DNA from: Okeania sp. SIO2B3
GTDB lineage: Bacteria > Cyanobacteriota > Cyanobacteriia > Cyanobacteriales > Microcoleaceae
Direction: 5' to 3'
Assembly: GCF_010672525.1 (NCBI RefSeq)
Contig: NZ_JAAHGH010000055.1
Span: 1 to 38,336, forward strand
DNA length: 38,336 nucleotides
Under the pieces are notes generated by a model, which did not search any database, was not told where the DNA came from, and was given only the letters and a program-made list of their open reading frames with translations. The stretch's first letter is position 1. Every line of letters begins with the position of its first letter. Made by a program: the position numbers and the translations under genes. This document shows, piece by piece, positions 1-38,336 of the stretch.

Positions 1-8
1 TTCTTTCG

Positions 9-37
9 TAGGGACGCCCTTATGCAACGTCCCTACC
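9..37. repeat. Short GC-rich inverted repeat
   Basis: A 9-base arm GTAGGGACG at 9-17 is mirrored by CGTCCCTAC at 29-37, giving a stable hairpin at the window edge. A similar GTAGGGGCGAATG/CATTCGCCCTAC hairpin lies near 31005-31031. Both look like small dispersed palindromes rather than gene-specific terminators, since no gene end can be assigned here. Confidence 0.6.
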
Positions 38-229
38 ATTTGTAACAAACATTTATCACGCTTGGTATAAGTCTTGTCCCTAAAATAATATTAGGGAACA
101 GCTCATCTGTAGGAAAAACATTTTCCCTTATTTGGTCGATCATCAGCATCAGCCCTAAGCAGCTCATTACTTCCTATATACATGAGCCATCTTAGTTTTT
201 TCATATTCCATCACCCTCTTTTTATTCCT

Positions 230-2620
230 TTAATTTAACCTACGCCTAATACTTCGCTTTAAACTTCGGAGTAAATTTTTTAATCTAGTTAAATTAACTT
301 CCTTATTACCATAACGCCATCCCACATAAGCTTGAGAAATTTCTTCAATTATTTCTACTTCATTTATTGAATTATATTCCTTTATAGCTTGAGTATATTC
401 AAAAGGTGTCTGAAAACGATGTTTAACTAATCCCTTACTCGCCATTAAACTCAACATTTGTTGATATATACTCTCCATTGGAGATAACTTAGCTAACCAT
501 CGACCGTAACGCCATCCTCGCCAAAATATATACAATAACCATCCCAAGAAAGCCAAAGAAGTAGCTAAAATTAAACCAGTAAATATGCCTTGCCAACCTT
601 GAGAAAAGAGAGCAAAAAACCAACTAAGAATTCCCAATACCCAACGGAATATTCCACCAATAAATCTCTCTAAAAAACCAGTTACAGGAGAAGGCAACCA
701 ACCAGCTACCCACTTCCAAAAAGTCATTAATGCACTAAAAGTTTCATTTTTTTCAATAGAAGGAGGAGTTAAAGGCATTCCCGGAATAGGATTAAAAGCA
801 AACCATCCATACCCAGGAAAATATACCTCCGTCATCATATAAGCATCTGTATTTTTAACCACATATAAACCAGTAAAAGGATTAAATTCTCCAGGAGAAT
901 AACCCGCTACTAATCTTGCCGGAATTCCAATAGAACGTAACATTATTGTCAAAACAGTAGAGAAGTGGTCGCCATAACCGCCGATAATTTTTTCCCCTTC
1001 CGGGCTATTTTGATAACCGAACAAAAAAGCTGATACTAAATCTTCACCTTCAGCAAAAAATGGAGGTTCTTTTTGCAGTTTATAATTAGGATTTTGTTTG
1101 AGATATTGGGCTAAATAAAGTGCTTTTCCATAGGGTGATATTATGGGATTACTTGATTGAGCTACTTTATTTTTGTTCGCTAATATTTCCTCTGTTCTTT
1201 GTCTTACCTTTTCGGAAATTTCTGGAGGAATTTGTAAATAATACTTGCTGATACTTTCTGGATAATTTGTACCTGCTTTACTCAAAATATCTTGGTTTCT
1301 ATAAGGAACATCAGAAATGACTGTGTACGTTAAACCTTCCCTCAGTTCAAGAGGAGAACGCAAATTACCATCAGGATCTATGGCAATTTTTTCAGTGGGA
1401 AAATATACTTCCCTTGCTTGATATAAAGCCGGAATTAAATTCGGCAACTGAGAAACAATTGTGTAGCTTTGAATTACCTCTCTAGTTTCATTTTCAAACC
1501 TATTTATTGGCAAATTAACATAAAATTGGTAAGACCAACGAGGGCGATTTAAAGTAAAAGAATTATCATTCCGAGAAATTTCCCAACCTTCACCTGTATA
1601 CTTATCAAAAGCTAAAACTCGCCAAAAACCCTCCGCTTGCGACCTCACCCGCATCACAACTTGAGGAACTAATTTTCCGCGTAAATTTTGATTAATTTTA
1701 GTATTAAATCCATAATAATAAGTATTATCTAAAGTTCCAGGACCTGATTCTTGATTAGTTCCACTTTCTCCACCAGAATCATCTCCATCCCCTCTACCTT
1801 GACTAATATAACCGGGGTTCGTAATAGTCCGACCATCAAAATTTTCTACATCAAAATTAATCGGCGCACTAACAGGAAAAGTTCGTACTTGATAACCTGG
1901 TAATCTAGGTAAAAGAGCAAAAATTCCTAAACCTAATCCAATAATTACTAATAATAATATTGTTAATCGCTTGGGAGATAAAGTAGCATTTAATAAAGAT
2001 ATTTTCTTCTGCTTTTTCTTAACTTCTGATGTTTGACCTAAAATTCTCGACTCTAAACCTAACCTAGACCTATAATCTAAAATAAGACAAGGAATAGCGA
2101 TCGCTATAAATAACAGCAACACTGGGCCATAAGTTAAAGTTTGACTGATAGTACCTGCGACTCCTAACAAAATTAGCCCGATAGTCATCGAATAACCCAA
2201 GTCTTTCCGTTTAGGCAAGTCAAAGCTATGTAAGACCTGAAGTTGAATCAAGAATTCCCCCAATACCAGTCGCGTATCACTCAACTCAGTAACTAACCTA
2301 CCCAAAAAAGCAGCTAACACCAATAACATTCCGATCGCCAAACAAAATTTAGCTGGTATGTTTCTTTTGTAGCGGTTATACCAACTCCAAATTGCCCCTA
2401 CAATACTTAGGGGAGCGGCCCAAAAAGTTAAAGGAAGTTCGTTTGTTGCTACCCCGGCGGCTACATCAACTGCAATAATGCCTACTATAACTAACGCCTG
2501 TACCATGACTCGCAATAGAATAGAATTTTCAGGAACAGGTTTAGGTGCTGCTTCTATTTGTCGCCACAGAGGTCCTAATATAGGAAGGTTTCGCACCTCC
2601 CAACCAGAAAAATTAGACAT
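230..2620 (-). CDS. TgpA-like membrane protein with degenerate transglutaminase domain
   Basis: A 796-residue protein with the order typical of the DUF3488/TgpA family. There are several N-terminal membrane helices (about 37-240), a long extracytoplasmic region, a transglutaminase-like core (about 500-615), another membrane helix (about 675-700) and a DUF4129-like tail (about 710-790). The core keeps the family frame GIPARLVAGYSPGEFNPFTG. However, the position usually held by the catalytic Cys reads GGYGDHF (Gly550), the His position reads TDAYMMTEV (Tyr594) and the Asp position reads FNPIPG (Asn610). All three catalytic residues therefore appear replaced and the domain is probably non-enzymatic, perhaps a structural or binding module at the envelope. 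The start ATG at 2618-2620 gives a complete N-terminus. The downstream side of the window holds no partner gene, and upstream lie two repeats before patU. The family call is confident; the function is unknown. Confidence 0.85.
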   Translation of the reverse strand: MSNFSGWEVRNLPILGPLWRQIEAAPKPVPENSILLRVMVQALVIVGIIAVDVAAGVATNELPLTFWAAPLSIVGAIWSWYNRYKRNIPAKFCLAIGMLLVLAAFLGRLVTELSDTRLVLGEFLIQLQVLHSFDLPKRKDLGYSMTIGLILLGVAGTISQTLTYGPVLLLFIAIAIPCLILDYRSRLGLESRILGQTSEVKKKQKKISLLNATLSPKRLTILLLVIIGLGLGIFALLPRLPGYQVRTFPVSAPINFDVENFDGRTITNPGYISQGRGDGDDSGGESGTNQESGPGTLDNTYYYGFNTKINQNLRGKLVPQVVMRVRSQAEGFWRVLAFDKYTGEGWEISRNDNSFTLNRPRWSYQFYVNLPINRFENETREVIQSYTIVSQLPNLIPALYQAREVYFPTEKIAIDPDGNLRSPLELREGLTYTVISDVPYRNQDILSKAGTNYPESISKYYLQIPPEISEKVRQRTEEILANKNKVAQSSNPIISPYGKALYLAQYLKQNPNYKLQKEPPFFAEGEDLVSAFLFGYQNSPEGEKIIGGYGDHFSTVLTIMLRSIGIPARLVAGYSPGEFNPFTGLYVVKNTDAYMMTEVYFPGYGWFAFNPIPGMPLTPPSIEKNETFSALMTFWKWVAGWLPSPVTGFLERFIGGIFRWVLGILSWFFALFSQGWQGIFTGLILATSLAFLGWLLYIFWRGWRYGRWLAKLSPMESIYQQMLSLMASKGLVKHRFQTPFEYTQAIKEYNSINEVEIIEEISQAYVGWRYGNKEVNLTRLKNLLRSLKRSIRRRLN

Positions 2621-2642
2621 AATTTTTGGTAGATGCTTTTCA

Positions 2643-2763
2643 ACAATTAATAATTAATAATTAATAATTGCCTCTTTTGTCAAAGGAGAAGATTGACGAA
2701 CAGGAAAATTTTTATTTATTATCCCTTGAAAAGGGGAGGCTTTAAACCACAATTTTTCGGTCA
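2643..2763 (+). repeat. Family A interspersed repeat, copy 1
   Basis: It starts with a run of AATTAATAATTA units, followed by an imperfect first hairpin (CCTCTTTTGTCAAAGGAGAA), then GATTGAC, a T-rich spacer, a second hairpin (CCCTTGAAAAGGGGAGG) and the closing CTTTAAACC...TTTTTCGGT. The same order recurs about ten times in the window. It lies between patU and the TgpA-like gene. Confidence 0.8.
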
Positions 2764-2798
2764 TAAAAATCGTCAAACTTTGAACGGATAGGCACGTT

Positions 2799-2900
2799 TG
2801 ATAATTAACAATTAATAATTAATAATTAATAATTACCTCTCCTTTTAAAATAAAAGGATTGATGAACGGGAAAATTTTTCTTTATTATCCCTTTAAAAGC
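2799..2900 (+). repeat. Family A repeat, copy 2, flanked by 11-bp direct repeats
   Basis: A second, slightly degenerate family A copy follows the first. It is bracketed by identical ATAGGCACGTT at 2788-2798 and 2901-2911. This copy lacks the usual TTCGGTAA end. The flanking identity could be a target-site duplication or part of a larger duplicated unit. Confidence 0.65.
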
Positions 2901-2994
2901 ATAGGCACGTTATCAACTCAAAATTCAAAAGTTACATTAATCCTCTTAGTTTATCAGAAGAAATAATTCTAAATTCTCAGTTCTAAACTCTAAA

Positions 2995-4017
2995 TTATTG
3001 AAGGCGAATAACAAATTTTAAAGATTGCTCCCAGTTGAGAAATTTAATAATTAGCTGATATGTTTGTTCTGGTTGTGGGTCAAATAACTCTACACATAGA
3101 GTACCCGCATCTAAACGTTGAGCAGTCGCTTCAACTCCTCTTCCTTGAAGTTGGAAACTTGCGGCTTCAGGTAGTTGACCTTTAACCTTTAAACACGTAG
3201 AAGAATTATCTTGAGGAATATAATATTCAGCTTCAATGCTAACCCACCCTAGAGCAGTTTCCCACTGTCTTTTTGTTAATGACTGATTCAAATGACAAGT
3301 CAAACTTAAGGATGAGATAATTTCTTGGGCAGCGAGCAAAGACAACAACATTTGCTGCTTTGGAGTTGCAGTATTATAAGAGGTAATACCATTGGACATC
3401 AATTCTCCATCGCGGGTTCCACCTACAAGCACTAAACCAGCTAGGTCATTTAAAGATTGAGATTGGTTTGGGAACAAACTATTCACTGCTCTAACCAATC
3501 TACTACCGGGCAGTAAATCAGATGGTACTTCCTGACAAGATTGCAAAAGTTGAGCAAATACATTCTCTGTTAAGGGTATATTTAACTTGCCCCACTTAAT
3601 ATTGTTCATCTGTGATGCCCACAAATTAATAGGGGAAAACCAGTTATTTACCTCTACGTCTGGATATTCAGCATCGTAGTTTACCAGATTATTTTCCCAA
3701 GGAAATCTTGGGGGTTTAGCTTCAATCTTGGCTTTAAGTCGTTTTTGTAATACAGTCTCGAAACGATTATACACGGTTGGTACTTCTCCGGATGTAAGTG
3801 GCTGACTTTCGTGGTCGTAGGGGTCGTCAATTTCTTCAGCACCAAGTGGGTCTAATTCTTCCCACTCTAACTGTTCCACCCTAACTTCTTTGTTTCCATA
3901 CTCAATCTTGTTTTGATTTTCCCCTACGTTTGATACTTCTTTAGAATTTGGCCCTAATAACCAGTCAAAGAAATTATCCTCAAAAGTTTCCACCTGTTTA
4001 TTCGTTTCGTTATTCAT
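2995..4017 (-). CDS. patU: PatU-type protein, partner of HetZ
   Basis: About 340 residues if started at the ATG at 4015-4017. The longer reading frame to 4068 would need a TTG inside hetZ. The chosen ATG lies within the last codons of hetZ, giving an 8-base ATGAATAA overlap that suggests translational coupling. The protein has an acidic, low-complexity first 100 residues (EELDPLGAEEIDD) and a mixed alpha/beta C-terminal half ending in a beta-rich stretch (AASFQLQGRGVEATAQRL onward). I see no catalytic motif. Naming rests mainly on position: in filamentous cyanobacteria patU (split into patU5 and patU3 in Anabaena PCC 7120) follows hetZ and acts with it in heterocyst patterning. In an organism without heterocysts its role would be different or ancestral. 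It could also be an unrelated HetZ-linked protein. Confidence 0.65.
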   Translation of the reverse strand: MNNETNKQVETFEDNFFDWLLGPNSKEVSNVGENQNKIEYGNKEVRVEQLEWEELDPLGAEEIDDPYDHESQPLTSGEVPTVYNRFETVLQKRLKAKIEAKPPRFPWENNLVNYDAEYPDVEVNNWFSPINLWASQMNNIKWGKLNIPLTENVFAQLLQSCQEVPSDLLPGSRLVRAVNSLFPNQSQSLNDLAGLVLVGGTRDGELMSNGITSYNTATPKQQMLLSLLAAQEIISSLSLTCHLNQSLTKRQWETALGWVSIEAEYYIPQDNSSTCLKVKGQLPEAASFQLQGRGVEATAQRLDAGTLCVELFDPQPEQTYQLIIKFLNWEQSLKFVIRLQ

Positions 4018-5179
4018 CAGTTGACGCACTCGCTCCGGAATTTGAATGATTTCGTAATTCCCAGGCAAGTTCCAGTAACTTATGCCACTTCTTCTTCACC
4101 TGGTTTACTTTACGACCTAAAGTCTTGGCGATCGCTTCGTCAGAAAGACCTTTATGCTTCAAATCTAGCAAACTTTTCTGTTCTGCGTCAATTTGCTTAT
4201 GCAAAGCTGCCCATTCTGTGGGAGTTAAGCCTAAATTATGCTCTAAGTCTGCTTCTAACCATTGATGAACTAACTCCCACCTATGTCCCATGGCAAATTT
4301 TAGCAAATGGTACTTAAAGCGCTGCTGTAAATAATCCCTTTGTCTGGGAGTAAGACCTAAGATAGATTCTATTTCCCCAGTTGATAAGTCTTGTAAACGC
4401 AGTGCAAAGTAGTCTGCACAGTCTTGCTGCTGACGTTCCTCCAGATAGGCCATAAGTTCTTCTACAACCACCTGGCGCAGAGAAGCTATATCATCACCTG
4501 TATCCTGTTGTGCGACCATTGCTTCTCGCACTTGTTGCATAGACCCATCATTCCATGTCTTATCTGAGTCAGTAGTTGTTCCCTCCGCTGCTTGGTCAAT
4601 ATCTACAGATGTTTCCTTTGGTTGTTGATGGGAAAATGTTTGAGCACGCAGAATAATTAATTGTTGACTACGACCACCAGACAAAGGTATGCGTCTTTTG
4701 CCATAACGCTCTGTAAAGGCCATGTACTCTGCCAGTTCTAATAATGTATGGGGAGTGTACATTATTGGCAGCTCAGTTTCTCGTCTGAAAGCATTTAAAG
4801 CCTCCAGATAAAATTGTTGTAAAAAGTCCTCAATCAGATTTAATCTTGCCTGATAACTTGATTGTATTTGAGGAGGAGTGATATACCTATAAACAATCGC
4901 ACTTAGACTGCTATGTAAATGTATTCTTCCTTCTCTAGAACCAAGCTTGTAGTAATGTAGACATTGTCTCAGACGATGTTGAGCTAGATTCTTTGCCCAT
5001 TTACTTATTTCCCCAGAAGCTTGAATTCTTTTGCTTTCTATGCAAATTCTTTCTACTTCCTGTTTAATACGCTCTGCTACTGATTGGCAATTTTGCTTTG
5101 ATGCACGAGTAGATTGCTGAAATTCATCTAGCAAGAGCTTTAAATTTTCTTCGCCAACTTGGCAGATTTCCCCCATCAT
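4010..5179 (-). CDS. hetZ: HetZ family regulator
   Basis: 389 residues, close to the roughly 400 of Anabaena HetZ. The protein is helical. Its first 200 residues contain KWAKNLAQHRLRQCLHYYKLG and YTPHTLLELAEYMAFTERYG; then comes a polar linker (about 195-230). The C-terminal half (about 235-375) carries two helix-turn-helix-like segments: LSTGEIESILGLTPRQRDYL and LSDEAIAKTLGRKVNQVKKK. HetZ is known as a DNA-binding regulator of early heterocyst differentiation, and homologues occur in filamentous species that do not make heterocysts. It is the first gene of an operon-like pair with the overlapping patU and is divergent from the unknown gene at 5272. The start could be either of two adjacent ATGs (5179 or 5176). 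The C-terminal half aligns by eye with the protein at 21062-22192. Confidence 0.75.
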   Translation of the reverse strand: MMGEICQVGEENLKLLLDEFQQSTRASKQNCQSVAERIKQEVERICIESKRIQASGEISKWAKNLAQHRLRQCLHYYKLGSREGRIHLHSSLSAIVYRYITPPQIQSSYQARLNLIEDFLQQFYLEALNAFRRETELPIMYTPHTLLELAEYMAFTERYGKRRIPLSGGRSQQLIILRAQTFSHQQPKETSVDIDQAAEGTTTDSDKTWNDGSMQQVREAMVAQQDTGDDIASLRQVVVEELMAYLEERQQQDCADYFALRLQDLSTGEIESILGLTPRQRDYLQQRFKYHLLKFAMGHRWELVHQWLEADLEHNLGLTPTEWAALHKQIDAEQKSLLDLKHKGLSDEAIAKTLGRKVNQVKKKWHKLLELAWELRNHSNSGASASTDE

Positions 5180-5271
5180 TGTATTAATAAATTAACTACT
5201 AATAATTTCTTCGATTCATTACATATACACCCTGATTTCATACAATTTCTGAAAATACTAGATAATAAATT

Positions 5272-5751
5272 ATGGACTTAGATAGACAAATCCAAACACT
5301 CATTAAAAATTCACCTCAAAATGGAAATACAGCAGAAATTGTTGAAGCAATTACACCTGCCTTGAAACTTTTAGCTCAACAATTACAACATTTAGAATAC
5401 TATATTTTGCAAACTTTGTCACACAATTGGGTTTTGACTACCCTTGGTCATCGTAATAAATCTGAATTAGAAAAAAGTGTCATTTATGCTTTTTCTACTC
5501 AAAAAGATGCTTCATCTTCTATTGTAGAGGATAATGTAGTTGCTACACCTGTGCCAGTTGTTTATATACTTTTCCAAATGATAGCAATTGAACCTTTAGA
5601 TAGCCTTGTCTTTTTTGAACAACCTGGTAATTTGACAATGGCTACAGAAGTTAAGAGAGAGGATGTCCAAAAGCTGATAAATATATATCTCCAACAGTAT
5701 CAGACATCCTCTAATTCCCACTCTAGCAAAATTCCTCCAGATATTGCTTAA
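5272..5751 (+). CDS. Unknown protein divergent from hetZ
   Basis: 159 residues that I do not recognise. It is soluble-looking and mostly helical at the start (DLDRQIQTLIKNS, then ITPALKLLAQQLQHLEYYI), with a central hydrophobic strand/helix stretch (ATPVPVVYILFQMIAIEPLD) and a polar Ser-rich tail. There is no signal peptide, no convincing membrane anchor and no cysteine motif. The ATG lies 92 bases from the hetZ start on the opposite strand, so the two genes share a promoter region. Although the length matches HetP (also 159 residues in Anabaena), the HetP signature around its conserved Tyr/Trp-rich core is not visible, so it is not called HetP. The AT-rich codon use matches the neighbours. 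Confidence 0.7.
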   Translation: MDLDRQIQTLIKNSPQNGNTAEIVEAITPALKLLAQQLQHLEYYILQTLSHNWVLTTLGHRNKSELEKSVIYAFSTQKDASSSIVEDNVVATPVPVVYILFQMIAIEPLDSLVFFEQPGNLTMATEVKREDVQKLINIYLQQYQTSSNSHSSKIPPDIA

Positions 5752-5998
5752 AATAGCAATCAGCACCTCAGCAGTCAGCCATCAGCAACTCAATTGCCGA
5801 ACACTATAAGGAAAAGCTAATAGCTAATTAAAAAGCACCTCCTGAAAAAATGCTCACTAATAGATACCTAATTCTATGCACAAATTTTTAGGCTAATAGC
5901 TGATAGCTGATAGTTAGTTAAGGCATTGAAATACCCTCAAAGCTTGTCTGATATTAATTAATAGTTCAACCATCTCAAGTAAATAGAGAAAATAGAAT

Positions 5999-6135
5999 TT
6001 AACCGAATAATTAATAATTAAATAATTCAGCTTTATCAGCCTCCCCTTCAAGGGGAAAAAAATTTATTTTTTCCTTTTAGTCAATCCTCTTCTTAAAAGG
6101 GAGAGGTAATTATCCATTATCCATTATCCATTAAC
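5999..6135 (-). repeat. Family A interspersed repeat, reverse orientation
   Basis: Read on the minus strand it gives the standard order: ATTATCCATTA units, CCTCTCCCTTTTAAGAAGAGG, GATTGAC, a T-rich spacer, CCCCTTGAAGGGGAGGC and closing ...TTCGGTT. It fills most of the gap between the unknown gene at 5272 and sds. The remainder of 5752-6282 is AT-rich with short direct repeats such as GCTGATAGCTGATAG and no ORF of note. Confidence 0.75.
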
Positions 6136-6282
6136 GAAATAGCACAGTTAAACTCATCTGAAGACAGACTAGATTGCTATAAAAAAATTAATAGGTCTAC
6201 ATCAATTAATTGCCTTTATTAAGCTTTATCCTACTGCTAGTATTAATTAACTCTTCGCTAACTTATTGAAGAATACTAAAAG

Positions 6283-7254
6283 TTAATACAGCCGACTTAA
6301 AACATAGTCAGTAAGATTAATCAGAGCTTGACGAGAATCACAATCTGGCAAGGATTTTAAATGTTCTACACCCATTTTCGCGTATTTAGTAGCTAATTCC
6401 TGAGATTTTTCAATACCGTCACTATCTTTAATCAATTGGATGGCCTCTTCTAAATCGCCATCTTGGGCTAATTCTCTTTCGATTAGTTTTTCTAAAGTTG
6501 GCTTTTCTGCTAAAGCATATAATGTAGGTGCTGTCAAGTTGCCACTTTTCAGGTCTGAACAAGCAGGTTTTCCGAGAGATTCTGTTGCACTGGTAAAATC
6601 TAGTATGTCATCTACTATCTGAAATGCCAAGCCTACATATCGGCCATAGTAGTACATATCCTGAGCTAGTTCTGGTGAGACACAACTAAGAGTAGCCGCA
6701 GCTTTAGAGCTATTAGCAATTAGAGAAGCTGTTTTATAGTAGCTCTTTTCTAAGTAAGCATCTATGGATAAGTCAGTATCAAATTTATGTAGTCCTTGCT
6801 GAATTTCTCCTTCTGCAAGGTCCATAATTACTTCTGAAAGTAGTTTGACTACTTCTAGATTATCTAGATTGGCCAAATACCAAGATGATTGAGCAAAGAG
6901 AAAATCTCCGGCCAGTACTGCAACACGATTGGTAAATAAACTATGAACAGTGGGGACACCTCGGCGAATTTCTGATTCGTCTACTACATCGTCGTGAACT
7001 AAGCTTGCAGTGTGGATCATTTCTGTGATTTCTGCTAGACGACGATGTTTAGGACTAATTTCCTGATTTGGCATGGTAGTCCGTGAAATTAAAAAGACTA
7101 TAGCTGGTCTCACTCGCTTTCCCTGTACGCGGAATAGATGTTCTGCTGCTGCGTACAGAATTGGGTGACGAGCACCTACCAATTGTTTTAAGTTATCTGT
7201 TAGCAGTTTTAGGTCTGCTTCTACTGGTGAAAATAGGAGAGTTGAAGTGGTCAT
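6283..7254 (-). CDS. sds: Solanesyl-type all-trans polyprenyl diphosphate synthase
   Basis: 323 residues, the normal length of long-chain trans-prenyltransferases. It shows the KRVRP substrate-binding segment (about 46-50), the first Asp-rich motif LVHDDVVDESEIRRG (DDxxD at 88-92, then Arg97-Arg98) and the second FQIVDDILDF (DDxxD at 215-219). It condenses isopentenyl diphosphate onto an allylic primer at the Asp-rich Mg2+ sites. In cyanobacteria this type makes the C45 side chain of plastoquinone. Small residues before the first DDxxD (EMIHTASLVHDD) fit a long-chain product. The exact chain length cannot be read from sequence alone, so octaprenyl synthase is an alternative. It stands alone with long gaps on both sides. 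The start ATG at 7252-7254 is the only reasonable choice. Confidence 0.9.
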   Translation of the reverse strand: MTTSTLLFSPVEADLKLLTDNLKQLVGARHPILYAAAEHLFRVQGKRVRPAIVFLISRTTMPNQEISPKHRRLAEITEMIHTASLVHDDVVDESEIRRGVPTVHSLFTNRVAVLAGDFLFAQSSWYLANLDNLEVVKLLSEVIMDLAEGEIQQGLHKFDTDLSIDAYLEKSYYKTASLIANSSKAAATLSCVSPELAQDMYYYGRYVGLAFQIVDDILDFTSATESLGKPACSDLKSGNLTAPTLYALAEKPTLEKLIERELAQDGDLEEAIQLIKDSDGIEKSQELATKYAKMGVEHLKSLPDCDSRQALINLTDYVLSRLY

Positions 7255-8546
7255 GGATTAGCCAATCAAGCTACAAGTTAACAAAATTTTACATATTATA
7301 TTCTTATTCTAAGCCAACCATCCTTCATATAGGTAAAGTAGATTTTTTTTATAAATTATTTTTTGTTTTTTGATAGATAAAATACATTTTTATAGTATAT
7401 TGTATCTAATTGTTAAGTAACTCTCAAAATCCTATATACAAATAGTATTGACTGTGTTATTTTAATAGTAAGAACTGTAATCATTCAAGTATTCAAAGTT
7501 GTTAACTATAATAGGAGAATGCTAGGTAATTCTGTAAGGAACTAGACTTATTATAGATTCATCTCTCAATTTACCTAATTATCAAGATCGGCTAGGAATA
7601 GTAGAGAATAATTGTTCACCATTCATTATCAGGTTGACTCAATCTACTATAACTATTTAGAGTAAAAAGAGATAATAGTTACATTTTAGACATCTCCGGA
7701 AACTAAGTTTTTACCCAGGTATTTCAAGGGTTTGAGATTAATTATTGGAGAGGTCTTTTGAATTAAAAAAGTAAATAGACCAAAAATTCCTCATATAGTT
7801 ATAAAGTTACCTATTGGGGAAGAGAATAGTCAACAACTTCTGAGCTGGAATACATATAATTTAGTCATCATCATATTTGATCCAAATTAACCTCAAAGTT
7901 TTTGCTATGTGGGTTATATCGATTAAGCTATCAGGCACTCTATCTAACTAATTAATGATAATGAAGATAACTTAATAGCTGCATAGTTTGTCTGAGATAT
8001 ATTGACCAATGACTGAAGTGCAGAAATTGAGTTAACTTAAGCTTCTAGAAATCTATGGATTATTAGTTACTAAAACATAGTCCCAGGCTAAAATTTTAGA
8101 TCGATAGATGATGTAATTAAGCAATATAATTGCTAAAAATTGCCATAAATTGATAGTATTCCAGGTTACCAATCGTACTCAGTAATTATCAACAATTTCT
8201 AATCTGAATAACCTCTTCTCTAAAAATGTACCTAGGATCTAAATTTAGAGACTACCTAAGCAGAAGTTAACTTAAAAGAACAGTTCAAGTATGTGAACTG
8301 AAAAATCAAAATCTCTGCTACTTTGCATTACTCTTTAATGCTACAACCTTATGAATACAAAGAGTTTAAGACTTTGTCTATAAGTTTCTTTTGCTCTAAA
8401 AATCAATTAAAGGATAATTGTTTTTCTTAGTATTGATTTCAATTAATTACTAAGTAAAGAATACTCAATTAATCTTTAATTACTTAGCTTTTGAGCTAAG
8501 AAATACTTACATCTCAATCCTCCTCACTATACCATTTAATAAAACT
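7255..8546. other. Gene-free AT-rich stretch of about 1.3 kb
   Basis: Between sds and the small ORF at 8547 I find no reading frame that looks coding on either strand, no tRNA-like fold and none of the A-D repeat families. The base composition is uniformly AT-rich. It could hold an unrecognised small RNA or decayed coding sequence; nothing in it is distinctive enough to call. Confidence 0.5.
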
Positions 8547-8705
8547 ATGAACTACAATCACATTCCTGTAATTATTCCCATTCTAGCAACTGGTTATGTA
8601 TTTACTGTATATTTACTATTAACATTAGCCCAAAGAGGTGCAAAAATCACAAGAAATAAATCTTGGCAACAAGGCATTGCTAACTCAAGAACTAATTTGC
8701 ATTAA
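8547..8705 (+). CDS. Small single-helix membrane protein, unknown
   Basis: A 52-codon ORF beginning MNYNHIPVIIPILATGYVF. It has a hydrophobic helix from about residue 7 to 28, followed by a positively charged stretch (LAQRGAKITRNKSW) and a polar tail. That is the layout of a single-pass membrane peptide with its basic side in the cytoplasm. A strong perfect-arm hairpin starts 9 bases after the stop, which supports a real transcript end. The size and topology resemble small photosystem, cytochrome b6f or NDH subunits, but I cannot match it to any of them, so no function is assigned. No clear ribosome-binding site is visible, which is common in cyanobacteria. It stands alone in a long gap. Confidence 0.6.
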   Translation: MNYNHIPVIIPILATGYVFTVYLLLTLAQRGAKITRNKSWQQGIANSRTNLH

Positions 8706-8713
8706 TAAAAAAC

Positions 8714-8757
8714 AGCAGATAATACTATAGTTCTATATGAACTATAAATTATCTGCT
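8714..8757 (+). terminator. Hairpin after the small membrane-protein ORF
   Basis: The outer arms AGCAGATAAT (8714-8723) and ATTATCTGCT (8748-8757) pair exactly. The inner arms ATAGTTC and GAACTAT pair around a TATAT loop. There is no long T tract after it, so termination efficiency is uncertain, but its position directly after a stop codon fits a transcript end. Confidence 0.65.
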
Positions 8758-8984
8758 ATTAAGATTAATTTGATTACTAAATATTATAGCAGTCGAAGGA
8801 AAGTTAGGATAGATAAAAAGTTTAAAACTCAGACAACGCCTGATTTTTCCTTCTTGCTGCTTGCTTGTGCTATCAAATAACTAATAAAATATTTGACATT
8901 TGTGTAAGAGTGGTAATGCCAAATTAATATATATAAAGTTGCATAGAATAATATCTTATTTCTGTTTATCAAAATAATATGGGT

Positions 8985-9075
8985 CGCGCAACCCCGCCTT
9001 GACTGGCGAAATTTTTTTGGAGCGGGGCTCAAATACCCTACTTCCCCTCCTGGGAGGGGCGGGGGTGGGTTGGGT
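8985..9075. repeat. GC-rich palindromic patch
   Basis: CAACCCCGCC and GAGCGGGGC form one hairpin. CTTCCCCTCCTGGGAGGGG followed by CGGGGGTGGGTTGGG forms a second palindromic module. The second module recurs near 11185-11225 and inside the tnpB right end near 28345-28388. The GC content contrasts sharply with the surroundings. It is followed by ACTTCTG direct repeats before murI. Confidence 0.6.
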
Positions 9076-9117
9076 TAACTTCTGACTTCTGACTTCGTTA
9101 AATCCCCAACATAAATT

Positions 9118-9948
9118 CTATGCCATAGAAATAGGTTTGTCTAGAACCGTAGAGAAAGAAACTGATTGTACAATTGGTTTATAACCAAGCCATTGTAATG
9201 ATAATTCAGCAAATTTTTGAGCAGAACCGCTAACTACGAATTTTGTCGGTTTTGCTTTCTCATAGTTTTGCAAATTCATAATTTCTAGCTTTTTCGCAGC
9301 TACTTTCACTAGAGATACAGCAGGGTCTACAAAATTAACATTTCTAGGTAGAAAAGAACGCAATATTGGTTCTAAATAGGGATAGTGAGTACAACCATAA
9401 ACCAATGTGTCAATTTTTTGCTGTATTAATGGCATCAAATATTCTTCTGCTATCTGATATGTATAAGGGTTATGTAACTGATTTTGCTCTATTAAAGGTA
9501 CGAAATAGGGACAGCCTACTTGCCACACTTTAGCAGAAGCATTTGCCTCTAGAATTGCTCTACGATAGGCATTACTAGCAGCAGTTGCAGGGGTAGCAAT
9601 TACGCCTATTCTTGTTCCTAATTCTACTGCAGCATTAGCCCCTGGTACAATCAGTCCTAGGATCGGAATATCAAATTTAGACTTGATTTTTTCTAAAGCA
9701 AGAGCTGAACTGGTATTACAAGCCATCAACACCATTTTAACTCCACTTTTGACTAACCATTCTATAATTTCATCTACAAACTGTACAATTTCTTTGCTAG
9801 TTCTTGTACCATAAGGTAATCTTGCTGTATCTCCAAAGTAAAGAATAGATTCACTAGGCAACTGTCTATATAGCTCTCTCAGAACAGTTAGACCTCCTAT
9901 GCCACTATCAAAAATACCTATTCTTTTTTGTCTAGTTTCAACGATCAT
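9118..9948 (-). CDS. murI: Glutamate racemase
   Basis: It interconverts L- and D-glutamate for peptidoglycan precursor synthesis in the cytoplasm. The family's marks are all present: RIGIFDSGIGGLTVLREL near the N-terminus (catalytic Asp), FGDTARLPYGTRT, the first catalytic Cys in VLMACNTSSA (Cys77 from the chosen start) and the second in VYGCTHYPYLEPIL (Cys186). About 276 residues from the ATG at 9946-9948, the usual length. The open frame extends to a TTG at 9975, but the ATG puts the RIGIFDSG strand at the expected distance from the N-terminus. It is a single gene with no operon partner; the downstream flank is the GC-rich palindromic patch. Confidence 0.93.
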   Translation of the reverse strand: MIVETRQKRIGIFDSGIGGLTVLRELYRQLPSESILYFGDTARLPYGTRTSKEIVQFVDEIIEWLVKSGVKMVLMACNTSSALALEKIKSKFDIPILGLIVPGANAAVELGTRIGVIATPATAASNAYRRAILEANASAKVWQVGCPYFVPLIEQNQLHNPYTYQIAEEYLMPLIQQKIDTLVYGCTHYPYLEPILRSFLPRNVNFVDPAVSLVKVAAKKLEIMNLQNYEKAKPTKFVVSGSAQKFAELSLQWLGYKPIVQSVSFSTVLDKPISMA

Positions 9949-10302
9949 TATTGATAGTCTAGAAATATTATTCAAATCAAATAAATATAACTATAATGTA
10001 TCGGTTGAAAATCTATCTAATTTTTCCTATTTTTCCTATTTATTTTAGTTTGAATAGATCAAAATTATATAATTCTTTATCAACTGAAGTGAAGAAAATG
10101 GGAATTGTCGAATATATTTTGGTTATCATTACTGAATAAGATAGGTTAACACTATATATAGCAATGTAATGTAAAAATATCTTTGTAGCGCCAAAAATTT
10201 ATTGTTTAGGTTAATTTTTAGACACTACAGTTCAAAAATCACATTTAATTGCTACATATAGTATTATTATTGTCAGTTTCAGCTTTATGTTAGAGGGGCA
10301 AA

Positions 10303-10872
10303 CTAGCCAACAAACTCTAATCGAGCTGGTTTTTCTGCTGGTGCTTCTGTACCCTTGAGATAGGCTAATACCGTATCTGCGTCAGATGTCTCGAATGGAT
10401 CGTCACCATAGTTGTCACTAAAACCTTCTTCAACAAATATCTTTTCGATTTTACAGTCATTGACAACCATTGCATAGCGCCAGGAGCGCATACCAAAACC
10501 GATATTGGACTTATCTACTAACATTCCCATTTTACGAGAGAATTCTCCATTGCCATCTGGTAATAGGAATACATTTTTGGCATTCTGCTGCTTACCCCAT
10601 TGGAACATTACGAAGGCATCGTTTACTGATAGACAAATAATTTCGTCTATTCCTTGTCCTTTGAATTCATCGTATAGTTCTTCATAGCGAGGTAAGTGAG
10701 TAGATGAGCAAGTTGGTGTGAAGGCTCCAGGTAATGCAAATAATACTACACGCTTGCCACCAAAAATTTCTTGGGTAGTTTTGTCTTGCCAACGATAAGG
10801 GTTAGGTCCATCAACAGATTCATCACGGACACGAGTTTTGAATACTACATCAGGAACGCGCTCAATAACCAT
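10303..10872 (-). CDS. Type II (Prx5-like) peroxiredoxin
   Basis: 189 residues of the thioredoxin-fold peroxiredoxin class that reduces H2O2 and organic peroxides. The active-site loop reads LPGAFTPTCSSTHLPRY with the peroxidatic Cys at 55, and the supporting Arg lies in GFGMRSWRYAMVV (about 128-140). Other cysteines are at EIICLSV (about 79) and VNDCKIEK (about 144). Neither sits in an obvious resolving motif, so a 1-Cys or glutathione/glutaredoxin-dependent mechanism is possible. There is no signal peptide, so it should be cytoplasmic. The gene stands alone, with a 327-base AT-rich gap to murI in which I see nothing and an AT-rich upstream leader. The ATG at 10870-10872 is the natural start. 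Confidence 0.9.
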   Translation of the reverse strand: MVIERVPDVVFKTRVRDESVDGPNPYRWQDKTTQEIFGGKRVVLFALPGAFTPTCSSTHLPRYEELYDEFKGQGIDEIICLSVNDAFVMFQWGKQQNAKNVFLLPDGNGEFSRKMGMLVDKSNIGFGMRSWRYAMVVNDCKIEKIFVEEGFSDNYGDDPFETSDADTVLAYLKGTEAPAEKPARLEFVG

Positions 10873-11137
10873 AACTTAACCTCAAAATGATTTAGTAACT
10901 TAGCAATTCAATCTGTATCAGCTTTTACTGCTGTAAATCAGAATAATTCTTATTTAAGAATTTGTCAACGGCATTAAAGAAAAAATTTTATTTTTGAGGT
11001 TTGCTTGTGAATTTGTTGCACAATAAGGTATAGTTAGATATTTACTATTTAGCGTTTAGGGTTGTAGGTCGTAGGTGTTAGGTGTTGGCGATTGGGTTTT
11101 ATATCAATTTTATGTTCCGTAACGGTTTTAACCAGAG

Positions 11138-11425
11138 GTAATTAGGGTTTGCGCTCAAAAGTCTTATGGGTGAGGGTAGGAGACAACCCACCCCTCGCCC
11201 CTCCCCCTCCCAGGAGGGGAGGGGAAGACAGGAGACAGGAGAAATGGATCGGGAGCGATGAGGTAGGAGCGGGCGTTTTGTCAGAATGATTTTTCTGCCC
11301 AAATCTTGCCAAAATACTAAATTTTTGAGTGTTTTAGACTGAAACAGGCGCACTGCAATTCGACCCTAAAAAGGCACTTACCTTTATCTGTAAATGCTTT
11401 GATCTTTAATCAGCAAGCCCTAATT
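11138..11425 (-). repeat. Family C interspersed repeat, reverse orientation
   Basis: On the minus strand it runs from TAATTAGGGCTTGCTGATTA through AAAGGTAAGTGCCTTTTTAG, a CTCAAAAA...TAGTATTTTGG core, GGGCAGAAAAATCATTC, a CTCCTGTCTCCTGTCTTC run and the closing CTCACCCATAAGACTTTTGA then GCGCAAACCCTAATTA. Forward copies lie at about 18813, 23151 and 26752. This copy carries the CCCACCCC/GGAGGGGAGG palindrome inside the CTCCTGTC part. Confidence 0.75.
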
Positions 11426-11889
11426 ATCAATTATCAATTATCAATTAATGAAAGCTATCCCTGATCAGGAACTTCTGAAAACCTTGTGGGGAGCAGGGGA
11501 GAAGGGAGAAAGAGTATAGATTTTTGGCAAAAGTACTTAAGTTATCGAAAAAATGTATTTTTCAATGCACTTTTTCTCCGGAAAAAGCCTCTCAAAGGCA
11601 AACACATAACTTGTCTATAATGTCTACGTTTTTTGTTAAGAAAGATGTTTATAAAGCATAGCTATTACAGGAGGTACTGTTAGGGTAGCTCCGACCTAGG
11701 AGGCTAACTGATAATTGAATTGACCTATACAAGTTTAATTATTTCAGCTCTCTATATAATATGAGTTGTTAAATAATTTTTGGGAATTTATTGAATTTTC
11801 AATCCTTAGAGTTATAAGTAGGAAATAAGTTTGCTATTACTCTTCAATTTAGAATAATTATTAGATTTAAAAATCGGATATTTTATAAT
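11426..11889. other. Non-coding gap before maf
   Basis: It contains ATTATCAATTATCAATTA units at its left edge and a TCCCTGATCAGGAACTTCT motif that recurs inverted near 32773-32792. The rest is AT-rich sequence without a coding frame. No RNA gene was recognised. Confidence 0.5.
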
Positions 11890-12504
11890 CTACCAAAAGT
11901 TACTAACTTGATATCCTAGACTATTTAGCATAACTCTTAATAATGGTAGACTTAAACCAATTACATTGGTATGACAACCTTCTATTTTTTCAATAAATAA
12001 ACCACCTTTGCCTTCTATGGCAAAACAACCAGCACATTTTAAAGGTTCCCCAGTCGCAACATAAGCTTCTATTTCCTGGTCGTTAACGGGAGCAAAATTA
12101 ACTTTTGTCATTCTACAAATTACGATAGTTTTATTTTTAACTAGATCGATTAAAGCATGACCAGTGTACAATTGACCAACTTGACCACGCATTTTTTGCC
12201 ATCGAACGATCGCTTCTTTCGCATCAGCAGGTTTACCATAGATTTCGTCATCAATAACTAATACTGAATCACATCCTAAAATTAAATTTGATTGTGTTTC
12301 AGATAAGTTTTCTTTCGTTAAAGACTTAGCTATTGTTTCTGCTTTAGCCTGGGCTAATGTTTCTACTAATTTTCGAGGTTCTATTAATTTAACTGTTGAT
12401 TCATCAAAGTTACTAGGCATAACTATAGGATGAATACCAATAGTTTGTAACAAGCGAAGTCTCGCTGATGATGATGAAGCTAATATGAAGGTTGGAGTTT
12501 TCAT
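11890..12504 (-). CDS. maf: Maf-family nucleotide pyrophosphatase
   Basis: About 204 residues from the ATG at 12502-12504, preferred because it places the family's N-terminal [14 protein letters not shown] strand-loop directly after the start; the longer frame adds 12 unrelated residues. Other Maf marks are PSNFDEST, a Lys-rich helix ([15 protein letters not shown]), [20 protein letters not shown], the TGHALIDL strand and the C-terminal [20 protein letters not shown] then VIGLSLPLL. Maf proteins hydrolyse dTTP/UTP or modified nucleotides and keep them from being incorporated into nucleic acid. Which substrate class applies here cannot be told safely by eye. It is 133 bases downstream of the psbP-like gene on the same strand, so co-transcription is possible but not shown. 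Confidence 0.9.
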
Positions 12505-12637
12505 ATTTTCAAGCAAGCAAACAAATATTCCATAAAACATTGATAATTTGTCAGGACTATAGCCTATATTTAATGATATTTTTTAAGATTGGAAAACTTA
12601 AAAATTTGCTAGTCCTGACCAATATAAAAATTTCTCA

Positions 12638-13180
12638 CTAATATATAGAGAAAGAGTTAATAACTTGCTCAAACTTATCATGTAGTTTTTGCCAGCGTGC
12701 TTCAGTAGTTGAAATATTCATAGTCAAAAGTTTACCTCGACTAACTCCTACACTTGCTAAGTTATGACGCTTTCTCCCATCAGGTAATTTAACAGCATAT
12801 TCCAGTTGATAATATGTTTTAGCTTTATATTCTCGTGCTTCTGCACTTACTAATTCTGCTTCCCGACCAGAGTCTACTGGTGCAATGGCATTTTTGCTCA
12901 GTTTATATCCTACTTCAGTAGGAGTACCCAAGTCAGCCAGAGTTTTATCTCCGACTACGGGACTAATAACGACACTAACATTCTCAGTGGCCTCAACTAG
13001 GTCATGGAAGACTACATCCGGGCCATCAGATACTTTAACTTCGAGCCAACCGTTAGGATAAAGGAATTCATAACCATCAGTTGTATCCACAAAGCTTTGT
13101 AGTCCACCGCCAATAGAAACACAACCTGTTAATACTAGAGCGATCGCTACTAAACATAAACCCACTATTTTCTTTAACAT
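12638..13180 (-). CDS. PsbP-domain (CyanoP-like) thylakoid lipoprotein
   Basis: About 180 residues from the ATG at 13178-13180. This start puts a typical lipoprotein signal at the N-terminus (MLKKIVGLCLVAIALVLTGC, lipidated Cys20); the upstream in-frame start adds 21 polar residues that would spoil it. The mature part opens with the PsbP signature VDTTDGYEFLYPNGWLEVKV and continues with GPDVVFHDLVEATENVSVVI, TPTEVGYKLSKNAI, YYQLEYAV and a C-terminal KLHDKFEQVINSF. CyanoP is a lumenal, membrane-anchored protein associated with photosystem II assembly. Other PsbP-like paralogues exist, so CyanoP itself is likely but not certain. It sits upstream of maf on the same strand. Confidence 0.85.
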   Translation of the reverse strand: MLKKIVGLCLVAIALVLTGCVSIGGGLQSFVDTTDGYEFLYPNGWLEVKVSDGPDVVFHDLVEATENVSVVISPVVGDKTLADLGTPTEVGYKLSKNAIAPVDSGREAELVSAEAREYKAKTYYQLEYAVKLPDGRKRHNLASVGVSRGKLLTMNISTTEARWQKLHDKFEQVINSFSIY

Positions 13181-13676
13181 TTTCTTTAATCTAGACTCTA
13201 AATAACTGGAGTTGGATTGAATTAAACTGTTCAGTCCCAACACTCAAGTAAATGTATTGTCTCATTAAATCTTGATTAATTTAACAAATTTGTGAATTTA
13301 ATCAACTTCAAGAATTAATTTTTGCCAATCAGGAGCCAAAATAATTTACAGTTAAGGTATTTGTTTTGCACTGAGTAATATTTAGATATTGAGATTGAGT
13401 TTAGTGTGATGTTTTGAGCGATAAATAATTCTGAGTTATGAGTTTAATTCTGAACGACTGGCGAATTTAGCTGGCAATTATGGTAGAAGAATAATTGATT
13501 TTAATACTTAGCGAAATATGATGATTTAGTTGTCTTTAATTGATTGAGGTTCTGAATATCTCACAATCTAATTCTTGATTCTGAATACTGAAATATTTAT
13601 GCCATTAATTACTTTCTCTATTCGCCAAACTTTGACTCATAAATCTGCGGTCAATATCCTGCAAAATACCAACATT

Positions 13677-13989
13677 CATTAATGGATAATTGATAATGGA
13701 TAATTGATAATTACCTCTCCCTAAAAGGGAGAGGATTGACAAATAAGGAAAAAAATTATTCTCTTGGTCGATTGGATATGCTGCATGCAGGTTTCAGAGC
13801 CATCCCACCCTACGGGAAAGCTGCGCTTTTTCCTACGGAATGCTACGCAAACATGTCGCGTAGCGTTAATGGAGTTGTGCGCCAGCAAAACGACCGCTTT
13901 TTTCCCCTTGAAAGGGGAGGCTTTTAACCAGGATTGTTTAATTATTTAATTATTTAATTATTTAATTATTTAATTATTAATTATTCGGT
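13677..13989 (+). repeat. Family A repeat with long internal insert, inside the MFS pseudogene
   Basis: It begins with GGATAATTGATAA units, then CCTCTCCCTAAAAGGGAGAGG and GATTGAC. It carries a GC-rich insert (about 13763-13890) that starts TTGGTCGATTGGATATG and contains CTACGGGAAAGCTGCGC, the reverse of the TGTTTGCG...TTCCGTAGG module and CGCCAGCAAAACGACCGC. It closes with CCCCTTGAAAGGGGAGGC, ATTTAATT units and ATTCGGT. Removing 313 bases here restores the transporter frame. Confidence 0.8.
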
Positions 13990-14130
13990 AATTCCCCCAC
14001 TTATTGCCATTAATAACCCCAAAAAAATCACCACAATTTGTGTTTTATATAATACCCATCCTCCTAGTAGCAGTCCGATTAAAAATCCAATCGCCCAACA
14101 CTGAACATTAATTGCTAAATAAATACCATT

Positions 14131-14259
14131 TCAACAATGAATAATGAATAATGAATAATGAATAATTACCTCTCCTTGAAAGAAGAGGATTGACAAAGAG
14201 ATGAAAATTTTTCTTTATTATCCCCTTAAAAGGGGAGGCTTTCAACCACAATTTTTCGG
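14131..14259 (+). repeat. Family A repeat, short form, inside the MFS pseudogene
   Basis: Complete minimal form: GAATAATGAATAATG units, CCTCTCCTTGAAAGAAGAGG, GATTGAC, a T-rich spacer, CCCCTTAAAAGGGGAGGC, then TTTCAACC and TTTTTCGG. Removal of 129 bases joins CCATT to TAAAG and restores PESL-NGIYL. Confidence 0.8.
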
Positions 14260-14316
14260 TAAAGATTCTGGTGCTAAATCCGCTACTAAAGCTGAGGCAG
14301 AAGGAGTATAAGAAAT

Positions 14317-14521
14317 AATTACCGAATAATTAATAATTAATAATTAATAATTAAATAATTCGCGCCTTGAAGCCTCCCCTTTTAAGGGGAAAAAAACGGT
14401 CGAGGGATGGCGAGGAAACCTGCGCCATATCCAATCGACCAAGAAAAGAAAATATTCCTTATATTCAATTCCGTAGCGGTTTTAACCATAGGTAATTATC
14501 AATTATCCATTATCAATTAAT
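14317..14521 (-). repeat. Family A repeat with medium insert, reverse, inside the MFS pseudogene
   Basis: Reverse-oriented copy whose insert is a fold-back: TTGGTCGATTGGATATGGCG pairs with the following CGCCATCCCTCGACCG. AAT occurs at both junctions (14314-14316 and 14519-14521), compatible with a 3-bp target duplication. Removal of 205 bases restores FAIF-ISYTP. Confidence 0.8.
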
Positions 14522-15002
14522 GAAAATAGCAAATCAACTTAAAGCTAAAGTCGTCCATAAAATATTACCTATTTCTACTATCCCAGTAATACCGATTACG
14601 AGAAATCCTCATCCCCATAATATTGCTGAAATTATTAATGGTTGAGCATGGCTGAAATTTCGTAATTTTTTCGCAACTGATAATTGGAATATAACAGTCA
14701 AAGCAGTATTTCCTGTAAATATAGCACTGATAATTAGTGATGAAAAATTTCCGAAAACAAAGTTGTTTAAATATCAAGGTATTGTGCTGTGAATTTGAGA
14801 AATGTAGAAAGTAAAAAAAATATTCACTAGCACAAAAATAATTAGAGTTATAATGATCGGATACATTTTAATCTCAATCTTTGTTCTGTGTTACCAAAAG
14901 CTCTAAAAATTAATATCTGATCGAGTCGCAAATTTTTGTAAGTTCAATGATGGTTCAGTAGTTGTTAATATGTAATTTTGCAATGATTTTAAATTAATTT
15001 GA

Positions 15003-15638
15003 ATGATTAATTATCTGAAAGGGAAAGTGGCTGATGTTCAAAAAGGCAGTGGTATTCGTGTAACTCTAATTTTAGAAGTTAATCAAGTAGGTTATGAGCT
15101 ACAAATTCTGCCAAGGTTAACTCAGAATTTACAGCAAGGGGAAGAGGTACAAGTTTTTACTCACCAACAAATACGGGAAGACCAAATGTTATTATATGGT
15201 TTTGGTACTTCTTCAGAAAGAGATTTATTTCGCCAGTTAGTAAGTGTTAGTGGTATTGGCACACAATTGGCGATCGCTTTGTTAAATACTTTAGAATTAC
15301 CAGATTTAGTCCAAGCTATTGTTGGGGGAAATACTCGTGTCTTAGCCAAAACTCCAGGAGTAGGCCCGAAAACTGCAGAACGCATTGCTTTAGAATTAAA
15401 AAATAAATTGGCCGAGTGGCGACATGATGCTGGCTTAACTACATCAGTACCTGTGGGAGTTTTGCCCGCTATTCAAGAGGAAGTAGAAATGACTTTGTTA
15501 GCTTTGGGATATACAGGTCCAGAGGTAATACAGGCATTGCAAGCTGTTAGTCAAAATGCTAAAATGTCCAAAAATATAAATGCAGAAGATTGGATTAGGG
15601 AAGCTATTAGTTGGTTGAGTCGTCCTACTCAACTTTGA
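15003..15638 (+). CDS. ruvA: Holliday junction branch migration protein RuvA
   Basis: 211 residues, normal for RuvA, which tetramerises on Holliday junctions and loads the RuvB motor. The N-terminal OB-fold domain is visible (MINYLKGKVADVQKG... VGYELQILPR, about 1-65). It is followed by the double helix-hairpin-helix region: LFRQLVSVSGIGTQLAIALL and LAKTPGVGPKTAERIALELK (about 70-140). After a short linker comes the C-terminal RuvB-binding three-helix domain (EVEMTLLALGYTGPEVIQAL, about 160-205). The ATG follows an AT-rich leader. A HIP1 octamer GCGATCGC lies within the gene near 15270. It is followed after 250 bases by rpsO on the same strand; that gap contains AGAACTC and CTCACTG direct repeats, so the two are probably transcribed separately. 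Confidence 0.96.
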   Translation: MINYLKGKVADVQKGSGIRVTLILEVNQVGYELQILPRLTQNLQQGEEVQVFTHQQIREDQMLLYGFGTSSERDLFRQLVSVSGIGTQLAIALLNTLELPDLVQAIVGGNTRVLAKTPGVGPKTAERIALELKNKLAEWRHDAGLTTSVPVGVLPAIQEEVEMTLLALGYTGPEVIQALQAVSQNAKMSKNINAEDWIREAISWLSRPTQL

Positions 15639-15888
15639 AAAAGGCACAGAGAGGAAAATACTATAGCGCTACGCGCAACTCAGAACTCAGAACTCAGAAG
15701 TCATCCCTGAGCAATTTTGAGCATTTATAAATTCCCGCGCCCTATTTGCGTAGTGCAATAGCAAGAGATTCAGACTCACTGCTCACTGCTGATTGAAATC
15801 TTATATTCTTTTATTGTCTGGGACAAGTATTTGATGATATAGTTAGTGATTGTAGTAATTTTGAGAAAGATTAGTAGAAGTTAAATAT

Positions 15889-16158
15889 ATGGCTCTCAAG
15901 CAACAACGTAAACAAGAAATTATTGGTGAATACCAAACCCATGAAACGGATACAGGTTCAGCAGATGTCCAAGTAGCAATGCTGACCGAAAAAATTAGCA
16001 AATTAAGTGCTCATTTAAAAAATAATAAGCAAGATTATTCATCCCAAAGAGGTCTATTAAAAATGATTGGTAAACGTAAGCGCTTACTATCATATATCCA
16101 GAAACAAAGCCAAGAACGTTATAAAGGATTAATTACTCGCCTTGGTATTAGAGGTTAG
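15889..16158 (+). CDS. rpsO: 30S ribosomal protein S15
   Basis: 89 residues, the standard S15 length. It binds the central domain of 16S rRNA. Recognised by the family's sequence order: a basic N-terminus (KQQRKQEIIGEYQTHETDTG), SADVQVAMLTEKISKLSAHL, then the conserved loop and helix RGLLKMIGKRKRLLSYIQKQ. It is followed after 10 bases by pam68. S15 often controls its own translation, but I cannot demonstrate a regulatory fold in this leader. Confidence 0.97.
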   Translation: MALKQQRKQEIIGEYQTHETDTGSADVQVAMLTEKISKLSAHLKNNKQDYSSQRGLLKMIGKRKRLLSYIQKQSQERYKGLITRLGIRG

Positions 16159-16168
16159 AAACTTACTT

Positions 16169-16666
16169 ATGTCCTCAGAATCATCACGTCAACCTTTACC
16201 TTTTGAGCCTGCTAAAAATCGTAAAAAGCAAGGTAAGAAATCATCTCCCTCACCCAAAACAAAAACAGTAGAGGAGCAAAAGTCTTCTAATGTAAATCAG
16301 CCGAAAAACATTAGTAATCAAAAACAACGCCAACAACTCAAAGGAGAAAATTCTATCCCTGAAGTAGTTAGTCAGAGAATGATAAGTCGTATGGTGTTAT
16401 TCTCTGGTACACCTCTAATCTTGTCTTTATTAACCTTTGTTATTAGCTACTTTATCATTACAAATGATATTTTGATACTACCAAACCAAGCAGTTTTGCT
16501 AGTTAGTATGAGCTTTTTTGGTTTAAGTGTTATTGGTTTGAGCTATGGTCTTTTTTCCGCTTCTTGGGATGAAGATAGAAAAGGTAGTTTGTTGGGTTGG
16601 CAAGAACTAAAAATTAACTTTCAACGAATGAAAGAAGCCAGGAAAGAAGCCAAATCAAAAAGCTAA
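16169..16666 (+). CDS. PAM68-family photosystem II assembly factor
   Basis: About 165 residues from the ATG at 16169, preferred over an upstream in-frame start that would overlap rpsO. The N-terminal half is soluble, basic and disordered-looking (PFEPAKNRKKQGKKSS, then a Gln/Lys-rich stretch). The second half has two membrane helices (about 78-100 and 110-135), followed by the family's SWDEDRKGSLLGWQEL and a charged amphipathic end (MKEARKEAKSKS). PAM68 proteins act in photosystem II assembly, and the cyanobacterial form is linked to chlorophyll insertion into CP47 at the ribosome. Adjacency to rpsO, seen in cyanobacteria generally, fits that role. The 10-base spacing to rpsO suggests an operon. 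Confidence 0.88.
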   Translation: MSSESSRQPLPFEPAKNRKKQGKKSSPSPKTKTVEEQKSSNVNQPKNISNQKQRQQLKGENSIPEVVSQRMISRMVLFSGTPLILSLLTFVISYFIITNDILILPNQAVLLVSMSFFGLSVIGLSYGLFSASWDEDRKGSLLGWQELKINFQRMKEARKEAKSKS

Positions 16667-16675
16667 TTTCCATCT

Positions 16676-16807
16676 ATGATTAATAGTTATAGAGATGAGA
16701 AAACCTTGTCTCTAGTACTGTCTTATATTCCCAAACAATTTAATGTGAAAAAATCACATCCACAGAGCAAACTAGAGATTGTATTGGATTTATTAAGAAA
16801 CGAGTAA
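16676..16807 (+). CDS. Short ORF after pam68, unknown
   Basis: A 43-codon frame starts 9 bases after the pam68 stop. It encodes MINSYRDEKTLSLVLSYIPK followed by a polar helix-like end (SKLEIVLDLLRNE). The amino-acid mix looks protein-like and the tight spacing fits co-transcription with rpsO-pam68. It has no recognised motif. It may be a genuine small protein, or the surviving 5' end of a longer gene cut off by the sequence after 16830. Confidence 0.45.
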   Translation: MINSYRDEKTLSLVLSYIPKQFNVKKSHPQSKLEIVLDLLRNE

Positions 16808-16829
16808 AAGTTAAGTTTTATACAGAATA

Positions 16830-17320
16830 AGGTTGAAAGCTCCTCGTCTTTAGGCAGGGGATGAAAATAACGGTTCAGGATCAATCCGGCTGAAGTGATA
16901 GAATTAAACTTTGAGTAAGGCGTTTATCTGCACCTGGAACTGTCCTAGTACGGAGAAATCCTGGCAAATAAGAAACAAACAACGGTTGATACATTTAACG
17001 GCAGTATGACTATATAACTGCAAGCAATGGCAGGACAGGGAGTGTACACTTTTGACGTATTGATAGAACCTCCCGGAAGCTAAGAAAAAGTAAGCACAAT
17101 CTGTATAACTTAATGTTAATACAAGTGAGTGTCTAGGGGCGTTTTGACTCGTCCCACCCGGATAAATCTCTAGATGACACTAAGAAAGAGCGAGCAATGA
17201 GTATTTATCCCCTTGCGTAGCATCCTCTTAGAATACCTGTATCTTTAAAAGATCAGGAAGAAGTCAAAAGTTATTGTCAATATAACCGTAGTTGAACTTA
17301 CACCTAATTAACTGCAAAAG
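16830..17320. other. Non-coding stretch, possible IS605-type end remnant
   Basis: AAAGCTCCTCGTCTTTAGGC then AGGGGATGA (16836-16864) resembles the imperfect hairpin at the right end of IS200/IS605-type elements. The following 450 bases are richer in GC than usual for this genome and have no coding frame. A similar motif, GTTGAAGACCCCC...GAGGGATGAAAAC, occurs near 20800-20837. This could be a decayed element end or an unrecognised structured RNA. Confidence 0.3.
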
Positions 17321-17325
17321 AAAAA

Positions 17326-18387
17326 ATGATTATAGTAACAAAAATTGGTTCTCCAGAAGCTGAGATAGACCGTCTTTGCAATGACCTTCAAACCAATTGG
17401 GGTCTAACACCAGAAAAAATTGTTGGGCGCTATAAAGTTGTCATAGGTTTAGTAGGAGATACTGCAGACCTAGATCCATTACAACTACAAGAACTAAGTC
17501 CTTGGATCGAACAGGTAATGAGGGTTGAACGTCCTTATAAGCGAGCCAGTTTAGAATATCGCCATGGAGAAGCAAGTGATGTAGTAGTATCTACTCCTGA
17601 TGGACCTGTAACTTTCGGTCTTCATCACCCCTTAGTTGTAGTTGCCGGCCCTTGCTCGGTAGAAAATGAGGAGATGATTATAGAAACAGCTCAACGGGTA
17701 AAAGCTGCTGGTGCTAGGTTTTTGCGCGGAGGAGCTTATAAACCTCGTACCTCTCCTTACTCTTTTCAGGGACATGGTGAAAGTGCTTTAGGTCTACTAG
17801 CTGCAGCTAAAGAAAAAACAGGTCTGGGTATTATCACAGAAGTAATGGATGCTGCTGACTTACCAAAATTGATTGAAGTTGCTGATGTGCTACAAGTGGG
17901 TGCCCGTAATATGCAAAACTTCTCTCTATTAAAAAAGGTAGGTGCCCAAGACAAACCTGTACTTTTGAAGCGGGGAATGGCTGCAACTATTGAAGACTGG
18001 TTAATGGCTGCAGAGTATATTTTAGCAGCTGGAAATCCAAATGTAATTCTCTGTGAGCGGGGTATTCGTACATTTGACCGTCAGTATGCTCGTAATACTT
18101 TGGACCTCTCAGCAATACCAGTGTTGCGATCGCTGACTCATTTACCAGTTATGATTGACCCTAGTCATGGTACTGGTCGGGCTGAATATGTACCGGCAAT
18201 GGCAATGGCTGCTATTGCAGCAGGGACAGATTCTCTGATGATTGAAGTCCATCCAGACCCAGCAAAAGCTCTATCTGATGGCCCTCAATCTCTGACACCT
18301 GAAAAATTCGATCGGTTAATGCAGGAAATGTCAATAATTGGCAAAACAGTGAATCGGTGGCCACAAGCAGAGCCTGTTCTAGTATAG
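17326..18387 (+). CDS. aroF: 3-deoxy-7-phosphoheptulonate (DAHP) synthase, type I-beta
   Basis: 353 residues. It joins phosphoenolpyruvate and erythrose 4-phosphate, the first step of the shikimate pathway to aromatic amino acids. The N-terminal ferredoxin-like regulatory domain (about 1-75, MIIVTKIGSPEAEIDRLCND) marks the type I-beta class. The TIM barrel follows with VVVAGPCSVENEEMI, RFLRGGAYKPRTSPYSFQG, IITEVMDAADL, LQVGARNMQNFSLLK, VLLKRGMAATIEDW, LCERGIRTFD, MIDPSHGTGR and EVHPDPAKALSDGPQSL. These contain the metal and substrate ligands expected in this family. Feedback behaviour cannot be read from the sequence. It is a single gene and is followed immediately by a 7-base tandem repeat. 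The symbol follows common cyanobacterial usage; aroG or aroA are also used. Confidence 0.94.
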   Translation: MIIVTKIGSPEAEIDRLCNDLQTNWGLTPEKIVGRYKVVIGLVGDTADLDPLQLQELSPWIEQVMRVERPYKRASLEYRHGEASDVVVSTPDGPVTFGLHHPLVVVAGPCSVENEEMIIETAQRVKAAGARFLRGGAYKPRTSPYSFQGHGESALGLLAAAKEKTGLGIITEVMDAADLPKLIEVADVLQVGARNMQNFSLLKKVGAQDKPVLLKRGMAATIEDWLMAAEYILAAGNPNVILCERGIRTFDRQYARNTLDLSAIPVLRSLTHLPVMIDPSHGTGRAEYVPAMAMAAIAAGTDSLMIEVHPDPAKALSDGPQSLTPEKFDRLMQEMSIIGKTVNRWPQAEPVLV

Positions 18388-18525
<138 letters not shown>

Positions 18526-18547
18526 ATTGAGATGGTTGGCATACTCA

Positions 18548-18812
18548 TTAATTGATAATTGATAATGGATAATTGATAATTACCTCTGGTTAAAACTGTT
18601 ACGGAATTGAATATCAGGAAATATTATTTCTTATCTTAGTCTCATGGATATGGCGCAGGTTTCCTCGCCATCCCACCCAACTGGGAAGCTGCGAAGATCG
18701 ACCGCTGTCTTGGTTGATTGGATATGGCGAGGGGACCTCGCCATCCCTCAACCGCTTTTTTCCCCTTAAAAGGGGAGGTTTCAAGGCCCGAATTATTTAA
18801 TTATTAATTATT
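18548..18812 (+). repeat. Composite family A repeat
   Basis: It starts with AATTGATAATTGATAA units and CCTCTGG, continues with GTTACGGAATTGAATATCAG, then two partial copies of the TTGGATATGGCG fold-back insert, and closes with CCCCTTAAAAGGGGAGG and ATTAATTATTAATTA. The first hairpin arm is replaced by the GTTAAAAC...ACGG sequence that also occurs near 14474-14494 and 11115-11135. Confidence 0.7.
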
Positions 18813-19050
<238 letters not shown>

Positions 19051-19140
19051 CTGACTGCTGTTTGCGCAGCATTCCGTAAGAAATGCTTAAAACAAAATTC
19101 CCCCTACTTTCTACTCCCTACTCCCTACTCCCTGTCATAT

Positions 19141-20229
19141 TTATAAATTTTGATTATTTTGTTGAGAAATAATACATTCAACCTGATGCTCAACATTATC
19201 CAGTAACTTCTGCAAAGTTAACAAGCTATCTAGTTGAAATGGAGCTAGGTGTTGACGAGAATAAATTTGATTGATTTTAATCTGTAATTGTTTGCCTAAT
19301 TTCAAGGTATCTTGACTCAATAAGGATAGCTTTTGCTGTTGATAAAATTTTAAAGCAGCTCCTCTTAATACCTGTAGTGTTGCTTCTTCCCCATAAACTC
19401 CTGGCATAACCCTCAAACGTAATAGTAAATGATTATTTTGATAAATTCTTTCAATCTCTACTTGCCGAGGTTTTTTAACGGGAATTGAACTCATTTTTGT
19501 CAGAATTTTAAGTTCTTTAATAACACCTTCAATTTTTTCTCGTTCTAGGTTTTCAACTACAGATTTTAGAACTCCATCTTGACTCCAAAGAATTTTTCCT
19601 TGTGACTCTTGTTGCTCAAAATAAAGTCTACCAATTCCTGATTCTAAAACTCTTACCATTAGTTCTCTCAATAACTGTTGAGGCTCTAAAATAGCCATAG
19701 ATTCTAAAGAGATATATTGTTGAGAGTTAGGCAGAAATAATTCTAAAACATCACATAAATGATTTTGTGGATTTTGTGATAAATCTTGAATTTGAGGTTG
19801 AAGTTTTTGTTGTTGTGAATCTTGAGATTTTTTAATTAAATATTCTTGACTTGTGAACTTGTTATGCTCAGAAAATTGCTGATTTTTTCCTTTTTCAGTA
19901 GATTGATGATTCTCAATTTGTTTCTGATTATTATTAGCCAGTTTATGTTGAGAAGAACTAGAAGTGACAGATTTTTGATGACCAATATAGTTTAAATAAG
20001 ATGATAACATTGACCTCTGAGTTTCAGAGGAAATTTCTTCCATTACTAGCGAACAATTTAAGTAAGATAATAATCGGCGAGCATAATTTGTAGCAGAAGA
20101 ATCTTTGATGTCAACCACACCAAGTCTGACTCGACTACCTTCTACAGATAGAGGTAAAATTTGATAGTGTAGACAGGCTTCAAATGGTAATATATTATCA
20201 ATTAGAGCAAATACCTGGGGATTATCCAT
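19141..20229 (-). CDS. GspE/PilB-like protein without the ATPase domain
   Basis: About 362 residues from the ATG at 20227-20229, which has GGGGAA a few bases upstream; an ATG 12 codons earlier is also possible. Residues 1-75 look like the N-terminal GspE/MshE-type domain (FALIDNILPFEACLHYQILP, VRLGVVDIKD). A Gln/Ser/Lys-rich linker (about 85-165) follows. A second part (about 185-310) resembles the N2 domain of GspE/PilB: LRELMVRVLESGIGRLYFE, ELKILTKMSSIPVKKPRQVE and LLLRLRVMPGVYGEEATLQV. No Walker A (GxxxxGKT), Walker B or His box is present, and the protein ends with coiled-coil-like helices. It therefore cannot be a pilus motor itself. A regulatory or c-di-GMP-sensing partner of a type IV pilus ATPase is plausible, but not shown. 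There is no pilus operon nearby. Confidence 0.7.
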   Translation of the reverse strand: MDNPQVFALIDNILPFEACLHYQILPLSVEGSRVRLGVVDIKDSSATNYARRLLSYLNCSLVMEEISSETQRSMLSSYLNYIGHQKSVTSSSSQHKLANNNQKQIENHQSTEKGKNQQFSEHNKFTSQEYLIKKSQDSQQQKLQPQIQDLSQNPQNHLCDVLELFLPNSQQYISLESMAILEPQQLLRELMVRVLESGIGRLYFEQQESQGKILWSQDGVLKSVVENLEREKIEGVIKELKILTKMSSIPVKKPRQVEIERIYQNNHLLLRLRVMPGVYGEEATLQVLRGAALKFYQQQKLSLLSQDTLKLGKQLQIKINQIYSRQHLAPFQLDSLLTLQKLLDNVEHQVECIISQQNNQNL

Positions 20230-20368
20230 TTGCTTTTCCCCATTATTTTTGTTGTATGCGGGCATTATTGAGTTGTTGGTTTGAAACTAATAGAAATCAT
20301 CTATTTAATGATCGGGGTTAAAATAGGCAACAACCGTCTTCACTAGAGTTATTGAAGCTGATTCAACA

Positions 20369-20623
20369 ATTAATAATTAATAATTAATAATTACCTCTCC
20401 TTGAAAGGAAGAGGATTTACTAATTATGAAAATTTTTTCTCTCTTGGTCGATTGGATATGGCGAGGAGACCTTGCCATCCCACCCTACGGGAAAGCTGCG
20501 CTTTTTCCTACGGAATGCTCCGCAAACATGTCGCGTAGCGTTAACGGAGTTGTGCGCCAGCAAAACGACCGCTTGTTTCTCCTTTAAAGGAAAGGCTTTA
20601 AACCTTAATTCTTCGGTAAAAAA
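20369..20623 (+). repeat. Family A repeat with long internal insert
   Basis: It has AATTAATAATTAATAA units, CCTCTCCTTGAAAGGAAGAGG, a T-rich spacer, and a GC-rich insert nearly identical to that at 13763-13890 (TTGGTCGATTGGATATGGCG to CGCCAGCAAAACGACCGC). It ends with CTCCTTTAAAGGAAAGGC, TTTAAACC and TTCTTCGGTAA. It lies upstream of the GspE-like gene. Confidence 0.8.
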
Positions 20624-20847
20624 ATGGTAATAATCAAGCAGCTACTATATATATATTGGTGTACTTTTACCATCTGCAAAAAAATTCTCAACAAATCACA
20701 CTAAATACGCCAATTACATTAGTCCAAGTCTCTCCAGACTCAAATACTTGATACCCCACTTATCAACACTATATTATCCTAAAAATTACTGAAAAGCGAC
20801 GTTGAAGACCCCCATGTTTGAACCGAGGGATGAAAACAAGGGAGTCG

Positions 20848-20995
<148 letters not shown>

Positions 20996-21061
20996 ATTGG
21001 GGTTTGCGCCCTAGTTATTTCTGACATCCTGCATTAGCTACAATCTTAGTATTAATGGAAG

Positions 21062-22192
21062 CTAAGAACTATTTCGCAAGGACTGAGCAGATAAGTATAA
21101 TTTAGTCCATTCGCTAATAACTTGGTTACTTCTCAAGTTTAATTGTTTAGCAATTTCCTCTACACTCGCACCTGATTTTAAGCTGTCGATTAAATGACGT
21201 TGTTGGGGATTAAGATTTTTCCAATATTCTTGCCATTGATTAGAAGTCAAACCTAAGCCATGCTCATTCAGAGAAATTTCTAACCAACTAGCTACTAATT
21301 CTGGTTGTTGTTTAACTGCAAAAACACGAATTGCATGATAACTGACCTTTTCTCGTAACCTATACACTTGCTTGATAGGCATATCTAAAGCTTGAGCAAT
21401 TTCCTCTTGAGTATTGCCTCGAAGATAAAGCTTCAACCATTCTGCTGCCTTGGAATCAACTTTTTCCGCCAAATATTTCTCAAATTCTTCCTGGACTTTA
21501 GAGCGGAGCAAATGTTGTTGCTCCATTTCTTCAGTATCTTGATACCCTGAAGTCACTACAGCATCCAACAAACTCACTTGATCTTCGGTATCACCAGGAC
21601 TAATATCTTCTGAGATTAATTTAACCCATTCTTTTACAGGTACTTGAGTTAGGCCACCTCTTTGAGTTCTACGTAGATAATTAACAAATCTATATACCAG
21701 TAAAGGCTGATTACGAATCGGTCTAATACAATATTCTTCTACACTAGCCAATAACAGAGAGTTGCGAAGATTGGGATTTTTTGTACATTCACTGATTTTG
21801 GCCATTTGCTGCTGTAGGTAGCGATCGCTATTGAGCATCTCTTGGATCACTTCCTGTAGGACATCTATTACACTTCGTTGGCGATCGCGACTGGTATTTA
21901 CCCATGCTCGTATTTTCTGTCGCAGCATTACTAGGCCACTCAAGCGTTGCAGTAAGTTTCGATAAGCTCGCTCTGGCGGAATGTCCAAATATCTTTGTTT
22001 TAGAATTCGATAAAGAAACTCTCTGCCTTTAGATGCCATTGCCCTTTGAGTAGGGGTCAGCTCGTCTAAGCGACTAGGATTATTCCCCAATAGCCAGCAA
22101 ATAATACTGTTGTGGACATCTGAGCTATGGTTTGGGTAGTCTTCCTGAAGTTTGGTTTTCCACTCTTGTTCCAGTGCTTGGGCCAAAGTCAT
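21062..22192 (-). CDS. HetZ-related regulator, second paralogue
   Basis: 376 residues, helical and probably cytoplasmic. Its C-terminal 140 residues align without gaps to speak of with the HetZ at 4010-5179. It has YLRGNTQEEIAQALDMPIKQ (first HTH-like part), VYRLREKVSYHAIRVFAVKQ, ELVASWLEISLNEHGLGLTS, and a second HTH-like ASVEEIAKQLNLRSNQVISE ending in LSAQSLRN. HetZ has ELVHQWLEADLEHNLGLTP and LAWELRN at the same places. The N-terminal half (NPSRLDELTPTQRAMASKGR, VYRFVNYLRRTQRGG) is more divergent but of similar length. It is likely one of the HetZ-related proteins found beside HetZ in filamentous cyanobacteria; its specific role is unknown to me. No patU-like partner follows; the flanks are repeats. 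HIP1 octamers lie inside the gene (21820, 21880). Confidence 0.75.
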   Translation of the reverse strand: MTLAQALEQEWKTKLQEDYPNHSSDVHNSIICWLLGNNPSRLDELTPTQRAMASKGREFLYRILKQRYLDIPPERAYRNLLQRLSGLVMLRQKIRAWVNTSRDRQRSVIDVLQEVIQEMLNSDRYLQQQMAKISECTKNPNLRNSLLLASVEEYCIRPIRNQPLLVYRFVNYLRRTQRGGLTQVPVKEWVKLISEDISPGDTEDQVSLLDAVVTSGYQDTEEMEQQHLLRSKVQEEFEKYLAEKVDSKAAEWLKLYLRGNTQEEIAQALDMPIKQVYRLREKVSYHAIRVFAVKQQPELVASWLEISLNEHGLGLTSNQWQEYWKNLNPQQRHLIDSLKSGASVEEIAKQLNLRSNQVISEWTKLYLSAQSLRNSS

Positions 22193-22195
22193 TTC

Positions 22196-22335
22196 AGTTA
22201 TCAGTTATCAGTTATCAGTTATCAGTAGCTTTGCCTGTTTGCGCAGCATTCCGTAGGAAAGCATCAGGATTGAAATATTGAACTTTATTTTTTTTCATCC
22301 CCTTGAAAGGGAAGACTTGAGACCTTATTTTTTGG
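22196..22335 (+). repeat. Family B interspersed repeat
   Basis: CAGTTATCAGTTATCAGTTA units, then the TGTTTGCGCAGCATTCCGTA module, GATTGAAAT, a T-rich spacer, CCCCTTGAAAGGG, and TTGAGACC...TTTTTTGGTCA. The architecture parallels family A (tandem start, hairpin, closing GGTCA/GGTAA), but the start unit is different. Other copies are at about 29645, 32503 and 37735. It abuts the start of the HetZ-related gene. Confidence 0.7.
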
Positions 22336-23150
22336 TCACGATATTTTTAATTCTAGCTTTCAGTAGAATCAATTTCTACCAAATTTTATTCAAAAGCTAT
22401 ATTGTCAGACATTCTAGCAATATTTCTGACCACTGATTTAATATGCAGTTTGAAGTTCTCTTCCGTTAAATCAGAGATTATAAGCTGATTACCTAGCTAG
22501 GTTTTATACCAAACCCGTATTGTAGACTGGTTCTTATTTTGTTGCTAGCTGTAGCAGGTGTAACTATAAAGTGTTTGGATAAGAGTGGAGCGATCGCTCA
22601 TCAGCTATAATTGTCCTTTTTTCTTCTACATACCATAAATTTGTCAATCTATCAAACTGCGGAAAAGTTAGAAGAGAAAAATTTGTCATTTCTGGTTGAG
22701 GAACACAAGACTATTTGTCTTTAAAACAACGAAATAATCGGCATTTGCAGCGTCAAAATTCTCTTTAGCAATACTTACCCTTGGATTTTTATACGATTTA
22801 TAGTATCACACAACGGAGGAAAACGGCTAAACATCTTGAAACTTCGTTAGCTGTATCAGAAAAATTTTCTCCTTTTTTGTCATAAAATCCTGACAAAGTT
22901 AAAAAGATTCAAAGAAAAATACTAAAACTTATAAGTAAAAATTAAGTGTTCAATTGATTTTGAGATATAGAAGCTTTTGAAGCGTTGGCGGAGTAAGTGC
23001 GGCAGCTATATCGCTTTATTAAGACGTAAGCATTCAGTGGTCAGCAGTTAGCTATCAGCTATGAGTTATAAGTCATTATCTTGGAAGAAGGAATTAGCTG
23101 AATGGCTTACCAAAGGATATGGTTCATTAATGGATAATGGATAATTATTG
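22336..23150. other. Gap of 0.8 kb between the HetZ paralogue and the Roco gene
   Basis: No convincing coding frame or RNA gene was found. It contains a palindromic HIP1 site GAGCGATCGCTC near 22592-22603. It presumably holds the promoter of the minus-strand HetZ-related gene near its left edge. The right edge carries CAGTTAGCTATCAGCT direct repeats. Confidence 0.5.
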
Positions 23151-23412
23151 CTCTACTGATTAAATGTCAAAGCCTTTATCTGTAAATATTTGAGGATTTT
23201 TAGAGTGAAAAAAGGTGCAAGGTTTTCGGTCTAAAAAGCTAAAAAAGCTAGAATTCTGAGTAGATAAGGATAGAAAAATCAAGGGATATTTCTTCCTCCT
23301 AATTCCTCTAAATTCTGATAAATTCTGAATTCTGTTTGCGGAGCATTCCGTAGGAAATTCTATTCTCCTGTCTACTACCCTCACCCATAAGACTTCCATA
23401 AACAAACCCTAA
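23151..23412 (+). repeat. Family C interspersed repeat upstream of the Roco gene
   Basis: CTACTGATTAAATGTCAAAG, CTGTAAAT, the TTTTCGGTCTAAAAAG core, AGAAAAATCAAGGGATATTT, an AATTCTGA array, the TGTTTGCGGAGCATTCCGTA module (23333-23352), then CTCACCCATAAGACTT and AAACCCTAAATAG. It ends 18 bases before the first possible Roco start, so the gene's promoter must lie in or across the repeat. Confidence 0.75.
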
Positions 23413-23480
23413 ATAGTTATCGAAAATCAATGTTTATATTTGTAGGTATTATAGTGAACGTAAAAATATTTTATGGAATT

Positions 23481-26400
23481 ATGACTTCTTCTAAAATAAA
23501 TAAGCAGAATCAGATACCACAAAGTCTTCAAGAAAAAATACAGATAGCTAAGGATAAAAAACTTAAGGAATTAGATTTAAGCAATAATACTGTTAACAAA
23601 GGTGATAAAAGATTAACTGAAATTCTTAATAAAGTTTTGGAATTAGAACTGCTAGAAGTATTAAATTTAAGTCGTAATAAATTAACAACATTACCGGAAT
23701 CAATCACTAAACTCAACAACTTAACTACCCTTGATTTAAGTGGCAACAAATTAACAACATTACCGGAATCAATCACTAAACTCACCAACTTAACTGCCCT
23801 TGATTTAAGTGGTAATCAATTAATGCAATTACCAGAATCAGTCACTAAACTCAACAACTTAACTACCCTTGATTTAAGTCGCAATAAGTTAACAACATTA
23901 CCGGAATCAATCACTAAACTCACCAACTTAACTATGTTTTTTTTAAATGGTAATCAATTAATGGAATTACCAGAATCAATCACTAAACTCAACAACTTAA
24001 CTACGCTTTATTTGAATTTTAACAAATTAACAACATTACCGGAATCAATCACTAAACTCAACAACTTAACTACGCTTTATTTAAGTAATAATAAATTAAC
24101 GAAATTACCGGAATCAATCACTAAACTCACCAACTTAAGTAAGCTTGATTTAAGTGACAATCAATTAACAATCTTGCCGGAATTAATCAGTAAATTCACC
24201 AACTTAACTGGGGTTGATGTAAGTGATAATCAATTAACAACATTACCGGAATCAATCAGTAAACTCACCAACTTAACTGGGGTTGATGTAAGTGGTAATA
24301 AATTAACAACATTACCGGAATCAATCAGTAAACTCACCAACTTAAATAAGCTTTATTTAAGTAGAAACCAATTAACGAAATTACCGGAATCAATCAGTAA
24401 ACTCACTAACTTAACTGGGCTTTATTTAAGTAGAAATCAATTAACGAAATTACCGGAATCAATCAGTAAACTCACCAACTTAACTACGCTTTATTTACAT
24501 CTTAATCAATTAACAACATTACCGAAATCAATCACTAAACTTAACAACTTAACTGCCCTTGGTTTAAGTGGTAATCAATTAAGGAAATTACCGGAATCAA
24601 TCACTAAACTCACTAACCTAACAGAGCTTGATTTAAATCGTAATCAATTAACAACATTACCGGAATCAATCACTAAACTTACCAACTTAACTGGTCTTTA
24701 TTTAAGTTTCAATAAACTAACAAAATTACCAGAATCAATCATTAAACTCACCAACTTAACTAAGCTTGATTTAAGTAATAATCAATTAACTAAATTATCG
24801 GAATCAATCACTAAATTCACCAACTTAACAGAGCTTTATTTACATGATAATCCCCTAGAAAACCCACCAATAGAAATTGCTGAAAAAGGTATAAAAGCAA
24901 TTAGAGAATTTTTCCCACAAATAAAAGAAGAAGGAACAGATTATCTCTATGAAGCAAAATTACTAATTATTGGAGAAGGCGGGGCTGGTAAAACTACTCT
25001 AGCTAATAAAATTCAAAACCCAGGCTATCAACTCCGAGATGAAGATTCGACCAAAGGAATTGAAGTTCATCAGTGGAATTTTTATACCGCAAATCAACAT
25101 TACTTTCAGATGAATATTTGGGATTTTGGCGGACAAGAAATTTATCATACTACCCACCAATTTTTTCTGACCAAACGCTCCCTATATATTCTTGTGGCTG
25201 ATACTCGTAAAGAAGATACAGACTTTTATTATTGGCTGAATGTAGTAGAATTGTTGAGCGATAATAGTCCTTTACTAATTATCAAAAATGAGAAACAAGA
25301 ACGTAAACGGGAAATTAATCAAAGACCATTACAAGGTCAATTTTCTAATATCAAAGAAATCTTAGCAACTAATCTTGCTACTAACCGAGGATTAGAAAAA
25401 ATTAGAACAGATATCAAACATTACATCAGTAATTTACCTCATATTGGCAGTGCCCTTCCTAAGACTTGGAAAAAAGTCCGTGAAGTATTAGAAAAAGATT
25501 CCCGCAACTATATTAGCCTAGAAGAATATTTATCTATTTGTGAAAAGAATAGCTTTAAGAAACTAGAGTATAAATTACAATTAAGTGACTATTTACATGA
25601 CTTAGGAGTTTTTCTTCATTTTCAGGATGACCCGCTCTTAAATAAAACAGTTATTCTTAAACCAGAATGGGGAACAGCAGCAGTTTATAAAGTTCTAGAT
25701 AATCCACAAGTTTATGATAATTGTGGCAAATTTACCAAGGATGATTTAACCAATATTTGGCATGAAGATAAATATGACAATATGCACGACGAGTTACTGC
25801 AATTAATGATTAAATTTAAACTCTGCTATAAAATTACTGGTACTTCTCAAACCTATATTGCACCTCAACTTTTAACAGAAGCTCAACCAAGATATCAATG
25901 GAATGAAAATAATAATCTGATATTACGTTACACCTACGAATTTATGCCTAAAGGAATTATTACTCAGTTTATTGTGGCGATGCACGAGGATATTGATGAG
26001 CAAAAATATGTTTGGAAAAGCGGAGTTATTCTCAAGAAAAATCGAGCTAGAGCAGAAGTAATTGAATATTACAGTAAGAGAGAAATAAAAATTAGAATTT
26101 CTGGGCAACAAAAACGGGATTTAATGACTATTGTGACTCACGAATTAGATAAAATTCATAATTCCTACAATAATCGACTCAAATATGATAAATTAATTCC
26201 TTGTAATTGTAAAACTTGTAAAAATACTCAGAATCCTCACTTCTACAAATTTGAGAAATTAAAAGAACGGCTTAATAATGGCAAAATGACAATTGAATGC
26301 GGTAATTCCCCCTATTATGAAGTTAATATCCAAAGTTTAATTGATGATGCAATAGATAGTCATAAGTATGAAAAAAATTCACAACTTAGTCATTCTCTTA

Positions 26401-26738
26401 ATATAGATATAGGTGGAGACGTTATAGTTAATAGCCGTAAAATTAACAATAAAGATGGAAATGTTGTGGATAATATATTCGGTAATAATAATATTAAAAA
26501 TGAAGTAACAGGAAATTCTAGTCAACCAAAAAAAGAGGAAACTAAAAAATTTGGATTTTTAGATTTCTTGACTTGGATGCAGAATGGGCAAATTCTTTTC
26601 ATCTTAATCTCTTCTATTATTGGCATTATTTTGCTGATTATTTATCCTAAGTTATATCCAGATGGATTACCAGAATGGGTAAAGCCAATTCAAGAGCTAA
26701 TTTCAACTCCACAAAAAGAAAATAAATCCGTTCATTAA
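23481..26738 (+). CDS. Roco protein: LRR-Roc-COR with C-terminal membrane segment
   Basis: About 1085 residues from the ATG at 23481 (GGA just upstream); the frame opens at 23430. Residues 58-470 are 18 leucine-rich repeats of 23 residues with consensus LTxLxLSxNxLTxLPESIxK. The Roc GTPase domain follows, with P-loop GEGGAGKT (498-505) and switch WDFGGQE (547-553). The NKxD guanine motif is replaced by KNEKQ (602-606). The COR region (about 650-890) is followed by a cysteine cluster PCNCKTC (Cys908, 910, 913) plus IECGNSPYYEVN, probably a metal site. Then come an Asn-rich stretch (DIGGDVIVNSRKI), a single membrane helix (about 1037-1055) and a short tail. Roco proteins are GTP-regulated dimers in signalling; partners of bacterial forms are mostly unknown. 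No toxin, TIR or kinase effector is visible. It stands alone between two family C repeats. Confidence 0.9.
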   Translation: MTSSKINKQNQIPQSLQEKIQIAKDKKLKELDLSNNTVNKGDKRLTEILNKVLELELLEVLNLSRNKLTTLPESITKLNNLTTLDLSGNKLTTLPESITKLTNLTALDLSGNQLMQLPESVTKLNNLTTLDLSRNKLTTLPESITKLTNLTMFFLNGNQLMELPESITKLNNLTTLYLNFNKLTTLPESITKLNNLTTLYLSNNKLTKLPESITKLTNLSKLDLSDNQLTILPELISKFTNLTGVDVSDNQLTTLPESISKLTNLTGVDVSGNKLTTLPESISKLTNLNKLYLSRNQLTKLPESISKLTNLTGLYLSRNQLTKLPESISKLTNLTTLYLHLNQLTTLPKSITKLNNLTALGLSGNQLRKLPESITKLTNLTELDLNRNQLTTLPESITKLTNLTGLYLSFNKLTKLPESIIKLTNLTKLDLSNNQLTKLSESITKFTNLTELYLHDNPLENPPIEIAEKGIKAIREFFPQIKEEGTDYLYEAKLLIIGEGGAGKTTLANKIQNPGYQLRDEDSTKGIEVHQWNFYTANQHYFQMNIWDFGGQEIYHTTHQFFLTKRSLYILVADTRKEDTDFYYWLNVVELLSDNSPLLIIKNEKQERKREINQRPLQGQFSNIKEILATNLATNRGLEKIRTDIKHYISNLPHIGSALPKTWKKVREVLEKDSRNYISLEEYLSICEKNSFKKLEYKLQLSDYLHDLGVFLHFQDDPLLNKTVILKPEWGTAAVYKVLDNPQVYDNCGKFTKDDLTNIWHEDKYDNMHDELLQLMIKFKLCYKITGTSQTYIAPQLLTEAQPRYQWNENNNLILRYTYEFMPKGIITQFIVAMHEDIDEQKYVWKSGVILKKNRARAEVIEYYSKREIKIRISGQQKRDLMTIVTHELDKIHNSYNNRLKYDKLIPCNCKTCKNTQNPHFYKFEKLKERLNNGKMTIECGNSPYYEVNIQSLIDDAIDSHKYEKNSQLSHSLNIDIGGDVIVNSRKINNKDGNVVDNIFGNNNIKNEVTGNSSQPKKEETKKFGFLDFLTWMQNGQILFILISSIIGIILLIIYPKLYPDGLPEWVKPIQELISTPQKENKSVH
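23652..24893 (+). repeat. 69-bp coding tandem repeats of the LRR domain
   Basis: The 18 LRR units are 69 bases each, and many are nearly identical at the DNA level (TTACCGGAATCAATCACTAA recurs with one or two changes). Units in the middle (about 24190-24490) share ATCAGTAAA instead of ATCACTAAA, indicating block duplication within the array. Confidence 0.85.
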
Positions 26739-26751
26739 TGGATAATTGATA

Positions 26752-26998
26752 ATTAGTACTTGCTGATTAAATCTCAAAGTATTTACAGATAAAGGTAAGT
26801 GCCTTTTTGGGGCCTTTAAAAAGTGCCTGGTTTTCAGCCTAAAACTCTCAAAAAGTTAGTATTTTAGGTGCATAGTTAGGCATAAAAATAATTATTACAA
26901 TTCTTACTTCTACCTCCTCTAAGTACCCATTTCTCCTGTCTCCAGTATAGCTGTCTCCTACCCTCACCCATAAGACTTTTGAGCGCAAACCCTAATTA
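26752..26998 (+). repeat. Family C interspersed repeat downstream of the Roco gene
   Basis: Best-preserved copy: TACTTGCTGATTAAATCTCA, AGATAAAGGTAAGTGCCTTT, TTTTCAGCCTAAAACTCTCA, AGTTAGTATTTTAGG, TTACTTCTACCTCCTCT, TTCTCCTGTCTCC, CTCACCCATAAGACTTTTGA then GCGCAAACCCTAATTA. It lies immediately beyond the Roco stop. Confidence 0.78.
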
Positions 26999-26999
26999 C

Positions 27000-27112
27000 C
27001 TTTCCCTAAAAGGAAGAGAATTGACTAAAAAGAAAAAATTTATTTTTTTCCCTTTGAAAGGGGAGGCTTTCAACATAAATTATTTCATTATTAATTATTC
27101 GGTAAATTAGAG
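27000..27112 (+). repeat. Family A interspersed repeat abutting family C
   Basis: CCTTTCCCTAAAAGGAAGAG, AATTGAC, a T-rich spacer, CCCTTTGAAAGGGGAGGC, TTTCAAC, ATTATT units and ATTCGGTAA. It follows the family C copy without a gap, sharing the TAATTACC junction. The rest of the gap to 27295 has no gene. Confidence 0.72.
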
Positions 27113-27295
27113 TATTTTTGTTAGCAATAATACCCAAAAACTACTGTCTATTGAGTAGAAAACTTATGATATGGCAATGTGCGCTGGCTTATCTACAAAT
27201 CACAAGAACTGTCCAATAGCTAAAAGTCTTATACTATCTGGTTTTTTATTCTTCCTGTTGCCTGTTGCCAGATGAGCTGTTGCCTGCGCACAGCG

Positions 27296-28159
27296 CTATA
27301 AAAGTTGCTGAATCATACGTTCTGCCTGAGAAGCATAACCACCACCGAATAGATTAAAATGATTGAGAATATGATACAAATTATAAAGACTTTTACGTTG
27401 TTGATAACCATCATCTAAAGGCCAGGCTTGATTATAACCACGATAAAAAGCACTGGGAAAACTACCAAATAATTCAGTCATAGCAATATCAACTTCGCGA
27501 TCGCCCCAATAAGTGGCCGGGTCGAAAATTACTGGTTCCCCATCTACAGTCACTCCAGCATTTCCCCCCCATAAGTCACCGTGAACCAGAGAAGGTTGTG
27601 GTTGATGACCTGCCAATAACTCTGGGATAATTTTTAGTAGGCGATCGCTCTGACGAAAAGTGCCACCCCGACGTTTTGCTAACTTGAGCTGATAACCAAT
27701 GCGGTTTTCTGCCCAAAAATATGCCCAGTCTGCATTCCAAGTATTAATCTGAGGTGTGGAACCGATAGTATTGTTGATGTCCCAACCGAATTCACTTTTT
27801 CCTTCATAGTGATGTAAAGCTGCTAATTTACGTCCCATCTCTTCCCAAGATTTATCCTCACCGCGACCACCCAAGTCTAACCATTCCAAGACAATATAAG
27901 AATTATTTCCCTCTGTTCCATAGCATAAAGGTTTCGGAACACAAATAGTCTGGATTTTACACATTTGCTTTAACCCCAAAGCTTCTGCTTCAAACATTGC
28001 TATCTGGGAAGCTTGATTAAGTTTGACAAAATAGTTGCGACTGCCATTGGTGAGTTTATAACCACTGTTGATGCAACCTCCACCAACTGAATGATAGTCA
28101 GTGACTTCAAAATTTTCGGCCGTTACTTGAGTGATATGTTCGGCAATTTTTTTCCACAT
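27296..28159 (-). CDS. Fructosamine-kinase family protein
   Basis: 287 residues with the aminoglycoside/choline-kinase-like fold of the fructosamine kinase family, which phosphorylates sugar groups on glycated amines or proteins. Visible marks are the N-terminal VGGGCINSGYKLTNGSRNYF loop, the ATP lysine in FVKLN (Lys46), FEAEALGLKQM and the hinge YIVLEWLDL. The catalytic loop is LVHGDLWGGN (His193-Gly-Asp, Asn200) and the metal Asp lies in VIFDPATYWGDREVDIAM (Asp213). The C-terminal YNLYHILNHFNLFGGGY is also a family hallmark. It is a cytoplasmic single gene. Its likely job is repair of early glycation products; the substrate is inferred from the family. The start ATG at 28157-28159 is followed directly by the expected helix. 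Confidence 0.92.
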   Translation of the reverse strand: MWKKIAEHITQVTAENFEVTDYHSVGGGCINSGYKLTNGSRNYFVKLNQASQIAMFEAEALGLKQMCKIQTICVPKPLCYGTEGNNSYIVLEWLDLGGRGEDKSWEEMGRKLAALHHYEGKSEFGWDINNTIGSTPQINTWNADWAYFWAENRIGYQLKLAKRRGGTFRQSDRLLKIIPELLAGHQPQPSLVHGDLWGGNAGVTVDGEPVIFDPATYWGDREVDIAMTELFGSFPSAFYRGYNQAWPLDDGYQQRKSLYNLYHILNHFNLFGGGYASQAERMIQQLL

Positions 28160-28261
28160 ACATATACAGTCCTATACAGTCCTATATTTAATAATTTTTT
28201 TTTAAAAAGCAAAAAATTAGCTATAGTATAAGGTGAAGTCTTCACAGAAACTGAACTAGAA

Positions 28262-28330
28262 TTGACATCCTCCCCGGCCTAAAGGCGCGGGGACTCCTAC
28301 CGAGCCGTAACTCCTCGGCGGGTTGACGTC
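28262..28330 (-). mobile_element. Right end of the IS605-type tnpB element
   Basis: On the minus strand the sequence ends with GGAGTCCCCGCGCCTTTAGG, CCGGGGAGGATGTCAA. The hairpin CCCCGCGCCTTTAGGCCGGGG is typical of IS200/IS605/IS1341 right ends, and the same GGAGGATGTCAA terminus occurs at the second remnant (ending near 31325). In active elements this zone plus the tnpB 3' end encodes the guide RNA scaffold. Confidence 0.7.
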
Positions 28331-28344
28331 TCACAGGCTGCTGC

Positions 28345-28388
28345 ACCCACCCCTCTTGCTCCCCTCCCGGGAGGGGATGGGGGTGGGT
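28345..28388. repeat. Palindromic module inserted in the tnpB right end
   Basis: CACCCACCCCTCTTGCTCCC followed by CTCCCGGGAGGGG and ATGGGGGTGGGTTA forms a GC-rich palindrome. It sits between the tnpB stop and the element terminus. Related palindromes are at about 9041-9075 and 11185-11225. Its position would interrupt the guide-RNA scaffold. Confidence 0.6.
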
Positions 28389-29556
28389 TACACTTGCCTC
28401 CACGTCCGTTTCTTGTCTCCGTTAGCGTAGCTCCTCCGGAGGAGGCATGCCCAAGGAGCGACTAATATATTTATCGCTGCGTTTTCATCACGGTCGTGTT
28501 TTGCACTACAGTTTAGACACTCCCACTCTCGCACCTGAAGGTCTAATTTTCCACCTTTAAAGCCACAATTTGAGCAAATTTGAGAAGTAGGCTCCCAACG
28601 ATTAATTACTCTAAAATCACGACCATATTTTTCAGCAATTCCATCTAAAAAAGTCCGTATGGGTTCTCCATCCTAAATCAGAAATTGCTCTGGATAATTT
28701 GCGGTTTTTTACCATACCAGATACATTCAAATCCTCTAAAACAACTGTTTGGTTTTCACGAATTATTTTAGTAGATAATTTATGTAGAAAATCTGTCAAG
28801 CGTATCTTTCAGTTTGGCATGGAACTTAGCTATTCTAACCCGTGCTTTTTCATACCTTTTAGAGCCTTTGGTTTTATGAGATAATGACTTACTTAACTTT
28901 CTTAACTTCTTAATTCGTTTTTTGAGTGGTTTAAGAGCATCAACTTTTGTACCATCACTAAATGTAGCAAAGGTTGAAATGCCTAAATCTATACCTACTG
29001 AATTATCAGTTTTAGGTAAGATTTCTGGTTGTATTTCTGCTACAAAACTCAAGAAATATCTATGGGCTGAATCTTTGATTACTGTTACTGATGATGGAGC
29101 AGTAGGTAATTCTCTTGACCATACAATTTTCAGCTTTCCTATCTTAGCCAAATAAACTTTATGTTGACCAACTTCAAACCCTCCCTTTGTAAACCTAGCA
29201 GTTTGCTTTGACTTTCTACTTTTTTTAAATTTAGGAGGTTTAACGGGTCTACCTTTTCTCTGGCCTTGAGTTGATTTAAAAAAGTTTTGATAAGCCTGGT
29301 TTAAATCATTCAATGATTGCTGCAATGGTATGTTAGAAACCTCTGATAACCATTCTCTTTCTTCAGTTTTTTTAGCTTGAGTAATAAAAAGCTTTTGTAG
29401 CTCTGAATTAGTGGGCTTATTTTCTCCCGATTTATACTTCTGTTGGCAACAAGCTAGACTATCATTCCAAACCACACGGACACAACCAAATAGCTTTGCT
29501 AATCGGTATTTTTGTCCGAGTGTTGGATAGATACGATACTTAAATCTAGCTTTCAT
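28388..29556 (-). pseudogene. tnpB: Frameshifted tnpB of an IS605/IS1341-type element
   Basis: The first 258 codons (MKARFKYRIYPTLGQKYRLA onward) give the TnpB N-terminus and the first RuvC Asp in SVGIDLGISTF (Asp190). A one-base shift near 28793-28805 moves the frame to DFLHKLSTKIIRENQTVVLE then DLNVSG, with the second catalytic Glu. A second shift at an A6 run (28647-28652) leads to YGRDFRVINRWEPTSQICSN, the zinc ribbon CSNCG...CLNC and the last catalytic Asp in KHDRDENAAIN, ending at 28388. All catalytic residues survive, so the damage is recent, or one shift is a homopolymer sequencing error. No tnpA is present. TnpB is an RNA-guided nuclease. Confidence 0.85.
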
Positions 29557-29639
29557 AATCTAAGTTTTTAACTAACAGCATCATAACATATTTATCGAAT
29601 CATTTAGCAACTAAAAAGTCGCCCTAGAAGGGCGAGGCT

Positions 29640-29800
29640 TGAGACCAAATTTTACGGTCATTTCAGTTATTAGTTATCAGTTAACAGTACCTCTGGCTGT
29701 TTGCACAGCATGACCTAGGAAACCCAGAGGCTTGAAATAATGAAATTTATTCTTTTCATCCTCTTCAAAGGGGAGGCTTTGGACCTCATTTTTTGGTAAA
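29640..29800 (+). repeat. Family B interspersed repeat
   Basis: GACC...TTTTACGGTCA is followed by TTTCAGTTATTAGTTATCAG units, the diverged module TGTTTGCACAGCATGACCTA, CCCAGAGGCTTGAAAT, a T-rich spacer, CTTCAAAGGGGAGGC and TTTTTTGGTAA. A small hairpin CGCCCTAGAAGGGCG lies just before it (about 29621-29635), near the left end of the tnpB element. Confidence 0.68.
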
Positions 29801-29891
29801 GTTAGCTATTGAGCTTGCCTTACTTGAATTAATAAAGCAGGCTTTTCCTCAAAACCTGCTGTCTGGAATATTGGCTAATAATTTCGCCTAA

Positions 29892-30383
29892 CTATAACGT
29901 TTCAGTATGAATCAGCGCCTTCAGCAAACTCTCAACTTTTTCTTCCATCTCTACTAATATATTTAGAGATAGGGTAATATCATCTTCAACTCCCAACAAT
30001 TTAGCCGCTTTTGTGACAGCTTCTTTCTCTTGTTTTGCGTAATCTTGATCAGCCCGAGCCATTTTAATAGCATTATACAGCAATATTCTTGGTGTTGATA
30101 AGTCAGGAACATCTGATTTTATCTTGGGTAACAAGTCTTCTAACTTAGCATTCTTGTAGTCAAATTCTTTGTATTTTTCTATAGCTTCTTCAGGAGCGCC
30201 AATCATCCGTTGATGATTTATTAACCAATTCATCTCTGCTTCTGGCACATCCCCATCAGCTCCAGCAATAGCGAGCAACGCATACCCAAAATTAAGATAT
30301 GCTTCAAACGGAGCAGAAGAAACACCCTGAGTCCTTTTCAGGTATTCTGAGCCTCCGATCATTTGCTCTTCATTTGTCGTCAT
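29892..30383 (-). CDS. TerB-like helical protein
   Basis: 163 residues, helical and acidic. The core FGYALLAIAGADGDVPEAEM then NWLI (about 28-52) matches the TerB/DjlA-type repeat in which Asp/Glu residues follow a hydrophobic helix. A second similar acidic segment lies at AIKMARADQDYAKQEKEAVT (about 105-124), followed by KAAKLLGVEDD. TerB-like domains occur in tellurite/stress-response proteins and as generic metal- or protein-binding modules. No ter operon is present here, so a tellurite role should not be assumed. The N-terminal 11 codons, start and upstream leader are duplicated just upstream (30521-30693). The start ATG at 30381-30383 is preceded by GGAAACAAATT, a reasonable ribosome site. 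Confidence 0.75.
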   Translation of the reverse strand: MTTNEEQMIGGSEYLKRTQGVSSAPFEAYLNFGYALLAIAGADGDVPEAEMNWLINHQRMIGAPEEAIEKYKEFDYKNAKLEDLLPKIKSDVPDLSTPRILLYNAIKMARADQDYAKQEKEAVTKAAKLLGVEDDITLSLNILVEMEEKVESLLKALIHTETL

Positions 30384-30693
30384 AATTTGTTTCCTTTTCC
30401 TATTTGTTCAAGTTGAGTTTACTGTACCGACAATTTTTGAGCGTCACAGTCAGTATAGGAAAGCCATGACAGTTAGCTATTCAGCTTGCCTTACTTCTGG
30501 TAAGTATATAGGGCTATATCTGAACCTCCGATCATTTGCTCTTCATTTGTTGCCATAATTTGTTTCCTTTTCCTATTTGTTCAAGTTGAGTTTACTGTAC
30601 CGACAATTTTTGAGCGTCACAGTCAGTACAGGAAAGACATTGTCGTTAGCTATTGAGTTTGGCTGACTCCTGGTAATTATATAGCGCTATAGT
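30348..30693 (-). repeat. Tandem 173-bp duplication of the TerB-like gene's 5' end
   Basis: Unit 1 (30348-30520) holds the first codons, start and leader of the TerB-like gene. Unit 2 (30521-30693) repeats it in direct orientation with few changes; for example, TGAGCCTCCGATCATTTGCT becomes TGAACCTCCGATCATTTGCT. Two copies of the promoter and ribosome site are therefore lined up in front of the gene. Confidence 0.85.
30491..30556 (-). CDS. 21-codon upstream ORF created by the duplication
   Basis: The upstream copy of the duplicated start reads MATNEEQMIGGSDIALYTYQ then K and stops at 30491-30493. It shares its first 12 codons almost exactly with the TerB-like protein. It has the same ribosome site, so it is likely translated if the mRNA extends this far. 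It is probably a by-product, possibly with a leader effect on the downstream gene. Confidence 0.4.
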   Translation of the reverse strand: MATNEEQMIGGSDIALYTYQK

Positions 30694-30769
30694 AGAAAAT
30701 TATCTCCATAAATTATCAATTATTTTTCCCTGTTCCCTGTTCCCTCTTTTCTTCGAGATATCTAGTGTA

Positions 30770-31066
30770 GGGTTTGCTGAAAAAGTCTTTTTGTTGGGGT
30801 AGGAATCAGAATTTTCTAGGTCATGCTCCGCAAACAGGAGTCAGAATTTAGGAGAAATGGGAATTATAGAAGAAGTAGTAGAAAGAAAGAATTGTCCCTT
30901 GATTTTTCTTCTCTTATCTGCTCAAAATACTAACTTTTTGACCTTGAGCAAGCCTAAAACTTTACCATTTTTTCACTTCAAATACGCACGGAAGCTAAAT
31001 CTAGTAGGGCGAATGCCATTCGCCCCTACGTATGGCGTTTTCAAGGTTGATTTGCGTAAGCCCTGT
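30770..31066 (-). repeat. Family C interspersed repeat, diverged, reverse orientation
   Basis: On the minus strand: CAGGGCTTACGCAAATCAA, a CGAATGGCATTCG hairpin with GTAGGG/CCCTAC flanks, AAAGTTTTAGGCTTG, AAAAAGTTAGTATTTTGAGC, AGAAAAATCAAGGGACAATT, the TGTTTGCGGAGCATGACCTA module and closing AGCAAACCCTA. It is closest to the copy at 23151. Confidence 0.6.
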
Positions 31067-31124
31067 TGATCTCAACGTTGGTTGAAGACCCGCGCTCTCC
31101 CGAAGGGGAGCGTCGCATGGGAAA

Positions 31125-31330
31125 ACCAATCAATTTTGCGGTGTATGCCAATAGTGTGTTAGACTTAAAACTTGGCTGCTGGGCTAGCAGTGTCAGTCTG
31201 TGGAGCGACCGTAAGACCGAAAAGAGGCTTGACCTTGGAGGCTGGTGCATTGAAGCAGAAAGACCTAATCAGCGATGGTTAGGAATCCCGCGCTGTCACG
31301 CAAGTGCAGCGTCGGGAGGATGTCAACTCT
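31125..31330 (+). mobile_element. Remnant of a second tnpB 3' end with right terminus
   Basis: One frame reads LAAGLAVSVCGATVRPKRGL then TLEAGALKQKDLISDG and a stop. This is the C-terminal tail commonly seen in cyanobacterial TnpB proteins, whose DNA doubles as guide-RNA scaffold. It is followed by GGAATCCCGCGCTGTCACGC and GTCGGGAGGATGTCAAC, the same terminus as the element at 28262. Everything 5' of the tail is missing; a CGCTCTCCCGAAGGGGAGCG hairpin (about 31093-31112) precedes it. It abuts the 3' end of leuB. Confidence 0.6.
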
Positions 31331-31341
31331 TTACTTATTAC

Positions 31342-32418
<1,077 letters not shown>

Positions 32419-32502
32419 AATGTTCTATGTTTTAATTTTCTATGAGTGAGTTTTTGACAAATTATTTAAGACTACTATGTATAGCAATCCTATTTCAATT
32501 AC

Positions 32503-32640
32503 AGGTCATTTCAGTTATCAGTTATCAGTTATCAGTTATCAGTATCTCATGCCATAGGGAAGCTACGAAAATACTGAAGTTGATTTTTTTTCATCCCCTT
32601 AGAAGGCTATGCTTTATAAACATCTTTCTTAAATAAAACT
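32503..32640 (+). repeat. Family B interspersed repeat, with detached closing part
   Basis: AGTTATCAGTTATCAGTTAT units, a shortened module (CATGCCATAGGGAAGC), GAAGTTGA, a T-rich spacer and CCCCTTAGAAGGC. A closing part AAAAGGAGAGGCTATTGACC...TTTTTGGTCA lies further on at about 32795-32826, after about 150 bases with TCCCTATCTCCCCATCCCCC and GAGTTCCTGATCAGAGATAG. The element may therefore be split by a later insertion. Confidence 0.6.
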
Positions 32641-32894
32641 TGACAAAACAGAGAAGTTATGTAGCCATTCAATGAATATTTCGGGAGAATAAACGTATTT
32701 AATTAGAGGCTTTTCTCCTCCCACTTCCCTATCTCCCCATCCCCCATTTCCTATCAGAAAAGGGTTTGAGGAGTTCCTGATCAGAGATAGCTTAAAAGGA
32801 GAGGCTATTGACCTTACTTTTTGGTCAGCAATCTTCAATTTTTAGTTAGCAAAACTATAATATAAATTATCCAGTCAAATTAAGTTGATTAAAA

Positions 32895-33281
32895 ATGAAT
32901 AAATCGTTATTTTTTCTACATAAGTTAATCACAACTTTAGCTTTTTGTGTGATTTTAGTTGGCTTTGCTGCTCCTAAGAGTATAGCTGAATCAAAAACTG
33001 AACAAAGGCGTGCTGCTTGTGTGCTAATTGATTTTGATGGTAGAGTTAGGTCTACAGGACGTTGTAATGTCAATGTAGTTACAAGCAACTCTGGTGTAAA
33101 GTTTGATATTGAATGGGATGGTTCTATTAGTACTCAGTTCTCTCTAAATAAATTTCCTAGTGATGGAACTTATCGTATCAAGACTAATAATGGAAATGCT
33201 ACTATGAAAGTGGAAAAGCAAGGTACTGTATTTATCTTTAGAAGCGATAGTGGCTTTAGAGGTAGAATAATATTTCCATAA
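32895..33281 (+). CDS. Small exported protein, unknown
   Basis: 128 residues with a clear Sec signal: basic start, hydrophobic stretch KLITTLAFCVILVGFAA (about 10-26) and a plausible cleavage near SIAES (about 32). The mature part is about 95 residues, beta-rich and polar: ACVLIDFDGRVRSTGRCNVN, with two cysteines that could form a disulfide; FDIEWDGSISTQFSLNKFPS; and a final FIFRSDSGFRGRIIFP. I do not recognise a family. It is probably periplasmic or secreted. The ATG lies in an AT-rich leader directly after repeat debris. A family A repeat follows the stop by about 10 bases. Confidence 0.75.
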   Translation: MNKSLFFLHKLITTLAFCVILVGFAAPKSIAESKTEQRRAACVLIDFDGRVRSTGRCNVNVVTSNSGVKFDIEWDGSISTQFSLNKFPSDGTYRIKTNNGNATMKVEKQGTVFIFRSDSGFRGRIIFP

Positions 33282-33291
33282 AGCTATATTC

Positions 33292-33418
33292 AACAATTAA
33301 TAATTAATAATTAATAATTACCTCTTCTTTTCAAGGAGAGGATTGACGCGGAGCGTGAAATTTTTTTCTTGTTTCTCCTTTAAAGGAGAGGCTTTAAATC
33401 TTAACTATTCGGTAATTT
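33292..33418 (+). repeat. Family A interspersed repeat between two exported-protein genes
   Basis: AATTAATAATTAATAATTAA units, CCTCTTCTTTTCAAGGAGAGG, GATTGAC, a T-rich spacer, CTCCTTTAAAGGAGAGGC, TTTAAATC and CTATTCGGTAA. Full-length short form without the GC-rich insert. Confidence 0.8.
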
Positions 33419-33616
33419 AAGGAACAGGAATAAATATTTCAGAGTTTTTATGTATCCTTAAATTTTTGACAAATAATTTGGGATTGCTATGGGGAGAGTA
33501 CAAATAAAATTCATACAAGTAGATTAATTACTTGACTTGTTTAATTTATTCAGGCTAGAGCTTTTACTTATGTTATTATTTATTCAATGACTTGAGTGAG
33601 ATGACTTTAACTAAAA

Positions 33617-33994
33617 ATGAATATTAAGCAACTATCTTTAACCATAATTCCCCTAATTTTCTTCTCGATTTTAGGTGTAAAATTTATGCCTATTAATACA
33701 TCTCCTGCTTTGGCTAAATCACAAATAACAAATCAAGTTTTAGTTGAAAAAACTGATAAATTTTTATTAGCTGCTGTTGATAGTTGTGAAGTTTCAATGC
33801 CAAGTTCTTCTACAAATGAACGTCTTGTTCTGAATGTCCGAGAAGTACCTAATGGTAATATTGTTGGTACAGTGGATGATGGAGATACAGTAGAATTAGA
33901 AACTACAGGTGGTATTGAAGGTTTATTTTGGGTGAAGATTATTGAGCCAGTTACAGGATATGTTTGGACGGAATATCTGACAAATTGTAATTGA
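33617..33994 (+). CDS. Small exported SH3-like protein
   Basis: 125 residues. There is an N-terminal Sec signal (LSLTIIPLIFFSILGVKFM, about 6-24, cleavage near ALAKS at 32-36) and a C-terminal bacterial SH3-like domain (about 70-123). The domain reads LVLNVREVPNGNIVGTVDDG, DTVELE, FWVKIIEPVTGYVWTEYL. The LNVRxxPxGxxxGxxxxGxxV and WxxI/V...GYVxxxYL patterns are the usual SH3b marks. Such domains bind peptidoglycan or proteins in the envelope; the ligand is unknown. Two cysteines (about 57 and 124) could pair. It may be functionally linked with the exported protein at 32895, with a repeat between them. The start ATG follows ACTAAAA. Confidence 0.75.
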   Translation: MNIKQLSLTIIPLIFFSILGVKFMPINTSPALAKSQITNQVLVEKTDKFLLAAVDSCEVSMPSSSTNERLVLNVREVPNGNIVGTVDDGDTVELETTGGIEGLFWVKIIEPVTGYVWTEYLTNCN

Positions 33995-34100
33995 AGAAGG
34001 AAGAAGGCAGAAGGCAGAAGAAAAAATTCCTTATGGATAGTTTTCTACATACTACTTAGTGTCTACAAACCCCAAACAATTTTAAGCACCCCTGTTGACG

Positions 34101-34121
34101 GTGGGGTATTAAACTCCCCAC
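34101..34121. terminator. Small GC hairpin downstream of the SH3-like gene
   Basis: GTGGGG (34101-34106) pairs with CCCCAC (34116-34121) across an AT-rich loop, and the surrounding CCTGTTG/CAGG may extend it. It lies about 100 bases past the stop and is followed by AATTTTTTTG. It could be a terminator for the exported-protein gene. Confidence 0.4.
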
Positions 34122-34224
34122 AGGAAAGATAATTTTTTTGTGATAAATATATTAATAAATATCTGACTCAGCCAAGATGATTTCTTTTTTAGAGGTTGTC
34201 TGAGAAATTTCATTTGCTACATCC

Positions 34225-34310
34225 AAGCCCCCGCGCATCCCCCAATTTTGGGGGACTAGAGCAAGAAAATTGACTCTTGTTCCCCCCAAAGTTGGGGGGC
34301 TAGGGGGGCA
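34225..34310. repeat. Double palindrome with CCCCC/GGGGG arms
   Basis: CATCCCCCAATTTTGGGGGA is followed by a second hairpin TTCCCCCCAAAGTTGGGGGG. The outer arms AGCCCCC (left) and GGGGGGC (right) can also pair, giving a three-way fold. It is strongly GC-rich in AT-rich surroundings and is probably another small mobile palindrome. Confidence 0.65.
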
Positions 34311-34359
34311 AAATTCAGTATCAAAAAACTTTTCAGATATCCTCTTAGCTGAGTTATTT

Positions 34360-35002
34360 TTACTGTTGAAATTTTTCGATTAAGCAATTTCCAACTAACC
34401 TTTGATTCATGTTGCGACTACGTTGAAGTGCTTCCTCAAGTAAGGAAATTTTTAATCCTGGTAAAACAAGAGATTCTCTAATTTGTTTACTACCTCCATC
34501 CACCACAGCAAATGCAATAATTTTCACATTTTGTACATCAACTATCCAATATTCTCCCACTCCGATATTTTCAGATAAAATACGTTTTTCTCCTTGATCG
34601 TCAGAAAGCGAACTATTAGCAACTTCTATTACTAAGTCTGGTGGTGGATATTTTTATAAATCAATAATAGAAGTTTCAGGAGGAACAAAATCGGCATTTT
34701 TTCCTAAATAATTAAGAGGCATCTGGTTGAGCATCTTTCAATCCTACTTTTCTATAAGTGGAATTATCTATACCGTTAAAATCAATGCCTTTGAAAATTG
34801 AAAACAAATTTATTGTCAGCATGATTACTACGTGGTCTCTGCCGTGTTTATTACCAAGAGGACTCATTTCAATTCTATATTTTTGACTGTGATAGTAACA
34901 CTTGGCTTTTTCGCTATCTAGATTTTCAATTACTTGTAAATACTCTGACCACGTTGCAGTTATCCAAGTATCAGTTAAAATTTTTGTTTGTAAGTTACTC
35001 AT
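34360..35002 (-). pseudogene. Uma2-family nuclease-like gene, copy 1, broken
   Basis: It starts MSNLQTKILTDTWITATWSE (ATG at 35000-35002) and reads through KYRIEMSPLGNKHGRDHVVI and TYRKVGLKDAQPDAS, where one extra base creates a stop. In the corrected frame it continues YLGKNADFVPPETSIIDL, then meets TAA before KYPPPDLVIEVANSSLSDD. It ends GEYWIVDVQNVKIIAFAVVD to IEKFQQ. These are the marks of Uma2/DUF820 proteins, PD-(D/E)xK-fold proteins greatly expanded in cyanobacteria. One frameshift and one shared stop make it non-functional. Confidence 0.82.
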
Positions 35003-35064
35003 GGCTTATTTACTTCTTTACAAATATTTGTTTCGAGGAAGTTGAAATTGAATATGAATCATTT

Positions 35065-35706
35065 TTACTGTTGAAATTTTTCGATTAAGCGACTTCCAAC
35101 TAACCTTTGATTCATGTTGCGACTACGTTGAAGTGCTTCATCAAGTAAGGAAATTTTTAATCCTGGTAAAACAAGAGATTCTCTAATTTGTTTACTACCT
35201 CCATCCACCACAGCAAATGCAATAATTTTCACATTTTGTACATCAACTATTCAATATTCTCCCACTCCAATATTTTCAGATAAAATACGTTTTTCTCCTT
35301 GATCATCAGAAAGCGAACTATTAGCAACTTCTATTACTAAGTCTGGTGCTGGATATTTTTATAAGTCAATAATAGAAGTTTCAGGAGGAACAAAATCGGC
35401 ATTTTTTCCCAAATAATAAGAGGCATCTGGTTGAGTATCTTTCAATCCTGCTTTTCTATAAGTGGAATTATCTATACCGTTAAAATCAATGCCTTTTCAA
35501 ATTGAAAACAAATTTATTGTCAGCATGATTACTGCGTGGTCTCTGCCGTGTTTATTACCAAGAGGACTCATTTCAATTCTATATTTTTGACTGTGATAGT
35601 AACACTTGGCTTTTTCGCTATCTAGATTTTCAATTACTTGTAAATACTCTGACCACGTTGCAGTTATCCAAGTATCAGTTAAAATTTTTGTTTGTAAGTT
35701 ACTCAT
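35065..35706 (-). pseudogene. Uma2-family gene, copy 2, broken
   Basis: Same gene as copy 1 but with different damage: TTC to TGA after NLFSI (about 35495-35497), the shared TAA before the KYPAPDLVIEV part, and TGG to TGA in GEY-W-IVDV (about 35251). The frameshift of copy 1 is absent here (PDASYYLGKNADF is intact). Start ATG at 35704-35706. Confidence 0.82.
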
Positions 35707-35768
35707 GGCTTATTTACTTCTTTACAAATATTTGTTTCGAGGAAGTTGAAATTGAATATGAATCATTT

Positions 35769-36410
35769 TTACTGTTGAAATTTTTCGATTAAGCGACTTC
35801 CAACTAACCTTTGATTCATGTTGCGACTACGTTGAAGTGCTTCATCAAGTAAGGAAATTTTTAATCCTGGTAAAACAAGAGATTCTCTAATTTGTTTACT
35901 ACCTCCATCCACCACAGCAAATGCAATAATTTTCACATTTTGTACATCAACTATTCAATATTCTCCCACTCCAATATTTTCAGATAAAATACGTTTTTCT
36001 CCTTGATCATCAGAAAGCGAACTATTAGCAACTTCTATTACTAAGTCTGGTGCTGGATATTTTTATAAGTCAATAATAGAAGTTTCAGGAGGAACAAAAT
36101 CGGCATTTTTTCCCAAATAATAAGAGGCATCTGGTTGAGTATCTTTCAATCCTGCTTTTCTATAAGTGGAATTATCTATACCGTTAAAATCAATGCCTTT
36201 TCAAATTGAAAACAAATTTATTGTCAGCATGATTACTGCGTGGTCTCTGCCGTGTTTATTACCAAGAGGACTCATTTCAATTCTATATTTTTGACTGTGA
36301 TAGTAACACTTGGCTTTTTCGCTATCTAGATTTTCAATTACTTGTAAATACTCTGACCACGTTGCAGTTATCCAAGTATCAGTTAAAATTTTTGTTTGTA
36401 AATTACTCAT
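35769..36410 (-). pseudogene. Uma2-family gene, copy 3, broken
   Basis: It carries the same three stop codons as copy 2 at the same places, so copies 2 and 3 arose by duplication after the gene was already dead, or were homogenised. It differs mainly upstream of its start (ATTTATCTGCTTCTTTCAAC) and by one base just before the ATG at 36408-36410. Confidence 0.82.
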
Positions 36411-36544
36411 TATTTATCTGCTTCTTTCAACAAATTTATTTGTCAGCTGAGTTATCTTATTTTCTATTCCCTGTTTCCCGAATTACTACTCCCTACTCCC
36501 TACTACTTACTCATAATTTATAGACTTATTCCAATTATTTTTTG

Positions 36545-36995
36545 GTTATCTAGATTTTCAATTACTTGTAGATATTCTGACTAAGTTGCAGTTACCCAAG
36601 TATCAGTTAAGATTTTTGTTTGTAAATTACTCATTATTTATCTGCTTCTTTCAATAAATTTATTTGTAAGTTGAGTTATCTTTATAGAAATTCGGTATTG
36701 CATAAATACAGTATGATTTTAATAGTTTTGTGGAATGAGCATCTTGCCTGTTCCTTATATTTTCGTTCCTTAATTAGGACTTAAGCAAAGGCACTATATA
36801 TAGTAGATAAAAACTATAGCACTATGGCATATATAGCGTTTTTGTCGGAAAAGTGTGTAAGTCCTGTATATGTTTCAAATTGTTCCATTAAGCAAGTGCC
36901 ATCTAACCGTTAATTAATGTTTCGACTAAGTTCCAATGCTTAATTTAGTGGAGAAATTTTTAATTCTGGTAAAACTATAGCGTTTCTCAAGTTAA
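36545..36995 (-). pseudogene. Older, scattered Uma2 gene fragments
   Basis: 36545-36660 is similar to the first 30 codons and leader of the tandem units (ATTTTCAATTACTTGTAGAT, AAATTACTCATTATTTATCT). 36880-36995 resembles their 3' end (GTGCCATCTAACC, AATTTTTAATTCTGGTAAAA). Both are too diverged to translate. They show that the array once extended further. Confidence 0.6.
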
Positions 36996-37083
36996 TGAAT
37001 TTTATGCCTCACTCAGACATAGGAATTGCTATAGAGATTTTCTAAACTTTTTCCAAAATAATTGATTTTTTATTCCCTACTCC

Positions 37084-37659
37084 CTACTCCTCAAATTCAA
37101 CTTCTTCGTAAATGTCTTGTAAAGATATTCCAGATTCAACAGAACTTAAATACAAAGTATCTTCTAAATTACTAAATTCTGATAATAACAATTTCCCCTC
37201 TTCAGTCTTGCTAAATAGTTCTACATGATTCCTATATTGGTCAATCAAAATATATTCTTGAAAACTACTCATACTGCGGTAATACTCAAATTTTTTTCCT
37301 CGGTCATAGCTTTCTGTAGAATTTGATAATATTTCTGCAATTATCAGAGGATTAGTAATAGTATCTCGTCTATTTTCAGCATAGACTAAAGGAATAGCAA
37401 CAACCATTACATCTGGATAAGTATAAAGTCTAGATTCAGGTATCCATAAACGTAAATCACTCATAAATACTCGATATTGTTTACCTTTTAGTGCATATTT
37501 CAGTGCAGCATAAAAGTTACCATAAATTAAATTGTGATTTGGCGTACATCCAAAAATTTGAATTATTTCCCCCTGACGATATTCACTTCTAAATTCTGCT
37601 GCTTCTTCCAGTTCTAAATACTCTTCAGTAGAGTAATATTTTTGCTCAGTTGCCAGCAT
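37084..37659 (-). CDS. Uma2-family PD-(D/E)xK protein, intact
   Basis: 191 residues, normal for Uma2/DUF820. The N-terminus reads TEEYLELEEAAEFRSEYRQG then EIIQIFGCTPNHNLIYGNFY, a typical helix followed by the His-containing strand. The predicted active site is YTYPDVMVVA (Asp83) and PLIIAEILSNST (Glu109), followed by YDRGKKFEYYRSM, SFQEYILIDQYRNHVELF and a C-terminal LYLSSVESGISLQDIYEEVE. Family members have an endonuclease-like fold and are often tied to mobile DNA, but their cellular role is poorly known. It is clearly a different lineage from the tandem copies at 34360-36410, so it is not their parent. It stands alone with repeats on both sides. Start ATG at 37657-37659, with AGGAGAAAA upstream as a good ribosome site. 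Confidence 0.88.
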   Translation of the reverse strand: MLATEQKYYSTEEYLELEEAAEFRSEYRQGEIIQIFGCTPNHNLIYGNFYAALKYALKGKQYRVFMSDLRLWIPESRLYTYPDVMVVAIPLVYAENRRDTITNPLIIAEILSNSTESYDRGKKFEYYRSMSSFQEYILIDQYRNHVELFSKTEEGKLLLSEFSNLEDTLYLSSVESGISLQDIYEEVEFEE

Positions 37660-37734
37660 AATTTTCTCCTTTTTTGTTTTTGAATTTTTACTTAATTATA
37701 CCAAATTAAAAAAATATAGTTACATGATAATGAC

Positions 37735-37830
37735 GGTCATTTCAGTTATCAGTTATCAGTACCTCTGCAATAAAGACGCTTGACATAAGGAATATGCTCT
37801 TTTTTTTATTACCTTATGCCAATTACCAAC
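37735..37830 (+). repeat. Family B repeat, partial
   Basis: GGTCATTTCAGTTATCAGTT, CCTCTGCAATAAAG, GCTTGACATAAGG and a T-rich spacer, then the similarity to family B stops. It lies upstream of the Uma2 gene. Confidence 0.55.
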
Positions 37831-37842
37831 AGTAATACTATA

Positions 37843-38336
37843 CTTAGATAACACTTCAGTTATTCAGAAATAAAATTATCCTAATAAACTTTAAGCACCA
37901 TCGCTTATACTTTATCTGAAAGTCTATTTGACGAACAAGATAATTTACAACATCAAAAATGGGATTAAATCTATTCCCATACAACTCCTGAATTCTGGCT
38001 CCTGAATTCACTTAGATAACATTTCAGTTATTCAGAAATCAAACTATCCTAATAAATTTTAAGCACCATCGCTTATACTTTATATGAAAGTCTATTTGAC
38101 GAACAAGGTAATTTACAACATCAAAAATGGCATTAAATCTATTCCCACATGACTCCTGGATTCTGAATGATCAATTCACTTAGATATAGTTGTTTAACTT
38201 AAAAATGAGACGTTTTTTCGTCTGAAACTTCCTCAGAGCAAGAAAGCTTTGTCTCAATCTAAAGTTAAATGACTATAAAACTTCAGTTATTCAGAAATAA
38301 AATTATCCTCATAAACTTTAAGCACCATCGCCTATA
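37843..38336 (+). repeat. Tandem 167-bp repeats, continuing past the window edge
   Basis: ACTTAGATAAC...TTCAGTTATTCAGAAAT, ATCCTAATAAACTTTAAGCA, CCATCGCTTATACTTTAT and GACGAACAAG recur at offsets of about 167 bases (units from 37843, 38010 and 38178). The third unit is interrupted by an 89-bp element and resumes at 38278. There is no coding frame. Confidence 0.85.
38187..38275. mobile_element. 89-bp MITE-like element with TA target duplication
   Basis: The ends TAGTTGTTTAACTT (38187-38200) and AAGTTAAATGACTA (38262-38275) are inverted repeats matching at 12 of 14 positions, with ATGAGAC/GTCTCAAT as an inner pair. Comparison with units 1 and 2 shows the uninterrupted site ACTTAGATA-ACACTTCAG. 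Here TA flanks the element on both sides. This is the pattern of IS630/Tc1-mariner-type MITEs. Confidence 0.75.

What the first reader, a model, noticed from the sequence alone, without database searches (positions are those of the whole stretch)
13605..14866. One dead transporter gene hit by three related repeats, each precisely removable
The C-terminal half of an MFS gene is split by three family A repeats (313, 129 and 205 bp) in both orientations. Deleting each at the stated junctions rejoins the protein exactly (FAIF-ISYTP, PESL-NGIYL, SGGI-NVGIL). This is direct evidence that family A repeats insert as discrete units without damaging the flanks, and it fixes their true ends. Three hits in about 600 bp of former gene is a striking density, whether from a target preference or from lack of selection after the gene died. 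Clean junctions also raise the possibility of precise excision or even removal at the RNA level, though nothing shows that.
Basis: seen in the sequence. Interest (0 to 1): 0.78.

Follow-up and report, generated by a model that had tools for sequence, protein, structure and literature searches.

The report
Guide-targeted jumping repeats in transporter pseudogene
A dead transporter gene in a marine Okeania-type cyanobacterium was hit by three short DNA elements that have the ends of a known single-strand transposon, carry no transposase, and sit directly after the four letters TTAC without adding or removing a base.

Summary
The window is from an Okeania-type genome. Three inserts split an MFS gene remnant: 13675-13987 (313 bp), 14130-14258 (129) and 14323-14524 (202, not 205). 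Joined flanks align without a gap at the junction to uninterrupted sites in relatives; there is no target duplication or loss. Insert 2 is absent from the closest relative, which has a fourth insert after another TTAC.

Each insert follows TTAC, has a guide tetranucleotide (AAAG; GAAG in insert 3) before a left hairpin, CAAT before a right hairpin (degenerate in insert 3), then 4-5 units of 7 bases, and ends TGAA. The same kind of left end heads TnpB and IS605-type elements of the genus, one beside a Y1 tnpA with intact motifs. There, target and guide bases are Watson-Crick partners in 278 of 289 left ends. So these are non-autonomous IS200/IS605-type (PATE-like) elements; the short form alone has 116-281 copies in each of five genomes. 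Precise junctions follow from this class; nothing supports RNA-level removal.

New: the right end is lengthened in 7-base steps, and a sister family carries TAACTGA arrays, reported elsewhere as repeats of unknown origin.

The parts
13675..13987 (-). Insert 1 (family A), 313 bp, from CGAATAATT to ..TTAATGAA
   Evidence: Gap-free empty sites in L111, L032, L033; bases checked
13988..13991 (-). Target tetranucleotide TTAC flanking the left end of insert 1
   Evidence: TTAC also in several empty sites
13735..13738 (-). Insert 1 right guide CAAT, directly 5' of the right hairpin
13714..13734 (-). Insert 1 right hairpin CCTCTCCCTTTTAGGGAGAGG (9+3+9)
13679..13713 (-). Insert 1 spacer of five 7-base units, followed by TGAA (13675-13678)
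14130..14258 (-). Insert 2 (family A), 129 bp, from CGAAAAATT to ..TTGTTGAA; absent from G004
14259..14262 (-). Target TTAC of insert 2; TTAC also in the empty site of G004, TTGC in five other empty sites
14219..14243 (-). Insert 2 left guide AAAG and left hairpin CCTCCCC..GGGGA
14134..14168 (-). Insert 2 spacer of five 7-base units, followed by TGAA (14130-14133)
14323..14524 (+). Insert 3 (family A), 202 bp, from CGAATAATT to ..TTAATGAA; left guide is GAAG, right hairpin degenerate
   Evidence: Gap-free empty sites in 5 relatives
14319..14322 (+). Target TTAC of insert 3 (TTGC in L032, L111, L033, L035; TAGC in L037)
14493..14520 (+). Insert 3 spacer of four 7-base units, followed by TGAA (14521-14524)
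13605..14846 (-). MFS gene remnant (C-terminal half) holding the three inserts; N-terminal half missing
20362..20615 (-). Further family A element after TTAC (254 bp); its empty-site alignments have gaps at the junction
33289..33411 (-). Further family A element after TTAC (123 bp); no empty site found
28780..29656 (-). Decayed TnpB element: left end CGTAAAATTTGGTCTCAAG-hairpin after TGAC (29657-29660), tnpB frame 28780-29556 (258 aa)
   Evidence: OrfB_IS605 E 3e-16, HTH_OrfB_IS605 E 1e-16
22188..22334 (-). Family C element after TGAC with TAACTGA array, ends ..TAACTGAAATGAC; its ATG is the first codon of the ORF 21062-22192

Best explanation
The three inserts are non-autonomous elements of the IS200/IS605 type (PATE-like). 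Shown: the anatomy (target TTAC outside the left end, guide tetranucleotide and hairpin at each end although degenerate in insert 3, fixed 3' end TGAA), insertion without duplication or loss, presence/absence between close relatives, and the same kind of left end on TnpB and IS605-type elements of the genus. The MFS gene was decaying and offered several TTAC sites on both strands. Which TnpA acts, and whether any copy still moves, is not shown.
For: Junction-exact empty sites. All three inserts and the fourth in G004 directly 3' of TTAC; p about 1.2e-7 for three. Left-end short form TTACCGAAWAATTNNGGTTNAAAGCCTCYCC with up to 1 mismatch: 173 in the own genome, 116-281 in five genomes of the genus, 8 of 39 genomes with a match, reversed control 0. 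TnpB elements with the same kind of left end: L177 and L235 (OrfB_IS605 E 3e-31, 6e-31). L235 is laid out TTAC-left end-tnpA(-)-tnpB(+)-right end TCAA; L274 has the left end beside a tnpA with DHVH and YIQNQ. Guide/target pairs in TnpB-type left ends of five genomes: TTAC 241 AAAG and 1 CAAG; TGAC 29 CAAG and 9 AAAG; TCAC 8 GAAG and 1 AAAG: 278 of 289 Watson-Crick. Right guide/end GAAT/TCAA in 19 of 23 TnpB-type right ends, the IS608 letters (PMC5934647, passages), against CAAT/TGAA in family A. Right hairpin: 15 distinct 21-mers, 12-15 of 15 paired at each of 9 positions, one position with CG, TA and TG.
Against: The guide of insert 3 and of the fourth G004 insert is GAAG, which would not pair by Watson-Crick with TTAC. 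Empty sites of inserts 2 and 3 mostly read TTGC, so TTAC as the state before insertion is seen only for insert 2 (G004) and insert 1. DNA folding gives both hairpins as local structures only for insert 1; for inserts 2 and 3 only the left one, for 33289-33411 neither. Of 9 elements tested, two gave junctions with a 4-base gap (20362-20615 and its G001 copy) and two had no empty site. No intact tnpA with a matching left end was found in the own genome; in 31 tnpA loci checked only L131, L136 and L235 had a left end of the searched form nearby, and only in L235 is it placed as in an IS605 element. L235 has lost the residue after the catalytic tyrosine that is a metal ligand (YIQGG); L274 has a broken tnpB and no right end found.
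Confidence: 0.9

Rival explanations
1. Classical MITEs moved by a DDE transposase, with terminal inverted repeats and target duplications.
For: Short, non-coding, many copies in both orientations. A different repeat of the genus does look like this (GGGTTTGCTGA..TCAGCAAACCC, seen in L122 and L235).
Against: Empty sites show no duplication; the two ends are not inverted repeats of each other; the flank is fixed on the left side only.
Confidence: 0.03
2. REP/REPIN-like elements moved by a domesticated TnpA (RAYT, or the Y1 subclass 1.2 protein found directly beside a family A copy in L122, L131 and L135).
For: A family A copy lies 3' of the subclass-1.2-like gene in G000 and G003, and a related left end in G004; a mini-element lies 3' of a RAYT-like gene at G000:C112.
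Against: The subclass-1.2-like gene is not co-distributed: no close homologue in G002, G016, G021 and G011 (best E 2.5e-9 to 4.7e-6), which have 116, 171, 137 and 22 family A copies, while many genomes with a close homologue have none. Family A has both ends of a complete element, TTAC and AAAG rather than a GTAG-tagged single REP.
Confidence: 0.08
3. The arrays and inserts are products of replication slippage or recombination rather than of transposition.
For: The 7-base units surely vary in number, most simply by slippage.
Against: Whole units of 129-313 bp appear at new places with both ends fixed at TTAC and TGAA and no change of flanks. Slippage can explain the spacer, not the insertions.
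Confidence: 0.02
4. The inserts are removed at RNA level, so that the gene is still expressed.
For: Only that the junctions are clean.
Against: No Rfam match in the window at gathering threshold; the N-terminal half of the gene is missing, so no full protein could result; ends and targets are those of a DNA element.
Confidence: 0.01

Closest known systems
PATEs (palindrome-associated transposable elements) of Haloquadratum walsbyi (PMC3119063; passages read)
   Same: Too short for a transposase, no terminal inverted repeats, near-terminal palindromes like those of resident IS605-type elements, no target duplication, strain-specific insertions.
   Different: Different sequences and host; the passages read do not mention 7-base tandem spacers. 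The paper notes heterogeneity of the 20-50 bp beyond the palindrome.
IS608 of Helicobacter pylori (PMC5934647; passages read)
   Same: Target TTAC outside the left end, left guide AAAG; the TnpB-type right ends here also have its right guide GAAT and end TCAA. The pair that covaries here is A+16:T-3 of that paper.
   Different: No genes in family A; right guide/end are CAAT/TGAA; longer terminal spacers.
REP/REPIN with TnpA-REP, and Y1 subclass 1.2 (PMC6006769; passages read)
   Same: Small hairpin DNA tied to Y1 proteins, many copies.
   Different: No GTAG tag, complete left and right ends, not co-distributed with the subclass-1.2-like gene.
TAACTGA heptamer repeats of Beggiatoaceae, Cyanobacteria and Bacteroidetes (PMC4679880; abstract, sections 7 and 8, further passages read)
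   Same: Family C of this window carries TAACTGA arrays ending TAACTGA-A-ATG-AC, as in that paper's largest category, which ends 1 nt before a start codon.
   Different: The paper proposes translational regulation and finds no mechanism of spread (it mentions transposon excision marks only as conceivable); here arrays lie in the right end of an insertable element. Beggiatoaceae were not examined by me.

Membership tests
IS200/IS605-derived non-autonomous element (PATE) | Insertion 3' of a fixed tetranucleotide, no target duplication | tested here: met
   reservation: TTGC in most empty relatives at inserts 2 and 3
IS200/IS605-derived non-autonomous element (PATE) | Subterminal hairpin at both ends | tested here: inconclusive
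   Met for insert 1 and in the aligned family; insert 3 has a degenerate right hairpin and folding of inserts 2 and 3 shows only the left one
IS200/IS605-derived non-autonomous element (PATE) | Guide tetranucleotide 5' of the hairpin foot that matches the cleavage site | tested here: met
   278 of 289 TnpB-type left ends (TAAC not searched, copies not independent); inserts 1 and 2 have AAAG with TTAC, insert 3 has GAAG
IS200/IS605-derived non-autonomous element (PATE) | Ends shared with a transposase-bearing IS605-type element | tested here: met
   Left end shared in kind with L235 and L274; the right end differs (CAAT/TGAA against GAAT/TCAA)
IS200/IS605-derived non-autonomous element (PATE) | Mobilised by a Y1 TnpA through a single-strand circle | not testable with these tools
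   Needs biochemistry or a transposition assay
MITE of DDE type | Terminal inverted repeats and target duplication | tested here: not met
REPIN with RAYT | GTAG-type tag and association with a RAYT gene | tested here: not met
   Tag is AAAG with TTAC; the one Y1 gene tested for co-distribution fails; RAYT genes themselves were not tested for co-distribution

The most novel reading that the evidence does not exclude
Seven-base tandem arrays of cyanobacteria, both the TAATTAT type in these inserts and the TAACTGA type, are right-end spacers of single-strand transposons that lengthen in 7-base steps between hairpin and 3' cut. TAACTGA elements cut at TGAC on both sides and end ATGAC, so an insertion into a start codon followed by AC gives the gene its start codon back; this would explain why TAACTGA repeats, read elsewhere as a translational control network, so often end one base before a start codon.
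Probability: 0.4. Interest if true: 0.8.

Novelty: new variant of a known kind. Interest (0 to 1): 0.6.

Why it matters
It turns an unexplained repeat family of Okeania-type genomes into a defined mobile element with a testable target code, and shows in 289 left ends of five genomes what was engineered for IS608 in the laboratory: that target and guide change together. If the 7-base arrays are transposon right ends in general, a set of repeats proposed as a regulatory network of unknown origin gets a simple source, and a prediction that can be checked in any genome: genes with TAACTGA one base before the start begin ATG-AC, and a TGAC-type left end lies upstream.

Tried and rejected
The Y1 gene beside a family A copy (L122) as the driver: rejected by distribution. 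An autonomous copy in the own genome: not found; the tnpA-containing loci I checked gave a correctly placed left end only for L235, and L274 came later. Empty sites for 20362-20615 and its G001 copy: alignments have a 4-base gap at the junction, left open. RNA families: none in the window at gathering threshold. DNA folding as proof of two hairpins: mixed. TAACTGA in rplV of Microcystis-like genomes (unnamed, my reading of genome size and family): in 7 of 7 genomes of that genus the sequence TAACTGAA-ATGAC precedes the gene, but I saw no left end there, and other genera have other 7-base units or none at that place (30 of 40 matches had loci and were viewed); this speaks against a transposon end at that gene. 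The right-hairpin motif used for the TAACTGA count (16 of 25 arrays, 1.8% of 4000 random positions) was written after seeing the arrays; left-end motif 11 of 25 against 4.9%. The 25 arrays and the 33 right ends include orthologous copies.

Not in print: I found no description of these elements in the listings (in one search four papers hold Okeania and transpos; only their listing was seen).

Full report
Where the window comes from. The ruvA-like ORF at 15003-15638 (named from recall of the family) is identical in G004 and 96-97% identical in G001-G003, all placed in the same genus. The own genome and G001 are unnamed.

The locus. BLAST and alignment against six loci show that the MFS remnant on the minus strand is interrupted by three inserts which relatives lack, and that the N-terminal half of the gene is missing. 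L035 and L037 have complete frames, and L035 is an MFS_1 protein. The closest relative, G004, has inserts 1 and 3, an empty site for insert 2, and a fourth insert of 212 bp directly after AAATATTAC, where the window is empty after position 14568.

True ends. Taking the ends as TTAC| on the left and TGAA| on the right, joined flanks align without a gap to empty sites for all three inserts (coordinates checked). Insert lengths are 313, 129 and 202. Of the nine elements given, four (the three and the G004 copy of insert 3) were gap-free at the junction, one (L111:2823-3107, TCAA type) was empty in four loci with one or two gaps elsewhere, two (window 20362-20615 and its G001 copy) had a four-base gap at the junction, and two had no empty site. 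In relatives the tetranucleotide is mostly TTGC at inserts 2 and 3; G004, empty for insert 2, has TTAC.

The element. In 326,000 bases of the own genome 22 left-hairpin motifs were found; 15 of them have TTACCRAA or its near form upstream as printed, others read TGAC, TTACCC, TTACCT or CTACCT. The left end is TTAC|CGAAtAATTaaGGTTTAAAG-hairpin; longer forms have extra AATTAAT-like units. The right end is TCAAT-hairpin followed by TAATTAT-like units and TGAA. Of 33 right ends selected by the motif TCAAT and a GGTAAT foot, 23 have the first TGAA at a multiple of seven bases (3, 4, 5 or 7 units: 4, 4, 14 and 1 cases), 3 off it, and 7 none within 140 bases; six permuted tetramers gave 0-3 multiples and 10-23 off. 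Because CAAT was part of the selection it is not independent evidence. The counts include orthologous copies. Fifteen distinct right hairpins of 21 nt pair in 12-15 cases at each of nine positions.

Relation to IS605-type elements. The pattern TTACCGAAAAATTGGGTTTAAAGCCTCGCCC (up to two mismatches) has 59 matches in the own genome and 15-106 in the four others, none for the reversed control. It heads TnpB elements (L159/L177, L155, L163, L166) and mini-elements of about 240-290 bp ending GATGTCAA. L235 in O. hirsuta has left end, tnpA on the minus strand, tnpB and right end in the order of IS605, but its tnpA ends YIQGG. L274 in G001 has the left end beside a tnpA with DHVH and YIQNQ, a broken tnpB, and no right end found. 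The window itself has a decayed TnpB element with target TGAC and guide CAAG.

Guide code. In five genomes of the genus, left ends of the TnpB type with T[TGC]AC as target were counted: TTAC with AAAG 241 and with another first guide base 1 (CAAG); TGAC with CAAG 29 and AAAG 9; TCAC with GAAG 8 and AAAG 1. So 278 of 289 have Watson-Crick partners at target position 2 and guide position 1. In IS608 this is the pair A+16:T-3 (PMC5934647, passages). TAAC was not searched, and copies of one subfamily are not independent. Among TnpB-type right ends 19 of 23 have guide GAAT with end TCAA, the rest being a shifted register (3) or TCCA (1); family A has CAAT with TGAA, so the same position pairs G:C in one and C:G in the other. 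Inserts 1 and 2 follow the left code (AAAG); insert 3 and the fourth G004 insert have GAAG with TTAC, which does not.

Spread. The short left end of family A (up to one mismatch) occurs 173, 201, 116, 281 and 213 times in G000-G004, 171 in G016, 137 in G021, 22 in G011, and 0 in the other 31 of 39 genomes, reversed control 0. Inserts 1 and 3 have the long form and are not counted by this pattern. A Y1 gene of the kind called subclass 1.2 in PMC6006769 (passages) stands beside a family A copy but is not co-distributed with the family.

Family C and TAACTGA. A sister family starts after TGAC with guide CAAG and ends in a TAACTGA array plus ATGAC. Upstream of the rpsO-like gene (named from recall) G001 is filled, CTGAC|CAAAAAATAAGG..TAACTGAAATGAC|CAACTTTGAACATTT, and the window reads CCCTGAGCAATTTTGAGCATTT, an empty site with one change in the target. 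Of 25 arrays in 472,601 bases, 12 are followed by AATGAC. In the window the element 22188-22334 supplies the ATG of the ORF 21062-22192; the flank before the element reads ATCGTGAC, so a GTG-ACT start before the insertion is my inference. TGATAACTGATAACTGAAATGAC is found in 12 of 386 cyanobacterial genomes, 159 times in the own genome, reversed control 0. In 31 such places of 12 genomes the ATG opens a frame of at least 100 aa in 22; three of three places in G028 and three of four in the own genome do not, and in the Okeania sample 5 of 17 do, three of them one gene. Several of the other loci show a TGAC left end with CAAG upstream; the rplV arrays do not. PMC4679880 (abstract, sections 7 and 8, passages) reports TAACTGA arrays mostly pointing at start codons, the largest class ending 1 nt before, and no mechanism of spread. 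Beggiatoaceae could not be searched here.

Verdict. The finding is a real set of insertions by non-autonomous IS200/IS605-type elements. The class is known; the lengthening of the right end in 7-base steps and the natural guide code within one genus are the new parts; the TAACTGA link is the bold part and rests on Okeania plus some other cyanobacterial loci, with the rplV case against it.

Noticed in passing
L111:10031-12568 and L032:616-1095: The 3' end of the MFS gene is present several times in G001 (five matches to the joined flank of insert 1) and twice in O. hirsuta: repeated partial duplication of this gene end.
   Followed up: no
L122:1120-1500, L235:3150-3400, window 26952-27011: Another repeat with GGGTTTGCTGA..TCAGCAAACCC ends, apparently of inverted-repeat type, sits inside 7-base arrays of family A copies.
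   Followed up: partly
window 23527-24930: ORF 23430-26738 (1102 aa) with about 17 leucine-rich units of 69 bp and a GTPase-like part; the unit number differs from G004.
   Followed up: no
window 34350-36987: A 704-705 bp unit repeated three times in tandem; G004 shows one full copy and shorter units.
   Followed up: no
L236:700-1420 (G000:C112): A TCAA-type mini-element lies directly 3' of a RAYT-like Y1 gene.
   Followed up: no
G000:C122:97-127, C239:97-127, C45:131-161, C135:131-161: TnpB-type left ends lie near contig starts, so that long identical copies may have broken the assembly.
   Followed up: no
L286-L289, L293 upstream of rplV-like genes: Other cyanobacteria have a different 7-base array (TTAACTA units) directly before the same gene.
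   Followed up: no
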